From Opitutia bacterium Tous-C4FEB (GTDB lineage Bacteria > Verrucomicrobiota > Verrucomicrobiia > Opitutales > Opitutaceae): a stretch of 64,000 nt of DNA. Below the pieces are notes generated by a model, which worked only from the letters and a program-made list of their open reading frames with translations, had not been told where the DNA came from and did not search any database. Position 1 is the first letter of the stretch; every line of letters starts with the position of its first letter. The translations under genes were made by a program, and so were the position numbers. Of the stretch, positions 1 to 64,000 are shown piece after piece. The stretch covers positions 1-64,000 of the forward strand of contig NEVA01000016.1 of assembly GCA_002304445.1 (NCBI GenBank), in the 5' to 3' direction.

Positions 1-84
1 GGTCTGCTCGCCGCTTTTGTCATTCACTACGTCCTTTACCGCATCGGCCTCCCGAGCAAACCGTTCATTTACGTGGCATTCTGA
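1..84 (+). CDS. DltX-like acyl-shuttle microprotein, 3' part only (copy 1)
   Basis: The window opens inside this frame. The last 27 codons read as the end of a transmembrane helix followed by a short tail ending in FIYVAF and TGA at 82-84. Seventeen of the 27 residues are identical to the C-terminus of the complete microprotein at 20874-21011, including the shared PFIYVAF end. FxYxxF at the extreme C-terminus is the acyl-shuttle motif of DltX, in which an MBOAT loads an acyl group onto the tyrosine and an SGNH/DltD-type partner takes it off. By analogy with copy 2, an MBOAT gene and an SGNH gene should lie just left of the window. The start codon is off the edge. Function is inferred from motif and paralogy. 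Confidence 0.7.
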   Translation, partial: GLLAAFVIHYVLYRIGLPSKPFIYVAF

Positions 85-374
85 CCCGCCGCGACTCCCG
101 TTCAGTCGAGTCCGTGCAATCGAACTCCGAAGTCAGAGCGATCGCGAAGCCCCGACCAGTGAACGCCTATATTTCCCGGCCAAATCCACTTCCGCGCTGG
201 GAGCAGATGACTCTCAGCCCTCAGCTTTCGGCTCTCAGTTGATTTTTTCCGCTTCGCTCCATCGGCGCTTCCTCGCCCGGTAGGCCAACGCGTTACCTCC
301 GCCGTCGCAGCCGGCCCACCCGGCGCAATTTCCGTCTTCCCGCGCCCGGCTTTTCCCTTTTCCATCCCTCACAT
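85..374. other. Intergenic leader, no gene recognised
   Basis: This 290-base gap separates the microprotein from the methyltransferase at 375. Short open frames on both strands have no recognisable composition or motif. The segment around 208-240 has repeated CTCTCAG/CTCAGC words of uncertain meaning. No intrinsic terminator or clear sigma-70 promoter was found. The last 30 bases before the ATG are pyrimidine-rich. Confidence 0.4.
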
Positions 375-1103
375 ATGCAAACCGCCAAGTGGCCCAAAGT
401 TCTCCCGGTCCTTACGCCCGAACAACAGCAGCGCAGCGACCAGTTTATGAAACTCTGGCACGAGCTCCTGCCCAACCGCTACGGCATGATCGAGAAATTC
501 AACCACTCCTTCCCGGTCAAATTCTCGAACCCCGGTTTCAAGACGACCCTCGAAGTCGGCGCCGGTCTCGGCGAGCACATCCACCACGAGAAACTTTCCC
601 CCGAGCAGGAAAAAAATTACTACGCCAACGAATACCGCGAAAACATGGCCGCCGATATCCGGCGCGTGTTCCCCCGCGTCCAGACCGTCGTCGGCGACTG
701 CCAAAAGCCCTTCCCTTTTGCCGACGGCTACTTCGACCGCGTCATCGCCGTCCACGTGTTCGAGCATCTGCCCAATCTCCCCGCCACGATCCGCGAAGCC
801 CACCGCCTGCTCAACAAAGACCGCGGCCAACTCCTCATCGTCATCCCGACCGAAGGCAGCCCGGCTTACACCTTTGCCCGCATGATCTCGGCCGAGCGCG
901 TCTGGAAGAAACACTTCAACGTGCCCTATAAAGAGTTTATCGGCCGCGAGCACATCAATCTTCCCCACGAGATCCTCGCCGAGCTCGATCCGTATTTCAC
1001 GATCGAGGCCCGCAGCTTCTTCCCGCTCAAGGTGCCGTTCGTTTTCTGCAATCTCTGCATCGGCCTCTCGCTGAAGCCCCGCCCCTCGCCCCTCGCCGTC
1101 TGA
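375..1103 (+). CDS. Class I SAM-dependent methyltransferase
   Basis: A 242-residue cytosolic protein with the glycine-rich SAM-binding motif I (LEVGAGLGE, residues 59-67), an acidic motif near 'VVGDC' and the post-II segment 'FDRVIAVHVFEHLP' typical of Methyltransf_11/25 enzymes. The C-terminal 60 residues are hydrophobic and aromatic and may form the acceptor pocket. It is followed after 17 bases by a sugar epimerase, so methylation of a nucleotide sugar or glycan residue is the likely role, but no substrate can be read from the sequence. The ATG is preceded by a C/T-rich leader without a Shine-Dalgarno sequence. Confidence 0.85.
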   Translation: MQTAKWPKVLPVLTPEQQQRSDQFMKLWHELLPNRYGMIEKFNHSFPVKFSNPGFKTTLEVGAGLGEHIHHEKLSPEQEKNYYANEYRENMAADIRRVFPRVQTVVGDCQKPFPFADGYFDRVIAVHVFEHLPNLPATIREAHRLLNKDRGQLLIVIPTEGSPAYTFARMISAERVWKKHFNVPYKEFIGREHINLPHEILAELDPYFTIEARSFFPLKVPFVFCNLCIGLSLKPRPSPLAV

Positions 1104-1120
1104 TTTTCCGCCTTCCTTTC

Positions 1121-2113
1121 ATGTCGTTCCACCACGTTTTCATCACCGGTGTCGCCGGTTTCATTGGCTCCAATCTCGCCGACCGCCTCCTCGCGGACGG
1201 CGTCCAAGTCACCGGCTGGGACAACCTGTCCACCGGCCAGATCCGCTTCCTCGACGGCGCCCTGACGAATCCGAAATTCAAACTGGTCCGCGGCGACAAC
1301 CTCGACCTGCCCGCGCTCACGGCCGCCATGAAAGGCGCCGACTTCGTGTTCCACTTCGCCGCCAACGCCGACATCAAGGACGGCTGGCAGCATCCCCGGA
1401 AGGACCTCGAACAAAACACCATCGCGACCTTCAACGTCCTCGAGGCGATGCGCGCCAACGGCGTGAAACGCATCGGCTTCTCCTCGACGGGCTCGGTTTA
1501 CGGCGAGGCCCTCGTCACCCCCGAACGCCCCACGCCCGAGACCGATCTCTTCCCGATCCAGACCTCGCTCTATGGCGCTTCCAAAGCCGCTGGCGAAGGC
1601 CTGCTCGGCGCCTATGCGGAAGGCGGCCAGATCGACGAAGCCTACATCTTCCGCTTCGTCTCGATCCTCGGCGAACGCTACACGCACGGCCACGTCTTCG
1701 ATTTCTACAAGCAACTCATCGAGCACCCCGACCGCCTCCGCGTCCTCGGTGACGGCACCCAGCGCAAGAGCTACCTCTACGTGCAGGACTGCGTTGAGGC
1801 TCTCCTCCACGTCACGCGCCAGCACACCGCCCGCGACGCCAAGCATCACACGCAGGTCTACAACCTCGGCACCCCCGAATACGTGCAGGTCAACGACAGC
1901 ATCGCCGCCATCTGCAAGGCTCTCGGGCTCACGCCCAAGCTCGAATACACCGGCGGCAACAAGGGCTGGATCGGCGACAATCCCTTCATCTTCCTCGACA
2001 CGAAAAAAATCCAGTCCACCGGCTGGAAAGCCCAGCTCACGATCGAGCAGGGCATCATCCGCACCCTCCGCTGGCTCGAAGCCAACCGCTGGGTCTACGA
2101 GAGCCGGCGCTGA
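1121..2113 (+). CDS. NAD-dependent epimerase/dehydratase, UDP-glucose 4-epimerase-like
   Basis: A 330-residue extended SDR. The Rossmann motif GVAGFIG is at residues 10-16 and the catalytic pair is Y151/K155 in 'SLYGASK', preceded by the conserved 'SSTGSVYGE' serine segment. Length and the C-terminal 'YVQDCVEALL' and 'YNLGTPEYVQVND' motifs fit GalE/WbpP-like nucleotide-sugar 4-epimerases or 4,6-dehydratase relatives. It probably supplies a modified nucleotide sugar to the glycan genes around it. It lies 17 bases after the methyltransferase in the same direction, so the two are likely cotranscribed. The exact sugar is unknown. Confidence 0.85.
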   Translation: MSFHHVFITGVAGFIGSNLADRLLADGVQVTGWDNLSTGQIRFLDGALTNPKFKLVRGDNLDLPALTAAMKGADFVFHFAANADIKDGWQHPRKDLEQNTIATFNVLEAMRANGVKRIGFSSTGSVYGEALVTPERPTPETDLFPIQTSLYGASKAAGEGLLGAYAEGGQIDEAYIFRFVSILGERYTHGHVFDFYKQLIEHPDRLRVLGDGTQRKSYLYVQDCVEALLHVTRQHTARDAKHHTQVYNLGTPEYVQVNDSIAAICKALGLTPKLEYTGGNKGWIGDNPFIFLDTKKIQSTGWKAQLTIEQGIIRTLRWLEANRWVYESRR

Positions 2114-2356
2114 TCGGTTAAAGTCGAAGGTCCGGCCGGCATGGAAATCCGCCTCGATGGGGTTTCCATTTGGGAGCTCACGCCTCCCACCTACGCCAAC
2201 CGCCCCGCCGACATCGCGGGTCGTTGATAGCCGAATCGGAAGCCCGAGTAGCCAGCAAAGGTTAACCGGGCAGATTTACGACATCGCGCTGCCGCGGGCC
2301 ATGGGTTCGAAAAACAAGATCGCAAATCCTCGGGCCCCAACCCCACCTTCGCTGCC

Positions 2357-2851
2357 ATGAAATGGGTTCTCGCTTTGCTCTGCGCCGCGCTCATCGCCGG
2401 GTTCGTTTACTGGCAACGCCAAGGCGTGAAGGTCAGCTATGTCAACGGCCTCCCCACCTACTCCGCCCTGCCCAACCGGGAGTATATTTTCCAGCGCGAC
2501 TGCTACCTTTTCACCCTCGACGATCGCTCCTCTAGTTGGCCCTACGTCGGCGACCGCGCGGTCGTCGCCTCCTTGCCCGCCGATGTCGATCCGAAGCACC
2601 TCAGCGTCAATTACCCCGGCGGCCGCCTCATCGACGTCGTCCGCACCGGCTCCCGTTTCAAACTCGTCTCCGTCCGCCGCGACGAGAGCCGTCACGGCAC
2701 CTCCATCAGCTTCGAGCTCCTGTTCTTGGACGAGGCCGAACGCAAATATCCGCGCATCGACGCCTACTTCATCATGGACCACACGCCCGAGGCCCGCGGC
2801 GAGGCCCCCAGCCTCCTGCCCGCTTACGCCGTCGAACGCGTGAAATATTAG
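2357..2851 (+). CDS. Unknown membrane-anchored protein
   Basis: A 164-residue protein with one N-terminal hydrophobic segment (residues about 2-18), consistent with a signal anchor, followed by a soluble domain with alternating hydrophobic residues suggesting beta structure, rich in Tyr, Arg and Asp. No family is recognised. It lies 243 bases after the epimerase and 11 bases before the SDR at 2863, so it is probably cotranscribed with that SDR. The ATG was chosen because the hydrophobic anchor starts directly after it. It could be an envelope accessory protein of the glycan locus, but nothing in the sequence shows this directly. Confidence 0.65.
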   Translation: MKWVLALLCAALIAGFVYWQRQGVKVSYVNGLPTYSALPNREYIFQRDCYLFTLDDRSSSWPYVGDRAVVASLPADVDPKHLSVNYPGGRLIDVVRTGSRFKLVSVRRDESRHGTSISFELLFLDEAERKYPRIDAYFIMDHTPEARGEAPSLLPAYAVERVKY

Positions 2852-2862
2852 TCCGTAGTTTT

Positions 2863-3693
2863 ATGCAATTCGTCCTCACCGGCTCTAGCACCGGCATCGG
2901 CCGCGCCCTCGCCACCCACCTACTCGCTCAGGGCCACTTGGTCTGGGGCCTCGCCCGCTCCGACCAATCCGATTTCTCCGCCCAACACCCCGACACTTTT
3001 TTCGCGTCACGCTGCGATACCGCCGACTGGGCGCAGGTCCAAGCCGCCGCCTCCAGCGTCGCCGCCGCCTGGCCACACCTTGACGGCCTGATCTGCTGCG
3101 CCGGCCTCCAGGGCGAGATCGGCCCCGCCATCACCGCCGATCCCGCCAAATGGAGCGCCACCGTCCGCGCCAACCTTGACGGCACGTTTTTCCCCATCCG
3201 CGCCTTCCACGCCCTGCTCGCACGCGCCCCGCGCCGCGCCAAGGTCGTCGCCTTCTCCGGCGGCGGCGCGACCAAACCCCGCGTCAATTTCTCCGCTTAC
3301 GGCGTCGCCAAAACCGGCGTCGTCCGCCTCATCGAAACGATCGCCGAAGAACTCCGCGATCAACCGATCGACCTCAACTCCATCGCGCCCGGCGCCATCA
3401 ACACCCGTCTCACCGACGAGGTCATCGCCCTCGGCCCCACCGTCGCCGGCGCGGCCGAATATGCCGCCGCCGTGAAACAAAAAGCCTCCGGCGGCGCCTC
3501 GCTCGACAAAGCCCTCGGTCTCGTCGAGTGGCTTTTGTCCCCCGCTTCCGACGGCGTGAGCGGACGTCTCCTCGCCGCTCCGTGGGACCCTTGGTCCACC
3601 CTCGACCGACACGCACCGGCGCTAGCCAAGTCCGATGTCTATACCCTGCGACGGATCGTGCCCGAGGAACGCAGCCTCAACTTCGGCGCCTAA
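2863..3693 (+). CDS. Classical short-chain dehydrogenase/reductase
   Basis: A 276-residue classical SDR. The cofactor motif TGSSTGIG is at residues 6-13, a 'CAG' in place of the usual NAG follows beta-4, and the catalytic Y146/K150 lie in 'SAYGVAKTG' after the 'FSGGGA' serine segment. The frame stays open far upstream, but the ATG at 2863 puts the glycine motif at the normal distance from the N-terminus, so the upstream extension is spurious. An NAD(P)-dependent alcohol/ketone conversion on a sugar or other small molecule is expected. Its TAA (3691-3693) overlaps the stop codon of the convergent gene ending at 3690. Confidence 0.88.
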   Translation: MQFVLTGSSTGIGRALATHLLAQGHLVWGLARSDQSDFSAQHPDTFFASRCDTADWAQVQAAASSVAAAWPHLDGLICCAGLQGEIGPAITADPAKWSATVRANLDGTFFPIRAFHALLARAPRRAKVVAFSGGGATKPRVNFSAYGVAKTGVVRLIETIAEELRDQPIDLNSIAPGAINTRLTDEVIALGPTVAGAAEYAAAVKQKASGGASLDKALGLVEWLLSPASDGVSGRLLAAPWDPWSTLDRHAPALAKSDVYTLRRIVPEERSLNFGA

Positions 3694-6600
3694 CGCAACT
3701 CGGCCGCCGATACCTGCGTGCGGATTGAAACGATTTCCCCCCGGAACTCCGGGCTGCTCGTGGACATACCCAACGGATTCCGACCGTAGACGATCTCCTC
3801 GGGCTTCGTGGGAAAGAGCGATAACTTCGTGTCGAGCACCACGCGCTCATCCAAAATCAAACGGACGTGGTCCGGAGGAAACTCCCCCGCGCCCGCCAGC
3901 GAGCCCAATTCCAACACGAGCGTATGAACTTCGCCGGCGGCAAGCATCACGGGCTGTGACTCCGTCGAACCGACCGACCAGTGATCCAGCCCGAGCACGT
4001 AGCGGCCGTTGCCTAACCCGCGCATAAAAATCGAGTCGGCGGCGCCCGTCCGGCCGGCCGAGAACAACGGATCGCTCCCGACATAGCCGCCCGCCGGCAG
4101 CAGGAAGCGGATCCGCACCCGCCCCGGCAGCCGCGGCGCCTCGGCGACGCCCGGCGCTGAAATCCGTCTCAGCGCCGATCCCGACCACGTTTCCGGTAAC
4201 ACCGCCCGCGCATTGACCGGCCCGTTTCCAAAAAAAGTCGTCTTGTGCGCGAGGAGCGGACGCCCGCCCGATTCGACCTCCAGCCAACCCGCGACCGCTT
4301 CGGCCGCGCCCGCCACGCCGCTCGGGATTTGCAGCCGCGGCGCTCCCGCCGCCGGGCTGCTCCCGTCGAGTTCCGGCGACCACACCACCTGCCCGGCTTC
4401 CACCCAACCCAACCGCAGCGGCCCGCGCTCCGGGTCGCCCGTGCGCTGCCACACCAGCGCTGCCGTCTCACGGTCGGCGCGGGTGAACTGCACCGCGACT
4501 CCGCGCTCGCCCGCCAGCGCCCCGGCGACCGACCAATCCCAATCCAAGGCGCCGCTGCCGACCGGTTTCAGCGGCAACAAAGCCGGAAACTCCGTGATCG
4601 CACCGCCAAACAGCGCCCGCGTGACCGACGAGTTCCACCAATTGACGCCGACAAAGATGCTGCTGCGCTCCGCCACCACCGGGGCCAACATCGGCGCAAA
4701 AACCTCCCGCCCGTTCCAACGCACCCGCATTGCGACCGGCGGTTTTCGCGTCTCAACGGGACCTTTTTCCATCCACACCACTCCATCGGTCGCAAACGGT
4801 AATTCCACCTCTACCGCATGCGGTTTGGCGTAGTCCGCGGGAAATTCATCGGACCAGCGGCCGCCGCCTCCCGCCTGATCGTGGAGCAACTGCACCACGC
4901 CGTCGCGCACGTAGCGCACCGCCAAGGTATCAAACGCTTTCGGCCCACCGCTCTGCAACAGGGGCTCGATCACGCCCATACGCTCGCGCGGCAATTGTAG
5001 CTGCAGCCGCACCGGCCCGCGGGCTTGATCAAGCTCGCGCACCCGGTCGTCGCCCACCGGCACCGGCAGCACCCGCAGAAAATCCCCGCGAAACTTCAAC
5101 ACCTGATCGTCCGAGCGTCGCCACTCGCCCCAACGCTGGAGTCGCGGCGAGGAATCATAGCTGACGACATCGCGCGAAAAGACCGGTTTCGTATCCACCA
5201 AGATCCGCAACCGGCGCTTGAGCGCCAGCCTCTCCTCCGGCGACCGCTCGCCATACCACGGATGCGCGACACCCGGCAGCAACAGGGCGCCGGAGATCTC
5301 GACCCGCGCCCGCTTGCCCGATTCATAGTCAAACCACTCTCCTTGGGCGTCGCCGTATTCGCCGTGTTGGAAGATGAAGCGCGCCCGTCTCGGCCCGTCG
5401 TATTCGATCCAAAGGATATCGGTGAAATCCATCGTGCCGGCCGAAAGCAACGGTTCCCGCCAGCTCCCGTTTACTCCGGCCGGCCATCGCAAGTTAATCT
5501 GCCGGTCCCCGACCGCGGCCCGCTCGTTCCACAAAAATGGCCACACGATGCGGTCGGCGAGGCTCGCCAGTGTCGCGTAACTTTGGGGAGCCGTGCGGAC
5601 GAAAAATCCATGCACCTGCATACTTGCCAGCAGGTTGAACGCGGAGGCCAACGGGATGAGCAGGGCAACGCACCACCCGAGCAGCCGCGCCGCCCGGCTG
5701 CGCCCGCCAGCATCGAGGGCCAAGGCGATCAGCGCCAACGTCGTCAGCACCAGCGCGGGATGAAAATCCAACATGTAACGGTTGGCCCTCACGCCGGTCA
5801 TCCCGACTACGATGCCGTTCACGATGAAGGCCAACGCGGGCAACATCAGCGCTCCGCACCACACCCGGGCGTCGGCACCACGGCGCCGCAGCGCGACCCA
5901 GCCGCCCGACCCCAGCGCCACCCCGAAGATCAGGGTCCACAGCCACTCGCCATGCACGTGTTCGCGGCCGATGTAGTCGGCCGGCTTAGCACTCTCGTCC
6001 GCCGGCGCGACAAACGGGAAATACCCATTTAGAGCCGGCGGTTTCAGGTAATAGAGCTTCACGTTGTGCCACAGATTTTCCGCCCGGAACATCTGCTTGG
6101 GGTTTTGCCCGAGCTGGTGGGAGTGGCCGAACTCCACGACGCTGCCGAAGCGCGCATAATTGTAGGCCGCGAGCCCCGCTCCGATTCCCCCCGCCCCGCT
6201 GCCCGCCGCGAGCAAGGCCAAAGCCAGGCGCCGCGCCCGTCCGGCGCGCCCGCTCGGCCAAGCCACCCCGCAACCCGCCAGCCCCAAAAGCGCCAAACCC
6301 GCCGGGGCCAAATTGGCCCGCGAGCCCACCGCCAATCCCACCGCCACGCCCGCCAGCAGCAACCAACCGCGGCTGCGCTCCGGCCGTTGCCAAGCCCGCG
6401 TCGCCGCCCACAGCGCCAACATCGAAAACGCGTAGCCGCTGCCGATCGCCACCTCGTAAAACATCGGACGTCGCAAGGCCGACGGCGCCGCCGTGCAGAG
6501 TCCGATCGCCAGCACCGCGAGCACCGTCCAGCCGCCCGCCAGCCGCGGGAAATACGCACGGCGCACATCCAACCACCAGGCCGTCGCCAGCCCGAAACCG

Positions 6601-7001
6601 AGCAGCATGAAAACCAGGGCCCCGGTCGCCTCGGGCAGATCGTGACCCGTCACCGCCGCGAACGGCCAAAACAACAACACCGCCGGCGTGACGCCGAAAT
6701 AGAGGTAGTAGCGCCCTTGGTAAAGCGAGGCATCGAGCAGGTAGGGCGCCGATCCGGGCCGTTGCTCGGGCCGCAGCGCCAACAACTGCGGGTCCACGGC
6801 GACCTTCATGTGAAGATGCCCGTCCCTAAACCCGTCGACGAGCAGGTTGTAATAATCCGATTTCTGCCCGTTAGGGCGCATCTCCGCGGACGTCGTTTGC
6901 ACGGTCCAGCCAAAGAAAAAACCGACCGCGACCACCACCGCCGCCAACGCGGTGGCCGTCACCCAACCGAGTTTTGCTCCCGTCATCGTCGCGGGTTTCA
7001 C
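3690..7001 (-). CDS. Giant polytopic membrane protein with repeated C-terminal modules (paralogue 1)
   Basis: A 1103-residue protein. Residues 1 to about 480 are strongly hydrophobic with about 11-13 predicted membrane segments. A first extracytoplasmic loop carries 'YYNLLVDGF' and 'LLDAS', then 'YYLYFGVTP'. The rest is soluble, with about four modules starting near residues 499, 660, 818 and 958. Each has a strand-rich pattern around 'EPLLxxG', 'VRY' and 'LDHWSVG'. Loop acidic residues and topology resemble GT-C/RgtA-like lipid-linked sugar transferases, but no diagnostic motif proves it. It has paralogues at 7116, 9579, 12994 and 15407. The modules may be carbohydrate-binding beta-sandwiches (inference). 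Translation could start at Met1 or Met6. Confidence 0.8.
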   Translation of the reverse strand: MKPATMTGAKLGWVTATALAAVVVAVGFFFGWTVQTTSAEMRPNGQKSDYYNLLVDGFRDGHLHMKVAVDPQLLALRPEQRPGSAPYLLDASLYQGRYYLYFGVTPAVLLFWPFAAVTGHDLPEATGALVFMLLGFGLATAWWLDVRRAYFPRLAGGWTVLAVLAIGLCTAAPSALRRPMFYEVAIGSGYAFSMLALWAATRAWQRPERSRGWLLLAGVAVGLAVGSRANLAPAGLALLGLAGCGVAWPSGRAGRARRLALALLAAGSGAGGIGAGLAAYNYARFGSVVEFGHSHQLGQNPKQMFRAENLWHNVKLYYLKPPALNGYFPFVAPADESAKPADYIGREHVHGEWLWTLIFGVALGSGGWVALRRRGADARVWCGALMLPALAFIVNGIVVGMTGVRANRYMLDFHPALVLTTLALIALALDAGGRSRAARLLGWCVALLIPLASAFNLLASMQVHGFFVRTAPQSYATLASLADRIVWPFLWNERAAVGDRQINLRWPAGVNGSWREPLLSAGTMDFTDILWIEYDGPRRARFIFQHGEYGDAQGEWFDYESGKRARVEISGALLLPGVAHPWYGERSPEERLALKRRLRILVDTKPVFSRDVVSYDSSPRLQRWGEWRRSDDQVLKFRGDFLRVLPVPVGDDRVRELDQARGPVRLQLQLPRERMGVIEPLLQSGGPKAFDTLAVRYVRDGVVQLLHDQAGGGGRWSDEFPADYAKPHAVEVELPFATDGVVWMEKGPVETRKPPVAMRVRWNGREVFAPMLAPVVAERSSIFVGVNWWNSSVTRALFGGAITEFPALLPLKPVGSGALDWDWSVAGALAGERGVAVQFTRADRETAALVWQRTGDPERGPLRLGWVEAGQVVWSPELDGSSPAAGAPRLQIPSGVAGAAEAVAGWLEVESGGRPLLAHKTTFFGNGPVNARAVLPETWSGSALRRISAPGVAEAPRLPGRVRIRFLLPAGGYVGSDPLFSAGRTGAADSIFMRGLGNGRYVLGLDHWSVGSTESQPVMLAAGEVHTLVLELGSLAGAGEFPPDHVRLILDERVVLDTKLSLFPTKPEEIVYGRNPLGMSTSSPEFRGEIVSIRTQVSAAELR

Positions 7002-7115
7002 GGGACGTGACGGCGGGAAAAATCGGTGCGATGCGGGCGGGTCGGCATAACCCGTGCAGCAGAACTTCCGGCGCGGCGCGTGACAAGCGCGCAGCCCGCA
7101 CCGGCCGACCGGCCG

Positions 7116-9530
7116 TCAATCGCCCCGACGGAGGCCCACGATCCGGCCGCTGAATTTCGGCACGGCCGTGGAGCCTCCGATGACATTGGCCCCAAAATAA
7201 ACCTGTTCCAACCGCGCGGGATGAAACTCAAATTCCCCTGCGAGCACCACCGCACCGTCCAGCGTCACCTCAAGTTTGCCGAGGGCGGGCTTGCCCGGCA
7301 CCGGCGCCGGCGCGAGCGATCCCATCTTCACCGTCAATTGGTGCGCTTGCCGAAAATCGATTTCGACCGGCTTGCTCATGACCCCGCCCACGCCCCAGTG
7401 ATCGAAACCAAACGCGACATGCCGGTCATCAACGTAACGCACGTAGATCAGGTCGCCCGCGCCGGTCACTCCGCTCGCCACCAGCGGCTCCTGCAGGCCC
7501 GGGGGGCGACCGGCCGGGAACCACAACTTCAGTTGGGCGGCGCCGGGGCCGCGGCGTTGGGCCTCCGGAACCTGGACGAGCGTCCGCTGCCGCAGAATCT
7601 TGCCGGTGAATGCGACCCCGAAATGCTGCGCGTAGGGATTGCGTCCGACCCACCGCGTTTCCGGGGCGGCGTCGTAGGCTTCCACCTGCCCGCTCAGCAC
7701 CTCCCGGTCGTTGAGCTCGATCCGCGCCGTCCGCCGGATGCGGGCCGCCTCGTCTTCGTCGATTCCGCGGTGAAAGACGTGTTCCGGCGGCGGGTAGAGC
7801 GACGCGAGTTCGATCAGGACGGTGTTTTCCCGGGCATAGTCGACGGGAATGAGCGGCGAAACGGGTCCGCCGTAGCTCGTGTGCTCGAAGCCGAAGCGCA
7901 CGTGGCCGGCATCAATGTAGTGAATCCACACATAGTCGGCGCGGTCCTTGACTCCGGTCACCAGCAGCGGCTCGAACCGGCTCTCGGTAAACGTGGGCAA
8001 AACCAGCGTGAGTTCGAGCGGTCCCGGCTGCACGCCTTGCCTCGCTTCCATCCAAGCCGCCGGCGCGTTCCAAAACCGGGCCAGCCGGCTGAATCCGGCC
8101 GGATCGCGCAACCGCAGCAGGCCCCAGTTCTCGCAACTCGCGAAGAAATTGAAGCCGACGGAAAAAACCGCCGCCGCGATCCATCCCGCCCGCACCAGCG
8201 CCCGCCACGCCGGCCGCGCCGCCAGCGCCCGCTCGACCGCGAAAATCCCGACCACCGCCAACACGACGAGCACCACCAAGAACTCGACTTCGTAGCGATT
8301 GCACGCGCCGCCAAAGCAGGAGATGAAAAGCGCGCATAGCGCGAAGACCAACGCGGCCGCAGCCAACCAGCCCCGCAGCCCCCGCTCGCCTGCCGCGCGC
8401 CACCGCCAGCCGACGAGCGCGGCGCCCAGCGCGAACCACACGACCGGCACGTTGGTCAACACTCCGAACGGATTCTCCACGCCAAACTGACCCGGCGGCG
8501 CCGGCGGAATTTCAATGCCGGTCACAAACGGGAAATACCGGATCCAGCGCATCGGCTCCCAGAAATAAACCCGCAGGTTAAACGGGATAAAATCGAGGCC
8601 GAAGTGCCGCAGCGCGTTCTGATTGTCGCCGGCCATCTGGTAGTTCTGACCGAACTCCGCCGGGTTGCCGAACCGCGCATAATTGAACGCCAGCAGCGCG
8701 AGTCCCGCAGCCGTGATCGGAACCACTGCCGCCGCCAGCAGCTTCCGGTCAAGCCGCCTCGCGTCCCGCCACGCGAGCAAGACCGGCACCATCAGCATCG
8801 CCGCACCGGGCAGGACCGACGGCCGCGCCCCCAGCGCCAATCCGTAGGCCGCGCTCGCCGCCGCCAACCAAAAGATTCGCCCGCGCCGCGCGTGCAGCGC
8901 CGCCCACAACGCCGCGAGCGCCAGCAGCACAAACAGCGATGCGGCCATGATCGGCACCTCCCACACGTCCGGCCGACGCAGGAGCACCGGCACGCCGTTC
9001 GCCAGCCCGAGCACCGCCACCGCGAGCGCCATCACGCCGCCTCCGATGTTCGGAAAATACCGGCGCCGCACCGCCGAGACCAGACCGACGCTCACCAGAA
9101 AACCCGCGCCCGCAAAAATCGCCACCGCTTCGTTATGCCAAAGATAACGCCCGGTCAGCAGCGTGTAGGGCATGAACAACGTCAGGGCCGGCGTCACCCC
9201 GAAGTAGAGGTAGAGCTTGCGCCGGAAATAGCTGCCGTCGTGCAGCCGATACGGGGCGTTCTGCTCGGGGTCGTAGGGATTTTTCAGCCGGGCCAGCTCC
9301 GGCGCCGCCTCTTTTTTCAGGTGCAGTTGCCCCGCCAGGAAACCGTCGGTGAGCAGGTTGTAGTGCGCTGTCCGAGCGGTGACGTTGCCAAGTTGGGAAA
9401 TCGCGGGCTGCACGATCCAGCCATAGAATCCGAGCACGAATCCGCAGATCAGCAGCGTGACGACCGCCCATGCCCAGCGGGCAGGACGCGGTCCGCCGGT
9501 TGCCGGTAATTTTCGATTTGTGCCGACCAT
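7116..9530 (-). CDS. Giant polytopic membrane protein with repeated C-terminal modules (paralogue 2)
   Basis: An 804-residue paralogue of the neighbouring minus-strand proteins. The N-terminal half is polytopic, with the family signatures 'YNLLTDGFLAGQLHL', 'LHDGSYF', 'LYLYFGVTPALTLF', 'GARPSVLPG' and 'FNYARFGNPAEFG'. Two C-terminal modules start near residues 505 and 665, and the second contains 'FGFDHWGVGG' and ends in 'FSGRIVG'. It lies 114 bases downstream of the start of the 3690-7001 gene and 48 bases from the next paralogue, in a same-strand array likely transcribed together. A GT-C-type glycosyltransferase is the best structural guess, unproven. Met1 is followed by a basic stretch and then a signal-anchor helix, supporting this start. 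Confidence 0.8.
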   Translation of the reverse strand: MVGTNRKLPATGGPRPARWAWAVVTLLICGFVLGFYGWIVQPAISQLGNVTARTAHYNLLTDGFLAGQLHLKKEAAPELARLKNPYDPEQNAPYRLHDGSYFRRKLYLYFGVTPALTLFMPYTLLTGRYLWHNEAVAIFAGAGFLVSVGLVSAVRRRYFPNIGGGVMALAVAVLGLANGVPVLLRRPDVWEVPIMAASLFVLLALAALWAALHARRGRIFWLAAASAAYGLALGARPSVLPGAAMLMVPVLLAWRDARRLDRKLLAAAVVPITAAGLALLAFNYARFGNPAEFGQNYQMAGDNQNALRHFGLDFIPFNLRVYFWEPMRWIRYFPFVTGIEIPPAPPGQFGVENPFGVLTNVPVVWFALGAALVGWRWRAAGERGLRGWLAAAALVFALCALFISCFGGACNRYEVEFLVVLVVLAVVGIFAVERALAARPAWRALVRAGWIAAAVFSVGFNFFASCENWGLLRLRDPAGFSRLARFWNAPAAWMEARQGVQPGPLELTLVLPTFTESRFEPLLVTGVKDRADYVWIHYIDAGHVRFGFEHTSYGGPVSPLIPVDYARENTVLIELASLYPPPEHVFHRGIDEDEAARIRRTARIELNDREVLSGQVEAYDAAPETRWVGRNPYAQHFGVAFTGKILRQRTLVQVPEAQRRGPGAAQLKLWFPAGRPPGLQEPLVASGVTGAGDLIYVRYVDDRHVAFGFDHWGVGGVMSKPVEIDFRQAHQLTVKMGSLAPAPVPGKPALGKLEVTLDGAVVLAGEFEFHPARLEQVYFGANVIGGSTAVPKFSGRIVGLRRGD

Positions 9531-9578
9531 GATCGATGTTTTCCGCGCGCGGCGATGGCTCCGTCTTCCGGTGTCCCT

Positions 9579-12434
9579 TTATCGCAGCCGCACGGGCCCG
9601 ACCGGGATCGCCTGCTCGATCCGCCCGGTGAATTTTTCGAAGCAACTCGATGCGCCGATCGGGTTCTCCCCGATCCAAATCTGCGCCGCCGTCGTCGGAA
9701 AACTCTCGCTGGTATGATTGAGTACCGTGCGGCCGTTCACCCGCACCCGCACCGTGGAGCGCAGTCGCTTGAGCGCGGCCTCGTCCCAATCCGGCCCGGG
9801 CTTGCGGTCGGCGTAGAGCGAGCCGAGCGAGATCTCGATCTCGAGTTCGCTGTTGTCGTTGCACGGGATCGGATCGCTCACCGGACCGCCGACACTCCAT
9901 TTGTCGTAGCCGATCACAAACTGCCCGGCGTCGGGGAAGCGGATAAAGACCACTTCGCCGGCGCCGGTCACGCCGGTCGTAAGCAGAGGTTCGCTGCGTC
10001 CGGCCCGCTCCGCCGGCAATTTGAACCGGATCAGACGGGCACCGTCGGTCGGCGCCTCCGGCCAGCGCGGCAGGCGCGACGACTCGAGCAGAGGGCCATT
10101 GAAATTTACTTCCGAGCTGCTCGAAGAAATCGCGTTGTGGCCGACAAAGACTTCGGCCGGCTCCGCCGGATGAAACGCCCGCGGCGTATCGATCAGCGTA
10201 CGGCCGTTGAAACGGATCCGGAGATGTTCGCGCCCGGCCAGGGTGTCCGATTTGCCGGCGTGCAGCGGCGCCATGTCGATTTCGATCTCCTGATCCTCGC
10301 CAGGATCGTAGTAAACATCGGGAGTTTCGACCAAGGCCCGGCTCCAGCAGTCATGCCCGAACCGCACGCGGTTCGGGCCGACATAGAAAACGTAAACGAG
10401 ATCGCCCGCGCCCATGCGTCCGGTGGAAAGGAGCGGCTGGGCGAACGTCGCGGCAAAAGGCGGGAGCCGGAGTTTCAACCGCAGCGGCCCCGTGCCGAGT
10501 TCGGCGGCGATCAACTCCCGCTCGGGCAAGCCGCCGCGCCCGGTCGCGGCGATTCGCCCGCGAAAAATCAGGTCTGTCGCCGAAGCGGGATTGCGGCCCA
10601 GTTGCAGATTCTCCGGCTCATACTGGTGCATGGCCGAAGCAAACCGCAGCAGGCTCCGCCCATCCAAGCTGACATCCACCCGCCGTTGCACCGCCGCGAT
10701 TTCGGATTCCCTCCAACCCACGAAAGCAGCGTGCACGGCCGGCGGGTAGAGCGAACCGAGATCGATTCTCAGGCGCCGCGTCTTCCCCGGCTCGATCAGG
10801 AATGGTTCGCTCAGGGGTCCGCCCGACCCGGTGTGAAAAAACCCCAACTGTGCGCGTTCGGGTTCAAGATAGCGCACGTAGATTAGATCGCGGCCGCCAC
10901 CCGTTACGACCAGCGGTTCGGTCACGCCCGCTGTCCCGGCCGCAAACGTCACTTCGGCCTCGACGGCGCCGTATTCCACGCCCGAAAGACGCTCCACTAG
11001 ATACGGAACGTGGTTCATCAGCCGCGCCAGCCACGACATCTCCGGCCGACTCGTTCCCACCGGCAGTCCATGGACCACCGAGTGAACCCCGGTGTAAAGC
11101 AGCAGGAGCATCGCGCCTCCCCGCAAAACCCGACCCAAAAAACGCCGCCTAAATTCCGTCACCCAAAGCACCGAGACCGACAGGCACGCCGCCAACATCA
11201 TCATCGGCAAAAAATCCAAGACATAGCGGTCGAAAACGTAGAAATAGAGCAGCAACGTTCCGAAATTGGCCAAAGCCGCGAATAGGGGCACACCGACGCC
11301 CATCACCCACGCCCGGTTGCGCCACCGCGGATTGCGCCAAGTCAAAGGAAAAGCCAACGCGCACAGCGCGAAAGGAGCCCAGGGCAACAGTCCGATGTTC
11401 TCCGTCGTCTGTCGGATGAACGGGAAATAGAGGCTGTATTCGCGCCCGGCCAAAACATAGCCCTCAAACGCCCGCCGCATATGCTCCAGACCGAGGAGTT
11501 TCATTTCCCGCATATCGACGGCGGCGAATTGGTAGCGGATCCCGAACTCACTCACATTCCCGAAGCGCGCGTAGTTGTAACCCGCGAGCGCAGAACCGAC
11601 GACGATTACCGGGACCACCGCCGCGGCGAGAATCGTCCGGGCTTCCCGCGACCAGAAACCCTGCGTCCGCACCCATCCCCACCACAGCCACCCCACCCCG
11701 GTCAGGGTGGCCAGCAGCGCGAAGAGATAATTGGGGCGCGCCCCGATGGCCACCGACCCGAGCGCACAGGCCAACGCAACTCCCAACGCCTGAACCCGCC
11801 ACCTCGCGCTGCCCGCCGCCAATAGGAGCGCGTTGGCCGCGCCCATCGCGCACGCGAACGCACAGGCGATCGGTACTTGGTAAAATTCCGAGCTGCGCAG
11901 TTCGAACTGCACGAACGAGCCCAAGCCGAGGGTGAGCACTACGACGAACGTCCACCACGGTCGCGGGGTCGGGAAAAAACGGCGCTGGCAGCGCCGGAAA
12001 AACCAAACCGCCAGCAGAAATCCTATCGCGCAAAACACGCCGGTGCCCGCACCGTCCGCCAAGTAGGTGCCGGTGGCCAACCGCCACGGCGCGTAGAGCA
12101 AAATCACCGGCGCCACGCCGAAATAAATATAATAGCGGTCGTTGAAATACGTCGCGTCGTGCGCCCGCGGAATCCCTTGCCCGCCGCTCCACGGATTGGG
12201 CAGCGTCTTCAGCCGGGGATCCGGCGCGATTTTCAAATGCGTCTGACCTGAAACGATCGCAGCGGTGAGCAGCTCGTAATACGCCCCGGGACCGGGTTTC
12301 ACCCACTCCGAGTTCGATCGGACGTTGGAATACGCATACCACGCCATGACGATCACGAGCGCTATCCGGCAAAGAAAGGACTCCCGCCGGGCGAGGGCGG
12401 CGGGTCGGTTCGCAGTGGCGGGATCAAAATCCAT
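9579..12434 (-). CDS. Giant polytopic membrane protein with repeated C-terminal modules (paralogue 3)
   Basis: A 951-residue member of the same family. The polytopic part (about residues 20-470) shows 'AYYELLTAAIVSGQTHL', 'AHDATYF', 'YYIYFGVAPVILL', 'GARPNYLFA' and 'NYARFGNVSEFG'. Three C-terminal modules begin near residues 490, 650 and 800. Their shared skeleton is a Pro-containing strand, 'EPLLxTG', 'GAGDLVYV', a histidine/tryptophan segment such as 'GYDKWSVGG', a 'GSLY' turn, an 'NGRT/LDGR' hairpin and 'FxGRI' at the end. Module number varies between paralogues, so the modules have been duplicated or lost. It lies next to a GtrA-like gene (12550), which would fit a lipid-linked sugar pathway. 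Function is not established. Confidence 0.8.
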   Translation of the reverse strand: MDFDPATANRPAALARRESFLCRIALVIVMAWYAYSNVRSNSEWVKPGPGAYYELLTAAIVSGQTHLKIAPDPRLKTLPNPWSGGQGIPRAHDATYFNDRYYIYFGVAPVILLYAPWRLATGTYLADGAGTGVFCAIGFLLAVWFFRRCQRRFFPTPRPWWTFVVVLTLGLGSFVQFELRSSEFYQVPIACAFACAMGAANALLLAAGSARWRVQALGVALACALGSVAIGARPNYLFALLATLTGVGWLWWGWVRTQGFWSREARTILAAAVVPVIVVGSALAGYNYARFGNVSEFGIRYQFAAVDMREMKLLGLEHMRRAFEGYVLAGREYSLYFPFIRQTTENIGLLPWAPFALCALAFPLTWRNPRWRNRAWVMGVGVPLFAALANFGTLLLYFYVFDRYVLDFLPMMMLAACLSVSVLWVTEFRRRFLGRVLRGGAMLLLLYTGVHSVVHGLPVGTSRPEMSWLARLMNHVPYLVERLSGVEYGAVEAEVTFAAGTAGVTEPLVVTGGGRDLIYVRYLEPERAQLGFFHTGSGGPLSEPFLIEPGKTRRLRIDLGSLYPPAVHAAFVGWRESEIAAVQRRVDVSLDGRSLLRFASAMHQYEPENLQLGRNPASATDLIFRGRIAATGRGGLPERELIAAELGTGPLRLKLRLPPFAATFAQPLLSTGRMGAGDLVYVFYVGPNRVRFGHDCWSRALVETPDVYYDPGEDQEIEIDMAPLHAGKSDTLAGREHLRIRFNGRTLIDTPRAFHPAEPAEVFVGHNAISSSSSEVNFNGPLLESSRLPRWPEAPTDGARLIRFKLPAERAGRSEPLLTTGVTGAGEVVFIRFPDAGQFVIGYDKWSVGGPVSDPIPCNDNSELEIEISLGSLYADRKPGPDWDEAALKRLRSTVRVRVNGRTVLNHTSESFPTTAAQIWIGENPIGASSCFEKFTGRIEQAIPVGPVRLR

Positions 12435-12549
12435 ACGTCGTTAATGTGGCGGGAAAGATGAGGAACGAGGACACTTCTTTCCGGCCGGCACGACTGCAAA
12501 ACTCATCACGTGGTGAATTGATACGCCGAAACTTCTACCGCCGCTTAGT

Positions 12550-12957
12550 TTAGCTACGACCGGACTTAACGGCAAAAACCCTCGCCTGCATGAGAGCGAA
12601 ACTCACCGCCATTTGCGCGACGTTTGCCAGACCCGCCGAGGCCCATCCCGGCCAATCCGTCCAGATCCGCAACGCCGTGAATACGCCCCATTGGATGGCA
12701 AACGTCAGACCGACCATGAAGACGTATTCGCGAACCTGTCGCCCGTTCACTCTCTCGCGGTTCTCAAACGTCCACAGTTTATTGAGCAGGAAATGCAGCA
12801 GCAGGGCCGGAGGGTAGGCGCACAAAAACGCCGCTTGCTCGCCCATCAGCCGACCAAGGAGCCAATTCAGCGTCATGAAGACGCCCATCACCGATAAGCC
12901 CACGCTGCCGAAACGTAGCAGTTTGCCAAGTGGCAGGGTCGTAGAAGTCGGTTTCAT
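12550..12957 (-). CDS. GtrA-like flippase family protein
   Basis: A 135-residue protein with four hydrophobic segments and the GtrA family pattern: 'LLRFGSVGL' at the N-terminus, a charged loop with 'LNKLWTFENRER' after the second helix, and a final helix pair ending in 'ALMQARVFAV'. Known GtrA proteins are proposed to flip undecaprenyl-phosphate-linked glucose and usually work with a GT2 (GtrB) and a polytopic GT-C transferase. Here the flanking giant membrane proteins could supply the GT-C role and GT2 enzymes occur at 41405 and 56830. The length is normal for the family. The partner assignment is inference. Confidence 0.85.
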   Translation of the reverse strand: MKPTSTTLPLGKLLRFGSVGLSVMGVFMTLNWLLGRLMGEQAAFLCAYPPALLLHFLLNKLWTFENRERVNGRQVREYVFMVGLTFAIQWGVFTALRIWTDWPGWASAGLANVAQMAVSFALMQARVFAVKSGRS

Positions 12958-12993
12958 CGCGGCCGTCGGTATGCGACGGGTACCGCCGGGGCA

Positions 12994-15381
12994 TCAAGGC
13001 TTAAGCCGCCAAAAACCGCCGATCGTGCCGGAAAATCTCTCACTCGCGGTCGAGGCGCCGATTGCGTTAACGCCGACCTTCACCCGCTCCGGCGGGCAGG
13101 CGTAAAATTCACCGGGCCGGTCCGCGACCACAGTGCCGTTGAGGCGCAAGATCACACGTTTGGCCGGCGCTGGCGCCGCGGCGTGGAGGGCCCCGTAATC
13201 GACCTCCAACATTTGCTCGGCTCCGGGCTCCACGGTAATCGGCTCGGTCTCGAACCCACCCACCCCCCAATGATCGTAGCCAAAAACAACCGAGCGCTCG
13301 TCCACGTATTTTACGTAAAGCAGATTGCCCCGCCCGCTCTCCCCCGATGAGACCAGCGGCTCACTCCGCTTTCCGCCAAAAGGCGGAAACCTGAACTCGA
13401 TGCACAAGGGACCATACGGAGGGGAGGTCGCTGCGGGAGCGGCCTCCGGGACACGGCGGGCCGATACAATACGGCCGGAAAACGGCCGACGAAAAGCTGG
13501 CCTCGATCCGGACGAGCCCAAGTCGGGTTCGCGGGAGAACGCATCGTAAAACTCAGTCTTCCGCCGCAACACTTCGACGCCGTCCAAAGAAACGCTCAAG
13601 GACCGCCGTCTCAACAGCGCCTGACCTTCCGGTATGCCGTCAAAATGTGGATGCGCTGCCGGGGGATACAGGGAACCCATCGCAACCAACAGAGAGTGCT
13701 CTTCGCCAGGACGGATCCGGACCGGCGTTCCCGTAAACCCTCCATAGCTAGTATGCTCGAAACAGAAGCGCACGGTGTCGGGATTCAAATAATGAACGTA
13801 GACGTAATCGGACCTGAAGTCGCGTCCCGTCACGACGATCGGCTCGACTTCGCCCACCGCATTTTTTGGAAAAACCACCTTAAGCGCGATCGGCCCATAT
13901 TCGACTCCGGCAATGCGGTCAAAATAGTGCCCCAGAAGATTGGCTCGGCGCGCCAGAGGCTCGTAAACCGCTGGGTGATTGACGCGCAGCAGCTCGTTGT
14001 GCCGCAAGCTGGCAAGCCCGCCAAACACCACCGAGTAGAGCGCCACCGAGACTGTCAAAACGGTCCCCGCCACCCTACTCCATCCCCGCCACCAAGTCCG
14101 CGTGGCTAGAGCGAGCCAGCCGACACAGGCCAACACGGTCAGCGCCGGCAAAAAATCCACCATGTAGCGGTTCGTGTTGCCAGCGAACAGCAGGAGTATC
14201 CCAAACGTCGCCCCGGCGAGCACGAGCACCGCCAGCACCCAAGTCCGCAAGCGCGTCGCTTCCCGCCGCGTTATCACCGACCAAAGCCCCAACCCCAACA
14301 AAACGAAGGGCACGTTGGGCAGCAGACCGAAAGGATTTTCAATTCCCACGTATCCCGTCGGAGCCGACGGCGCCGCGATCACCGACACAAAGGGGAAATA
14401 GGGGCTCCAGCCCGCCGCCGACAAACCGTAGATCCACGCATTGAAGCCGATATATCGAAAACTGAATGTAACCGGATTTACTCCATCCGCGTTGAGCTGG
14501 TAGCGCTGTCCGAATTCCAGCGGGTTGTCGAAGCGCGCGTAGTTATACAACGCCAACCCTGAACCGATAATCGCTAACGGCACGATCGCTGCCAGAACCG
14601 CCTGCCGCCAAGCCGGCCCGCGCCACCCCCTGCCGTGTCCCCAAAGCCATAGCGGCGCCAGCAGCGCGGCGCAGCCAAACAAGTAGGTCGGCCTGGCTCC
14701 CACGGCGAGCCCCAGAGCCAAGCTGGCGAGCGCCAGCCACCAAACCCGGCGGAGCCTCGTGTGCAGTGACCAAAAAATGGCAAATATTCCGGCCATCGCA
14801 CAAGCGTGCGCCGAGGTGATGGGGACCTCCCACACAGCCGGCCGGCGCAACAACGACGGCATCAGCGTGCAGAGGCCCAGCGCGATCGCACTACCGGCCA
14901 TGATCCACCCCGGCGCAGTCGGAAAATATCTGGCACGGACCGCGCGCACGAGCACCGTCATCAGGATCAACCCCACCGCGGCGAAAACCAACGACGCCGC
15001 CTCTTCGCTTACATAAAGTCCGGTGAGCAATCGAAACGGCAGGAAGAGCAGCAATGCCGGCGTCGCGCCGAAATAGAGGTGGTAGGCACCCCGGTAATAG
15101 GTCGCGTCGTGCAACCCACGGTTACCCCGCTCAACCGCACTCCAAGGGTTCTTCAACGTCGCGAGCACGGGGTCGGCCGGCATGTCCAGCGGCAATTGTC
15201 CTTTGAGGAAACCGCGCGTGAGCAGGTTGAAGTAGTGGTCGCTGTGCCCCGAGATCAGGCCGGCGCGCGATTCCGGCCGAGCCGTCCAGAGATAGAACCA
15301 CAGAACAAGGCCGATCACCAGCGCGAGCACCACTGTTTCCGCCCGCTTCCCCCATCGGGGACGCAGAGGCGCGTTCACCAT
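12994..15381 (-). CDS. Giant polytopic membrane protein with repeated C-terminal modules (paralogue 4)
   Basis: A 795-residue paralogue. The frame is open for another 54 codons upstream, but those overlap the remnant of paralogue 5 and are Gly/Arg/Trp-rich. The ATG at 15379-15381 gives a basic N-terminus followed at once by a membrane helix, as in the other copies, so it was chosen. Signatures: 'HYFNLLTRGFLKGQLPL', 'LHDATYY', 'YHLYFGATPALLLF', 'GARPTYLFG', 'NYARFDNPLEFG' and 'NRYMVDFLPAL'. Two C-terminal modules start near residues 497 and 660; the second has 'FGYDHWGVGG' and 'FSGTIGG'. A role in surface-glycan assembly is inferred from context and topology. Confidence 0.8.
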   Translation of the reverse strand: MVNAPLRPRWGKRAETVVLALVIGLVLWFYLWTARPESRAGLISGHSDHYFNLLTRGFLKGQLPLDMPADPVLATLKNPWSAVERGNRGLHDATYYRGAYHLYFGATPALLLFLPFRLLTGLYVSEEAASLVFAAVGLILMTVLVRAVRARYFPTAPGWIMAGSAIALGLCTLMPSLLRRPAVWEVPITSAHACAMAGIFAIFWSLHTRLRRVWWLALASLALGLAVGARPTYLFGCAALLAPLWLWGHGRGWRGPAWRQAVLAAIVPLAIIGSGLALYNYARFDNPLEFGQRYQLNADGVNPVTFSFRYIGFNAWIYGLSAAGWSPYFPFVSVIAAPSAPTGYVGIENPFGLLPNVPFVLLGLGLWSVITRREATRLRTWVLAVLVLAGATFGILLLFAGNTNRYMVDFLPALTVLACVGWLALATRTWWRGWSRVAGTVLTVSVALYSVVFGGLASLRHNELLRVNHPAVYEPLARRANLLGHYFDRIAGVEYGPIALKVVFPKNAVGEVEPIVVTGRDFRSDYVYVHYLNPDTVRFCFEHTSYGGFTGTPVRIRPGEEHSLLVAMGSLYPPAAHPHFDGIPEGQALLRRRSLSVSLDGVEVLRRKTEFYDAFSREPDLGSSGSRPAFRRPFSGRIVSARRVPEAAPAATSPPYGPLCIEFRFPPFGGKRSEPLVSSGESGRGNLLYVKYVDERSVVFGYDHWGVGGFETEPITVEPGAEQMLEVDYGALHAAAPAPAKRVILRLNGTVVADRPGEFYACPPERVKVGVNAIGASTASERFSGTIGGFWRLKP

Positions 15382-15406
15382 GGAGAGTTGGTCGGACAGG
15401 TGAGCT

Positions 15407-16279
15407 TCATCCGGAAAGGCCACGCCAGCGCATCCGACGAGACAAGCTCCAATACCCGGCTCCCACCGCGATAATCGGCCCCAGCGCCGCCGCCGCCAGC
15501 CCCAACTATCGGTTGGGTCGCCCCACCCACCACCGCAGCGCAAGCGGTGCTAGCAATACCACCGCACCGGGAAGGTAAGTGGGCCGCGCGCCCACCGTCA
15601 GCCCCATCGCCAGACTCGCCGCGCCCAGCCAGATCCAGCCCCCGCGCTTCGCCCGGATCGCCCGCCACGTGCAGAGTAACGTCAGCATGAAACCCGCGTA
15701 GCCCGCCGCGATGGGCACCTCCCAAATGCTCGGCCGCCGCAGCAAGGGCGGCACCATCGTGGCCAAGCCCAACGCCAACACTCCCAGCAGCAACACCCAA
15801 CCCGGCGCCCCCGCAAAATGCCGCCGCCGCACATCCAGCAGCACCGTCACCGACAATAGAAAGCCGGCCCACGCGAAACCCACGATCACGAACCGCTCGT
15901 CGATAAATCGGCCCGTAAGGAGCCGCACGGGAGCAAACGCCGCCACCACCGGCGTGACTCCGAAATAGATGAAGTAGCGCCCCTGGTAATAAGACGCGTC
16001 GTGCAATCCTTTGCCCGCCCGCTCCGCGGGATTGTAGGGATCCTTGAGCGCGAGCATCGCCGGCTCCACCACGCGGTCCAAGGCCGTCTGCCCCTAAAGA
16101 AAACCTCGGGTGAGCAAGTTGTAGTAGCCTTCGCCAGTGGCCTCCAACACCGGCCGATTCCCCTCCGGATCTACCGTCCAGACGAAGAACCAAGCGATTA
16201 ACGTTACCGCCAAAGGGACCGATACACGCACGAGCATCGGGGAACGACTGGTAAAAGGCGGGCGCGGCGCTGAATCCAC
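15407..16279 (-). pseudogene. Nonsense-mutated, truncated remnant of the giant membrane protein family (paralogue 5)
   Basis: Read as one frame, this segment encodes about 290 codons homologous to the N-terminal part of the neighbouring giant proteins: 'YYNLLTRGFL', then TAG at 16094-16096, then 'GQTALD', 'LHDASYY', 'YFIYFGVTPVV' and 'GARPTYLPG'. A second TAG lies at 15506-15508 and the frame closes with TGA at 15407-15409. The remaining membrane helices and all C-terminal modules are missing. The intact paralogues have Lys/Ala or similar where the first TAG lies, so a point mutation (for example AAG to TAG) is likely. Several intact genes here end in TAG, so recoding is unlikely. Confidence 0.8.
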
Positions 16280-16382
16280 GTGCTAGCCAATCCAAGCTCT
16301 GCCGCCTTCGACAAGTCCCAAACCTTCCCATCTGCCTCAGACTCGACATCCTGCCAATCCCCACCCCAGCCTCACGCCGTCA

Positions 16383-17429
16383 ATGTCCACGCCCAACGTC
16401 GCTCCCTCCCGTCCCACCGGCTTCGCCATCATCGGCTGCGGCTTGATCGGCCGCAAACGCGCCGAGGCCCTCCGTAAAATCCCCGGCGTTGCCCTCCGCA
16501 CCACCTGCGACCTCGACGCCGCCCGCGCCGCCAGCCTCGCCCAACTCTTCCCGGGCTGCACGTCCTCAACCGACTACCACGCCATCCTCGCCGATCCCGC
16601 GATCGACGCCGTCATCGTCGCCACGCTCAACGCCGCCCTCGCGCCCATCTCTCTCACCGCCGTCAAGGCCGGCAAACACGTCCTGGTTGAAAAACCCGGC
16701 GCCCTCAACGCCGCCCAGCTCAGGACCATTCAGGAGGCCGCCGCGAAGACCGGCGCCCGCGTCCGCATCGGTTACAATCACCGCTTCCATCCCGCCCTCC
16801 AAAAAGCCCGCGAACTGCTCGAAGCCGGCGCCCTCGGGCCGCTCATGTTCCTCCGCGCCCGCTACGGTCACGGCGGCCGCAAGGGCTACGACCGCGAGTG
16901 GCGCGCCGATCCCGCCCTCTCCGGCGGCGGCGAACTGATCGACCAGGGCGTCCACCTCATCGATCTTGCCGGCTGGTTCCTCGGCGATTTCCCGACCGTC
17001 GACGGCCACGCCTCCACGTCGTTCTGGGACATGAAGGTCGATGACAACGCCTTCCTCAGCCTCCGCACCGCCACCGGCCAGACCGCTTGGCTCCACGCGA
17101 GCTGCACCGAATGGAAAAATCTCTTCTCCCTAGAAATCTACGGTCGCGACGCGAAGCTCGCCATCGACGGCCTCGGCGGTAGCTACGGCCCGGAGCGTCT
17201 CGCCTATTACAAGATGCTCCCCGAGATGGGCCCGCCTGAGACCACCATTTTTGAATACGTGCGCGGCGACGATTCTTGGGGCCTCGAGACCCGCACCTTT
17301 TTAGAGGACATCCGCCTCGCCCGCGAGCCCGCTCCCGGTCTCCGTGAGGGCATCCGCACCCTCGAAATCGTCGAAGCCATCTACCAAACGAGCGGTTTTC
17401 CCATTTCGGCAGCGGGTTTCCCCGCCTAA
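16383..17429 (+). CDS. Gfo/Idh/MocA-family oxidoreductase
   Basis: A 348-residue NAD(P)-dependent oxidoreductase. The Rossmann motif GCGLIG ends at residue 23, and the family signature EKP is at residues 103-105 ('VLVEKPG'). 'YNHRFHPA' and 'GGGELIDQGVHLIDL', typical of sugar dehydrogenases of this family, follow. It probably oxidises a hydroxyl of a nucleotide sugar or free sugar. It starts the plus-strand run that leads into the heptose genes, 79 bases before hddA, so it may modify a precursor in the same pathway. The precise substrate is unknown. The opposite-strand pseudogene starts about 100 bases upstream, so this gap probably holds its promoter. Confidence 0.88.
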   Translation: MSTPNVAPSRPTGFAIIGCGLIGRKRAEALRKIPGVALRTTCDLDAARAASLAQLFPGCTSSTDYHAILADPAIDAVIVATLNAALAPISLTAVKAGKHVLVEKPGALNAAQLRTIQEAAAKTGARVRIGYNHRFHPALQKARELLEAGALGPLMFLRARYGHGGRKGYDREWRADPALSGGGELIDQGVHLIDLAGWFLGDFPTVDGHASTSFWDMKVDDNAFLSLRTATGQTAWLHASCTEWKNLFSLEIYGRDAKLAIDGLGGSYGPERLAYYKMLPEMGPPETTIFEYVRGDDSWGLETRTFLEDIRLAREPAPGLREGIRTLEIVEAIYQTSGFPISAAGFPA

Positions 17430-17508
17430 AGTGTCGTCCCGGTGATCGCACCCGCGCCAACACGCTTGCGCCAATCGAAAATCGAGAATCTAAAATCCAA
17501 ATAATCTC

Positions 17509-18492
17509 ATGATCATCACCCGTTCACCCCTGCGCGTGTCCCTCGGCGGCGGCGGCACCGACCTACCGTCCTACTACCGCGAATTCGGCGGCTTCCTCGT
17601 CGCGGCGGCCATCGACAAATACGTCTACCTCACGCAGCACCGCACGTTTCAACCGGGGATCATCGTCAAATATTCCAAACTCGAGCGCGCCGACCACGTC
17701 GACCAAATCGAGCATCCGATCGTCCGCGAGGCCCTGAAACTCACCGGCGTGACCGATCCCCACCTCGAGCTCACCTCGATGGCCGATATCCCCGGCGGCA
17801 CCGGCCTCGGCTCCTCGGGCAGCTTCACCACCGCCCTGCTCAAGGCGCTGCACACGTCGAAGAAGAGCCTGGTTTCCCCCGCCGAGCTCGCCGAGCAGGC
17901 CTGCGACATCGAGCTCAACAAACTCGGTGAGCCCATCGGCAAGCAGGACCAATACATCGCCGCCGTCGGTGGCATCACGGCCTTTACGTTTCACAAAGAC
18001 GGCCGCGTCGAATATCGCCCCGCCCGTATTTCCGAAGAGACGCTCTTTAATCTCGAAGACAATCTCCTCCTCTTTTTCACCGGCTACTCGCGTAGCGCCT
18101 CGGCGATTCTCAAGGACCAGAACGAGAAGTCCAAGGCCAACGATCAGGCCATGCTGGACAACATGCACTTCACCAAGGAGCTCGGCTACAAGTCCCTCGA
18201 GTGCCTCGAAACCGGCAACCTCGACGAATTCGCCCGCCTGATGGACGTGCACTGGCAGCGCAAAAAGATCCGCAGCGCCGGCATGAGCAACCCCGTCATC
18301 AACGACTGGTATGACCACGCGATGAGCAACGGCGCCCTTGGCGGTAAGTTGATCGGCGCCGGCGGCGGCGGCTTCCTCATGTTCTACGCGGGCGACAAGA
18401 AAAAGCTCCGTCACGCCATGCGCGAAAAAGGTCTCCAGGAAGTCCGCTTCCGCTTCGACTTCGAAGGCACCAAGGTCGTCGCCCAAAACTAG
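17509..18492 (+). CDS. hddA: GHMP kinase, D-glycero-alpha-D-manno-heptose 7-phosphate kinase-like
   Basis: A 327-residue GHMP kinase. The N-terminal 'SPLRVSLGGGGTDL' and the ATP-binding motif 'PGGTGLGSSG' (residues 95-104) match HddA-type heptose kinases, and the C-terminal 'KLIGAGGGGFLMF' is GHMP motif 3. HddA phosphorylates D-glycero-D-manno-heptose 7-phosphate at C1 in the GDP-heptose pathway. The other pathway enzymes are encoded just downstream (hddC 21099, gmhA 21902, gmhB 22596), which strongly supports this function. The related fucokinase/L-fucose-type kinases are less likely given this context. An A-rich, SD-poor leader precedes the ATG. Confidence 0.88.
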   Translation: MIITRSPLRVSLGGGGTDLPSYYREFGGFLVAAAIDKYVYLTQHRTFQPGIIVKYSKLERADHVDQIEHPIVREALKLTGVTDPHLELTSMADIPGGTGLGSSGSFTTALLKALHTSKKSLVSPAELAEQACDIELNKLGEPIGKQDQYIAAVGGITAFTFHKDGRVEYRPARISEETLFNLEDNLLLFFTGYSRSASAILKDQNEKSKANDQAMLDNMHFTKELGYKSLECLETGNLDEFARLMDVHWQRKKIRSAGMSNPVINDWYDHAMSNGALGGKLIGAGGGGFLMFYAGDKKKLRHAMREKGLQEVRFRFDFEGTKVVAQN

Positions 18493-18516
18493 CGACGAGC
18501 CCGGTTTAACCGCGGC

Positions 18517-19716
18517 ATGATTTTCAACACCTACTGGTTCGTCCTTTTCACGGTCGTTTTTTTTCCCGGGTACTGGCTGATCAGGTGGCCCGCCGCCCGC
18601 GGTTGGTGGCTGCTCTGCGGGTGCGCCGTGTTTCATACCCACTTCGCCGGCCCGGCGGGAGTCGTGCCCATCGTCGTACTCGGCGCGCTCACCTACGCCT
18701 GTGCCCTGAGCGGTAACCGTCTGCTCTGCTATGGCGCGGTCGCCGCCTGCGTCATCGCGCTCGTCGGCTACAAATACACACACTTTTTGAGCGCCGAGAT
18801 CCTCGCCGCCATCGCTCCGGAGCTTGGTGCAAAAACCAACGCGATCGCCGCCACTTGGCTTCCGGCGATCCCGCCGCTCGCCCTGAGTTTCTTTACCTTC
18901 GAATTCGTTCACTACCTCGTCGACGTGGCCCGCGGCCATGCGCCGATCCGCCGCCCCAAGGAGTTCGCACTCTTCGCGATCTATTTTCCGTCGCTCGTCG
19001 CCGGCCCAATCAAGCGCTATCAGGATTTCACCGCCGCCCTGCCCAAGGCCCTCGGCCGCGTCGAACTCGCCGATGTCGCCGCCGGCGCCCAACGCGTGGC
19101 CCTCGGGTTCTGCAAAAAAATCCTGCTCGCCGACAACCTCACCCTCGCCCTCGCGTTCCACGAAAAGGATTTCTTCGCCCTCACCGCCCCCGAGGCCTGG
19201 CTCTTTCTCGCCGCGCTCGCCGCCCGCATTCTCCTCGATTTCAGCGGCTATACCGACATCGCCCTCGGCTTCTCCCAAATGCTCGGCGTGCGCCTGCCCG
19301 AGAATTTCAACTACCCCTACGCGGCCACCGGCCTCCGTGATTTCTGGGCCCGGTGGCACATCTCGCTCAGCTCGTGGATTCGCGATTACATTTACATTCC
19401 TCTGGGCGGCAGCCGCCACGGCCGCTTCCGGCGCTTCCTCAATCTCGTCGTCGCCTTCGCGCTCTGCGGCCTATGGCACGGCCCCGCTGGCCATTTCCTG
19501 CTCTGGGGCCTCTGGCACGGCGGCGGCCTCGTCGTGCAGGCCACTTACCGCACCGCCCTCGGCCCGTTGGGCGCCAAGCTCGGCGCCGGCTTCGACCGCG
19601 TGCCCCTCCTCGGCTGGCTCGTCACGTTGCTCTTCGTCGCCTTCGGTTGGCTGCTCTTTTTTTATCCCGTCGCCCAGGCGTGGGCCATGGCCGTCAAACT
19701 CCTGACGTTTCGCTGA
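18517..19716 (+). CDS. MBOAT-family O-acyltransferase (DltB/AlgI-like)
   Basis: A 399-residue polytopic protein with about 10 membrane segments. It carries the MBOAT signature 'LRDFWARWHISLSSWIRDY' and the conserved histidines H321 and H334 in 'LWHGPAGHFLLWGLWHGG'. MBOATs of this class take an acyl group from a cytoplasmic thioester and pass it across the membrane. The length is close to DltB and shorter than AlgI. Its C-terminus ends '...KLLTFR' and lacks the FxYxxF motif often fused to Gram-negative MBOATs; that motif is instead on the microprotein at 20874. It is 24 bases after hddA and 3 bases before the SGNH gene, so all are probably cotranslated. The acyl donor is unknown. Confidence 0.9.
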   Translation: MIFNTYWFVLFTVVFFPGYWLIRWPAARGWWLLCGCAVFHTHFAGPAGVVPIVVLGALTYACALSGNRLLCYGAVAACVIALVGYKYTHFLSAEILAAIAPELGAKTNAIAATWLPAIPPLALSFFTFEFVHYLVDVARGHAPIRRPKEFALFAIYFPSLVAGPIKRYQDFTAALPKALGRVELADVAAGAQRVALGFCKKILLADNLTLALAFHEKDFFALTAPEAWLFLAALAARILLDFSGYTDIALGFSQMLGVRLPENFNYPYAATGLRDFWARWHISLSSWIRDYIYIPLGGSRHGRFRRFLNLVVAFALCGLWHGPAGHFLLWGLWHGGGLVVQATYRTALGPLGAKLGAGFDRVPLLGWLVTLLFVAFGWLLFFYPVAQAWAMAVKLLTFR

Positions 19717-19719
19717 GTC

Positions 19720-20877
19720 ATGACGTTCAACCAACTCAAAGCGCTCGTCCTCCTCCTCGCGATCCCCGTCGGTTTCGCCCTCGCCGTCCGGCTCGGCCGG
19801 GAGGCGGAAGGTTACGCCAAACCCCAAAGATTTGTCCGTCTCCACTACGGGATCTCGCCGGAGAGCCTGTACTACCTGCCGTTTTCGATGCTTGAGAATG
19901 TCGCGTTGGCACGGTGGGCGCCGGGCAAAACGATCGTAATCGTCGCCGGCAACTCCATCCTGAATGGCTACGGCCAGGCCGAACGCGATGTCTGGACCCT
20001 GCGCCTCCAAGAGGAACTCGGCGACCGCTACGTCGTGGTCAACCTCGCCTTCCGCGGCGCGCTACCCTACGAGGCCGGCGCCCTCGTCGCCGAATCATTG
20101 CTGCGGCGCAATTACCCCGTCGTCCTCGTCTCCAACACCTCCCCGGGGACGGTCGGACGCGTTGCCGGCAACGCCTACGGCTACCTCTATTATGATGCCC
20201 TCTACAAGGGCCGGCTCTTCAACCACCCGGCCCGCGATGCCAACATCGCCGAGTGGGAAGCCACGGCCACACCCGCCGTGCGCGCGGAGCAGGATGAACT
20301 TCGCCGCGCCGCCCGCCTTGATGCCAATTTGCGCTTCCAAGCGCTCTGGCATCACGTCGGCTACCGCCACCTGTTCACGACCTGGAACCCACACACCCGT
20401 CCGCAATTCTGGCAAGCCCGCGCGTCGGCGGTGGATAATCTGCCCGTCGCACCGCCGCTGGCCGAGCGTTTCCGCACTGAAGTCGCCTCAGAGCTCACCA
20501 TCACCCAGGGATTCAGCGTCAACCTCGCCGAGCCGGACGGTAGCGGCTCTTGGCGCGTCCTCGGCCCACCCGCCGAGATCGTCAGCGACCTCATCGAAGA
20601 TATGATTCCGCCCAAAATGCGTCGTCACATGGTCATGCTCCTGACGCAAAACGCTCCATTTTACCGCACCCGCCTCACTCCCACAGAGCTCGCCCGCGAC
20701 AATCTCGTTTTCTCGGCCTACGAACAACAATGGCGCAAACACGGTATCGCCGCCCACATCGTCGGCCTAGATTTCACGGACGAAGACTACTACGATCGCT
20801 CGCATCTCGCCGCTGCAGGCGGCCGCAAACTGGCCCGCCTCACCGCCGACTACGTCCGCCAAATCTCCCCGCCATGA
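19720..20877 (+). CDS. Membrane-anchored SGNH/DltD-like acyl transferase
   Basis: A 385-residue protein with an N-terminal membrane anchor (about residues 6-23) and a periplasmic SGNH-like domain. 'VAGNSILNGYG' places a candidate nucleophile at S79, and the C-terminal 'DRSHLAAAGGRKLA' places D359 and H362 in the DxxH arrangement of SGNH enzymes. In Dlt-like systems such a protein takes the acyl group from the shuttle tyrosine and transfers it to the polymer. The start is 3 bases after the MBOAT stop, and its TGA overlaps the ATG of the microprotein (20874), a strong sign of a complex. The polymer acceptor is inferred to be the heptose-containing glycan. Confidence 0.82.
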   Translation: MTFNQLKALVLLLAIPVGFALAVRLGREAEGYAKPQRFVRLHYGISPESLYYLPFSMLENVALARWAPGKTIVIVAGNSILNGYGQAERDVWTLRLQEELGDRYVVVNLAFRGALPYEAGALVAESLLRRNYPVVLVSNTSPGTVGRVAGNAYGYLYYDALYKGRLFNHPARDANIAEWEATATPAVRAEQDELRRAARLDANLRFQALWHHVGYRHLFTTWNPHTRPQFWQARASAVDNLPVAPPLAERFRTEVASELTITQGFSVNLAEPDGSGSWRVLGPPAEIVSDLIEDMIPPKMRRHMVMLLTQNAPFYRTRLTPTELARDNLVFSAYEQQWRKHGIAAHIVGLDFTDEDYYDRSHLAAAGGRKLARLTADYVRQISPP

Positions 20878-21011
20878 CGCCCTCCCGCCTCCGCCAATGC
20901 GGCGCGCTCACCGCCCGCCTCGCCATCGGTCTCACCATCGGGTTTCTCCTGCACTACCTCCTTTACCGACTCTCGCTTCCCGTGCAGCCCTTCATCTACG
21001 TCGCATTCTAG
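20874..21011 (+). CDS. DltX-like acyl-shuttle microprotein (copy 2, complete)
   Basis: A 45-residue protein easily missed by gene callers. It starts at the ATG overlapping the TGA of the SGNH gene (ATGA at 20874-20877) and ends with TAG at 21009-21011. It has a basic N-terminus, a single transmembrane helix (about residues 12-32) and a short tail ending PFIYVAF. FxYxxF as the last six residues is the DltX-type acyl-shuttle motif; Y43 would be the acylated residue, on the periplasmic side if the N-terminus is inside. MBOAT, SGNH and microprotein in this order reproduce the core of the dlt operon without dltA/dltC. A homologous end lies at 1-84. Motif and context are seen; acyl transfer is inferred. 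Confidence 0.82.
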   Translation: MTPSRLRQCGALTARLAIGLTIGFLLHYLLYRLSLPVQPFIYVAF

Positions 21012-21098
21012 CCCGATCGCCTCTCGCGGTGAATTTCCCCTTCCCGCGTCGATCTCGAACTGCCTGATTCCCCGTTCCACTTCTGCTTTTTCATCACC

Positions 21099-21824
21099 AT
21101 GCCCGCCTCGCCCGTCGCCCAACTCCCCGTCGCGCTGCTCGCCGGCGGCCTTGCCACCCGCCTGCGACCGATCACGGAGAAAGTCCCCAAGCTCCTCATC
21201 GAAGTCGCGGATGAACCGTTCTTCTCCCACCAAATTCGCCTCCTGAAAAAAGCCGGTCTCACCAAGATCGTCCTTTGCGTCGGCTACCTCGGCGAAAAAA
21301 TCGTCGAGCTCTACGGCGACGGATCAAAGTGGGGCATCGACATCCAATACTCGTTCGACGGCCCCAAACTCCTCGGCACCGGCGGCGCCCTCATCCAGGC
21401 GCTCCCCAAGCTGGGCGACGCCTTCTACGTTCTCTACGGCGACAGCTACCTTCCCATCGATTACCTCGCGGTCGGCGACCATTTTCAAAAGTCCGGTCGC
21501 CTCGGCCTCATGACCGTCTTCGAGAATAACGAGCGCTACGACGCCAGCAACGTCGAGTTCTCCGGCGGTGAGATCAAGGTCTACGACAAGAAGCACAAGA
21601 CGCCCGCGATGCACCACATCGACTACGGACTCGGCCTCTTCCGCGCCGCCGCCTTCGACGGCTTCCCCCGCGACGCCGTCGTCGATCTCGCCGAAGTTCA
21701 AAAAGCCCTCGTCGCCCGCCATCAACTTGTCGGCTACGAAATCGGCGACCGTTTTTACGAAATCGGTTCCCACGAGGGCCTCAACGAACTGGACGCCCTG
21801 CTTCGCTCTGGGAAGTTCGTCTGA
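21099..21824 (+). CDS. hddC: Sugar nucleotidyltransferase, D-glycero-alpha-D-manno-heptose 1-phosphate guanylyltransferase-like
   Basis: A 241-residue NTP_transferase enzyme. 'LAGGLATRLRPITEKVPK' (residues 14-31) is the nucleotide-binding signature with the catalytic Arg and Lys, 'GTGGAL' follows, and 'YGDSY' (D115) supplies the metal-binding aspartate. In this operon it most likely transfers GMP to heptose 1-phosphate to make GDP-D-glycero-alpha-D-manno-heptose. Homologous RmlA/RffH-type thymidylyltransferases are longer, which favours HddC. It follows the acylation cassette by 87 bases and precedes gmhA. The start chosen puts the GGLATR motif about 15 residues in, the usual distance. Confidence 0.82.
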   Translation: MPASPVAQLPVALLAGGLATRLRPITEKVPKLLIEVADEPFFSHQIRLLKKAGLTKIVLCVGYLGEKIVELYGDGSKWGIDIQYSFDGPKLLGTGGALIQALPKLGDAFYVLYGDSYLPIDYLAVGDHFQKSGRLGLMTVFENNERYDASNVEFSGGEIKVYDKKHKTPAMHHIDYGLGLFRAAAFDGFPRDAVVDLAEVQKALVARHQLVGYEIGDRFYEIGSHEGLNELDALLRSGKFV

Positions 21825-21901
21825 CCACCCGGGGGATTTCGCGAAAACCGCGCTCGCCACCGGACTGCTTTGGCGCTCCATTCTGCGTCTTAAAAAAACT
21901 C

Positions 21902-22513
21902 ATGTCCTACGCCATCCAACATCTCAAAGAGACCGCCGAAATCGTCGCCAAGCTTGATCCCGTCGCCATCGAAAAGGGCGCGCAGGAACTCGTCGGCGTC
22001 CGCAACCGTGGCGGTCGCCTCTTCATCCTCGGCGTCGGTGGCAGCGCCGCCAACGCCTCCCACGCCGTGAACGATTTCCGCAAAATCGCCGGCCTCGAAG
22101 TTTACGCTCCCACCGACAACGTCTCGGAACTCACCGCCCGCACCAACGACGACGGCTGGGCCAGCGTGTTCGTGGAGTGGCTCCGCGGTTCCCGCCTCAA
22201 CGCCAAAGACGCCCTGCTCATCCTATCGGTTGGCGGCGGCAACCTGGAGAAGAACGTCTCCCCCGGTTTCATTTCCGCGATCCAGCTCGCCAAGCAAGTC
22301 GGCGCCCGCGTCATCGGCATCGTCGGCAAAGACGGCGGCTACACCGCCACCCAAGCCGATGCCTGCGTCATCATCCCGACGGTAAACCCCAACAATATCA
22401 CCCCCCACTCCGAAGCCTTCCAAGCCGTGGTCTGGCACCTGTGGGTTTCCCACCCCGACGTGAAAGTGAATCAAACAAAATGGGAATCCGTAGTAGCGGC
22501 TCCAGCCCGCTGA
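21902..22513 (+). CDS. gmhA: SIS-domain isomerase, sedoheptulose 7-phosphate isomerase-like
   Basis: A 203-residue single SIS-domain protein. The phosphosugar-binding loop 'GVGGSAANASH' lies at residues 44-54, and later 'LILSVGGGNLEKN' and 'TPHSEAFQAVVWH' match the GmhA/DiaA family, with a histidine/glutamate near the C-terminus as in GmhA. GmhA converts sedoheptulose 7-phosphate to D-glycero-D-manno-heptose 7-phosphate, the first step of the pathway completed by GmhB, HddA and HddC nearby. It differs from classical GmhA in some loop residues, so it could be a divergent paralogue acting on the same sugar. An intrinsic terminator follows at 22530. Confidence 0.82.
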   Translation: MSYAIQHLKETAEIVAKLDPVAIEKGAQELVGVRNRGGRLFILGVGGSAANASHAVNDFRKIAGLEVYAPTDNVSELTARTNDDGWASVFVEWLRGSRLNAKDALLILSVGGGNLEKNVSPGFISAIQLAKQVGARVIGIVGKDGGYTATQADACVIIPTVNPNNITPHSEAFQAVVWHLWVSHPDVKVNQTKWESVVAAPAR

Positions 22514-22529
22514 ATTGTTAATCTTGCAT

Positions 22530-22559
22530 AACGCGGCGATGACCTCGCCGCGTTTTTTT
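22530..22559 (+). terminator. Intrinsic terminator after gmhA
   Basis: A perfect 10-bp stem (AACGCGGCGA at 22530-22539 with TCGCCGCGTT at 22545-22554), a TGACC loop and a run of seven T from 22553. It would end or attenuate transcription of the hddA to gmhA run before gmhB at 22596. Confidence 0.88.
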
Positions 22560-22595
22560 GTTTTTAACCGTTCCGAATCCCTCTCCGCCTACTCG

Positions 22596-23192
22596 ATGTC
22601 CGCTCTTCGCCCCGCCGTCTTCCTTGATCGCGACGGCACGCTCAACCTTCAAGTCGTCCGCGCCGGCAAACCCTACCCGCCGGCTACCCTGGCCGAATTC
22701 GCGCTTTCCCCCGGTGTGCCCGAGGCTTGCGCCCAACTCGCCGCCGCCGGCTATGTGCTCGTGGTCGCCACCAACCAGCCCGACGTCGGCCGCGGCGACC
22801 AAGCCCAATCCGTCGTCGAGTCCATGCACGCGCGGCTCCGCGAACTCGTCCCCGCCATCTCCCACATCGAGGTTTGCTACGCACCCGGCCAAGGCGTCGC
22901 GCACGCCGAGGACTATCGCCGTAAACCCGCCCCCGGCATGATCACCGACGCCGCGAGCAATCTCGGCCTCGACCTCGCCCGTTCATGGATGGTGGGTGAC
23001 CGTTGGCGCGACATTGACTGCGGCCAACGCGCCGGTTTGCGCACCGTGTTTATCGACTTCGGTTACGACGAAGCCCTCCGTGCCGCCCCCGATTTCACCG
23101 TCCAGGACTTCACCGCCGCCGCCGCCGTAATCCTGCGCTCCACCCCTCTGCCCGAAAGTAAATCCTTGCCCGCGCCGAACCCCGAAACCTGA
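22596..23192 (+). CDS. gmhB: HAD phosphatase, heptose 1,7-bisphosphate 7-phosphatase-like
   Basis: A 198-residue HAD-superfamily enzyme. The catalytic DxD is D11/D13 in 'FLDRDGTLN', motif II is 'VATNQPDVGRGD', the lysine motif is 'RRKPAPGM' and the final motif is 'MVGDRWRDID'. This is the HisB/GmhB layout. It would remove the 7-phosphate between HddA and HddC. Unlike classical GmhB, the zinc loop (CxH...CxC before the KP motif) is absent: only one Cys and one His remain in 'VCYAPGQGVAHAED'. The ATG at 22596 was chosen because it puts DRDGT at residue 11; the frame extends upstream through the terminator, which is not plausible coding sequence. Confidence 0.8.
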   Translation: MSALRPAVFLDRDGTLNLQVVRAGKPYPPATLAEFALSPGVPEACAQLAAAGYVLVVATNQPDVGRGDQAQSVVESMHARLRELVPAISHIEVCYAPGQGVAHAEDYRRKPAPGMITDAASNLGLDLARSWMVGDRWRDIDCGQRAGLRTVFIDFGYDEALRAAPDFTVQDFTAAAAVILRSTPLPESKSLPAPNPET

Positions 23193-23212
23193 CTGCCCTC
23201 AAAAACCAAAAC

Positions 23213-23932
23213 ATGAAATCCCTCGCCGATCTCAAAGTTCAGCTCTACGCCGACGGTGCCGATAAAGCCGGCATTCTCGAACTCTACGCCAAGCCCTACA
23301 TCAAGGGCCTGACGACCAACCCCAGCCTCATGAAGAAGGCCGGGATAAAAGACTACGAGGCCTTCGCCAAAGACATCCTCCAGACCGTCACGGCGAAACC
23401 CATTTCACTCGAAGTCTTCACCGACGACATCGTCGATATGAAACGCCAAGCCCTCATGATCAATTCCTGGGGCGCCAACGTTTACACCAAGATTCCAATC
23501 ACCAATTCCAAGGGTGAATCCTGCCTGCCCCTCATCAAGGAGCTGGGCCTGCTCGGCGTTAAACTCAATGTCACCGCCCTCCTCACTCTGGCCCAAGTCC
23601 GGGGTGTCGCCGAGGCCCTCAATCCCGCCGTGCCCGCCGTCGTCTCGGTGTTCGCCGGCCGCATCGCCGACACCGGCGTCGATCCGATGCCCATCATGCG
23701 TGCCAGCGGGGCCCTGCTCACCGAGTTGCCAAAAGCGGAGCTCCTCTGGGCCAGCACGCGCGAGGTTCTGAATCTTTTCCAAGCCGAGGAATCCGGGTGC
23801 GCCATCATCACGGTCCCCCACGATATTCTGGGAAAGGCCGCCAAGATGATCGGCTTCGACCTGACCGCCCTTTCGCTGGACACCGTAAAGATGTTCGTCG
23901 CCGATTCGAACGCCGCCGGTTTCAAACTCTAA
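23213..23932 (+). CDS. Transaldolase/fructose-6-phosphate aldolase family
   Basis: A 239-residue class I aldolase barrel. The N-terminal 'GLTTNPSLM' and the Schiff-base lysine K93 in 'NVYTKIPIT' are diagnostic of the transaldolase family; the short length resembles TalC/FSA-type enzymes. It follows gmhB by 20 bases and is closed by a strong terminator. Transaldolases interconvert sedoheptulose 7-phosphate with fructose 6-phosphate, so a role in adjusting the heptose precursor pool is attractive. That link is inferred from position; a general pentose-phosphate role is equally possible. Confidence 0.88.
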   Translation: MKSLADLKVQLYADGADKAGILELYAKPYIKGLTTNPSLMKKAGIKDYEAFAKDILQTVTAKPISLEVFTDDIVDMKRQALMINSWGANVYTKIPITNSKGESCLPLIKELGLLGVKLNVTALLTLAQVRGVAEALNPAVPAVVSVFAGRIADTGVDPMPIMRASGALLTELPKAELLWASTREVLNLFQAEESGCAIITVPHDILGKAAKMIGFDLTALSLDTVKMFVADSNAAGFKL

Positions 23933-23953
23933 AAAATCCGCATTTACCTCCCC

Positions 23954-23988
23954 GGCAGACCCGCGCAACGTCGCGGGTCTGCCTTTTT
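23954..23988 (+). terminator. Intrinsic terminator after the transaldolase
   Basis: A perfect 12-bp stem (GGCAGACCCGCG at 23954-23965 with CGCGGGTCTGCC at 23972-23983), a CAACGT loop and a T tract. It closes the heptose block. Confidence 0.92.
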
Positions 23989-23992
23989 ATTT

Positions 23993-25414
23993 ATGTTCCT
24001 GCGCCCCCGCCTGACGCTCCTCGCTCTCTTCGCTCTGCTGGCCCTCTCGGCGCCGGCCATTCACGCCGCCAAAATTTCAGATGCCGCCGAGGACGCCGCC
24101 GAGGCCAAACGCCTCTTTGAAAACGCTCAAAGCTACGTGGCGAACATCGGCGAAGGACCCTATTCTTACGCCTACATCCAGTTTCACTGGAAACGCTCTC
24201 AAGCGAATATCGAGCGCATCCTCCGGGCTTATCCAGGAACCCCCACGGCGCTAAGCCTCGCGGCCGGCCAGCTCAAACTCGGCGAATTCGAACTCACCTA
24301 CTTCCGTGACCGCGTTCTGTCCCGCCTGGAAGAGAAACGCATCGCCGCTTTCGACGCCGTGAACTGCGCAATTTTCTTATACAACTTTCAAGAAAATCGC
24401 CGGGATGCCGACCACTTCGCCGCTTACGGACGGATTCTGGAAGTGTTGTCGCAACAAAAACGCTGGGCCGAAGCGCTCAGGTTTCCGGCCAAAGAAAACG
24501 AGCAGGCATTTAAAGCCGCCGCGATTTTTCGCGTGGCGGCCCGGCTCGAGGCCAACGAGATCGTGAGACAACTCCTCGCCGCCACGCCCAAGGAAAACCT
24601 CACCGCCACCCGTGCGATTCTCGGCGAAGCGCTCGCCCTGCGCGGCCGCCCGCGCACGGAAATCACCAAACTGCTCGACGAAGATTCCTCCGACCTCGTC
24701 AAACTGGGCGTCCTCTCCGGCATGATCGAGCGCGAGGTCGCCATCCAGCGCGCCGCCGCCCTCCGCACGCCGACGAAGAATATCTTCTTGGCCGGCGCTG
24801 CCCTCCAACGCCCTGACGTGCGCGACGATGTGCTCACGACCGCGCGAACCTTCTTTCCCGCCGCCTCCTCCGCGTCCACCGAACTGGTCGATGCCTACCG
24901 CGCCGCCCTCGGTGCTCAACCCGCATCCTCGGCCCCCACCTCGGTGCACCTCGCATACCTGGAATATCTGGCCGCCTTCGAGAAATTCGACGAGCTCGAA
25001 GCCCACCTCTCATCGCGGCTGCCCGCTGCCGCCCGGCAACCCGCCGCTTTGAAGGCGATCGAACTCTATGCCAAAGCCGGACGCGAAACCGACGCTCTTC
25101 GCCATCGCGCGCCATTCACCCGCGCCGGCGGCGCCGACGCTCAGAGCGCCGCCCTCGCTGAGTTCCGCGGTCAAATCCACTCTTTGGAAAAGCCGCTCAC
25201 CGTTCAGCCCAACACTTTTTCCGACCTTTCCATCACCGATCCGTGCGTGCTGGCCCAAGCCATCATGGAGTGGAGCCTCACGCCCAATCGAGCGATCCGC
25301 GGCGCCGCTCCCTACGATTCAGTCGTCCGGAAGTTTCTCCCGGGCTTCGCCAATATTCCCGCACCCAAGTCCGATGCCGTGCGCGACGCCTCCAGCGCCC
25401 TCAAGCCCTACTAA
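23993..25414 (+). CDS. Secreted helical-repeat protein of unknown function
   Basis: A 473-residue protein with a clear signal peptide (hydrophobic residues about 8-20, ending 'AIHAA'). The mature part is rich in Ala, Leu, Glu and Arg, with regularly spaced amphipathic helices reminiscent of TPR/Sel1-like solenoids, but no consensus TPR was confirmed. It starts 5 bases after the T tract of the preceding terminator, so it may have its own promoter within the overlap or arise from read-through. It precedes the large glycosyltransferase by 57 bases. A periplasmic scaffold role in glycan assembly is possible but not shown. Confidence 0.7.
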   Translation: MFLRPRLTLLALFALLALSAPAIHAAKISDAAEDAAEAKRLFENAQSYVANIGEGPYSYAYIQFHWKRSQANIERILRAYPGTPTALSLAAGQLKLGEFELTYFRDRVLSRLEEKRIAAFDAVNCAIFLYNFQENRRDADHFAAYGRILEVLSQQKRWAEALRFPAKENEQAFKAAAIFRVAARLEANEIVRQLLAATPKENLTATRAILGEALALRGRPRTEITKLLDEDSSDLVKLGVLSGMIEREVAIQRAAALRTPTKNIFLAGAALQRPDVRDDVLTTARTFFPAASSASTELVDAYRAALGAQPASSAPTSVHLAYLEYLAAFEKFDELEAHLSSRLPAAARQPAALKAIELYAKAGRETDALRHRAPFTRAGGADAQSAALAEFRGQIHSLEKPLTVQPNTFSDLSITDPCVLAQAIMEWSLTPNRAIRGAAPYDSVVRKFLPGFANIPAPKSDAVRDASSALKPY

Positions 25415-25471
25415 GCCCGTCTTTCGCTCCGCCTTCCTTTTTGCCCGGTCACTTCCTCCGTCTCTCCTCGC

Positions 25472-28400
25472 GTGAACATCCTCTTTGTTAACTACGGCGA
25501 CTTTAAAACGAATAGCCTCAATCACATCGCCGGCTTCGCGAACGCCCTCTGCGCCGCCGGCCACGCCTGCGTCGTCGCCGTGCCCTCCGGCCCCGAGACG
25601 ATCTCCGCGATCAGCGATCCGCTGTTTATTCCCGCGACCTACGCGGCCGCCCTCGCCAAGCCCGGCCTTTTCCCCGACGCCCGCCCCGCCGACCTCATCC
25701 ACGCCTGGACCCCGCGCGAGGGCGTCCGCAAATTCGTCCTCGCCTACCAACGGCTGCTCGCGACCCCGGCCCGCGTCATCATTCACCTCGAGGACAACGA
25801 GCGCCATCTCATCGAGGCCTACACCGGGAAACCGTTCTCCGAGCTCCGCACCGCCAGCCCGCACGACACGGACTGCTGGCTCGTCGACGGCCTGCCTCAC
25901 CCGCTTCGCCACGAAAGTTTTCTCCGCGTCGCAGACGGTATCACCCACATCGTCGACCGCTTGAAGGAGCACGTCCCCACCGGTATCCCCACTCAACTCC
26001 TGCCGCCGCCGGTCGATTTCAACCTCTATCGGCCCACCGCCCCGGACGCCGCACTGCGCCTCGAGCTTGGCTTACGCCCGGAGGAGAAAATCATCGTTTT
26101 CACCGGCTCCAACACCTTCGCCAACGAGCCCGAGATGCGCGAACTCTACCTCGCCGTCGCCCTGCTCAACCAACGCGGCACGCCCACCCGCCTGATCCGC
26201 ACCGGCTTCAATTCACCGACCTTTCTCGCCTCCCTCGCCTTCGATTACCACGCCTTCGTCCTTGATCTCGGTTTCGTCGGGAAATCAAAACTGCCCCAGC
26301 TGCTCGCACTCGCCGATGTGCTCGTGCAGCCCGGCCGCGCCGGATCGTTCAACGACTTCCGCCTCCCTTCGAAACTCCCGGAGTTTCTCGCCGCCGGCAA
26401 ACCGGTCGTGCTCCCGCCGACCAATCTCGCCCTGCTGATGCAAGACGGCCGCGAAGCTGTATTCTTGAAAACCGGCGCGCCCGAGGAAATCGCCGCCACC
26501 TGCCAACGCCTCTTCACCGACCCCAAACTCTGCGCCACGCTCGGCAAAAACGCCGCCGCCTTCGCCCGTCGCCACTTCGATTCGGCGGCCAACACTCAAG
26601 CCCTCACCGCGTTTTACACCGCGACCCTCGCGCGCCCGCCCCTCGCCGACTGGTCCGCCGCCCGCGATCCCTTCGCCAGTGAGACCGAACTCCTCACCGC
26701 CCGCCTCCAGGCCCTCGCCCCTGCCACACTCGCGCCCGAGTTCGATCATCTCGCCCTGTTGCTCCGCGACCTTGAACTTTCCCTCGACGCCACCCGCGGT
26801 CTCCAAGCCCGCGAGCTCACCGCCAAATCCTCCGCCCTCGCCGAGGCCCAGCGCCAGTATGAACTCACTGCGCAACACGCCCGGAATCTGGAGCTTAATA
26901 ATTTAGAAGCGCAGCGACTGTCCCGCGACCACATCGGGCAACTTGAGGCCGGCCACCGCCAAACCGAGACCCACGCGAGCAACCTCGCCCGCACCCTCGA
27001 GGCCGCCGAGGTTAGTCTCGCCCAAGTCACCGCCGCCCGTGACCAAACCGCCGCCCACGCCGCCAATCTCGAAAAAGCCCTCATCGAGACGCGCCACCAC
27101 GCCGACGCCCACGTCGCCCAGCTCGAGGCTGCACATACCGCCACACGACACCACGCCGACAATCTCGAAAAAACCCTCATCGAGACGCGCCGCCACGCCG
27201 CCGCTCACGCCGCCCGGCTCGAAGCTGCACATGCCGCCACTCGCCAACACGCCGAAAATCTGGAAAAGGCCCTCGACACCCTCCGCTCCCAGTTCGCCCG
27301 CAGCGAAACCCAGCGGCACCAAGCTGAGACGCTGCTCGCCGCCGCGCGCAAACAGATGACCGCCCTCGACCTCGAGATTGATCGGCTCGAGGGCGTCCGG
27401 GGCCAACTTCATAACCAGATCGATTTCGCCCACCATCAGATAAACGAGCTCCGCGCCCAAGGTGCCGCTCTGGCCGACTCCAGCGCCCAAGCCATCGCCC
27501 AAGTCGGCGAACGCCTCCGCGACCAACTCGCGACCATCCGCCAACGCGAAGACGTCATCCGCCAACGTGACGAGAAAATCCGCCAGCTCCAGTCCAGCTT
27601 CTCGTGGCAAGTAACGGCTCCTCTCCGCTTCCTCCGCCGCAAGTTCCTCGATCCCCGCCGCCCAGCCCCGCCACTCGCGCCGGCCGATTCCTCGCCGCTC
27701 CCGAAGCCCGAACTGCCCGCGCTGCCCACGCATCTCACCGCCTTTCACGCGCCCGCCCAGCGCGCTCTCCCCTACAGCGTCGATTACCCCAACCGCTGGG
27801 GCTTCGCTCCCCGCAAGCTCTCCCTCCGCGGCTGGTGCTTCGCCGACGATGGCACTTCGCTCAAAAACATTCGCGCCATCATCAACGGTCGCTCCTACCC
27901 CGGCACCTACGGTCTCAAACGCATGGATGTCCTCGCCTCCGTCCGCGACCGCCCCCAGGCCGAATACTGCGGCTGGAAGGTCGAAGTCGAACTCCGGGAC
28001 GGTGACACGCACATCGTCCTCGAGGTCGGCGACCACGAGGGCCGCTGGCAGGTTTTCTTCAAAAACGACCTCAACGTCGGCGCCGGTTTCGATGTTGCCG
28101 AGCTCACCTCCTACGAACGCTGGGTGACGACCTACGACACCCTCACCAACGAACGTCTCAGCGCCCAACGCGAAAGCAGCCGCCACCTCCCACGCCGTCC
28201 GCTCATTTCCGTTCTCGTCCCCGTCTACAACACCCCGGAAAAATGGCTCACCAAAGCCATCGCCTCCGTCGGCGAGCAAACCTACTCCAATTGGGAACTC
28301 TGCCTCGCCGACGACGCTTCAACCGCGCCCCACGTCCGCCCGCTGCTTGAGCACTACGCGGCCGCCGATCCCCGCATCAAAGTCTGCTTCCGCGAAAAAA

Positions 28401-29821
28401 ACGGTCACATCTCCGCCGCGTCCAACTCCGCCCTTGCCCTCGCCACCGGCGACTTCATCGCCCTGCTCGATCACGACGACGAGCTCACGCCTCACGCGCT
28501 CTACGAGATCGCGATGGCGCACAACGCCGATCCCACCGCCGATTTCTTCTACTCCGATGAAGACAAAATCGACGAGGAAGGCCACCGCCACGAGCCCTAC
28601 TTCAAACCCGACTTCTTGCCCGACCTCTTTCTCGCGCAAAACTACACGTCGCACCTCACCGTCTATCGCGCCTCGCTGATGCGCCAAGCCGGCGGCTTTC
28701 GCCTTGGCTACGAGGGCTCGCAAGACTGGGACCTCGCCCTGCGCGTCGTCAGCCTGATGCCTGATTTTTCGAAGATCCGCCATATTCCGAAAGTTCTCTA
28801 TCACTGGCGCGCGATTCCCGGCTCCACCGCCCTTCTCTCCAGCGAGAAGAATTATCCGGTCAAAGCCGCCCACAAAGCCCTCACCGATCACTTCGCCCGC
28901 CTCAAGCAGCCGGTGGAACTCATCCCCGTCCCCGGCGATCACTGGCGCGTCAAATATCCGCTGCCCGCCCAACCGCCGCTCGTCTCGCTTCTCATCCCCA
29001 CGCGCAACGGCCTGAAGTTTCTCAAAACCTGCGTCGACAGCATCCTCGAAAAAACAACTTACCCGAACTACGAGATCCTGATCGTGGACAACGGTTCCGA
29101 CGATCCCGCCACGCTCGATTATTTCAAAACGGTCGCCGTCAGTAAATCTGTCCGCGTCGTTCCCTTCAACGCTCCGTTCAATTACAGCGCGATCAACAAC
29201 TTTGCGGCGAAGCAGGCCAACGGCACCATCCTCGGCCTGCTCAACAACGACCTTGAAGTCATCCACGCCGACTGGCTCGACGAGATGGTGGCCCAAGCCT
29301 TGCGCCCGCAGATCGGCTGCGTCGGCGCGATGCTGTATTACCCCAACGACACCATCCAACACGCCGGCGTGATCATCGGCCTCGGCGGCGTCGCCGGCCA
29401 CGCCTTCCGCGATTTCCCCCGCAACACCGAAGGCGTCTTCAACCGCGCGCGTCTCGTCCAAAACTACGGCGCCGTCACCGCCGCGTGTCTCGTTATCCGC
29501 AAAGAAGTCTTCGACCAGGTCGGTGGTCTCGACGAAAAATCTCTCGCCGTCGCCTTCAACGACGTCGACTTCTGCCTAAAAGTCCGCGCCGCCGGTTACC
29601 TCAATCTCTGGACGCCGTTCGCCGAACTTTACCACCACGAATCGGCCAGCCGCGGCGTCGAAGACACGCCCGAGAAACATGAACGTTTCCGCGGCGAGGT
29701 CGAGACGATGATGCAGCGTTGGGAGCAAGAGCTGAAGCACGACCCCGCCTACAATCCGAACCTCACGCTCGAATTGACCGACTTCACCCTCGCCGCGCCC
29801 CCGCGCCCCTGGGCGCCATAG
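25472..29821 (+). CDS. Three-domain glycosyltransferase: GT4-like, coiled coil, GT2, GT2
   Basis: A 1449-residue protein starting at GTG. Residues 1 to about 390 are GT4-like, ending in 'SKLPEFLAAGKPVVLP'. Residues about 420-735 form a long coiled coil with 32-residue repeats. Residues about 770-900 contain a beta-rich module ('LSLRGWCFADDGTS...IINGRSYPG') also seen in the next gene. A first GT2 domain starts near 910 ('SVLVPVYNTPE', DxD-like 'LLDHDDE'), and a second near 1169 ('SLLIPTRNG', 'LLNNDLEV'). It probably adds several sugars in the cytoplasm, with the coiled coil spacing the active sites, as in capsule and O-antigen polymer length control proteins. Three activities in one chain are unusual. 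Donors are unknown. Confidence 0.88.
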   Translation: MNILFVNYGDFKTNSLNHIAGFANALCAAGHACVVAVPSGPETISAISDPLFIPATYAAALAKPGLFPDARPADLIHAWTPREGVRKFVLAYQRLLATPARVIIHLEDNERHLIEAYTGKPFSELRTASPHDTDCWLVDGLPHPLRHESFLRVADGITHIVDRLKEHVPTGIPTQLLPPPVDFNLYRPTAPDAALRLELGLRPEEKIIVFTGSNTFANEPEMRELYLAVALLNQRGTPTRLIRTGFNSPTFLASLAFDYHAFVLDLGFVGKSKLPQLLALADVLVQPGRAGSFNDFRLPSKLPEFLAAGKPVVLPPTNLALLMQDGREAVFLKTGAPEEIAATCQRLFTDPKLCATLGKNAAAFARRHFDSAANTQALTAFYTATLARPPLADWSAARDPFASETELLTARLQALAPATLAPEFDHLALLLRDLELSLDATRGLQARELTAKSSALAEAQRQYELTAQHARNLELNNLEAQRLSRDHIGQLEAGHRQTETHASNLARTLEAAEVSLAQVTAARDQTAAHAANLEKALIETRHHADAHVAQLEAAHTATRHHADNLEKTLIETRRHAAAHAARLEAAHAATRQHAENLEKALDTLRSQFARSETQRHQAETLLAAARKQMTALDLEIDRLEGVRGQLHNQIDFAHHQINELRAQGAALADSSAQAIAQVGERLRDQLATIRQREDVIRQRDEKIRQLQSSFSWQVTAPLRFLRRKFLDPRRPAPPLAPADSSPLPKPELPALPTHLTAFHAPAQRALPYSVDYPNRWGFAPRKLSLRGWCFADDGTSLKNIRAIINGRSYPGTYGLKRMDVLASVRDRPQAEYCGWKVEVELRDGDTHIVLEVGDHEGRWQVFFKNDLNVGAGFDVAELTSYERWVTTYDTLTNERLSAQRESSRHLPRRPLISVLVPVYNTPEKWLTKAIASVGEQTYSNWELCLADDASTAPHVRPLLEHYAAADPRIKVCFREKNGHISAASNSALALATGDFIALLDHDDELTPHALYEIAMAHNADPTADFFYSDEDKIDEEGHRHEPYFKPDFLPDLFLAQNYTSHLTVYRASLMRQAGGFRLGYEGSQDWDLALRVVSLMPDFSKIRHIPKVLYHWRAIPGSTALLSSEKNYPVKAAHKALTDHFARLKQPVELIPVPGDHWRVKYPLPAQPPLVSLLIPTRNGLKFLKTCVDSILEKTTYPNYEILIVDNGSDDPATLDYFKTVAVSKSVRVVPFNAPFNYSAINNFAAKQANGTILGLLNNDLEVIHADWLDEMVAQALRPQIGCVGAMLYYPNDTIQHAGVIIGLGGVAGHAFRDFPRNTEGVFNRARLVQNYGAVTAACLVIRKEVFDQVGGLDEKSLAVAFNDVDFCLKVRAAGYLNLWTPFAELYHHESASRGVEDTPEKHERFRGEVETMMQRWEQELKHDPAYNPNLTLELTDFTLAAPPRPWAP
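27080..27271 (+). repeat. Two 96-bp tandem repeats encoding 32-residue coiled-coil units
   Basis: Unit 1 is 27080-27175 (residues 537-568) and unit 2 is 27176-27271 (residues 569-600). Both begin 'LIETR' and end 'NLEK', differing at several positions. They are in frame and extend the coiled coil of the fusion glycosyltransferase. More diverged units appear to flank them. Confidence 0.85.
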
Positions 29822-29861
29822 AGCCAAGTCGGATGCGCCTTTCCCGCCGAGCTGCCGCTCC

Positions 29862-30851
29862 ATGCTAGCTGCCCTCGACACCCCGCTCGCCGACGCTCCG
29901 TGCGACCCGCTCGCTCTACCGGTCGAGGGCTGGATCTACCTCGGCGCGGACCAGTCGAGCATCGTCTCTGTCGAGGCACTGCTCAACGGCGTCTCCATCG
30001 GTTCGACCACGCACCTCACTGTGCGCGCCGACGTCAACGCCACCCACGCCTTACCCCCGACGGCCGCCACGGCCTTTCGTTTCTTCGGCTACGCCGCCCA
30101 ACCCAAATTCGGTGGCGCCGGTCGCTTCGCCGTCCTCGTGCACCTCAGGGACGGCGGCCCTCCCATCACGCTCGTCGAGCATTCAATTCACGTGATCTAC
30201 CGGGACCACCGCCAGAATCCCTTCGGCGTTCTCCTCACGCCTGAGCTCATCGCCCTCCACAACCGCGAACACATCTACGGCTCCGGTCCCTCGCTCGCCG
30301 TCGGCAGCGGCGAGATGCTCACCCTTGCCCAACGCTACCTCGGACCACCTCCCCTCCGCGTGGTCGATGTCGGCTGCGGCCTCGGCTGGTATGGCACCCG
30401 ACTCCGCGCCGCCGGCTACGACTGGCATGGCGCCGAGATGAAACCCACCGATTGCGCCGCCCTCGCCGCCGCCGGGTTGCCGCACACCCAGGTTGACGGT
30501 TCCGGCCTGCCGTTCACCGACGGCGCATTCGACGCCGCACTGTGCATCGAAGTGCTCGAACACATCGCCGAGCCCCGCGCCTTCCTCGCCGAGATCCGTC
30601 GCGTCGCCCCCGGCCGGCTGATCGTCTCCGTGCCCAACGCCGAGCTCATCGCCTACCTGCACGACTACCTCGCGGTGCCGTGGCACATGCTCGAGGCCGA
30701 CCATAAAAATTTCTTCACGCGCTGGAGCCTGGGCGCGTTGCTCCGCGAGTTTTACCCTCACGTCGAGGTCGGTTTTCACACCGTCCATCCGCTCAAGACC
30801 CCCGAGGGCACCCCAGCCTACTACAATCTGTTCGCCGTCGCCCGGTCCTGA
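29862..30851 (+). CDS. SAM methyltransferase with N-terminal beta module
   Basis: A 329-residue protein. Residues about 15-115 form a strand-rich module ('LPVEGWIYLGADQSS...LLNGVSIG') with the same layout as the module inside the preceding 1449-residue glycosyltransferase. The C-terminal half is a class I methyltransferase with motif I 'VVDVGCGLGWYG' (about 167-178) and 'FDAALCIEVLEHIAEP'. It starts 40 bases after the glycosyltransferase stop, so cotranscription is likely. It may methylate the non-reducing end or an internal sugar of the same glycan, which in other systems stops chain growth. That role is inference. Confidence 0.85.
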   Translation: MLAALDTPLADAPCDPLALPVEGWIYLGADQSSIVSVEALLNGVSIGSTTHLTVRADVNATHALPPTAATAFRFFGYAAQPKFGGAGRFAVLVHLRDGGPPITLVEHSIHVIYRDHRQNPFGVLLTPELIALHNREHIYGSGPSLAVGSGEMLTLAQRYLGPPPLRVVDVGCGLGWYGTRLRAAGYDWHGAEMKPTDCAALAAAGLPHTQVDGSGLPFTDGAFDAALCIEVLEHIAEPRAFLAEIRRVAPGRLIVSVPNAELIAYLHDYLAVPWHMLEADHKNFFTRWSLGALLREFYPHVEVGFHTVHPLKTPEGTPAYYNLFAVARS

Positions 30852-30856
30852 CCGTT

Positions 30857-32797
30857 TTGATCACGTCCCCCGCTTCGTCCGTGCTCAAAAAAATCTTCGC
30901 CACGTTCTCACCCGCCGTGTTCGCCTGCTGCCTGTTTGCGTTCATTCTCGGCGTGCGCTGGACCGTGTTTCACCGCTACGGCATGACGATGCCCGAGTGG
31001 GATCAATGGGACGCCGAGGGCCTCCAGCTCCTCGCGCCGTGGTATAACAACGACCACTTTCTCCGCGCCCTTTTCACTCCGCACAACGAGCACCGCGTCG
31101 TCCTCACCAAGCTCCTCAATCTCAGCCTCACCCTCGCCAACGGCCATTGGGACCAGCGCCTCGAAGCGGTGTGCAACGCCCTTTTCCCGGCGACGATCGC
31201 CGTCTCCTTTTTTATCCTCGCCCGTCTCCACCTCGACCGCCGTTGGCTCGCGCCGTTCACCGTCCTGCTCGGCTTCATTTTCGCTTTCCCGTTTGCGTGG
31301 CAAAACGTCCTCGGCGGCTTCCACTCACAGCAGTTTTTTCTGGTCGGTCTCGCTCTCATCGCCATCGCCATGTTGCCATTTAACGCCCCGTTCTCCCGCC
31401 GCTGGTGGCTCGGCGCCGCCGCCGCCGCTCTCGGCCTGTTCAGTATGGCTTCCGGTCTCTTCGGCGCCGTCGTCGTCATCGGCCTAGTCGGCGTGCAATG
31501 GCTCCGGCGCGAGCGTACGTTCAACTCTGCTCTACCCACGCTCGTATTGGGCACCGCCGTCGCGCTGGCGGGCTGGTTCAGCCGCTACGAGTTTCCTCCG
31601 CACGATGTGCTGAAGGCGGAAAACTTCCGCGACTTCGCCTTCACGATCATCCAAAGCCTCCAGTGGCCCGCGCCGTCGAGTCCTTGGTTTGCCCTGATCC
31701 TTTGGCTGCCGTGGACCTGGCTCGTTTTCCGTGCCGTGTTTTCCCCGCGCCCGCTCACCGCTCCTTCCCGCGCGTTCGGCTATTTCATTCTCGGCCTCGG
31801 CGTCTGGGTCTGGCTCCAGCTCGTCGCCACCGGTTACGCCCGCGGCGCCGGCGGCCCGGCGCCGGCCTCGCGCTACATCGACACCTTGGTCTTCGGCATC
31901 ATCGCCAACGCCCTTGCCCTCGTCTGGCTGGCCACTCCCGAGCTGCTGTCCCGCACCGCCCGCCGCATCCTCGCGATCGCCGCACTCGCGTGGGTCGTTA
32001 TCTTCGTTTGGGGTGCGCGATCCGAGCTCACCCGCATCTTCGTCATCGAGCTCCCGCCCGTGAAAGTCTACCACGACTACTGCGAGATCAACGTGCGCAA
32101 CTATCTTTATACCGGCGACACCCAGCACCTTGATCACGACGAAATTCCCTACCCCGGCGCCGGTGCGTTTCTTGTTCGCATCGGCATCCCCGCCCTCCGC
32201 GCCGTGATGCCGGCCACGGTCCGCCCGCCCCTGCCCATCACCGCCGGGCGTTCCACCTTCGCCCCGTCCGATCCGAAGAATCTCGACCTTCCTGCCCCCG
32301 GGCTTTCCCCGTCCACCTATCCGCTGATCTATCGTCAAACGTGGGGCTCCTTCGCCGCCGACGCCGCCTCCAACCCCCGTGAGTTCACCAGCGCCCCCAT
32401 TCGGGCTCCTTTGGGTGCTTGGTTAAAATTTGAGACCGCCGGCGCGGCCGGCACCCCGGGCACCACCCTTGAACTGCGCGACGCCGCCACCGGCATTCCT
32501 CTCGCCTCGATCGTCCCCGACCAGACTCCCGGCGACACGTGGCGGGCCGCTTACGTCCGCGCTCCCGCAGGTGCTTTCGTGATCTACGCGCACACCCCCG
32601 ACTCCGCCCGCTGGCTCGCCTTCTCCGAACCCATCGAGCTGGCCTCCGGCTCCTATTGGGCCTGGCAACTCACGAAAAACGGCCAACTCGTCGCCACGCT
32701 CGCGTTGGCCCTCGCCCTGCTAACCGCTGTCGCCGCCTTCGTCCTCCGCCGACTGCTTCCGATCTCTCAACCTTCATCGCTCAACGCTCAACCTTAA
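30857..32797 (+). CDS. Polytopic membrane protein, possible GT-C glycosyltransferase
   Basis: A 646-residue protein starting at TTG, 5 bases after the previous stop. About 10-11 membrane segments cover residues 15-410, with a periplasmic-type first loop carrying '[22 protein letters not shown]' style acidic and aromatic residues, as in lipid-linked-sugar GT-C enzymes. Residues about 420-615 are soluble and beta-rich, followed by a last hydrophobic segment. No named family was recognised with confidence. The start is unusual, but no other start exists before the first helix. Its close spacing to the methyltransferase and to adenine deaminase (1 base) suggests one transcript. Confidence 0.72.
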
Positions 32798-32798
32798 G

Positions 32799-34646
32799 AT
32801 GTCCCTTACCCGTTTCTCCGTCGCCCCGCTCCACACGCTCACCCGCACCCTCGCCGCCGTCGCGATGGGCCGCGAACTCCCCGATCAAGTCCTCACCGGC
32901 GCACGCCTGCTTTCAACTTACACCGAGCGCCTCCACGCCGACCGCGAGATCTGGCTGAAGGCCGGCCGCATCGCCGCCGTCAAACCCGCCGGCACCGCCA
33001 GAAAAATTTTCCCGAAGCTCGCCCGCGCCAAATTCTTCGATGCTGCCGGCGGCATCCTCGCCCCCGGCCTCGTCGATCCGCACATCCACATCGAGAGCTC
33101 GATGATGACCGCGTGCGCCTACGCCGAGGGCGCTCTGCTCAACGGCACGACGACGATTTTCTGCGACAGCCATGAAATCGGCAACGTCTGCGACTCCGCC
33201 GGCATCGAGTGGATGCTGGAGGATGCCCGCCAAGCCCCGCTCTCCATTTTCCTCACGGTCCCCTCCACCGTGCCCGCGACCTCGCCCCAATTCGAAACCG
33301 CCGGCGGCGATCTCACCGCCGCCAAAATCGGCAAGCTCTTCGACCGCTACCCGGAGGCCGTGGCCCTCGGCGAGAAAATGGACTTCGTCCAAGTCGCCAT
33401 GGGCGACCCTCGCAGCCACGCGATCATGGCCGCCGCCCTCAAACGCGGCCGCCCCATCTGCGGCCACATCTACGGCCGCGAATTCGTCACCGCCGGCGCC
33501 GCCTCCGGCATCACCGACACCCACGAAGCCATCGACCGCGAGATCGGCGACGATTTCCTTGAAGCCGGCGTTTGGATCTTCCTCCGCGGCGGCCCGCCCA
33601 CGACTCCTTGGCACTCGCTCCCCCACGCGATCAAGGCCGTCACCGAGCTCGGCGCCAACCCCAAGCGCGTCTGCGTCTGCACCGATGACCGCGACGCCGA
33701 TGATCTTTTCCTTTTCGGCCTCGACTGGGTTGCCCGCCAAGCCGTCGTCGCCGGCCTCAAACCCACGACAGCATGGAGCTTGGGTTCCCTCCACCCCGCC
33801 ACCCGCTACGGTATGGACGGCGAGATCGGCGGCCTCGCTCCGGCCCGCCGGGCCGACATCGTCCTGCTCAACGACGCCCTCGAGCCCCAATGCACCTGGT
33901 ATGGCGGCGAACTCGTCGTCAAAAACCGCAAGATCACGCCGCTGCTCGATCGCGCCCTTTCAAAACGCTACCGCTACCCCCGCGCGGCCTACCAAACGGT
34001 CAAGCTTCCCGCCAAAAAGCTCACTCTCACCCCCGCGCTCCCGACCGCTCCCGTCACCGCCAACGTCATCCGCACCGCTCTCCCCGGCATCATCCTCTTC
34101 CACGAAAAAGTCGCTCTCGCCCCGAAGCCCGGCGAGACGTGGGCCGATCTCTTCACCCAGCATCGCCTGTGCTTTGTTACGATCGTCGAGCGCCACGGCA
34201 AATCCGGCGCCGTCGCCCACGGTCTGCTCCAAGACTTCAACCTCAAGGCCGGCGCCGTCGCCAGCTCGGTCGGCCACGATGCCCACAACATCATCCTCGC
34301 CGGCACCAACGAGGCCGACCTCCAACTCGCCCTCGCCACCGTCAAAAAACTGCGTGGCGGCGTCTGCGTCGTCCGCGACGGTAAAGTTCTCGCCCAAGTC
34401 GCCCTCCCGGTCGCCGGCCTCATTTCCGATCTTCGCGCCACCGCCGTGGCCAAGGAAACGACCAAGCTCAAGCAGGCGTGGTTGGCCGCCGGTTGCACTC
34501 TGCCTTACATGGGTTTCAACCTGATCCCGCTGTCGGTCATCCCGGAGATTCGCATCACCGACCGCGGCCTCGTCACCGTCCCGGGGATGCAGCAACTTCC
34601 GCTGTTCGAACCCGGAAGCATCGCCGCCCCCGGCCGCACCGCTTAA
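32799..34646 (+). CDS. ade: Adenine deaminase
   Basis: A 615-residue amidohydrolase. The metal motif '[14 protein letters not shown]' places H95 and H97, followed by '[10 protein letters not shown]', 'GEKMDFVQV', 'GHIYGREFV' and the C-terminal '[13 protein letters not shown]' that marks Ade rather than other amidohydrolases. It deaminates adenine to hypoxanthine in purine salvage, in the cytosol. It starts 1 base after the membrane protein stop (TAA, G, ATG), an odd neighbour for a glycan gene; the coupling probably reflects gene order rather than shared function. The length is normal to slightly long for the family. Confidence 0.92.
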
Positions 34647-34770
34647 GGAGCACAAACTGACCCCTGCGCCCGCTCCGGGTCTGCACCCGTCCTGACATCA
34701 TCCCGAAAAAAATCCTCGGACAGTGGCACATCGTGTGCTTTTCCTTTCACGCCTACGCACACACCAAACC

Positions 34771-37179
34771 ATGATTAAAAACAAACTTCACGCCCTGCTC
34801 GCGGCCCTCGCGACTGCCGGTCTTTCCGCACCGCTCGCGGCCCAAACCGCTCCTGCACCCGCCGCCGCCACCGACGCCGTTCGCATGGAAAAATTCGAAG
34901 TCAGCGACGTGCCCATCGAGCAGCAAATCGTTCCCACGTCCCGCCCTTTCAATTCCGTCTTCGGGATCGACCGCAGCATTTTGGATACGCCGCGCAACGT
35001 CACCATCATCTCCCGCGAGCAGCTCACCGCCATCAACATCCAAGATGTGCGCGACTTCTCCAAACTCACCGCCAGCTCCTACACCCGGAGCAATTTCGGC
35101 GCCCCCACCACCCCCGACATCCGCACGCAGATCGCCGACACCTACTCGAACGGCATGCGCATCGGCCTTTCGAGCAACGGCAACGGCATGCCCGTGAACT
35201 TCAACGCCGTTGAATCGGTCAACATCGTCAAGGGTCCTGCCACCGCCGTTTACGGTGCCTCCCAATATGTCGGCGGCTACGCCGACTACGTGACCAAGCG
35301 CCCTTCCTTCGACAGCCGCAAGGGCACCGTCTCGGTCACCATCGGTTCCTACGATCAATACCGCTGGACCGCCGACTACAACGTTCCCGTCGATGCCAAG
35401 ACCGCCTACCGCGTCAGCTACTCCGGCGAACAGTCCGGCAGCTACTACGTCGATGGCCACAAGAACACGCAGGCCCTCTACGCCGCCCTCACCCACCGCG
35501 CGAGCGACAAGTACGAGATCTTCGTGAACTCCGAAGCCTTCTACGGCGACTACGTCGAGAACTTCGGCATCAACCGCGTCACCCAGGACCTCATCGACAA
35601 CGGCAACTACATCACCGGCGTGAACAACAATCCGGCGCCGAACTTCTCCGGCGGCGCCTTCCTTGGTTACCGCGACTCCACCGGCGCTCCGATCACGTTC
35701 TCCAATATCAACGTCGTCGCCGGCACGCCCGCCCCTATCTCCGATCCGCAGAATTCCCGCTGGGTTGTTTCCGGCTTTCCCGCGGTCAACCGTATCACCG
35801 TCGGACCCACCGTTAAGATCGACCGCAGCAACCGCACGCTGAAACCCGGCGACCATTCCTTCGGTTTCAGTTACAACGGCCAAGCGATCCAGACCTTCAC
35901 CCCGTCGCCCGACTTCGCGATCGGCAACAACAGCTTCCTCCGCTACGTCCGCCGCAGCACCCTGTCCTCCTACTCCTACTCCGAGATCATCGACCCAAGC
36001 TGGAGCTTCGAGAATCGCACCGAGTTCCGCGTCACCAAGGGCGCCTTTTCGTCCAACAGCGGTCTCGGCCTTCGCTACCAATACGTCGCCGCGTTCAACG
36101 ATTTCTTCAACGAACCCGCCAACGTCTGGGACCTGACGAAAGACCACAATTTCATCAACTACTTCAACTCGGTAAACTCGCCGAGCCCGTTTACTCAAGT
36201 CCCCGTCCCCGGCTGGTCCGGCCGCTACTACACGCCCGACAACGGCGACTCCGGCGAATCCAAGGTCTTTACGACCTCCGCCTTCAGCCAGAATAGCTAC
36301 AAGGTAAACGACCAACTCACCCTCGACGCCGGTGCCCGGGTCGACCTGATGTCGATCAAGTATCGCGATTTCGCCGGCTTCCTCCCCGGTGACAGCGTCA
36401 TCGTCGGCCTGCCGAACTACAACCTGAGCGCCAGCTACAAAGTCACCAAAGACCTCGGCACCTACGTCACCTACAACTACAGCCAGAATCCGGTCGGCGC
36501 AGTCGGCAACGGCGGCGGTTTCACCACCGGCGGTAACCGCAACTTCTCCAACGCCGCCCTCCGCGGCGAGGCGATCCTCACCGAGGCCGGAGCTAAGTAT
36601 TCCTTCGGCGGCGGCAAGGGCTTCATCGGCGGCGCAATCTTCCAGCAAAACCGCGAGCAGCTCCAACTGGACCGCTCGGTCCGGAAGTTTGAAACCAAGG
36701 GCTTCGAGGTCGAAGTGAACTACCAGCCCACCAAGAATCTCTACACCACCTTCGGCTACTCCTACCTCGACTCCGTCGTCAACGGCGCCGAGTTCGATGT
36801 CGGCAACACCTCGCTCACGTCGCCCACCAGCCGCTACTTCATCTTGGCCCCCGGCAAAGACTATCGCCGCCAAGGCGTACCGCGGAATCTCTTCAACGCG
36901 AATACGACCTACAAGTTCACCAACGGCTTCGGTCTCACCGGCGGTATCGTCGCGACCAGCGATATCCTCAACAACGTCGTCGGCACCCTCGTGATTCCAG
37001 CGCAATACACGCTCGATGTCACCGGGTTCTACTCGACCAAGGAATACGAGGTCCGCCTCGCGATCATCAATGCCACCGACCAAAAAAATTGGAGCGCACC
37101 CAATGCCGTCTACGGCAACGAGTCCATCATCGCCGATCTCCCGATCCGCGCCGAGCTGACCCTCAAGCATAAATTCTAA
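34771..37179 (+). CDS. TonB-dependent outer membrane receptor
   Basis: An 802-residue outer-membrane receptor. A signal peptide (residues 1 to about 23, ending 'LAAQ') is followed by a KFEVSD segment that may act as a TonB box, then a plug domain ('DTPRNVTIISREQL', 'VNIVKGPATAVYGAS'), then a beta-barrel ending in 'LTLKHKF' with the C-terminal Phe needed for assembly. The overall layout is FhuA/FhuE-like siderophore receptor type. The ATG at 34771 gives a normal signal peptide; an upstream in-frame ATG would add 16 residues without hydrophobic character. Ligand unknown. A terminator follows. Confidence 0.9.
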   Translation: MIKNKLHALLAALATAGLSAPLAAQTAPAPAAATDAVRMEKFEVSDVPIEQQIVPTSRPFNSVFGIDRSILDTPRNVTIISREQLTAINIQDVRDFSKLTASSYTRSNFGAPTTPDIRTQIADTYSNGMRIGLSSNGNGMPVNFNAVESVNIVKGPATAVYGASQYVGGYADYVTKRPSFDSRKGTVSVTIGSYDQYRWTADYNVPVDAKTAYRVSYSGEQSGSYYVDGHKNTQALYAALTHRASDKYEIFVNSEAFYGDYVENFGINRVTQDLIDNGNYITGVNNNPAPNFSGGAFLGYRDSTGAPITFSNINVVAGTPAPISDPQNSRWVVSGFPAVNRITVGPTVKIDRSNRTLKPGDHSFGFSYNGQAIQTFTPSPDFAIGNNSFLRYVRRSTLSSYSYSEIIDPSWSFENRTEFRVTKGAFSSNSGLGLRYQYVAAFNDFFNEPANVWDLTKDHNFINYFNSVNSPSPFTQVPVPGWSGRYYTPDNGDSGESKVFTTSAFSQNSYKVNDQLTLDAGARVDLMSIKYRDFAGFLPGDSVIVGLPNYNLSASYKVTKDLGTYVTYNYSQNPVGAVGNGGGFTTGGNRNFSNAALRGEAILTEAGAKYSFGGGKGFIGGAIFQQNREQLQLDRSVRKFETKGFEVEVNYQPTKNLYTTFGYSYLDSVVNGAEFDVGNTSLTSPTSRYFILAPGKDYRRQGVPRNLFNANTTYKFTNGFGLTGGIVATSDILNNVVGTLVIPAQYTLDVTGFYSTKEYEVRLAIINATDQKNWSAPNAVYGNESIIADLPIRAELTLKHKF

Positions 37180-37198
37180 CCGGCTCCCGCCGTCCCCC

Positions 37199-37228
37199 AA
37201 GGCCGCCCCTCACCGGGCGGCCTTTTTT
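37199..37228 (+). terminator. Intrinsic terminator after the TonB receptor
   Basis: Stem AAGGCCGCCC (37199-37208) with GGGCGGCCTT (37215-37224), loop CTCACC and a T6 run from 37223. Confidence 0.9.
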
Positions 37229-37399
37229 GTAGGCGCGGGTTTACCCGCGATCTCGTTCGTCGCCGTCGTCCGTCACGCCCCAAGCCTGGCCCCCCAGTCG
37301 CCCTCCCCAATGCCCACCCACGCCCTTTCTCGCACCCGGCTGGCGGAGAGATAATTTCTTGTCGCGCCTGCGCCGCTTCCCCGACACTTCGGCCTCCGG

Positions 37400-40300
37400 A
37401 TGAAGTCTTTTCTATCGCTGCCCAACCTTCTCGCCGCCGCTCTCTTGAGCATCGTCGTCTCCATCCCGTTTCTGCCCTTCGCCGCTCCGGTCAAGACCCA
37501 GTTCCGCTTCGAAATCACCGCCACGAACGCCACCGCCGCTCTGCCCCAGCTTTTCTTCGATGTCGGCCGCGGGATCAACGAAGCTGACTCCGCCCGCGAA
37601 AGCCTCGTTGGCGGGACGGCTCCTCAGGTCCTGAGCTTTCCCCTGCCGGCCGGCGACTATCGCGGGTTCCGCCTCGATCCGCTTGATCGCGCCGGCAAGA
37701 TCACCCTCACGCAGGCCCTCATTCGCGGCGCCGACGGCCGGGTCGTGCGCCGCTTCGCCCCGGATGACTTCGTCCCCGAAAACCAAATCGCGACCCGATC
37801 CGTCCAGGGCGAAACCCTCGAACTCGTGACCGAGCCGGCTGCCATCGATCCCATCTTGGGATTGAAGGTCGCGGCTCCTTTCACGCTTCAGTCCAGCCTC
37901 TCTGAAAACCTTCGCTCCCTCGCCCTGCGGGCGTTGCCCACCTTGGCCGTTCTGCTAGGTCTGGTTTGGTTGTTCCGCCGCTCGCTCGACCGATTCAGTC
38001 GCGTCTGGACTTGGCTCGCCGCCCGCCCGGCCCGCGCCGTCGCAATCGGCGCGGTCATCGCCGTCGTCGCCAGCAGCTACCCGGTCATCTTTCTCGGCAA
38101 AAGCATCGTCGCACCCAACAACGGCACGCTCCTGCTTTACGAAGATTTCCCCACGCTCCCCGGTTATCGCGACCGCGCGGTCGGGGCTCACTCTGGCGCC
38201 GATATCGGCGCGATTATGTGGCAACATATCCCGCTTTCCATGCTCCAGCACGAAGCGCTTTTCCGCGACGGAGAGCTCCCACTCTGGAACCGCTACAACT
38301 CCGCGGGCACCGTCCATTTGGGCCAAGGTCAATCGATGTTCGGCGACCCGTTGCATTTTTTCGTGATCGCAGCCAACGGCGCGACGTGGGCGTGGGACCT
38401 CAAATACCTCGCCGCAAAATGGCTGCTCGCCTGCGGCCTTGGTCTTTGCGTGCTGCGTCTCACCAGCCACCTGCCCGCCGCGTTGCTCGTCGCTTTCGCC
38501 GCCAACTTCGTGGGCTTTTTTCCATTCCGGCTGAACCACCCGGCATTTTTCAGTTTCTGCTATGCGCCGTGGGTGCTCTACGCTTGGTTGCGGATTGCCT
38601 CAGCTCCACACTGGACCGGCGCCGCCCGCTGGTCTGCCGCGCTCGTCCTCGCCAACTGGACCCTCATGAACAGCGGCACGGTGAAGGAGGCTTACATGTT
38701 GCTGCTTACGCTCAACTTCGCCGGAGCCTGCGCTCTGCTGGTTTCGTTACTCGCCCCACGGGAGCGCATGCTGCGCTTCGGTCTCGCCGGCGTGGCCGGG
38801 ATAATTCTCATCTGCCTGTCAGCTCCGGTCTGGCTCACCTTTCTCGACGCGCTGAAAAACTCCTACACCGGCTACAACGTCCCCACCGCATTCCAACTGC
38901 CACCGAGTCTCGGCTTGGGTTTCTTCGACGAAATTCTGCTGCGCCCATTCTGGGTGAACGAGACGGTCTACAATCCCTCGGCCAACTTTCTCGTTCTTAC
39001 CGGTGTACTCGCTTTTTTGGTCTATTTGCGCGGCGCCGTCGTAAATCGGCTCGTCCTCGGTCTTGCTTTCGCGGCCGTGCTCCCGGGGTCGATCGTCTTT
39101 GGTTTGATTCCGCCACTCTGGATAGCCCAACTCCCGTTCCTCGGTAACGTTTCACACATCGATAACTCCTTCGGGGTTGGCCTCATTTTGCTGTTGATCG
39201 TGCTGGCGGGCGTCGGTTTCGCCGCAGCGTCCGCCCGCCTCGCACGGCCCGAGGGTCGCGGCGATCTCGCCATCGCCAGCCTGTTGTTATTCGCCTTGGT
39301 TTTACCCTACATCGCCCACCGGCAGACCATCCAGCGCAGCACCTATTCCTACCTGCACTGGGGCCAGACGCTCCCCTACAGCCCGTTCGTCTGGGGCAGC
39401 TTGCTCGTCCTCCTCGTCGCGGCCGTCGGGTTCATGCTCGTCTCGCGTCGCATCCTCACCCGGGGCCCCTCGACTGCGACCGTGCTCGTCGCCGTCACCT
39501 GCATCACCGTCATGCTCTGGCGCCACGGTTGGCACGCCGGAGTCGGCTTTGAGGGCCGAGTCGTCGCCCCGATGGTCCGCGCCGATTTCCACGCCAAATC
39601 TCCCGCAATCGGAGCCCTGCGTGCTGATCAAAAAAACGAACCCAGCCGCGCGTTCGGTTTTCAGGGCAACTTCTTCCCGGGATGGACTGGCGTCTACCGC
39701 CTCGAGGGCATCCACGGCCCAGATGCCTTGGTCAACCCCCGCTTTCGGGAACTGATCGAAGCCTGCGGCTTCGAACGCATCTGGGATTGGCGCCTCTATC
39801 AGGAATTTTCGAAATTTCCTCCGCTGCATCGTTTCTACGACGTTCTCAACGTCCGCCACTACCTCGACTACCGGAGCAACCAAGGCCTGCTCGGCGCTCA
39901 GTTGACGCCCGTCTTCATCGGCGACCTCGACGTCTACCGCAGCGAAACCACCTGGCCTCGCGCCTTCTTCACCGACCGCCTTGCCCCCTACGCCACCCCC
40001 AAAGACTTCGCCCAACTCATCGCCTCGGGCGACGGCCGCCCCTTTGCCGCCATGCAGAGCAATGATCCGCTCTTTCGCCGCGAAATCCCCACCGAACTCG
40101 CCAGTCGCACGGTCACTCCCGCCCGCAATTACCGGCTTACCGCCAACACAACCGCTCTCGAAATCGACGCTTCCGGACCCGGCCTGGTGGTGCTCACCGA
40201 GGCCTGGCTTGATCGAGATTTCCGCGTCACTCTTAACGGCCGGCGCGTTGATTATCTGCGCGTCAACCACGCCTTCAAAGGCGTTGTCATCCCCTCTGCC

Positions 40301-40462
40301 GGTTCGCATCGCATCGAGTTCACCTATCGCCCCCGTCGCTTCGCCCTCTCGCTCAATCTCGCCGGGCTCGGCCTGATCCTCTTGGCCGGTTCCTGCTACC
40401 TCGTTCGCCGCGCCGAACGGTCCGCGGCAGCCTCTGCCAGCCGCGCTGGGCGCCGCGCATGA
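37400..40462 (+). CDS. YfhO-like polytopic membrane protein
   Basis: A 1020-residue protein. An N-terminal anchor is followed by a soluble domain of about 150 residues, then about 12 membrane segments (residues about 180-700) with the loop 'GELPLWNRYNSAGTVHLGQ', and a C-terminal beta domain ending 'AFKGVVIPSAGSHRIEFTYRPRRF' before a last helix. The 'PLWN' loop and the C-terminal beta motif are characteristic of YfhO/GT-C-like proteins, some of which glycosylate teichoic or surface polymers. It begins a tight operon: its TGA overlaps the ATG of the methyltransferase (40459-40462). Lipid-linked sugar transfer is inferred. Confidence 0.82.
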   Translation: MKSFLSLPNLLAAALLSIVVSIPFLPFAAPVKTQFRFEITATNATAALPQLFFDVGRGINEADSARESLVGGTAPQVLSFPLPAGDYRGFRLDPLDRAGKITLTQALIRGADGRVVRRFAPDDFVPENQIATRSVQGETLELVTEPAAIDPILGLKVAAPFTLQSSLSENLRSLALRALPTLAVLLGLVWLFRRSLDRFSRVWTWLAARPARAVAIGAVIAVVASSYPVIFLGKSIVAPNNGTLLLYEDFPTLPGYRDRAVGAHSGADIGAIMWQHIPLSMLQHEALFRDGELPLWNRYNSAGTVHLGQGQSMFGDPLHFFVIAANGATWAWDLKYLAAKWLLACGLGLCVLRLTSHLPAALLVAFAANFVGFFPFRLNHPAFFSFCYAPWVLYAWLRIASAPHWTGAARWSAALVLANWTLMNSGTVKEAYMLLLTLNFAGACALLVSLLAPRERMLRFGLAGVAGIILICLSAPVWLTFLDALKNSYTGYNVPTAFQLPPSLGLGFFDEILLRPFWVNETVYNPSANFLVLTGVLAFLVYLRGAVVNRLVLGLAFAAVLPGSIVFGLIPPLWIAQLPFLGNVSHIDNSFGVGLILLLIVLAGVGFAAASARLARPEGRGDLAIASLLLFALVLPYIAHRQTIQRSTYSYLHWGQTLPYSPFVWGSLLVLLVAAVGFMLVSRRILTRGPSTATVLVAVTCITVMLWRHGWHAGVGFEGRVVAPMVRADFHAKSPAIGALRADQKNEPSRAFGFQGNFFPGWTGVYRLEGIHGPDALVNPRFRELIEACGFERIWDWRLYQEFSKFPPLHRFYDVLNVRHYLDYRSNQGLLGAQLTPVFIGDLDVYRSETTWPRAFFTDRLAPYATPKDFAQLIASGDGRPFAAMQSNDPLFRREIPTELASRTVTPARNYRLTANTTALEIDASGPGLVVLTEAWLDRDFRVTLNGRRVDYLRVNHAFKGVVIPSAGSHRIEFTYRPRRFALSLNLAGLGLILLAGSCYLVRRAERSAAASASRAGRRA

Positions 40463-41391
40463 GGCCCGTCGCCGCCCCGCCCGTTTGCCGCTGCTGCGGC
40501 TCCGCCGCCGTGCGTTCCCGCGGATCAAAGCGCGGCACTTTCATCACCCAGGATTTTGCCTACCTCAGCTGCGCCACCTGCGGATATCTCTTCGTCGATC
40601 CGTTCGCCGGTTATGAAATCTACAACGACGACTACTACCGCGGCCGCGGTCCCGACCCCTACGTCGACTACGCCTCCGAATACACCGACTACCGCGCGAC
40701 CGATCGCATCCTTGAGTTCGAAGACCTTGTCCGTCTCGCGTCCGTCTATTTCTCCGCCGCCCCTCGCTCGGATTCACCGCTCCGGTGGCTCGACTTCGGT
40801 TGCGGGGCCGGCGGCCTGCTCAAGTTTCTCTCCGCCCGCAAAACTCTTTCCGTGTCCGGCCGCGCCCGACCCGTCGAAGTCACGGGACACGATGTTGGCT
40901 CCTACGCCGATCTCCTGCGCACCCGCGACGGTTTCCGTATCCTAAATCTCGACGCCATCCGTGACCTGCCCGATCACCAGTTCGACGTCATCAGTCTCAT
41001 CGAGGTCATCGAACACATCGAATATCCCGATCCCGTCATCGCCCTCGCGGCGCGCCTGCTTCGACCCGGTGGCCTCCTGCTTTTGACCACCGGCAATAAC
41101 GATTGCCCCGTTGCTCGCCGCACCGGCCTGGCCAACCGCTACTACCTGCCGGAGATTCACGTTGGCATTTTCAATCCCCATTGCCTGCGCACGATCTACA
41201 AACGCCACGGCCTGATCCCGCACCACGTGCGCTATTCGGGTGTGGTGAAATTCAAAGTCATCAAGAGCCTCGTCCATCCCGGCCGCCGCCGGATCGCCCG
41301 CATCGCGTTGAAATTCCCCCCGCTGGTCCGCCTCATCGACCTCGCCTACGGCGTCTCAGCAATGCCTTGCGCCACAAAACCCCTTCTCTAA
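40459..41391 (+). CDS. Methyltransferase with N-terminal zinc ribbon
   Basis: A 310-residue protein. Cys residues at 10, 13, 38 and 41 form a CxxC...CxxC ribbon, and the SAM motif 'LDFGCGAGG' lies near residues 111-119, followed by 'FDVISLIEVIEHIEYPDP'. This ribbon-methyltransferase layout is common in sugar C-methyltransferases and related enzymes of glycan clusters. It overlaps the YfhO-like gene by 4 bases and is 13 bases before the GT2 gene, so translation is likely coupled. Substrate unknown; the ribbon distinguishes it from the other methyltransferases in the window. Confidence 0.85.
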   Translation: MRPVAAPPVCRCCGSAAVRSRGSKRGTFITQDFAYLSCATCGYLFVDPFAGYEIYNDDYYRGRGPDPYVDYASEYTDYRATDRILEFEDLVRLASVYFSAAPRSDSPLRWLDFGCGAGGLLKFLSARKTLSVSGRARPVEVTGHDVGSYADLLRTRDGFRILNLDAIRDLPDHQFDVISLIEVIEHIEYPDPVIALAARLLRPGGLLLLTTGNNDCPVARRTGLANRYYLPEIHVGIFNPHCLRTIYKRHGLIPHHVRYSGVVKFKVIKSLVHPGRRRIARIALKFPPLVRLIDLAYGVSAMPCATKPLL

Positions 41392-41404
41392 ATCACCCTC
41401 CTTC

Positions 41405-42169
41405 ATGTCGTCAAACGCGCCCGTCTCGCTTCCTCTGCCGCACCGCACGCTCTCGGTGATCGTGCCCATTTTCAACGAAGCCGCGACGCTCCGCACCGCC
41501 CTCGACGCCATTGTGGCCAAAACGGTCGCCGGCTGGGACCTCGAGCTCATCTTCGTCGAAAGCAACTCCACCGATGGCTCCCGCGCGATCGTCGAGACCT
41601 ACCGCACCGAGCCCCGGGTTACGCTCATCTTCGAAGATAAACCTCGCGGCAAAGGCCACGCCGTCCGCAACGCGCTCGCCCGCGCCACCGGCGAATTCAT
41701 CCTCATCCAAGACGCGGATCTCGAATACTCCCTCGACGACTACGAGAAACTTCTCCTCCCGCTCGCCGCCGGCACGCACACCTTCGTGCTCGGCTCGCGC
41801 CACAACCCTGGCGATGGCTTCGCTATGCGGAGGTTCAACGACCAACCGCTCCACGCCTTTATCCTCAACACCGCCCACTGGACCTTCACCCTTTTGATCG
41901 ACATCTCCCTCGGCATTTGGCTCAAGGATCCTTTCACGATGTATAAAATTTTCCGCCGCGACGCGCTGCAAGGAATCACGCTCACGTGCAACCGCTTCGA
42001 TCTCGACTGGGAACTTCTGATCAAGCTCATCCGCGCCGGCCACCGCCCGATCGAGATCCCGATCAGCTACAATTCGCGCTCGTTCAAGGAAGGGAAAAAA
42101 ATCCGCATGTTCCGCGACCCCCTCACTTGGCTTGTCGCTTGGGCCAAGTCCCGCTTCGGTCCGCTTTGA
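41405..42169 (+). CDS. GT2 glycosyltransferase, dolichol-phosphate mannosyltransferase-like
   Basis: A 254-residue GT-A fold enzyme. 'LSVIVPIFNEAATL' starts the nucleotide-binding domain, 'VESNSTDGS' and 'RGKGHAVRNAL' follow, and 'IQDADLEY' near residue 103 is the metal-binding DxD. This is the DPM1/GtrB-like layout that loads a sugar onto polyprenyl phosphate. No C-terminal membrane helices are present, so it may work with a separate membrane partner such as the GtrA protein at 12550 or the YfhO-like protein at 37400. It is 13 bases after the ribbon methyltransferase. Sugar unknown. Confidence 0.88.
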   Translation: MSSNAPVSLPLPHRTLSVIVPIFNEAATLRTALDAIVAKTVAGWDLELIFVESNSTDGSRAIVETYRTEPRVTLIFEDKPRGKGHAVRNALARATGEFILIQDADLEYSLDDYEKLLLPLAAGTHTFVLGSRHNPGDGFAMRRFNDQPLHAFILNTAHWTFTLLIDISLGIWLKDPFTMYKIFRRDALQGITLTCNRFDLDWELLIKLIRAGHRPIEIPISYNSRSFKEGKKIRMFRDPLTWLVAWAKSRFGPL

Positions 42170-42184
42170 TTTTTCGTCAGCCCC

Positions 42185-43246
42185 ATGTCCAAAACCCTGC
42201 TCGTCACCGGCTCCTCCGGCCTCATCGGCTCCGAGGTTTGCGTCTACTTCGCCCGCGAACTCGGCTACACCGTCCACGGCGTCGATAACAACCAGCGCGC
42301 CGTCTTTTTCGGCCCTTCCGGCGATACGCGCTGGAATCAAAACCGCCTCGCCGCCGACCTGCCCGGCTTCGTCCACCACGAGCTCGATATCCGGGACCGC
42401 GCCGGCGTCCTGGCCTTGGTCAAGACGGTCAAGCCATCCGTCATTGTCCACACCGCCGCGCAACCGTCCCACGACCGCGCCGCGGCCATCCCTTTCGACG
42501 ACTTCGACACCAACGCCGTCGGCACCCTCAATTTTCTCGAAGCCGCCCGCCAAGCCGCGCCCGAATCTCCGTTCGTCCACATGTCGACGAACAAGGTCTA
42601 CGGCGACGCCCCCAACCGCATCGCCCTCACCGAGCTCGCCACGCGCTGGGACTACGCCGATCCCGCCTACGAGCACGGCATCGCGGAGACATTTACCATC
42701 GACCAGTCGAAACACTCTCTCTTCGGCGCCAGCAAAGTTGCCGCCGATGTCATGGTCCAGGAATACGGCCGCTACTTCGGCCTGCCCACCTGCGCCTTGC
42801 GCGGCGGTTGCCTCACCGGCCCCAACCACACCGGCGTCGAGCTCCACGGATTCCTTTCCTACCTCGCAAAATGCAACCTCGAGGGCCGCGAATACCGCGT
42901 CTTCGGTTACAAGGGCAAACAGGTCCGCGACAACATCCACTCCCTCGACGTCGCCCGCTTCATGGCCGCCTTCGTCGCCGCCCCACGTGCCGGCGAGGTC
43001 TACAATCTCGGCGGCGGCAAGGCCAACAGCACCTCCATCCTCGAAGCGTTTAAGATCGCGGAGAAATTCACCGGCCAAGCCCAAGTCCACACCTACGTAA
43101 ACGAGAACCGCGCCGGCGACCACATCTGCTACTATAGCGACCTGCGCAAAATGCGCGCCCACTACCCGGCTTGGGACATTACCCAATCCCTCGAAGAGAC
43201 CATTCGGCAAATCGTCGTGTCCTGGAAAAAGCGAAACTCATCCTGA
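42185..43246 (+). CDS. CDP-paratose 2-epimerase-like extended SDR
   Basis: A 353-residue extended SDR. The GSSGLIG cofactor motif spans residues 9-15, and the segments '[14 protein letters not shown]', '[19 protein letters not shown]' and '[10 protein letters not shown]' match the CDP-tyvelose/paratose epimerase branch. The catalytic position that is normally Tyr is Phe here: F180 in 'SLFGASK', with K184 retained. It may act on a nucleotide sugar with a different proton relay, or use another residue. It closes the operon starting at 37400, 15 bases after the GT2. The second relative at 55654 keeps the Tyr. Confidence 0.82.
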
Positions 43247-43313
43247 CCGCGCGGGGCCGAGGCGGCATGGGCTTCCCGCCCATGTGCCGAAACCGCCCCC
43301 ACTCCCCGCCGCC

Positions 43314-43934
43314 ATGCGCGCCTCTTTCCCCCGCTCCCTGTTTCTCCTTCTCTCCGGACTCTTGCTCTTCGCCGCGCCCACCGCCCGCGCTCTCTCCGTC
43401 ATCCCGCCCACCTTCGCCGAGTTGGTTGCCGAATCCGAATCCATCGTCCGCGGTGAGGTCACCGCCGTCCGCTCCGCCCACGACGAAGATTCCCCCGGCC
43501 GTCCGATCCGCACCTACGTCACCTTTGATGTTGTTCGCACCCTCAAGGGCGTCACCCCCGCCGCCGGCACCCTTACGCTCGTATTCCTCGGCGGCACCGT
43601 CGGCACCGACACGCTCTCCATTTCCGGGATGCCGGCCTTCTCGCTCGGGGATCGCGAGATTCTCTTCGTCGCCCGCAACGGCAAAACCTACTGCCCGCTC
43701 ATCGCCGCCGGCCACGGCCGCTACCGCATTCTTCGCGATGCCGCCACCCAGCGCGACTATGTCGCCCGCGAAAACCGCACCCCGCTCGAAGACCCTGAGG
43801 AAGTCGTCCTTCCGCTCACCGGCTCCGATGTCGTCGCCCGCCTAAAGTCTCCCGCCCGCGCCCTGTCGCCCGAGGACTTCGAGTCCCGCATCTCCCGCGC
43901 CGTCACCGGCCCCACCGTCCCGGCTGTTCCCTAA
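43314..43934 (+). CDS. Secreted protein of unknown function
   Basis: A 206-residue protein with a signal peptide (hydrophobic residues about 7-20, ending 'ARA'). The mature part has alternating strands and the words 'ESIVRGEVTAVRS' and 'LGDREILFVARNG', seen in small secreted proteins near metalloproteases, but no family is assigned. The ATG at 43314 was preferred to one 10 codons upstream because it begins the charged start of the signal peptide. It ends 13 bases before the matrixin, so it may be its partner or inhibitor; that is a guess from spacing. Confidence 0.7.
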   Translation: MRASFPRSLFLLLSGLLLFAAPTARALSVIPPTFAELVAESESIVRGEVTAVRSAHDEDSPGRPIRTYVTFDVVRTLKGVTPAAGTLTLVFLGGTVGTDTLSISGMPAFSLGDREILFVARNGKTYCPLIAAGHGRYRILRDAATQRDYVARENRTPLEDPEEVVLPLTGSDVVARLKSPARALSPEDFESRISRAVTGPTVPAVP

Positions 43935-43947
43935 GCCCACCTTCCCC

Positions 43948-45750
43948 GTGTCCCGCGCTGGTCTCGACGCTTTTTGGCTGGGTCTCGTCCTCACAACCTT
44001 TGGTGCACCGCTGGGCCACGCCTTCGATCTGGTCGGAAATTCCTGGCCGTCGGGCACGATCCCGCTGCGCCTTCAACTCGACGCCACCCGCCCCGCGAAC
44101 CCGTCGCTCCCCCTCCTCGACACCTCCACCTCTTGGAACGCCGTCGCCACCGCCGCACTCAACGAGTGGAACCCCCATCTGACCCGGGTCCAATTCACCT
44201 CGACCGAGAGCACCGTCACCACCGCCGCGTTCGGCAACCGCGTCAATAACGTCCTCTTTTCGACCACCGTTTACGGCGATCCATTCGACGACCGCACGCT
44301 CGCGATCACGCTTTCGTCCACGGCATTTCGGAAAACCGAGGCCGACGTGCTCGTGAACACCACCAAGAGTTGGAATTCCTACCGCGGGAACAGCCGCGCC
44401 GCCCTCGATCTGCGCCGTGTCCTCATCCACGAGTTCGGCCACGTCCTCGGCCTCGACCATCCGGATCAGGCCGTCCCCGCCCAAGCTGTCGCCGCGGTCA
44501 TGAACAGCACCATCGGTAACCTCGATACCCTCGCCGCCGACGATCGCGCCGGGGCCGCCGCCCTCTATGGCACCGCGATCGTACGTCCGGTCATCACCAC
44601 CCAGCCCACGTCCGCGACCGTCAACGTCACAGGCACCGCACGCCTCTCCGTCGCCGTAAACGACTCTGCCACGGTGCTCGGCTCCACTCTCTACGACTAC
44701 ACCTGGTATTTTGCGCCCACCGGTGCCACCACCTTCGAGCCGCTCTTCACCATCAACAGCTCCACACGCCTCGATTTCAATCTCGCCCAACTCGGCGACG
44801 CCGGCCGCTACTTCTTCTCCGCCTCCACGCCCGACGAAACGGTGAACAGCAACACCGTCACGCTCACGGTTAATCCCGTCGCCGTCTCGCCCTCGACCCA
44901 GCTCGTCAACGTCGCCACCCGCGGCGTCGCCGGCACCGGCGCCAACGCCATGATCGTCGGCTTTTCCATCTCCGGCTCGAAACCCAAACAAGTGCTTCTC
45001 CGCGCCGTCGGCCCCGGTCTCGCCGCCTTCAATGTCCCCGGCCGTCTCGCCGATCCGATTCTCACGCTGAAATCCGCAGACCGAACCGACCTCGCCACCA
45101 ACGATAATTGGGAACAGCAGACCGCCACCACCGCCTCGAATATCGCCGCCGTCACCGCCCGCGTCGGCGCCTTCGCCCTCGCCCCCGGCTCCCGCGATGC
45201 CGTCATTCTCACCACCCTCGCCCCCGGCAACTACACCGCCCTCGTCAGTAGCCCGAATAACTCCAGCGGTGTCATCATCCTCGAAGCCTACGACACCGAC
45301 AGCCCCCTCGATCCCGCGCTCAAGCTCGCCAACCTCGCCAGCCGCGGCTTCGTGGGCACCGGCGCCGATGTCATCATTGCCGGCTTTCTCGTCAGCGGCC
45401 CAGGTCCCAAGACGTTTCTCATCCGCGCCATCGGCCCCACGCTCCTGCAAGCGCCGTTCAATCTCGCCGGCGCGCTCCGCGATCCTTACCTCAAAATCTT
45501 TCGCGGCGACACCCTCCTCCGCGAACTCGACGACTGGGATTCTCCCGCCTCCGCCCAAGCCTCGCTCCGCGCCGCCGCCGCCCGCGTCGGCGCCTTCGCC
45601 CTGCGCGAAGTCCGCGGCACCTTCCCCCCCACCGGCCTCGATGCCGTCATGCTCATCACGCTCCCACCCGGCAACTACACCGCCCAAATGAGCGGCCTCG
45701 ACGACGGCACCGGCATCGGCCTGATCGAGGTCTACGAAATGCCGGACTAG
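43948..45750 (+). CDS. Secreted matrixin-type zinc metalloprotease with two C-terminal repeats
   Basis: A 600-residue protein starting at GTG. The zinc site is HEFGHVLGLDH (H161, E162, H165, H171), the HExxHxxGxxH signature of matrixins/metzincins; an N-terminal hydrophobic stretch is the likely signal. An Ig-like domain follows near residues 210-310. Two homologous modules then follow, each running from 'SRGFVGTGADVIIAGF' or 'TRGVAGTGANAMIVGF' to 'LPPGNYTA', a repeat common in Verrucomicrobiota surface proteins. It is predicted to cut extracellular or envelope proteins. It is cotranscribed with the small secreted protein 13 bases upstream. Confidence 0.85.
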   Translation: MSRAGLDAFWLGLVLTTFGAPLGHAFDLVGNSWPSGTIPLRLQLDATRPANPSLPLLDTSTSWNAVATAALNEWNPHLTRVQFTSTESTVTTAAFGNRVNNVLFSTTVYGDPFDDRTLAITLSSTAFRKTEADVLVNTTKSWNSYRGNSRAALDLRRVLIHEFGHVLGLDHPDQAVPAQAVAAVMNSTIGNLDTLAADDRAGAAALYGTAIVRPVITTQPTSATVNVTGTARLSVAVNDSATVLGSTLYDYTWYFAPTGATTFEPLFTINSSTRLDFNLAQLGDAGRYFFSASTPDETVNSNTVTLTVNPVAVSPSTQLVNVATRGVAGTGANAMIVGFSISGSKPKQVLLRAVGPGLAAFNVPGRLADPILTLKSADRTDLATNDNWEQQTATTASNIAAVTARVGAFALAPGSRDAVILTTLAPGNYTALVSSPNNSSGVIILEAYDTDSPLDPALKLANLASRGFVGTGADVIIAGFLVSGPGPKTFLIRAIGPTLLQAPFNLAGALRDPYLKIFRGDTLLRELDDWDSPASAQASLRAAAARVGAFALREVRGTFPPTGLDAVMLITLPPGNYTAQMSGLDDGTGIGLIEVYEMPD

Positions 45751-45808
45751 CCTGCCTCCCAATTCTCCCCGCTCGACTCTCAACGCTTAGCTCCCAACTT
45801 CCGCCCGC

Positions 45809-46603
45809 ATGTCCGACTTCAAACACTACTTCGGCGTCCCGCCCTCCGATCAAAACGCCCTCGATGTCTTCGCCGGCGAATGGTCCTCGTCGCCCCCCGC
45901 CAGCCGCCCCGAGCTCAAAGCCGGGGCGACGCCCCTTTTCGATGACCCGCGCATCCAGTGGACCCATGATCGCTTCAACGAGATGGGCCTCGCCGGCGGC
46001 TTCACCGGCCGCGACGTCCTCGAACTCGGCCCGCTCGAGGGCGCCCACACTTACCTGATCGACAAGCTCGGCGCCACCAGCGTCACCGCCGTTGAAGCTA
46101 ACACCCGCGCTTACCTGAAGTGCCTCATCGCCAAGGAAACCTTCGGGATGAGCAGCAAGACCCGCTTTCTCCTCGGCGACGTGCTCTCCTACCTGCACGC
46201 CACCGACCGCGTCTTCGATATCACCGTCGCCTGCGGCATTCTCTACCACCTCACCAACCCCGTCGAACTGCTCGAACTGCTCGCCCGCCGCAGCCGCGCG
46301 ATTTATCTGTGGACCGTTTTCTACGACCCGGAGTTCGTCGCCAAAAATCCCGTGCCCGGCGCAAAATTTTCCGAAGCCCTGCCGATGGAACACGCCGGCT
46401 ACAAACACACCGTGCATCGTTTCAACTACGGCCCCTCGCTCGACTGGAAAGGCTTCTGCGGCGGCGGAGAAGTTTACAGCTATTGGATGGAAAAGTCCGA
46501 GATCGTCGGCGCGCTGGAAAAATTCGGCTTCACCGATTTTCGCGTCGAGCAACACCCCAACATCCACGGCAGCGCCCTCATGCTCGCCGCCCGCAAACCA
46601 TAA
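45809..46603 (+). CDS. Class I SAM-dependent methyltransferase
   Basis: A 264-residue methyltransferase with motif I 'VLELGPLEGAHT' and a following acidic residue at 'VTAVEANTRAY'. The middle 'FDITVACGILYHLTNPVELL' matches TylF/Methyltransf_23-like enzymes. It lies 58 bases after the matrixin on the plus strand and converges with the DUF362-like gene ending at 46655. No sugar or protein substrate is apparent, and context is weaker here than for the glycan-operon methyltransferases. Confidence 0.82.
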   Translation: MSDFKHYFGVPPSDQNALDVFAGEWSSSPPASRPELKAGATPLFDDPRIQWTHDRFNEMGLAGGFTGRDVLELGPLEGAHTYLIDKLGATSVTAVEANTRAYLKCLIAKETFGMSSKTRFLLGDVLSYLHATDRVFDITVACGILYHLTNPVELLELLARRSRAIYLWTVFYDPEFVAKNPVPGAKFSEALPMEHAGYKHTVHRFNYGPSLDWKGFCGGGEVYSYWMEKSEIVGALEKFGFTDFRVEQHPNIHGSALMLAARKP

Positions 46604-46654
46604 CCGCCGCGGGACCACCCGCGCACCGCCGGGCCCCGCGGCCCCGCCGCCCGC

Positions 46655-47734
46655 TCACTTCACCTGGATAATCTCCGCGCGCTTGATCCGGGTGGATCCC
46701 ACGCCGAGGGTCTCGGCGAACTCAAGCGTGCGAATCTCCTCGGAGATATTCTCAAACCCGCCCCGCTTGCGCGCCGCATCGATCTTGGCCCGCATCAACG
46801 AGTCGAGCAGCACCGGGTCCGTGCTCAACCACAGCAGCGGCTCTGACTTGCTGTAGAGTGAATTGAAAAACGGTCCGCCGATGAACTGGTAATGTTCGAG
46901 GCTCGTGATCGTAAACGCCCACGTCTGCCGCAGCTCGGGAATCGCACTCATCTCGGCCACCGCCGCCGGTGCATTCGCCGGCGAGCGGAAGAAACGCGCC
47001 GTGTTCGAGGCGTTCCACAGCGTCGCGTTCACCAACGCCCCGTTGATACCGAGGATCGGATGATCCGTGTAAACCGGCAGGTTGATCCAAAAATCCGCGT
47101 CGAAAAACAACGGCGTCGCCAAAAAGCTCTTTCGGTCTTCGTCCTTCGAGGAGTCGTTCGCGAAGTCCTTCGTCTGCGCGGCGGCAAAGACCGGATCAAA
47201 CCGCTGCGGCAACGGACTGTCGTAAAACCACTCCGGGTCATAATAACGCCCCGATTCCAGCACGTAGATTTTGTTGCCCTTGAACGGCGTCTCACCGGTG
47301 ACCAGCGAGGGCAGATAACCGGTCATGCGCAGCCGCAGTTGGTTCAGGCCCACGAGGAACACGTCGCTGTTCTCAAACCCGCGCTTCACCAGCGAGCGGA
47401 TCACCGCGCGCACCAGCGGCAACGGCGTCGCCATCCCGGCGCCTGAATCGGTGTAGATTTTCAGTCCGACTTTTTTCTTTTCGCCCGGCACCAGCTTGCG
47501 CCCGCTCGACTGCTCAAAAGCCGAGATCAACGCCTCGACTTTCGCTTCATAGGCGTAGTCGTCGAAGCTGCTCAACCGCGCTTCCCAAATCGGCGCCATC
47601 GGGGCCGCCGGCGCCTTGGCCAACGCGCCCGGAGGATTCGCTGCGGCTGCCGGCGGTGTCGTGGCGGCCTGCGCGCGCAAAGCGACGGGCCACAAGCTGG
47701 CGAATCCCAAAACAAGGAGCGAAAGACGATGCAT
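46655..47734 (-). CDS. Secreted DUF362-like protein
   Basis: A 359-residue protein. A signal peptide covers residues 1 to about 22 ('LRAQA'), followed by a Pro/Ala-rich linker. The body has a 'KVGLKIYTDSGAG...TPLPLVRAVIRSLVKRG' segment and 'FWINLPVYTDHPILGINGALVNATL', resembling the DUF362 fold. No iron-sulphur cysteine cluster is present, so it is not the ferredoxin-fused form. The ATG at 47734 gives the best signal peptide; upstream in-frame starts add a basic, non-hydrophobic leader. Divergent from dnaG across 152 bases. Function unknown. Confidence 0.7.
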   Translation of the reverse strand: MHRLSLLVLGFASLWPVALRAQAATTPPAAAANPPGALAKAPAAPMAPIWEARLSSFDDYAYEAKVEALISAFEQSSGRKLVPGEKKKVGLKIYTDSGAGMATPLPLVRAVIRSLVKRGFENSDVFLVGLNQLRLRMTGYLPSLVTGETPFKGNKIYVLESGRYYDPEWFYDSPLPQRFDPVFAAAQTKDFANDSSKDEDRKSFLATPLFFDADFWINLPVYTDHPILGINGALVNATLWNASNTARFFRSPANAPAAVAEMSAIPELRQTWAFTITSLEHYQFIGGPFFNSLYSKSEPLLWLSTDPVLLDSLMRAKIDAARKRGGFENISEEIRTLEFAETLGVGSTRIKRAEIIQVK

Positions 47735-47886
47735 GTGTGATGATAGGTCGCCCATAGCCGGGCAAAGTTTCCTCGAAAGAGTGCGAAACTTGACAGCCCC
47801 CTTTCGCGGTTGAAAGTGCATTCTTCTACGTTCGTCGCGCCCTTTGATTGAGGGGTATCACTCGCTCCTCTTTTGTTTAAAGTTCC

Positions 47887-49746
47887 ATGCCCGCCATCAA
47901 ACCCAGCTGCGTCCGCGACCTGAAGTTGCGCGTGAATCTCGCCGATGTGGTTTCCCGCGTCGTCACGCTGCGAAAAGCCGGCGGGGCCCGGCTCAAGGGT
48001 CTTTGCCCGTTCCACAACGAAAAAACTCCGTCCTTCAACGTCGATACCGACAAAGGATTTTTCAAATGCTTCGGCTGCGGCAAGGCCGGCGACGCCATCA
48101 CCTTCGTCCGCGAAACCGAGCAGCTCAGCTTCACCGAGGCCATCGAGGCCCTCGGCCAACGTTTCAACATTCCGATCGAATACGAGGAGGGCTCCGGCGG
48201 TCCTTCCCGCGAGGAACGCTCCCTCCGCCAAGAAATCTACGACCTCCACGAGCAGGCCGCCGAACACTTTCACCAGGCCTTCAAGGCCCACGACGCCACC
48301 GGGGAATTTTTCCGCAAACTCTGGTCCGAGCAACGCAAGTTCCCGCTCGAACTCGCCGACGAATTCAAAATCGGCGCGGCCGACGCCACCGGCAGCGGCC
48401 TCGGCGCGTATCTGCTGCGCAAGAAATTCTCCGAAGACGCCCTGCGCCAGTGCGGCCTGTTTTTTATCTCCGACGGCGCCCTTCTCACCGCTCCCGCCCT
48501 CCGCCCGCGCTTTCGCGGCCGGCTCATGATTCCCATCCGCGACCACCAGGGCCGCGTCGTCGCGTTCACCGCGCGCCAGACGGAGCTCACCCCCGCCGAC
48601 GACCCCGCCCGCGAGGCCAAATACGTCAACTCCCCCGAGACGCCGATTTTCATCAAGAGCAACCTGCTCTTCAACCTCGACCGCGCCCGCTCGCACGTCG
48701 CCGAGGGCAAACCGTTCGTCATCGTCGAAGGTCAACTCGACGCTCTGCGGTGCTGGTCCGTCGGCCTAAAAACCGCCATCGCGCCCCAAGGCACCTCCAT
48801 CACCGAAGGCCAGCTCGTGTTGCTCCGGCGTTACCACACGCAGGTCGAGTGCTTCTTTGACAGCGACAGCGCCGGCCAAAAAGCCGCGCTGCGCTTTCTG
48901 CCGATGGCGCTCAAAGCCGGCCTCGAAGTGCGTTTCCTCACGCTCGCCGGCGCCGCCAAACTCGACCCCGATCTGCTCTTTCTCGAGCGCGGTCTGCCCG
49001 CCTACGACGAGGTTCGTCGCGGCGCCCAAAGCGCCATGGCCTTCGCGTGCCGCGCCACCCTGCCCGACCCCGCCACCGCAACCTCGGAGCAAAAGACCCG
49101 CGCCGCCCAAACGCTCTACGAGCTCATCTCCGCCGCCGAGAGCCAGGTCGCCCGCTCCCAGTTCTTGTCCGAAATCGCGATTCATCTCCGCCTGCCTCTG
49201 CCCGCCCTCGCGGCCGATTTTCAGACCGCCCTTAACCGCCAAAGCCGCCAAGCCGCCGCCCGCCCCGCCCCGCCCCCGGCAGCACCATCGGGAGTCCTCA
49301 TGACCGACACGGCGGAACATCACTTGCTCATGCTCTGCCTCAATCACGAGCAACTCGGCCGCCCGCTTTCCGCCGCCATTCCCCATACTTGGATCGATCT
49401 CGGTCACCTCGCCGGCGTGCTCCTCAACCGCGTCCTCGCCGAGTTCGAGCAGAACAGTTGGCCCGGCCGCGAGCACCTCGACGCCCTCCTTGAGACCCCG
49501 GAGGAACGCACCTTGGTCGCCACCCTCATCTTCAACGCCCTCGAACTGGACGACCCCGCCAAGGTCGCCGCCAGTGGCATTCAACAACTCCGGGCCCGCG
49601 CCCTCGAGCCCCGGCTCCGCCAAATAGAACTTGCTTTGGCCAACCCCCAACCGGACATTGAATTTGACCCAATTTCACTCTTAAAAGAACGCATGGAATT
49701 AGTCCGTCAGCTCCGTCAGCCCATCACCCTCAACCTCGTCGGTTGA
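47887..49746 (+). CDS. dnaG: DNA primase
   Basis: A 619-residue DnaG. The zinc-binding domain has C40, H43, C61 and C64 in 'CPFH...CFGCG'. The RNA-polymerase domain follows, and the TOPRIM motifs are 'VEGQLDALR' (E281) and 'FDSDSAG' (D325, D327), which bind the catalytic metals. The C-terminal helicase-interacting domain is present. It makes RNA primers for lagging-strand replication. It is followed after 42 bases by rpoD, the classical macromolecular-synthesis order without rpsU. The sequence is complete for the family. Confidence 0.95.
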   Translation: MPAIKPSCVRDLKLRVNLADVVSRVVTLRKAGGARLKGLCPFHNEKTPSFNVDTDKGFFKCFGCGKAGDAITFVRETEQLSFTEAIEALGQRFNIPIEYEEGSGGPSREERSLRQEIYDLHEQAAEHFHQAFKAHDATGEFFRKLWSEQRKFPLELADEFKIGAADATGSGLGAYLLRKKFSEDALRQCGLFFISDGALLTAPALRPRFRGRLMIPIRDHQGRVVAFTARQTELTPADDPAREAKYVNSPETPIFIKSNLLFNLDRARSHVAEGKPFVIVEGQLDALRCWSVGLKTAIAPQGTSITEGQLVLLRRYHTQVECFFDSDSAGQKAALRFLPMALKAGLEVRFLTLAGAAKLDPDLLFLERGLPAYDEVRRGAQSAMAFACRATLPDPATATSEQKTRAAQTLYELISAAESQVARSQFLSEIAIHLRLPLPALAADFQTALNRQSRQAAARPAPPPAAPSGVLMTDTAEHHLLMLCLNHEQLGRPLSAAIPHTWIDLGHLAGVLLNRVLAEFEQNSWPGREHLDALLETPEERTLVATLIFNALELDDPAKVAASGIQQLRARALEPRLRQIELALANPQPDIEFDPISLLKERMELVRQLRQPITLNLVG

Positions 49747-49788
49747 GGGCGTTTTTGCGTTTTTTGTCCGCCTGAATCATCTTTTCCT

Positions 49789-51642
49789 ATGCCGCGTAAA
49801 GCCAAGTCTGCCGCTCCCGCCCACTCCGAAGCCGTCGAGGCCGTTCTCGAAAGCCAGCCCACCGCCGTCACCGCCGACGGAGTCGAGGGCGCTCCCGCCG
49901 TGCCCGGAAGCATTAACGAGAAAATTCGCCAGCTCATCCGCCACTCCAAGGAGCAGGGTTACCTGACGTTCGACGACATCAACGAGGCCCTGCCCGAGTC
50001 CGTCGAAAACCAAGAAGAGATCGATAACGTCCTCTCCATTTTGCAGAATTTGGAAATCGAGATTCTCGAGCCCGACCAAGTCGAGGATTTCAAGGCCCGC
50101 CAGGAAGAAGCCGAAGAGGAGGAATCCCGCACTTCGCAAAACGACATTTTGGACGATCCCGTCCGCATGTATCTGAAGCAGATGGGCCAGGTCCCGTTGC
50201 TCACCCGCGAGCAGGAAGTCGAGATTTCCAAACGCATCGAAAACGCCGAAGCCAAAGCGATGGACGCCCTCTTCGAAGCGTCCGCCATCGGCTCCTACAT
50301 CGGCGGTCTCGGCGCCAAGCTCATCACCCGGGAAGAGCGCTTCGACCGCATCGTGATCGACAAGCGCATCGAGTCCCGTGACGCCTATTTCAAGAACCTC
50401 GAAAAACTGGTCGAGCTCACCCAGAAGTCGGAAGCCGGCACGGCCGAGGCGTGGGAAGAATACGTGAAAGCCCGCACCGAGGTGGACCGCAAACGCATCC
50501 ACGCGAAATTCAAGAAACGGGAAAACATTCTCCGCGCCACCTTCGGGAAATATTTCTTCAAACTCAAAGTCTACGAAGAATACCTCGAAGCTCTCCAACC
50601 CGCGCTCGACGAGATCGCATCCCTCCACCAGCAGCTCGACCGCGCCAAACACCCGAAATCCAAAAAAGACGCGGCCATCGACACCAAGGCCATCCACGCC
50701 CGCCTGAAACAGGTCGAAGCCGCCCAACGTATCGCTCCCGCCGAACTCCTGCGCGTGGTCGCCCAGACCAAGGTCCACGTCGCCGAAGCCCACCAGGCGA
50801 AAACCGAAATGGTCGAGGCCAACCTGCGTCTCGTCATCTCCATCGCCAAGAAATACACCAACCGCGGCCTCTCCTTCCTCGACCTCATTCAAGAGGGCAA
50901 CATGGGCCTCATGAAGGCAGTCGAGAAATTCGAATACCGCCGCGGCTACAAATTCTCCACTTACGCCACGTGGTGGATCCGGCAGGCCATCACCCGTTCC
51001 ATCGCCGATCAGGCCCGCACGATCCGCATCCCGGTCCACATGATCGAGACCTTGAACAAGGTCATGCAGGTGCAGAAACAACTGCTCCAAGAATTCGGCC
51101 ACGAGCCCACCCCTGAAGAAGTTGCCGACGAGATGAACCTGCCCGTCGAGCGCGTGCAGCAGATCATGAAGATGGCGCAACAACCCATCTCCCTCCAGTC
51201 GCCCGTCGGCGACGGCGACGACACCTCCTTCGGTGACTTTATCGAGGATAAATCTGCCGAGAATCCTTACGACATGACGGCTTACTCGCTCCTCCGCGAA
51301 AAGATCGTCGACGTCCTCGATTCTCTGACCGAGCGCGAACGCCGCGTGCTTTCCCTCCGCTTCGGCCTCGTCGATGGCTACAGCCGCACCCTCGAGGAAG
51401 TCGGCAAACAATTCAAAGTCACCCGCGAGCGCATCCGTCAGATCGAGGCGAAAGCGCTCCGGAAAATGCGCCACCCGACGCGCATCCGCCAGCTCCACGG
51501 CTTCTTCGACGCCGAGCAGATCGACAACGCGCAGAACCTCCTCAAGGTCGCCGCCACCGCCCGCCTTCCCGGTCTGCCCGGCGGCCCCGCGATGCCCGGT
51601 TTCTCGCCGACCATCCCCGGCCCGAAGTCCGACACCCGCTGA
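49789..51642 (+). CDS. rpoD: RNA polymerase primary sigma factor
   Basis: A 617-residue sigma-70 factor. Region 1.1 lies at the N-terminus, 1.2 at '[17 protein letters not shown]', then a non-conserved stretch rich in charged residues, then region 2 ('[15 protein letters not shown]', '[18 protein letters not shown]', '[11 protein letters not shown]'), region 3 and region 4 ('[15 protein letters not shown]', '[16 protein letters not shown]'). It ends in a Pro/Gly-rich tail of about 40 residues after region 4.2. It directs RNA polymerase to housekeeping promoters. The cluster dnaG-rpoD is typical; there is no rpsU here. Confidence 0.95.
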
Positions 51643-51683
51643 CCTCCATCCGGGCTGCCTGCCGCCAAACCCGGCTTGCTCCG

Positions 51684-52049
51684 ATGCCAAACACCGCCCG
51701 CGCGCTTCCGCTGCTGGCGGTGTTTTTTTTGCTCAACGGCTGCCAGAGCAAGAACATCGTCCCCGTCGGATCTCCCGCCGCCACCAAGGCCATCACGGCC
51801 AGCCCCAACCAAATCGTCGGCCGCGTGCTCGCGGTCGACGCCACGCTCGGCTTCGCGATCATCGAGATCGCCGCCTCCGCCCCACCGGCCGCCCTCCAGC
51901 CCGACGCATTGTTGACGACCCGCACCGATGACCTCCGCCCCACTGCCCAACTGCGGTCCCGCGGTTACAGGAGCAGCCGCACTCTCGGCTCATTCATCAT
52001 CGACGGCCAACCCAACCTCCGCGACGAAGTCGTTTACCGAGCCCCATGA
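51684..52049 (+). CDS. Small lipoprotein of unknown function
   Basis: A 121-residue protein with a lipobox 'LLNGC' (Cys at residue 20) after a hydrophobic stretch, so it is predicted to be a membrane-anchored lipoprotein. The mature part has an OB-like alternation ('VGRVLAVDATLGFAIIEI') but no assigned family. It starts 41 bases after rpoD. It may be cotranscribed with it, or share a transcript with tatA downstream. Confidence 0.7.
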   Translation: MPNTARALPLLAVFFLLNGCQSKNIVPVGSPAATKAITASPNQIVGRVLAVDATLGFAIIEIAASAPPAALQPDALLTTRTDDLRPTAQLRSRGYRSSRTLGSFIIDGQPNLRDEVVYRAP

Positions 52050-52189
52050 TCGGAAATGGCACGGGCCTCCCGCCCGCGTCCATGCCCTTTCCCCTCATAG
52101 ACGCGCTCCGCACCGCTCTCTATCCCCCCGCCGTCAAATCCCGCTTTCCCCCTTTACAGGCCCACCCGTCGGCCTACGTTGCAATCACT

Positions 52190-52423
52190 ATGACAGCTCC
52201 AAACGCCCTCCTCGCCATCGCCGGCATCGGCACGACTGAACTCATCGTCATTCTCGTAATCGTTTTGATCTTTTTCGGCGGCTCGAAGCTGCCGTCTCTC
52301 GCCAAGGGCTTGGGCCAATCAATCAAGGAGTTTAAGACCGCGTCGAAAGACGAGCCCGAGGCCGAAAAGCCCGCCGCCGACGTCAAGAAGCCAGATCCGA
52401 CCAAGACCCACGGCGCGAACTAA
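52190..52423 (+). CDS. tatA: Sec-independent translocase subunit TatA
   Basis: A 77-residue TatA. The N-terminal membrane helix ('LIVILVIVLIFF') is followed by the FGG/K hinge ('GGSKLPSLAKGLGQSIKEFK') and an amphipathic then charged tail. TatA forms the pore of the twin-arginine export system. The ATG at 52190 was chosen because the long upstream extension has no hydrophobic segment and would displace the helix. No tatB or tatC lies beside it in this window. A terminator follows at 52448. Confidence 0.9.
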   Translation: MTAPNALLAIAGIGTTELIVILVIVLIFFGGSKLPSLAKGLGQSIKEFKTASKDEPEAEKPAADVKKPDPTKTHGAN

Positions 52424-52447
52424 ACCCCGCCGCTGCCCAAGATTTTG

Positions 52448-52474
52448 AGCGCGCCTTTCCGGGCGCGCTTTTTT
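52448..52474 (+). terminator. Intrinsic terminator after tatA
   Basis: Stem AGCGCGCC (52448-52455) with GGCGCGCT (52462-52469), loop TTTCCG and a T run to 52474. It lies between tatA and the convergent antiporter gene. Confidence 0.85.
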
Positions 52475-52486
52475 GTGCCCACCCGC

Positions 52487-54811
52487 CTACCCGATCACCG
52501 TCCCCGCGCCGGTTATCGGCTCCCGCAACCAAGTCGTGAAAACACGAAGCTTGTCCAGCGGCCCCAGCGTCAGCAACTCGTCGCCCACCTGCACGCACTC
52601 GCCGGCCCCCGGATTCAAAATTCTCAGCCCGCGGCGTTTGAGACCCGCGATTTGCACCCCGTGTTTGAGCGACGGCGCCATCTCCGCCAACGTCCAACCC
52701 ACCGCCCTGCTGTCGGCCGACACGGTCAACACTTCCATCCTCACTTCGTCCAGTAACGACTCTGTCGCCAGCTCGCCTGACACCGCCCCGAGCACCGCCT
52801 TTCCCGCCTGCACCTGTTCGGGCGTGCCCAACAATAGCACCTTGTCCCGCGGGTAGAGCACTGCCGCCGGGGTCGGCAACGGGATCATAAACCCTTGCCG
52901 TTCGATCCCCACGACCGAGCAGCCGGTGCGTTTGCGCAATTCGAGTTCCGCTATGCTTCGGCCTTTGCAATCCGCCAAATCCGGCAGCGTACAGTCGATC
53001 ATCTGCAAATCCCAATCGCCGTGCGGCTGCAGCCACGGCGCCATCGTCGCGGTCATCCGATTGTCGCCCGGCTCGATCGCGCTGTTCAACTCCACCTCCA
53101 ACTGACTGTGCCAATAGATCAGCCGATGCCGCAGCACGATGAGCGCTCCGACCGCCGCCAGCGCACTCGCCAGCAACAACCATCGCGCCGTTCCCTCGGC
53201 TGGCAGGATCGCCATCAACCACAGAAACAGCCCCGCTCCCGCGACCATCTTTAGCCCCGTCTCCACCACGGGCGCCAGCCGCGCCGCCTGCGGGTGCCCT
53301 TGCGTCGAGACTTGGGCAAAGAGCAGCGCCAGCGCCGAACAGTTCCGCCAGATCGCCACGAGCGGCGCGAGCAACACCAGGCTCATCCCCGTCCAAAAAA
53401 TAATCTCCGGGCCGTGCGCCACGCCCCAATCGCGCCCCAACCACTGTTCCACCACCGCAAAAATCTGCCCCGAAAAAACCAGCAGCCCGCTCACGGCCAA
53501 CATCTCCACCCCGATTTGCACAAATCGTTTCCGGCTCAATTGCCACAGCGGACTGCGTTTCTGCTCCCGCCTAAACCGCTCCAACCACTCCTGATAATAA
53601 CGCTGCCACGCCCCCAGCCACTGCGGCTGCCGCGTAAACCAAAAATCGGCGATCGCCTCCGAGCGCCGCGTCAAGGTCGGCGCCGCCAGCGTCGTCAGCA
53701 GCGAGACGCCGACCGCCAGCGGATAAAACCGGGGCGGCACCAGCGCCGCTCCGACCCCCAGTTGCGCGATCACGAAAGAAAATTCGCCCACCGGGCTCGC
53801 CGTCAGCCCCGTGCGCAACGCATCCTTTGGCGGCGTACCGATCAACACGAGGCCCGTCGCGACCGCCAACGGCCGCGCCGCCAGCACGAAGCCCGCGATG
53901 CCCGCGATCACACCCGCATTCGCCGCCAATTCACGCACGTCGATCTGCATCCCGATCGCCACGAAAAATACCGCGCTGAACACATCCTTCATGCCCGTAA
54001 ACGTCCGCTCCACCTGATGCCGGTGCGGGGTCTCCGCCACGATCGTGCCGAGCAAAAACGCCCCCAGCGCCAGCGAATATCCCGCCCGGTGCGCCAACAC
54101 CGCCAGCCCGAACAGCAGCGCCGCCAGTCCCAGGGTCTGCAACTCCTCGTCGGCCGAGATGCTCATCTTCTTCAGCAGCCACGGCACCAACAGCAGCCCG
54201 CCCAATCCCGCCAACACCACGAAGGCGCCCAGTTTGCCCAACGTCGTCAGCACGCCCGCCGTTTCCGTCCCGGCCCCCGCTCCGCCGAGCTGCACCAGCG
54301 AGGTCAACAGCGTCAACATCGCGACCGCCACGATGTCTTCCAACACCGAGACGCCCATCGCCAGTTGCCCCGCCCGTTCATGGTTCGCCCCGGTCTCCTG
54401 CAAAACTTTGCTGATGATCGCCGACGACGACACCATCAACATGCCCGCCAAAAAGAGTCCTTCCGTCGTCCCCCAGCCCATCGCCGCACAGAGCCACCGG
54501 GTCAGATACAACATCAGCAACGCCCCGATCGCCGTCGCCAGCAACAGTTCGAAGCCCAACCGCCGCAGCTTGCGCAGACTCAAGCCCAACCCGATACCGA
54601 ACATCAGAAATACCAATCCCACCTGCCCGAGCGTTTCGATCCGGCCGACGTCAGCCACCAGCGAGAAGGGCTGCCGATAGGGCCCGACCACCATCCCCGC
54701 CACCAAAAATCCCACCACCACCGAGAGCCCCAGCCGCTGACACCCCCATCCCGCCAGCCCGGCCACCAACAAAATCACCGCGAGGTCTTGGACAAACGTG
54801 AATCCATCCAT
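52487..54811 (-). CDS. KefB/C-type monovalent cation:proton antiporter with two RCK-C domains
   Basis: A 774-residue transporter. About 12 membrane segments occupy residues 1-390 with the CPA2 signature 'MLMVSSSAIISKVLQETGANHE' and 'ALGAFLLGTIVAETPH'. After a second hydrophobic region come two TrkA-C/RCK-C-like domains ('VVGIERQGFMIPLP...DKVLLLG' and 'IAGLKRRGLRILNPGAGECVQVGDELLTLG'). No TrkA-N domain is evident, so it differs from KefC. It probably exchanges K+ or Na+ for H+. Convergent with tatA, and 22 bases after the start side of the methyltransferase at 54834. Confidence 0.88.
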   Translation of the reverse strand: MDGFTFVQDLAVILLVAGLAGWGCQRLGLSVVVGFLVAGMVVGPYRQPFSLVADVGRIETLGQVGLVFLMFGIGLGLSLRKLRRLGFELLLATAIGALLMLYLTRWLCAAMGWGTTEGLFLAGMLMVSSSAIISKVLQETGANHERAGQLAMGVSVLEDIVAVAMLTLLTSLVQLGGAGAGTETAGVLTTLGKLGAFVVLAGLGGLLLVPWLLKKMSISADEELQTLGLAALLFGLAVLAHRAGYSLALGAFLLGTIVAETPHRHQVERTFTGMKDVFSAVFFVAIGMQIDVRELAANAGVIAGIAGFVLAARPLAVATGLVLIGTPPKDALRTGLTASPVGEFSFVIAQLGVGAALVPPRFYPLAVGVSLLTTLAAPTLTRRSEAIADFWFTRQPQWLGAWQRYYQEWLERFRREQKRSPLWQLSRKRFVQIGVEMLAVSGLLVFSGQIFAVVEQWLGRDWGVAHGPEIIFWTGMSLVLLAPLVAIWRNCSALALLFAQVSTQGHPQAARLAPVVETGLKMVAGAGLFLWLMAILPAEGTARWLLLASALAAVGALIVLRHRLIYWHSQLEVELNSAIEPGDNRMTATMAPWLQPHGDWDLQMIDCTLPDLADCKGRSIAELELRKRTGCSVVGIERQGFMIPLPTPAAVLYPRDKVLLLGTPEQVQAGKAVLGAVSGELATESLLDEVRMEVLTVSADSRAVGWTLAEMAPSLKHGVQIAGLKRRGLRILNPGAGECVQVGDELLTLGPLDKLRVFTTWLREPITGAGTVIG

Positions 54812-54833
54812 CGCGTTATCCTCGTCCCGCGTT

Positions 54834-55502
54834 CTACGGCTTCACTCCGCAGCCGTAGACCCACATCGGCCGCGTCGCCACCTTTACGTCCGTAAATCCC
54901 GCCCGGCGCAGAAACGCATCGATCTCCGGCACCGACGAACACTTCGAAATATGCGACGGTCGCTGGCCCGGCGCGATTCGCCGGCTCGCTTCAAACATCG
55001 CCCAGCCCGCATCCGACGCGATGTCCGCATTGTCGCAGTAAAAGCGCCCGCCCGGTTTCAACACCCGCATCGCCTCCAGCACATACGTGTAACGGTCCCA
55101 CTCCTCGAGGTGCATGAAAACGACCGTCGTGTAGACCACATCCACCGAAGCATCCGGAATCGGCGACAGATCGTAACCGGAGATTTCTTGCAGCCGCACA
55201 TTGGGCAGCCCGATCAACCGCCGTCCCGCCAGCGTGATCATGTTGGGCGACACATCGCAGCCGATCCACTCCCGCACCAACGGCGCCAACACGCGCCCCA
55301 CCCGCCCCACACCGCAGCCGATCTCCAAAAACACATCGTCCGGCCGGATCCCCGTCGTCGCCCGCAAAATATCCAACGTATCCTCGGCGTCCGCATGAAA
55401 TTTTTCCTCATCCGTGTAGCCCGATACGACCATGTAGGCGTCCTCCTTCGTCGTGGAGAGCGAAGTCCACACCGCTTTGTAATCCGCGCGCAATTTACTC
55501 AT
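54834..55502 (-). CDS. Class I SAM-dependent methyltransferase
   Basis: A 222-residue methyltransferase. Motif I is 'FLEIGCGVGRVGRVL', followed by 'IGCDVSPNM' and 'VDVVYTTVVFMHLEEWDRY', typical of Methyltransf_11/25 enzymes. The ATG at 55502 (MSKLRADYK) was chosen over one 8 codons upstream because the upstream codons overlap the divergent leader. It is read towards the antiporter gene and divergent from the epimerase at 55654. It may belong to the glycan genes on the right; the substrate is not determinable. Confidence 0.8.
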   Translation of the reverse strand: MSKLRADYKAVWTSLSTTKEDAYMVVSGYTDEEKFHADAEDTLDILRATTGIRPDDVFLEIGCGVGRVGRVLAPLVREWIGCDVSPNMITLAGRRLIGLPNVRLQEISGYDLSPIPDASVDVVYTTVVFMHLEEWDRYTYVLEAMRVLKPGGRFYCDNADIASDAGWAMFEASRRIAPGQRPSHISKCSSVPEIDAFLRRAGFTDVKVATRPMWVYGCGVKP

Positions 55503-55653
55503 GCGCGCCGAGCCAACGCCCCGCATTCCTCCACGTCAAGGGAGCCGACGCTTGGAACGGCACGGGGATCGTCCCCATGAGTTTTCGCCATCACCCCAGC
55601 CGCTCAAAAATCCCCCTTCCCACCCGCCTAAATCCCCGCAAACCTTCCGCTCC

Positions 55654-56736
55654 ATGCGCATTCTCATCACCGGCATCTGCGGCTTCGTCGGCGGCACGCT
55701 CGCCCGGGCTTTCGTCGCCTCCGGTGCCGGCCACGAGCTCCACGGTTTCGACAACTTCATCCGTCCCGGCAGCGAAACCAATCGCGCCGAACTCAAAAAA
55801 CTCGGGATCAAAATTGTCCACGCCGATCTCCGCGCCGCGAGCGATCTCGAGACCCTGCCAGCCGTGGACTGGGTCATCGACGCCGCCGCCAACCCCAGCG
55901 TCCTCGCCGGCGTCGACGGCAAAACCAGCTCGCGCCAACTCGTCGAACACAACCTCAGCGGCACGATCAATCTCCTCGAATACTGCAAGACTCACCGCGC
56001 CGGTTTCGTTCTCCTCAGCACGAGCCGCGTCTACTCCATCCCGCCTCTTGCCGCTCTTCCGGTCGAGCCCCACGCCGACGCCTTTCGCCCTCTCTCAACG
56101 GCCTCGGCCTCTTCGCTTCCGCCGGGCGTGAGCCCGGCCGGCATCTCGGAATTGTTCTCCACCGCCGCCCCCGTCTCGCTCTATGGCGCCACCAAGCTCG
56201 CCAGCGAAGCGCTCGCCCTCGAATACGGTGAAACGTTTGGCCTGCCCGTCTTCGTAAACCGCTGCGGCGTGCTCGCCGGTGCCGGCCAATTCGGCCGCGC
56301 CGATCAAGGCATCTTCGCCTATTGGCTCAATGCCCACCTCCGCCGCAGCACCCTCAACTATATCGGCTTCGGCGGCCTCGGCCATCAGGTCCGCGATTGC
56401 CTCCATCCGCGCGACCTCGTCCCTCTCCTCGAAAAACAGTTCGCCGCGCCCAAACTCCCCGCCGCCGATCGCCTCGCCAATGTCTCCGGCGGCGCCGCTT
56501 CCGCCATGTCGCTCCGCCAACTCACGGCTTGGTGTGACACCACCTTCGGCCCGCACCCGGTCGCTTCCGATTCGACCCCGCGCCCGTTCGATCTGCCGTG
56601 GGTCGTGCTCGACTCCGCGAAAGCCACCCGACTGTGGTCGTGGCAACCGCAGACCTCCACCGCCGCGATCCTCAGCGAAATCGCCGCCCACGCCCAAGCT
56701 CACCCCGACTGGCTCGCTCTCTCGGCCCCACTCTGA
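55654..56736 (+). CDS. NAD-dependent epimerase, CDP-paratose 2-epimerase-like
   Basis: A 360-residue extended SDR. 'RILITGICGFVGGTLA' carries the cofactor motif near residues 7-13, and the catalytic pair is Y177/K181 in 'SLYGATK'. 'RCGVLAGAGQFGRADQGIFAYW' and 'RDCLHPRDLV' resemble the tyvelose/paratose epimerase family, so it is related to the protein at 42185, but it keeps the Tyr that the other has lost. The ATG at 55654 puts the motif at the usual distance; the frame is open upstream without homology. It is followed by a GT2 after a REP-like palindrome. Confidence 0.82.
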   Translation: MRILITGICGFVGGTLARAFVASGAGHELHGFDNFIRPGSETNRAELKKLGIKIVHADLRAASDLETLPAVDWVIDAAANPSVLAGVDGKTSSRQLVEHNLSGTINLLEYCKTHRAGFVLLSTSRVYSIPPLAALPVEPHADAFRPLSTASASSLPPGVSPAGISELFSTAAPVSLYGATKLASEALALEYGETFGLPVFVNRCGVLAGAGQFGRADQGIFAYWLNAHLRRSTLNYIGFGGLGHQVRDCLHPRDLVPLLEKQFAAPKLPAADRLANVSGGAASAMSLRQLTAWCDTTFGPHPVASDSTPRPFDLPWVVLDSAKATRLWSWQPQTSTAAILSEIAAHAQAHPDWLALSAPL

Positions 56737-56742
56737 CCACCG

Positions 56743-56776
56743 GTCATTGCGAGCAGCGCCGCGACGCGGCAATCCA
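56743..56776. repeat. REP-like palindromic element
   Basis: The sequence reads GTCATTGC GAGCAGCGCC GCGACGCG GCAATCCAG, with ATTGC and GCAAT as inverted ends and CGCG/GCGC core symmetry. Words such as GTCATTGCGAGC...GCAATCC are known from small palindromic repeats spread through many bacterial genomes. It lies in the 93-base gap between the epimerase and the GT2 gene and could fold as a hairpin in the transcript. Only one copy was noticed in this window. Confidence 0.6.
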
Positions 56777-56829
56777 GCACAATTCTCCCGCGCGAAGCGC
56801 CACCCAACTCCATCGCCTCTTCCCTTTCC

Positions 56830-57600
56830 GTGCCCCTCACTCCTCCAAAGCCTCTCACTCCGCTTACGCTCTTCAGCGTTGTCATCCCCGCGCGCGATGA
56901 GTCCGAGTCCCTCCCCTCCACCCTCGCCGCGATCTATGCGACGTTCACGGCGGAGAAGATTCCCCACGAAATTGTCGTCGTCGACGATGGCTCCAAAGAC
57001 CGCACGTGGGCCGTGCTCCAAGAACTGCGTGCGACCATTCCCACCCTCGCTCCCGTCCAAAACCTCGACGAACACGGTTTCGGCCGCGCCGTCGTCTGCG
57101 GCCTCGATCACAGCCGCGGCGACGCCGTCGTCATCATGATGGCGGACGCCTCCGATGCCCCCGCCGACGCCGTTCGCTACTGGCACCTGCTCGGCCAAGG
57201 TTTCGATTGCGCCTTTGGCAGTCGCTTCATCAAGGGCGGCTCGGTCCACGATTACCCGCGCATCAAGCTCATGGTTAACCGCCTCGCCAATTTTTTCGTG
57301 CGCGTCGGCTTCGCCATCCCCCTCAACGACACCACCAACGCCTTCAAGGCCTACCGCCGCACCGTGATCGATGGCTGCCGCCCCTTCCTCGCCCCGCACT
57401 TTAATTTAACGGTCGAGATTCCACTCAAGGCCATCGCCCGGGGCTATAGCTTCACGATTACCCCGATTAGCTGGCACAACCGCAAATTCGGGGTCGCCAA
57501 GTTGAAGATCAAAGAGATGGGCAGCCGCTACTTCTTCATCTGCGCCTATGTCTGGCTGGAAAAATACTTCAGCCGGGGCGATTACCGCCGCCGCACCTGA
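56830..57600 (+). CDS. GT2 glycosyltransferase, dolichol-phosphate mannosyltransferase-like
   Basis: A 256-residue GT-A fold enzyme starting at GTG. 'FSVVIPARDESESL' and 'VDDGSKDRTW' bind the nucleotide, 'HGFGRAVVCGL' matches the DPM1 loop, and the DxD position reads 'MMADASDAPAD'. No membrane helices follow. The nearest relative in this window is the GT2 at 41405. It probably makes a polyprenyl-phosphate sugar for a GT-C enzyme. It lies 93 bases after the epimerase and 88 bases before the Oar-like receptor. Confidence 0.86.
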   Translation: MPLTPPKPLTPLTLFSVVIPARDESESLPSTLAAIYATFTAEKIPHEIVVVDDGSKDRTWAVLQELRATIPTLAPVQNLDEHGFGRAVVCGLDHSRGDAVVIMMADASDAPADAVRYWHLLGQGFDCAFGSRFIKGGSVHDYPRIKLMVNRLANFFVRVGFAIPLNDTTNAFKAYRRTVIDGCRPFLAPHFNLTVEIPLKAIARGYSFTITPISWHNRKFGVAKLKIKEMGSRYFFICAYVWLEKYFSRGDYRRRT

Positions 57601-57688
57601 GCTTTTTGTCACGAAATCCTCACCTAACCTCGCAAATCGGCACTCGACAAGCTTCCCCCCCACCGACTCGTCTTTCGTTTTGATAACC

Positions 57689-60600
57689 ATGAAAACCAAC
57701 CGTCCAACGTCCATCCCCCGGGTCCAAACGCTCTTCCAGGCGTTCGCCCTCCTCCTCGCGCTCGCGCTCGCGCCAGCCACTTTCGCCCAAGTCGTTTCCG
57801 CCGGCATGACCGGCTACGTCGGCGACAAGTCGGGTAAACCTGTGGCCGGTGCCACGGTGACCGCCACGCACGCACCGACCGGCACCGCCTATTCGGCCAC
57901 CACGCGCGCCGACGGTCGATTCAACTTCCGCGGTATGATTGTAGGCGGGCCCTACAACGTCAGCGTCGCCTCCTCCGGTTTCAAGAGCGACGGTCGTTCC
58001 GAAATCAATACCATCCTCGGTCAAGACATCAGCCAAGACTTCACTTTGGAGTCGGGTTCCGAAGTCTTGACCCTCGAGGCTTTCAAAGTCTCCGCCGGAG
58101 CCAATGATCTGGACGGCACCGCCACCGGTGCGGGCAATGTTTTCAGCAGTCAGCGCATCGGGGCCAAGCCCACGTCGGAGCGCTCCCTCGCCGATATGAT
58201 CAGCGCCTCGCCCTTGGTCACCATCCGCTCTTTCGGCGGCGATCGCGAAGAGGCTCAAATCACTGCGGTCGGTCAAAACAACCGCTACAACTCGATTCAA
58301 ATCGACGGTGCCCGCATCAACGACCAGTTCGGCCTCAACGCCACCGGTCTCGCTTCCTTCTTCAATCCCCTCTCGCTCGACACGATCGAGCAACTTTCCG
58401 TCCAAGTCTCGCCCTACGATGTCCGCCAAGCCGGCTTCACGGGCGCGAGCATCAACGCCGTCACCAAGAGCGGCACCAACACCTACAAAGGTTCCGTCTA
58501 CTATTATTTCCGCGGCAACGAACTCCTGGGTCAAAAACTCCAAGGTCAAAACGTTCGTGAAAATGTCCTCACCGGCGCCAACGTCGTACCCAAGCTGGAG
58601 CGTCAAACGTATGGCATCACTTTCGGTGGCCCGATCCTAAAGAATCGCCTCTTCTTCTTCCTGAATTACGAGAAATTCGAAAGCACGAGTGCGGGTCGCG
58701 ACCAACGTCTCGGCGGCGCGGATTATTCGGCGATCACCGCCCGCTACGCGGCCTACAACACCGCCTCGGGGAAAAATATCGCATGGGGCGCCCCGGTGTC
58801 CTCCGCCACCACCAACGCTTCCGAAGATGAAAAGAAAATCGCCAAAATTGATTGGAATATCTCCTCCAATCACCGCGCCTCGATTCGCTACTCCTCGACC
58901 GAGGGCGAAGTCCCGCAATTCGGCTATTACGCTAGTGGCAGCTTTAATAACTTCCTCACGCTTTCCGGTGGTCCCGTGGGCGCTCTCCAAGGCCATTTTT
59001 ACGCCCAGCTTCGCAAAGAAGAGTCCTACGCCGGCCAGCTCTTCAGCCAATGGACGCCCGACTTCAAGACCGAGATCAAGTACTCTACGACCATCCAAGA
59101 CCAGTTCACGCCCAGTCAAAGTACCGCTCCTATGGTCGCCATTTATGGCGTCGCCGGCAGAGATTTGACCAACGGCAACACGGTCACCAACGGCGCCGTG
59201 ATCGCCGGCACCGAGCAGTTCCGCCACGGTAATCAGATCAATGTCGAAACCTCCCAAATGAGCGTCACCGGAGACTACTTCTTGAACAACTTCGTCTTCT
59301 CCGGCGGATTCGAACGCGAACAGAACGATTTTTATAATCTCTTCCGCCAAGGCTCCTACGGTCTTGTCGCCTTCCGTTCGGTCGCCGACTTCCTCAACGA
59401 CGTTCCCACCCGCATCCAGCGCAATTATTATGACCCCAAACTGCGCCCCGTCGCCGACGTCTCGGACTTCGCGACCAACGGCATTTTTGGCCAGGTCAAG
59501 TGGGACATTAACCCACGCCTCAACGTTCAATTCGGCGTCCGCTACGAGTTCGCCGAGAGTGAGCTCCGGCCTGCGCTCAATCAGACCTTCCTTACTACCA
59601 CCGGTTTCAGAAACGATGGCACGCTCGACGGTTCCAGCCAGATTTCCCCGCGCCTCAGCTTCAACTGGGCTGCGGATGAAGCCCGCATCACGCAGATTCG
59701 CGGCGGTATCGGCCACTTCTCGGGCCGCGCTCCTTGGGTGCTTTTCTCAAACTCCTTCGGCGCCACCGGCGTCGGCAGCTTCACCCGCACCTCGGCGGAT
59801 GCGGTCAACCCAATCCCGCTCTCTTTCGCCAGCTACCTGCGAAACGATTTCGATCCCGCTAATCCAATCGGCAGCGCCGCCGATAGCAGCGGTGCCCGGC
59901 GTGAAGTCGCGCTCTCCGACGACGGCATCAATCTGCCGTCTGTCTGGCGCGCCAACTTGGCGGTCGATCGCAAAATCCCTCTTTTCGATACCGTTCTCAG
60001 TCTCGAGGTCGTCCAAAGCTATAACGATCAATCGATTTTTATCTCGAACGAGAATTTGAGGAAGACCACCGTCGGAGCCGACGGCCGGCAGCGCTTCGGC
60101 GGCAATCCGGCAAGCAACACGGTTAATCCCCGCTTTGCCGCCTACACCAACATTTATCGCATCCGGAATGTTAGCAATGTCGGCGAATCCCGTTACTTCA
60201 CCGCGTCTTGGTCCCGTCCGCTTAAGAATAATTGGGGCTTCGATGCGAGTTACGTCCGCGGCTTCTCAACCGACGCCCAAGCCATCGGGCAAACCACCGC
60301 CAGCGGTCAATGGGAACGGAACGTTGTCTTCAACCAAAGCGAGGTCGAAAAAGGGATTTCGGACTTCGAGATCAAGAATCGCGTCATGCTGAGCTATACC
60401 CGCCAATTCGAGTTCGTTAAGAAATGGAAAACCACCGCATCGCTTTACTACGAAGGCCGATCCGGCAACCCCTACAGCTGGGTTTACAATAACAGCGATC
60501 TCAACGGCGACGGACGCAACGATAACGACATCATGGCGGTGCCATCCGGACTTGCCGACCCACGCTTCGATTTCTCCGGTCTCTCCGCTGCCGACGCGCA

Positions 60601-60979
60601 GACCTACTTGGATCGAATCAACAGCAACGGGCTGGGCGAATACGCGGGTGGGATCTCGGGTCGCAACGCCTTCCAAGAGCCGTGGGTCAATCGCCTCGAT
60701 CTGAAGCTCATGCAAAACGTGCCAATCTACGGCAACGCCAAGCTCGATCTCTTCTTTGACTTCATCAATTTCGGATCGTTCCTTAGCCGCGACTTCTTCG
60801 GCTACTACGAAGAGGCCACGCTGCAGAGCAACGACGTCTTCCGCCGCCGCAACCTCGGTGGGGCCTCTTATGGTGCTGACGGCCGCATCCGTCCCACCCT
60901 CGGCAATCCGTCGAATCTCGTGATCGACAACGGCCAAAGCCGTTGGCGCATCCAGCTCGGCGCGAAGCTGTCATTCTAA
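57689..60979 (+). CDS. Oar-like TonB-dependent receptor with carboxypeptidase-like plug extension
   Basis: A 1096-residue outer-membrane protein. A signal peptide (about residues 1-33, ending 'ATFAQ') is followed by a CarboxypepD_reg-like beta-sandwich ('GKPVAGATVTATHAPTG', 'FRGMIVGGPYNV'), a possible TonB-box region with 'LEAFKVSAG', then plug and barrel. The end 'RIQLGAKLSF' closes with Phe as outer-membrane assembly requires. This is the Oar/OmpR-type receptor layout for large ligands. The ATG at 57689 gives the signal peptide; the frame is open upstream into the GT2 gene. A terminator follows. Confidence 0.9.
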   Translation: MKTNRPTSIPRVQTLFQAFALLLALALAPATFAQVVSAGMTGYVGDKSGKPVAGATVTATHAPTGTAYSATTRADGRFNFRGMIVGGPYNVSVASSGFKSDGRSEINTILGQDISQDFTLESGSEVLTLEAFKVSAGANDLDGTATGAGNVFSSQRIGAKPTSERSLADMISASPLVTIRSFGGDREEAQITAVGQNNRYNSIQIDGARINDQFGLNATGLASFFNPLSLDTIEQLSVQVSPYDVRQAGFTGASINAVTKSGTNTYKGSVYYYFRGNELLGQKLQGQNVRENVLTGANVVPKLERQTYGITFGGPILKNRLFFFLNYEKFESTSAGRDQRLGGADYSAITARYAAYNTASGKNIAWGAPVSSATTNASEDEKKIAKIDWNISSNHRASIRYSSTEGEVPQFGYYASGSFNNFLTLSGGPVGALQGHFYAQLRKEESYAGQLFSQWTPDFKTEIKYSTTIQDQFTPSQSTAPMVAIYGVAGRDLTNGNTVTNGAVIAGTEQFRHGNQINVETSQMSVTGDYFLNNFVFSGGFEREQNDFYNLFRQGSYGLVAFRSVADFLNDVPTRIQRNYYDPKLRPVADVSDFATNGIFGQVKWDINPRLNVQFGVRYEFAESELRPALNQTFLTTTGFRNDGTLDGSSQISPRLSFNWAADEARITQIRGGIGHFSGRAPWVLFSNSFGATGVGSFTRTSADAVNPIPLSFASYLRNDFDPANPIGSAADSSGARREVALSDDGINLPSVWRANLAVDRKIPLFDTVLSLEVVQSYNDQSIFISNENLRKTTVGADGRQRFGGNPASNTVNPRFAAYTNIYRIRNVSNVGESRYFTASWSRPLKNNWGFDASYVRGFSTDAQAIGQTTASGQWERNVVFNQSEVEKGISDFEIKNRVMLSYTRQFEFVKKWKTTASLYYEGRSGNPYSWVYNNSDLNGDGRNDNDIMAVPSGLADPRFDFSGLSAADAQTYLDRINSNGLGEYAGGISGRNAFQEPWVNRLDLKLMQNVPIYGNAKLDLFFDFINFGSFLSRDFFGYYEEATLQSNDVFRRRNLGGASYGADGRIRPTLGNPSNLVIDNGQSRWRIQLGAKLSF

Positions 60980-61006
60980 GCAGAGCCAAGCCATCCGCCC
61001 TCGCTC

Positions 61007-61037
61007 ACGCCGCTCCTTAACCGGAGCGGCGTTTTTT
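61007..61037 (+). terminator. Intrinsic terminator after the Oar-like receptor
   Basis: Stem ACGCCGCTCC (61007-61016) with GGAGCGGCGT (61023-61032), loop TTAACC and a T run. Confidence 0.9.
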
Positions 61038-61114
61038 ATGCCTCGCGCAAATTGGCACCGTTTTGTCACCGGAGCGCCATAGAAAACGCACAATGCGCGG
61101 TTAGGTTATGGTAC

Positions 61115-61771
61115 ATGCGCACCCCACTTGAATCAATCCGTCTACTTTCTGTTTTAGTTTTCCTCACTCATTCTGGCTCTGGTCTATTGCCTTCATTATC
61201 CGCCCACGGTCGGCATATCCCACCGACGCCAGCTGAGATCGCCTGGTCGCGCACCGCCGCCATCGTAGAGAAACTCCGCAACGACCCCCGGGCTTACCTG
61301 CCGCCGCGCCCCCCTGCGCCCGCCGGCGTGACTGACCTCGAATTCAGTGAGTTTTTTGCCCCAATCGTTGGCGATCGCGGTCTTGAATTAACGGATAAAA
61401 TCCGCGCCCTCCACGGTCAGCGGGTTCGCCTACTCGGCTTCATGGTGCGTCAGGCTCTGCCGACCCCTGGCGTTTTGCTTTTTGCGCCCCAGCCCATCCA
61501 AGTCGACGAGGTAGAATACGGCGCCTGCGATGACCTACCGCCTCAGGTTGTCCGCACCTTTGTTCCCTTACCCGCCGGCGTTCAAGTTCCACTTGCAGCA
61601 GGTGCTCTCCTGCTAACCGGAACGCTCGAAGTCGGCCAGCAGTCTGAAATCGACGGGCGCAATTCCCTCATCCGGTTGCGCCTGGATACCCCGGAACTCA
61701 CCCCACACAGCCAGTCCCGCCCCGTAGTTTCTACCGACTCTCCCTCCTTAAAAATTTCCTCCCAACCATGA
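61115..61771 (+). CDS. DUF3299-like secreted protein
   Basis: A 218-residue protein with an N-terminal hydrophobic segment (about residues 10-25). Its core reads 'GQRVRLLGFMVRQA...GVLLFAP...YGACDDLPPQ', close to DUF3299 proteins, which are OB-like and often near phosphatases or exporters. Its TGA overlaps the ATG of the alkaline phosphatase (ATGA at 61768-61771), so the two are translated together and the protein may help export or fold the phosphatase. The assignment to DUF3299 is a pattern match by eye. The ATG at 61115 starts the hydrophobic segment. Confidence 0.65.
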   Translation: MRTPLESIRLLSVLVFLTHSGSGLLPSLSAHGRHIPPTPAEIAWSRTAAIVEKLRNDPRAYLPPRPPAPAGVTDLEFSEFFAPIVGDRGLELTDKIRALHGQRVRLLGFMVRQALPTPGVLLFAPQPIQVDEVEYGACDDLPPQVVRTFVPLPAGVQVPLAAGALLLTGTLEVGQQSEIDGRNSLIRLRLDTPELTPHSQSRPVVSTDSPSLKISSQP

Positions 61772-63744
61772 AAAATATATCCTTAGTCATTCCGCTCGCC
61801 GCCCTTTGCGGCTTGCTCGTCTCGTCGGTCCAAGCAGCGCCCACAATCTCGCGGCTCACGCCTCCCAGTGCCCTTTTTTCGTATGGCGACGCAAAACCCC
61901 CAATCATCGCCCGCTTCCTCCCTGGGCAACGCTTTGATCTTCAGGCGACCATTTCACCCGACGCAGGGGCAAAAATTGTTGGCGTAAAGTTCATCGTTGA
62001 TGGCATTCCCGTAAGCGGCGCTGTCAATTTGACCGGTGCCACCGTTGCCGGCCTACCGGCTAACACCGCTGTCGCCACCCAACGAGCTTACAGCAACATG
62101 ACTCCCGGTGTTCACCACCTTATGGTCACCACCACCGACGATAAAGGTGTTTCTGCTCACGCTTCGGGAAATTTCGAGATCGTCGCTCTCGGCTCTGCCT
62201 CCGGGGCTAAAGTAAAAAATATTATTTTCCTGATCGGTGACGGGATGGGCATCGCCCACCGCACCGCCGCTCGCATCATGGCCCACGGCGTCTCCCAAGG
62301 CAAAGCCCTCGCCCCGCTAGCGATGGATACCTTTCCCATCGCGGGTATCCTCCAGACTTCGTCCCTCAATTCTATTGTGACCGACTCCGCTCCCGGCGCT
62401 TCTTGCTACTCCACCGGGAATAAAAATAACAACAATCAGGAAGGTGTTTTCCCGGACGATACCGTCAATTTCTTCGACAATCCCCGGATGGAATACATCG
62501 GTGAGTACCTCGCCCGCACAGAAGGCAAGTCCCTCGGTATTGTGGCCACGTCCGATGTCTTCGACGCCACGCCCGCCGCTTGGGCGATCCACACTTCCAA
62601 TCGCGGTGCTGGCACTGGAATCATCGATCAATATTTGGACGAATCCACCACCACAGCGAATCTCACCGTGCTCCTCGGCGGCGGCCGCAAGTGGTTTCTG
62701 CCCGCCACGACGGCCGGGTCTGCCCGTGCCAATTCCTCCGATTATGTCCTCCCCACGGAGCTCGCTACCGGTTGGGGCGTCACCGCGGGTGCCCTCGATC
62801 CGAATCGCGACGTCATCGCCGGCTTTGAATCGAAAGGCTTCACTTACGCGGCTAATGCCACCCAGCTCAAAGCCTCTGCCGCCGGTGCTACCAAGCTCCT
62901 CGGTCTCTTCGCTCTCTCCAACATGAACGTCGCCCTCGACAAAATCGATGGCCGGCGTGGCAGCGGTTCGGTGGTAAAAGATTATGGCTTCCCAGACCAA
63001 CCCATGCTGGACGAAATGACCGACGCAGCCCTCACCGTTTTAGGCAAAAATCCGAAGGGGTTCGTTCTCATGATCGAAGCCGCCAGCATCGACAAACAAG
63101 CTCACGGCATGGATTCCGAGCGCTGGATCCTTGATACCCTAGAATTCGACCGAGCCGTCGCCCGCGCTAAGGCTTTCGCGGCTGTAAATCCCGATACGCT
63201 CGTCATCGTCACCGCCGACCACGAGTGTGCCGGCGTCAACATCATCGGTGCTTCCAGGGTGACCAACACCAGCCTCGCCGCCCGGGCTAACAATCCTGCC
63301 AGCGGCGTAGTCGGCCTGCGTGACCAAGTCGTTGGAGTTTACGAGAGCGCCGGATTCCCCGTCTACAGCATGCTTGCCGACGGTTATCCGGCGACCACCA
63401 ATCCGAATAACAAGATGCTGATTGGCTATGCGGCCAACAGCGACCGCTACGAAGATTGGTTCAGCAACCCCCTTCCGCTCCGGGACAGTCAGCAACCGTT
63501 CAACGGTACCGCCCCGCTCAACACCTACCCAGCCGATCCGACGAAGCGTGACGTCACCGGAGGGTATTTTATCGCTGGCCAAGTCCCCGGCAGCAGCGCA
63601 GCCCACACCGCCTCGGACATTCCCCTCTACGCCTATGGCCGCGGCGCCGTCGCCTTCACCGGTACCTACGACAACACCGATGTCTTCTTCAAGATGATGT
63701 CCGGTGTCCTCGTCGGCACCTCGACCACGCTCTCAGAGCGCTGA
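61768..63744 (+). CDS. Alkaline phosphatase
   Basis: A 658-residue PhoA-superfamily enzyme. A signal peptide is followed by an Ig-like domain (residues about 30-140). The catalytic parts are 'IFLIGDGMG', S207 preceded by D206 in 'VTDSAPGAS', the 'EAASIDKQAHGMD' metal-binding segment and 'VIVTADHECAG'. It hydrolyses phosphomonoesters in the periplasm or outside the cell, releasing phosphate. The extra N-terminal domain and the length exceed classical PhoA. The gene overlaps the DUF3299-like gene by 4 bases. No phosphate-response box was recognised upstream. Confidence 0.92.
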   Translation: MKNISLVIPLAALCGLLVSSVQAAPTISRLTPPSALFSYGDAKPPIIARFLPGQRFDLQATISPDAGAKIVGVKFIVDGIPVSGAVNLTGATVAGLPANTAVATQRAYSNMTPGVHHLMVTTTDDKGVSAHASGNFEIVALGSASGAKVKNIIFLIGDGMGIAHRTAARIMAHGVSQGKALAPLAMDTFPIAGILQTSSLNSIVTDSAPGASCYSTGNKNNNNQEGVFPDDTVNFFDNPRMEYIGEYLARTEGKSLGIVATSDVFDATPAAWAIHTSNRGAGTGIIDQYLDESTTTANLTVLLGGGRKWFLPATTAGSARANSSDYVLPTELATGWGVTAGALDPNRDVIAGFESKGFTYAANATQLKASAAGATKLLGLFALSNMNVALDKIDGRRGSGSVVKDYGFPDQPMLDEMTDAALTVLGKNPKGFVLMIEAASIDKQAHGMDSERWILDTLEFDRAVARAKAFAAVNPDTLVIVTADHECAGVNIIGASRVTNTSLAARANNPASGVVGLRDQVVGVYESAGFPVYSMLADGYPATTNPNNKMLIGYAANSDRYEDWFSNPLPLRDSQQPFNGTAPLNTYPADPTKRDVTGGYFIAGQVPGSSAAHTASDIPLYAYGRGAVAFTGTYDNTDVFFKMMSGVLVGTSTTLSER

Positions 63745-63788
63745 TCCCCGACAGCGCGGTCGCACCCGGCCGCCCTCGGCACTCTCAG

Positions 63789-63818
63789 GCCGCTCCCTCA
63801 CCGGAGCGGCTTTTTTTT
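63789..63818 (+). terminator. Intrinsic terminator after the alkaline phosphatase
   Basis: Stem GCCGCTCC (63789-63796) with GGAGCGGC (63803-63810), loop CTCACC and a T8 run. Confidence 0.92.
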
Positions 63819-63913
63819 GCCCCAAAAAACCCCTTGTTCGCCTCACCCGGTTCCCCTTTCACTCTCATCTTTATGATCTTCGCTCTCCCCTCTCCGCAAT
63901 CCACGTTTTGACC

Positions 63914-64000
63914 ATGATCTATCTCCTCGGCGGTTCCGGCTACGTCGGCCAAGCTTATCAAGTCCTCCTCACGCAAAAGGGCATTCCCTTCCGCAATCTC
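63914..64000 (+). CDS. Rossmann-fold NAD(P)-dependent protein, 5' part only
   Basis: The first 29 codons are visible: ATG at 63914 followed by 'IYLLGGSGYVGQAYQVLL', a GxxGxxG cofactor motif directly at the N-terminus as in dTDP-4-dehydrorhamnose reductase-like or epimerase-like SDRs. The window ends inside the gene. Its position after the phosphatase terminator gives it its own transcription unit. It may start another glycan or nucleotide-sugar block to the right. Confidence 0.65.
   Translation, partial: MIYLLGGSGYVGQAYQVLLTQKGIPFRNL

Follow-up and report, generated by a model that had tools for sequence, protein, structure and literature searches.

The locus described here raises the question of where the tyrosine that shuttles acyl groups between an MBOAT and its SGNH partner resides in Gram-negative bacteria. 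For PatA the acyl-tyrosine has been shown by mass spectrometry or radiolabel, and such chemistry is reported for DltX as well; in the current account, non-Dlt pathways have the shuttle tyrosine on the MBOAT itself, as a fusion, and have no DltX-like microprotein (PMC12148441). In the open-licence literature of PubMed Central we found no report of a stand-alone FxYxxF microprotein outside Dlt. The window, that is the whole stretch of 64,000 nucleotides that was analysed (contig NEVA01000016.1 of Opitutia bacterium Tous-C4FEB), carries such a microprotein, hereafter X, beside an MBOAT gene and an SGNH gene (Table 1).

The locus and its neighbourhood

Table 1. Features of the proposed acylation locus and of its surroundings in the window
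Feature	Position	Strand	Evidence or remark
Second microprotein X2, 3' end (...GLPSKPFIYVAF, stop 82-84)	1..84	+	5'-truncated by contig edge; E 1.5e-6
GHMP sugar kinase, HddA-like, upstream neighbour	17509..18492	+	NF049969 162 bits, cut-off 600
MBOAT acyltransferase, 399 aa	18517..19716	+	PF03062 92.6 bits; H321/H334 invariant; no C-terminal hexapeptide
SGNH (GNS) protein, membrane-anchored, 385 aa	19720..20877	+	S79/D359/H362; DltD-like fold
ATGA stop/start overlap, SGNH gene / X gene	20874..20877	+	sequence
Stand-alone shuttle microprotein X (putative), 45 aa	20874..21011	+	one TM-like stretch; end P-F-I-Y-V-A-F
Hexapeptide FIYVAF, X residues 40-45	20991..21008	+	proposed acyl-carrying Y42, codon 20997-20999
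Sugar-1-phosphate nucleotidyltransferase, MurU/HddC-like, downstream	21099..21824	+	PF00483; NF045761 119 bits, NF049965 85 bits, both below cut-off
GmhA-like SIS isomerase, GmhB-like HAD phosphatase and transaldolase (three genes, downstream)	21902..23932	+	family matches

An earlier note on this DNA had described the two membrane-associated enzymes with these catalytic residues, and a 45-residue one-helix protein overlapping the SGNH gene by ATGA and ending in FIYVAF; all of this is borne out, as is its remark that the motif is missing from the MBOAT and lies on a gene of its own. The proposed shuttle residue, given there as Y43, has to be corrected to Y42, since FIYVAF spans residues 40-45.

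The GHMP kinase also adjoins the MBOAT/SGNH/X locus in seven other cases (L120, L123, L127, L135, L136, L138 and L141). In a near relative (L132, L120) the first X is preceded on the same contig, at a distance of about 20.8 kb, by an X2-like frame, which adjoins part of a second SGNH gene.

The microprotein as a conserved gene

X (MTPSRL...PVQPFIYVAF) and the truncated X2 are the only two of 2454 stop-terminated frames in the window that end in FxYxxF. We assembled 49 distinct microproteins, both of these included, from Opitutaceae and Vampirovibrionia. Both phenylalanines of the hexapeptide are kept in all 49 and the tyrosine in 48, although many of the copies were recovered with queries containing the motif, so that this test of conservation is not fully independent. 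For the same reason a set of 31 loci, which were retrieved by a pattern containing the motif, give no test of its conservation; two further searches are better in this respect, but the motif is part of their queries too. F40, Y42 and F45 are invariant in two alignments of X (n=19 and n=20), from both of which the single tyrosine-to-histidine copy (FIHVAF) was excluded. By comparison, each of the positions -8 and -9, counted from the C-terminus, shows seven kinds of residue among the 49 copies. At the fixed P, F, Y and F positions the codons drift synonymously while the residues hardly change, and on this sequence evidence X is a protein under selection rather than a chance frame.

Homologous operons in which the terminal FxYxxF had been lost were looked for, with the motif-containing queries, and the histidine copy was the only exception. 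It belongs to genome G026, where our search found one MBOAT; this is of the long fused kind (frame 492, 42% identical, ending in FIYYRF), and no MBOAT of the stand-alone kind was found there. The microproteins of L168 and L179 end in FIYANF, which is the hexapeptide of NgPatA.

X has one TM-like stretch, whereas the extensions of fused MBOATs have one or two. The charge flanking its helix (mean +2.3 on the N side and +1.3 on the C side) shows a mild bias only. None of 19 microproteins matched the Pfam DltX model (PF12459) at E 1, the only matches being chance-level ones to other families, while a control DltX scored 57.9 bits. The NCBIfam scan recognised not even real DltX, and for this reason only the Pfam test counts for DltX membership. 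When a profile of X was run against 916 targets there was no true DltX among the best 25. Since neither this profile nor the Pfam model connects the two proteins, a common descent of X and DltX is without sequence support. The best match of a fused MBOAT tail to the X profile had E 0.31, comparable to that of background frames. Two weak membrane-helix matches of the X profile to solved structures (E 0.02 and 0.19) end before the hexapeptide and were taken as chance, and phylum-wide matches in seven genomes outside the family (E 7.6e-5 to 0.01), mostly in long frames, were dismissed. A plasmid search with X gave no match.

The MBOAT and its phylogenetic position

The MBOAT belongs to PF03062 (gathering cut-off 27 bits), and H321 and H334 are invariant in an alignment of 23 sequences including that of the window. 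It stops 16 residues after residue 383 without the motif and is thus not of the fused AlgI/PatA type. Beyond this residue there are 14-18 residues in 32 stand-alone-type MBOATs and 10 in two DltBs, against 89-136 in 22 motif-bearing MBOATs, which end in a fused FxYxxF. Two non-Dlt reference MBOATs are without the strict fused motif, that of Azospirillum with 232 residues after position 383 and that of Subdoligranulum with 107, ending in SIYGRF. The AF2 model of the MBOAT matches DltB (6bug_C) with Z 29.7 over 366 residues; this is weak evidence, DltB being the sole bacterial MBOAT among the solved-structure matches listed. With the DltB equivalog TIGR04091 it scores 169.2 bits, below the cut-off of 375, while real DltB scores 534.5 and PatA 185.1.

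In a first tree of 58 rows, 30 stand-alone-type MBOATs form one clade (100/99), to which the fused MBOATs of this family do not belong. The stand-alone group as a whole needed two changes in this tree and came out one-sided in just 44% of the bootstraps; L031, PatA, Subdoligranulum, S. meliloti and G059 had long branches, and the Azospirillum and Subdoligranulum references fell inside the fused clade. A trimmed tree of 43 proteins was then built, with 24 rows removed and nine added, in which one branch (95/88; 95% of bootstraps) places DltB and the stand-alone clade on one side and 25 fused MBOATs on the other. This clean split does not speak for the divergent stand-alone L031, PatA, Azospirillum and Subdoligranulum, because these were among the proteins dropped. 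In both trees the DltB branch is more than four changes per site long. The tree is unrooted and therefore fusion and fission cannot be told apart.

The SGNH protein

S79, D359 and H362 are invariant in an alignment of 27 SGNH proteins including that of the window, which has one TM-like stretch near its N-terminus. Its AF2 model (pLDDT 93) has a DltD-like fold with the Ser-Asp-His residues: among the 50 fold matches listed, DltD entries are on top (Z 13.3, 13.2, 12.9 and 11.8), the best being 7dxm_B (rmsd 4.5, 270 residues aligned, 12% identity), and other folds reach at most 9.9, with PatB at 8.8. This likeness by fold refers to the window protein, which was the one modelled. AlgX and AlgJ are absent among the 50 matches listed, which excludes nothing. 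None of the 27 SGNH members matches Pfam DltD (PF04914) at E 1, while a control DltD scored 419 bits; likewise none matches AlgX (PF16822), and five have weak matches to a general model of GDSL lipases, the best at E 0.0083. A comparison with the sequences of solved structures gave two chance-level matches only.

Distribution and gene order

Among 150 Opitutaceae genomes, X (E up to 2.6e-4) was found in all 23 with an MBOAT of the stand-alone kind and in three of the other 127 (Fisher 3.5e-24). Twenty of the 23 were assigned by a strong MBOAT match (E up to 1e-116, one broken) and three (G059, G088 and G148), whose MBOAT is divergent or a fragment, were added by hand. In the 31 loci whose MBOAT match is nearly full-length, the gene order is MBOAT-SGNH-X in 25, MBOAT-X-SGNH in three and SGNH-X-MBOAT in one; L146 has the MBOAT and X, with no recognised SGNH gene within the stretch examined. 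The microprotein system also occurs outside Verrucomicrobiota, in what we take to be the class Vampirovibrionia (the records read Melainabacteria, Obscuribacterales or Cyanobacteria). The three-part Verrucomicrobiota machine proposed in the earlier note thus agrees with the gene anatomy, conservation, co-occurrence, phylogeny and SGNH fold, whereas its restriction to that phylum does not hold.

Comparison with known systems and alternative explanations

The locus resembles Dlt (DltB, DltX and DltD, with DltA and DltC) in having an MBOAT without a tail motif, an SGNH protein of DltD-like fold and, next to their genes, a separate one-helix FxYxxF protein. It differs in its Gram-negative host, in its placement within a nucleotide-sugar operon and in its hexapeptide, FIYVAF as against FIYNEF in the DltX of L152. 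The MBOAT, the SGNH protein and X fill the roles of DltB, DltD and DltX, and among the solved folds listed the SGNH protein is closest to DltD, but a true D-alanylation pathway in a Gram-negative bacterium is extremely unlikely. The MBOAT scores no better than PatA with the DltB model, the SGNH members all miss Pfam DltD and DltB sits on its very long branch. Moreover, nothing in the 96% complete genome exceeds the cut-off for DltA (TIGR01734), the best of five matches below it scoring 95 bits. Family membership is ruled out by the DltB, DltD and DltX models with their positive controls, so that the term Dlt-like, used previously for this locus, is apt for the architecture and the SGNH fold but not for the protein families. 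The same fold comparison bears on the possibility that the SGNH protein is an esterase removing acyl groups, while the MBOAT and X act on something else. The SGNH fold is common to many esterases and the weak GDSL lipase matches are in line with this, yet DltD is an acyltransferase, the SGNH gene overlaps that of X, and an SGNH-X pair is retained at L074, a locus with no detected MBOAT; we regard this function as very improbable.

PatA/PatB peptidoglycan O-acetylation shares the MBOAT, the SGNH protein and the tyrosine hexapeptide with our locus, but PatA bears the hexapeptide on an extension of the MBOAT instead of on a separate gene, and the window SGNH fold is nearer to DltD than to PatB. 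The fused AlgI-type MBOATs of alginate and related systems, common in Verrucomicrobiota, also combine a PF03062 MBOAT with an SGNH partner, but in 33 of the 36 loci that a script went through they end in F[IL]YF[QRNI]F (the other three being one of stand-alone type, one running off the locus and one not picked up), and their SGNH partners match PF16822 in three of four cases and a GDSL model in one, whereas PF16822 is matched by none of our 27. Such fused MBOATs are present in genomes of the same family, and X might be the C-terminal piece of one that was recently split, with no functional meaning; the shuttle chemistry would be unchanged. This is improbable given that the stand-alone MBOATs form a clade of their own and that the number of TM-like stretches may differ, and the varying gene order argues that X is not merely a cut-off tail. 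Small single-helix subunits frequently serve as tethers, and X could be a structural tether or assembly factor with FIYVAF as a docking tail, the acyl group moving directly or via another residue. DltX is reported to bind both its MBOAT and its SGNH partner (PMC12148441). Such a role is unlikely for X, whose hexapeptide tyrosine is kept while positions -8 and -9 vary freely; the motif that these MBOATs lack is present in their motif-bearing relatives, and no partner MBOAT was recognised in the genome that lost the tyrosine.

Proposed mechanism and significance

We are therefore fairly confident in proposing a three-protein transmembrane acylation machine, in which the MBOAT would load Y42 and the microprotein would pass the acyl group on to the serine of the SGNH protein, for delivery to an envelope glycan. 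Its parts are of the same kinds as in the DltX and PatA systems, to which the acyl-tyrosine chemistry is ascribed (PMC12148441). How it works, how its parts are oriented and joined, which acyl group it carries and where that group goes are inferred, as follows. A cytoplasmic thioester would supply the acyl group to the MBOAT; since no gene was found to pass the DltA family cut-off, the donor is most likely an acyl-CoA, for example acetyl-CoA. The MBOAT would pass the group through the membrane onto Y42 of X, whose FIYVAF tail is expected where the MBOAT opens to the periplasm. From there the tail with its acylated tyrosine may swing to the SGNH protein, where S79 would accept the group for transfer to a hydroxyl of the glycan. 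Judging by the neighbouring genes only, the acceptor probably contains a heptose-like sugar made by the surrounding operon.

Until now the only system described with a separate tiny carrier protein has been Dlt, the teichoic-acid system of Gram-positive bacteria. By sequence, the family of this locus is a Gram-negative counter-example to the rule, given in PMC12148441, of a fused shuttle tyrosine in non-Dlt pathways. A 45-codon gene is easily overlooked in annotation. The hand-over from the acyl-tyrosine is directly testable here because a separate shuttle can be mutated or exchanged, or provided in trans, with the MBOAT untouched, and natural losses (tyrosine to histidine; MBOAT deleted or absent) are already an evolutionary test.

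More tentatively, and with considerable doubt, the stand-alone shuttle may be an old, separate state of MBOAT/SGNH acylation and not a peculiarity of Dlt, with shuttle and SGNH protein forming a plug-in module. If so, one MBOAT could load several shuttle/transferase pairs in trans and therefore one donor enzyme could serve several glycans. Genome G074 fits this pattern: in L074 an SGNH-X pair with intact FIYVAF lies in a sugar operon without a detected MBOAT, and the sole MBOAT detected in this genome is about 84 kb away, with an SGNH-X pair of its own.

The cassette and its microprotein

The ATGA overlap of the SGNH and microprotein genes and the 45-residue microprotein X ending exactly in FIYVAF, both described in the earlier note, were confirmed from the reading frames. 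The motif tyrosine is likewise present but is residue 42, not 43 as had been stated, since FIYVAF makes up the final six residues. Only 2 of the 2454 stop-terminated frames of the window have an FxYxxF terminus, namely X and its truncated copy.

Features of the proposed acylation cassette
Feature	Position	Strand	Basis
MBOAT, 399 residues	18517-19716	+	reading frame
SGNH protein, 385 residues	19720-20877	+	reading frame
Microprotein X, 45 residues, C-terminus FIYVAF	20874-21011	+	reading frame; ATGA overlap with SGNH stop
Y42 codon, tyrosine of FIYVAF	20997-20999	+	FIYVAF is the final six residues of X
Second X copy (GLLAAFVIHYVLYRIGLPSKPFIYVAF), 5'-truncated at contig edge	1-84	+	similarity to X

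Searches of the window genome (completeness 96%) found one MBOAT and one SGNH of this kind and two microproteins; for the truncated copy, the assembly gave neither a further MBOAT nor a further SGNH of the kind. A near relative, locus L120 (record label Opitutus sp. GAS368; MBOAT 95% and HddA-like kinase 99% identical to the window's), carries both microproteins on a single contig. Some 20.8 kb separate them, as in the window, which accounts for the edge-cut copy and suggests that the window belongs to Opitutaceae.

Microprotein and MBOAT occur together

Of 150 family genomes searched by similarity to the 45 residues of X, 26 hold relatives of it, at 29 places (E up to 2.6e-4; next best 0.024). 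The microprotein is present in 23/23 family genomes judged to hold an MBOAT of this kind, versus 3/127 others (G026, G146 and G087; Fisher 3.5e-24). Twenty of the 23 were recognised by strong match, with E values up to 1e-116 and a broken copy in G109, and G059, G088 and G148, whose MBOAT is divergent or fragmentary, were added by hand; counting G146, where an MBOAT remnant adjoins X, would give 24. X lies nearby at 20 of 22 strong MBOAT places, and at the other two (G018:C141, G062:C379) the contig ends before its expected position.

Loci were collapsed according to the DNA of their last 28 codons, which left 49 distinct microproteins, among them the two of the window; the internal-stop copies of G109 and G572 and the divergent copy of locus L090 stand outside this set. 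The hexapeptides are FIYVAF (37), FIYAAF (4), FIYANF (2) and, one apiece, FLYVAF, FIYVVF, FIYVSF, FVYVGF, FIYAWF and FIHVAF, so that phenylalanine occupies both positions in 49/49 and tyrosine is found in 48/49; the codons of fixed residues show synonymous variation. A near full-length MBOAT match lies within 4.5 kb of 31 of the 49, and all 31 have the tyrosine. The expectation of FxYxxF microproteins in MBOAT operons is supported so far, the terminus being kept in 48 of 49 distinct copies, many of which came from queries that include the motif.

The order MBOAT-SGNH-X holds at 25 of these 31 loci, MBOAT-X-SGNH at three (L083, L088, L147) and SGNH-X-MBOAT at one (L143); L146 has MBOAT-X and no recognised SGNH, and at L089 (7799-8968) a divergent GDS protein lies between a divergent MBOAT and X. 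The frame after X at L089 resembles an AT3-type acyltransferase by eye (WIDGLRG).

Natural losses were also found. The hexapeptide of G026 (L080, C123) reads FIHVAF, with histidine for tyrosine; its X adjoins an SGNH gene at a locus where no MBOAT was found, and the sole MBOAT match in that genome is of the long kind. In G146 the middle of the MBOAT beside X is missing, and this X ends FLYVAF; G148 has a truncated MBOAT gene and an X that is still open, and in G109 all three genes are broken. Genome G074 has a second SGNH-X pair with FIYVAF intact, in a sugar operon like the window's (L074, G074:C17:688000-707000). The 19 kb around this pair gave no MBOAT match, and the single MBOAT found in G074 lies about 84 kb away beside an SGNH and an X of its own. 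In the window's own genus, L090 (G088:C141, 4545-6951) encodes in turn a 393-residue MBOAT (the L031 protein), a 36-residue frame ending SSKFIYIDF and a protein with GNS and DSLHL, and is a further, divergent stand-alone case.

Distribution

The pattern P[VSG]xPFIYV[AV]F, which includes the hexapeptide, was scanned across 84,980 species and gave 31 loci. The cassette had been called a Verrucomicrobiota version, which suits the 28 loci labelled Opitutae, Opitutaceae or other Verrucomicrobiota but not the remaining three, labelled Melainabacteria, Obscuribacterales or Cyanobacteria SZAS-4 and presumably of class Vampirovibrionia. The class of one of these three, G502, was searched with a profile; 9 of its 289 genomes have a copy of X, the three starting genomes among them. 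A search of 387 genomes from the window's phylum gave clear matches in seven, every one of the window's family (E 2.3e-16 or better); weak matches in seven further genomes (E 7.6e-5 or worse) look like chance.

The Melainabacteria-labelled genome G500 (L124, L168) has one full trio, whose X ends in the NgPatA hexapeptide FIYANF. Its second X ends FIYVAF, and the adjoining SGNH match is of 29 residues only.

Stand-alone and fused motifs

That the window MBOAT ends without the motif, carried on its own gene, agrees with an alignment of 58 MBOATs in which C-terminal length was counted from window residue 383. The 32 stand-alone-type MBOATs end 14-18 residues past it and two DltBs 10 residues past it; in 22 motif-bearing MBOATs the chain continues for another 89-136 residues, which include one or two hydrophobic stretches and close with the motif. 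The Azospirillum reference (232 residues past 383, without the motif) and the Subdoligranulum reference (107 residues, ending SIYGRF) belong strictly to neither group. At 36 loci checked for MBOAT ends (the 30 top-scoring loci from a search of the whole phylum plus six from Vampirovibrionia) a script found the fused terminus F[IL]YF[QRNI]F in 33; the others are one stand-alone type, one running off the locus and one missed by the script. Three Vampirovibrionia genomes with 9, 10 and 9 MBOAT matches have one short frame each (410, 404 and 429), the other frames being 441-519, and all six long MBOATs read there end in the fused motif.

A first tree unites 30 stand-alone-type MBOATs in one clade (100/99), to which the G059 protein is a weaker sister (84/74); fused MBOATs and references form a separate clade (94/99). 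Since the divergent L031 lies in neither, two changes were needed for the stand-alone group when DltB is left out of it. For a second tree 24 rows were dropped and nine added, giving 25 fused and 18 stand-alone MBOATs (three DltBs among the 18); a single branch parts the two (95/88, 95% of bootstrap trees). This tree is unrooted and its DltB branch very long, so either fusion or fission may have come first.

Relation to known systems

The SGNH model (pLDDT 93) has DltD as its best fold matches (7dxm_B, Z 13.3; 3bma, 13.2; 6pfx, 12.9; 6o93, 11.8), against at most 9.9 for non-DltD folds among the matches listed and 8.8 for PatB of the PatA/PatB system. However, Pfam DltD matched none of 27 SGNH members (control DltD, 419 bits), and a general GDSL model matched five, weakly (best E 0.0083). 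For the MBOAT model (pLDDT 84) the match to DltB has Z 29.7 across 366 residues, but DltB is the only bacterial MBOAT among the matches listed; judged by DltB family score (169 bits, versus 185 for PatA and 534 for a real DltB) the protein is no more a DltB than PatA is. Sequence gives no tie between X and DltX: the Pfam DltX model recognises a real DltX but not X, and that DltX was not among the 25 best of 916 targets of the X profile. The description "Dlt-like" is apt for the architecture and the SGNH fold but not for family membership, the proteins lying outside the DltB, DltD and DltX models.

A Lactobacillus helsingborgensis plasmid (L151, 4227-6485) encodes a DltD joined to a beta-lactamase-type (serine hydrolase) domain; one 752-residue frame matches both Pfam DltD and Pfam Beta-lactamase.

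The shuttle was reportedly proposed in a 2023 paper. Non-Dlt MBOAT/SGNH pathways are presented in PMC12148441 as having no DltX-like microprotein. Given this account, and because no contrary report was found among the open-access papers listed, we take the cassette for a hitherto undescribed form of a known type, a putative MBOAT/SGNH acylation machine of Gram-negative bacteria whose shuttle is encoded separately.

Genomic context and possible target

The cassette sits with heptose-like nucleotide-sugar genes at 9 of 31 loci checked for neighbours, one of the nine being cut by a contig end and one having broken genes. These neighbours, not all present at every locus, are an HddA-like kinase, an HddC/MurU-like nucleotidyltransferase, a GmhA-like isomerase, a GmhB-like phosphatase and a transaldolase. 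We infer a heptose-like sugar at the window locus, tentatively, since only the transaldolase and general HAD models reach their NCBIfam cut-offs with the window's copies. The nine pattern-scan loci with the tail GLPSKPFIYVAF gave no heptose-like gene matches within the locus stretch examined. The window also encodes glycosyltransferases, methyltransferases and epimerases, and its gene content is consistent with a surface-polysaccharide region.

The reverse strand encodes two large membrane proteins that have no Pfam match, one of 951 residues (9579-12434) and one of 849 (12994-15543). By eye their C-terminal halves resemble each other, and the two genes flank a GtrA-like gene.
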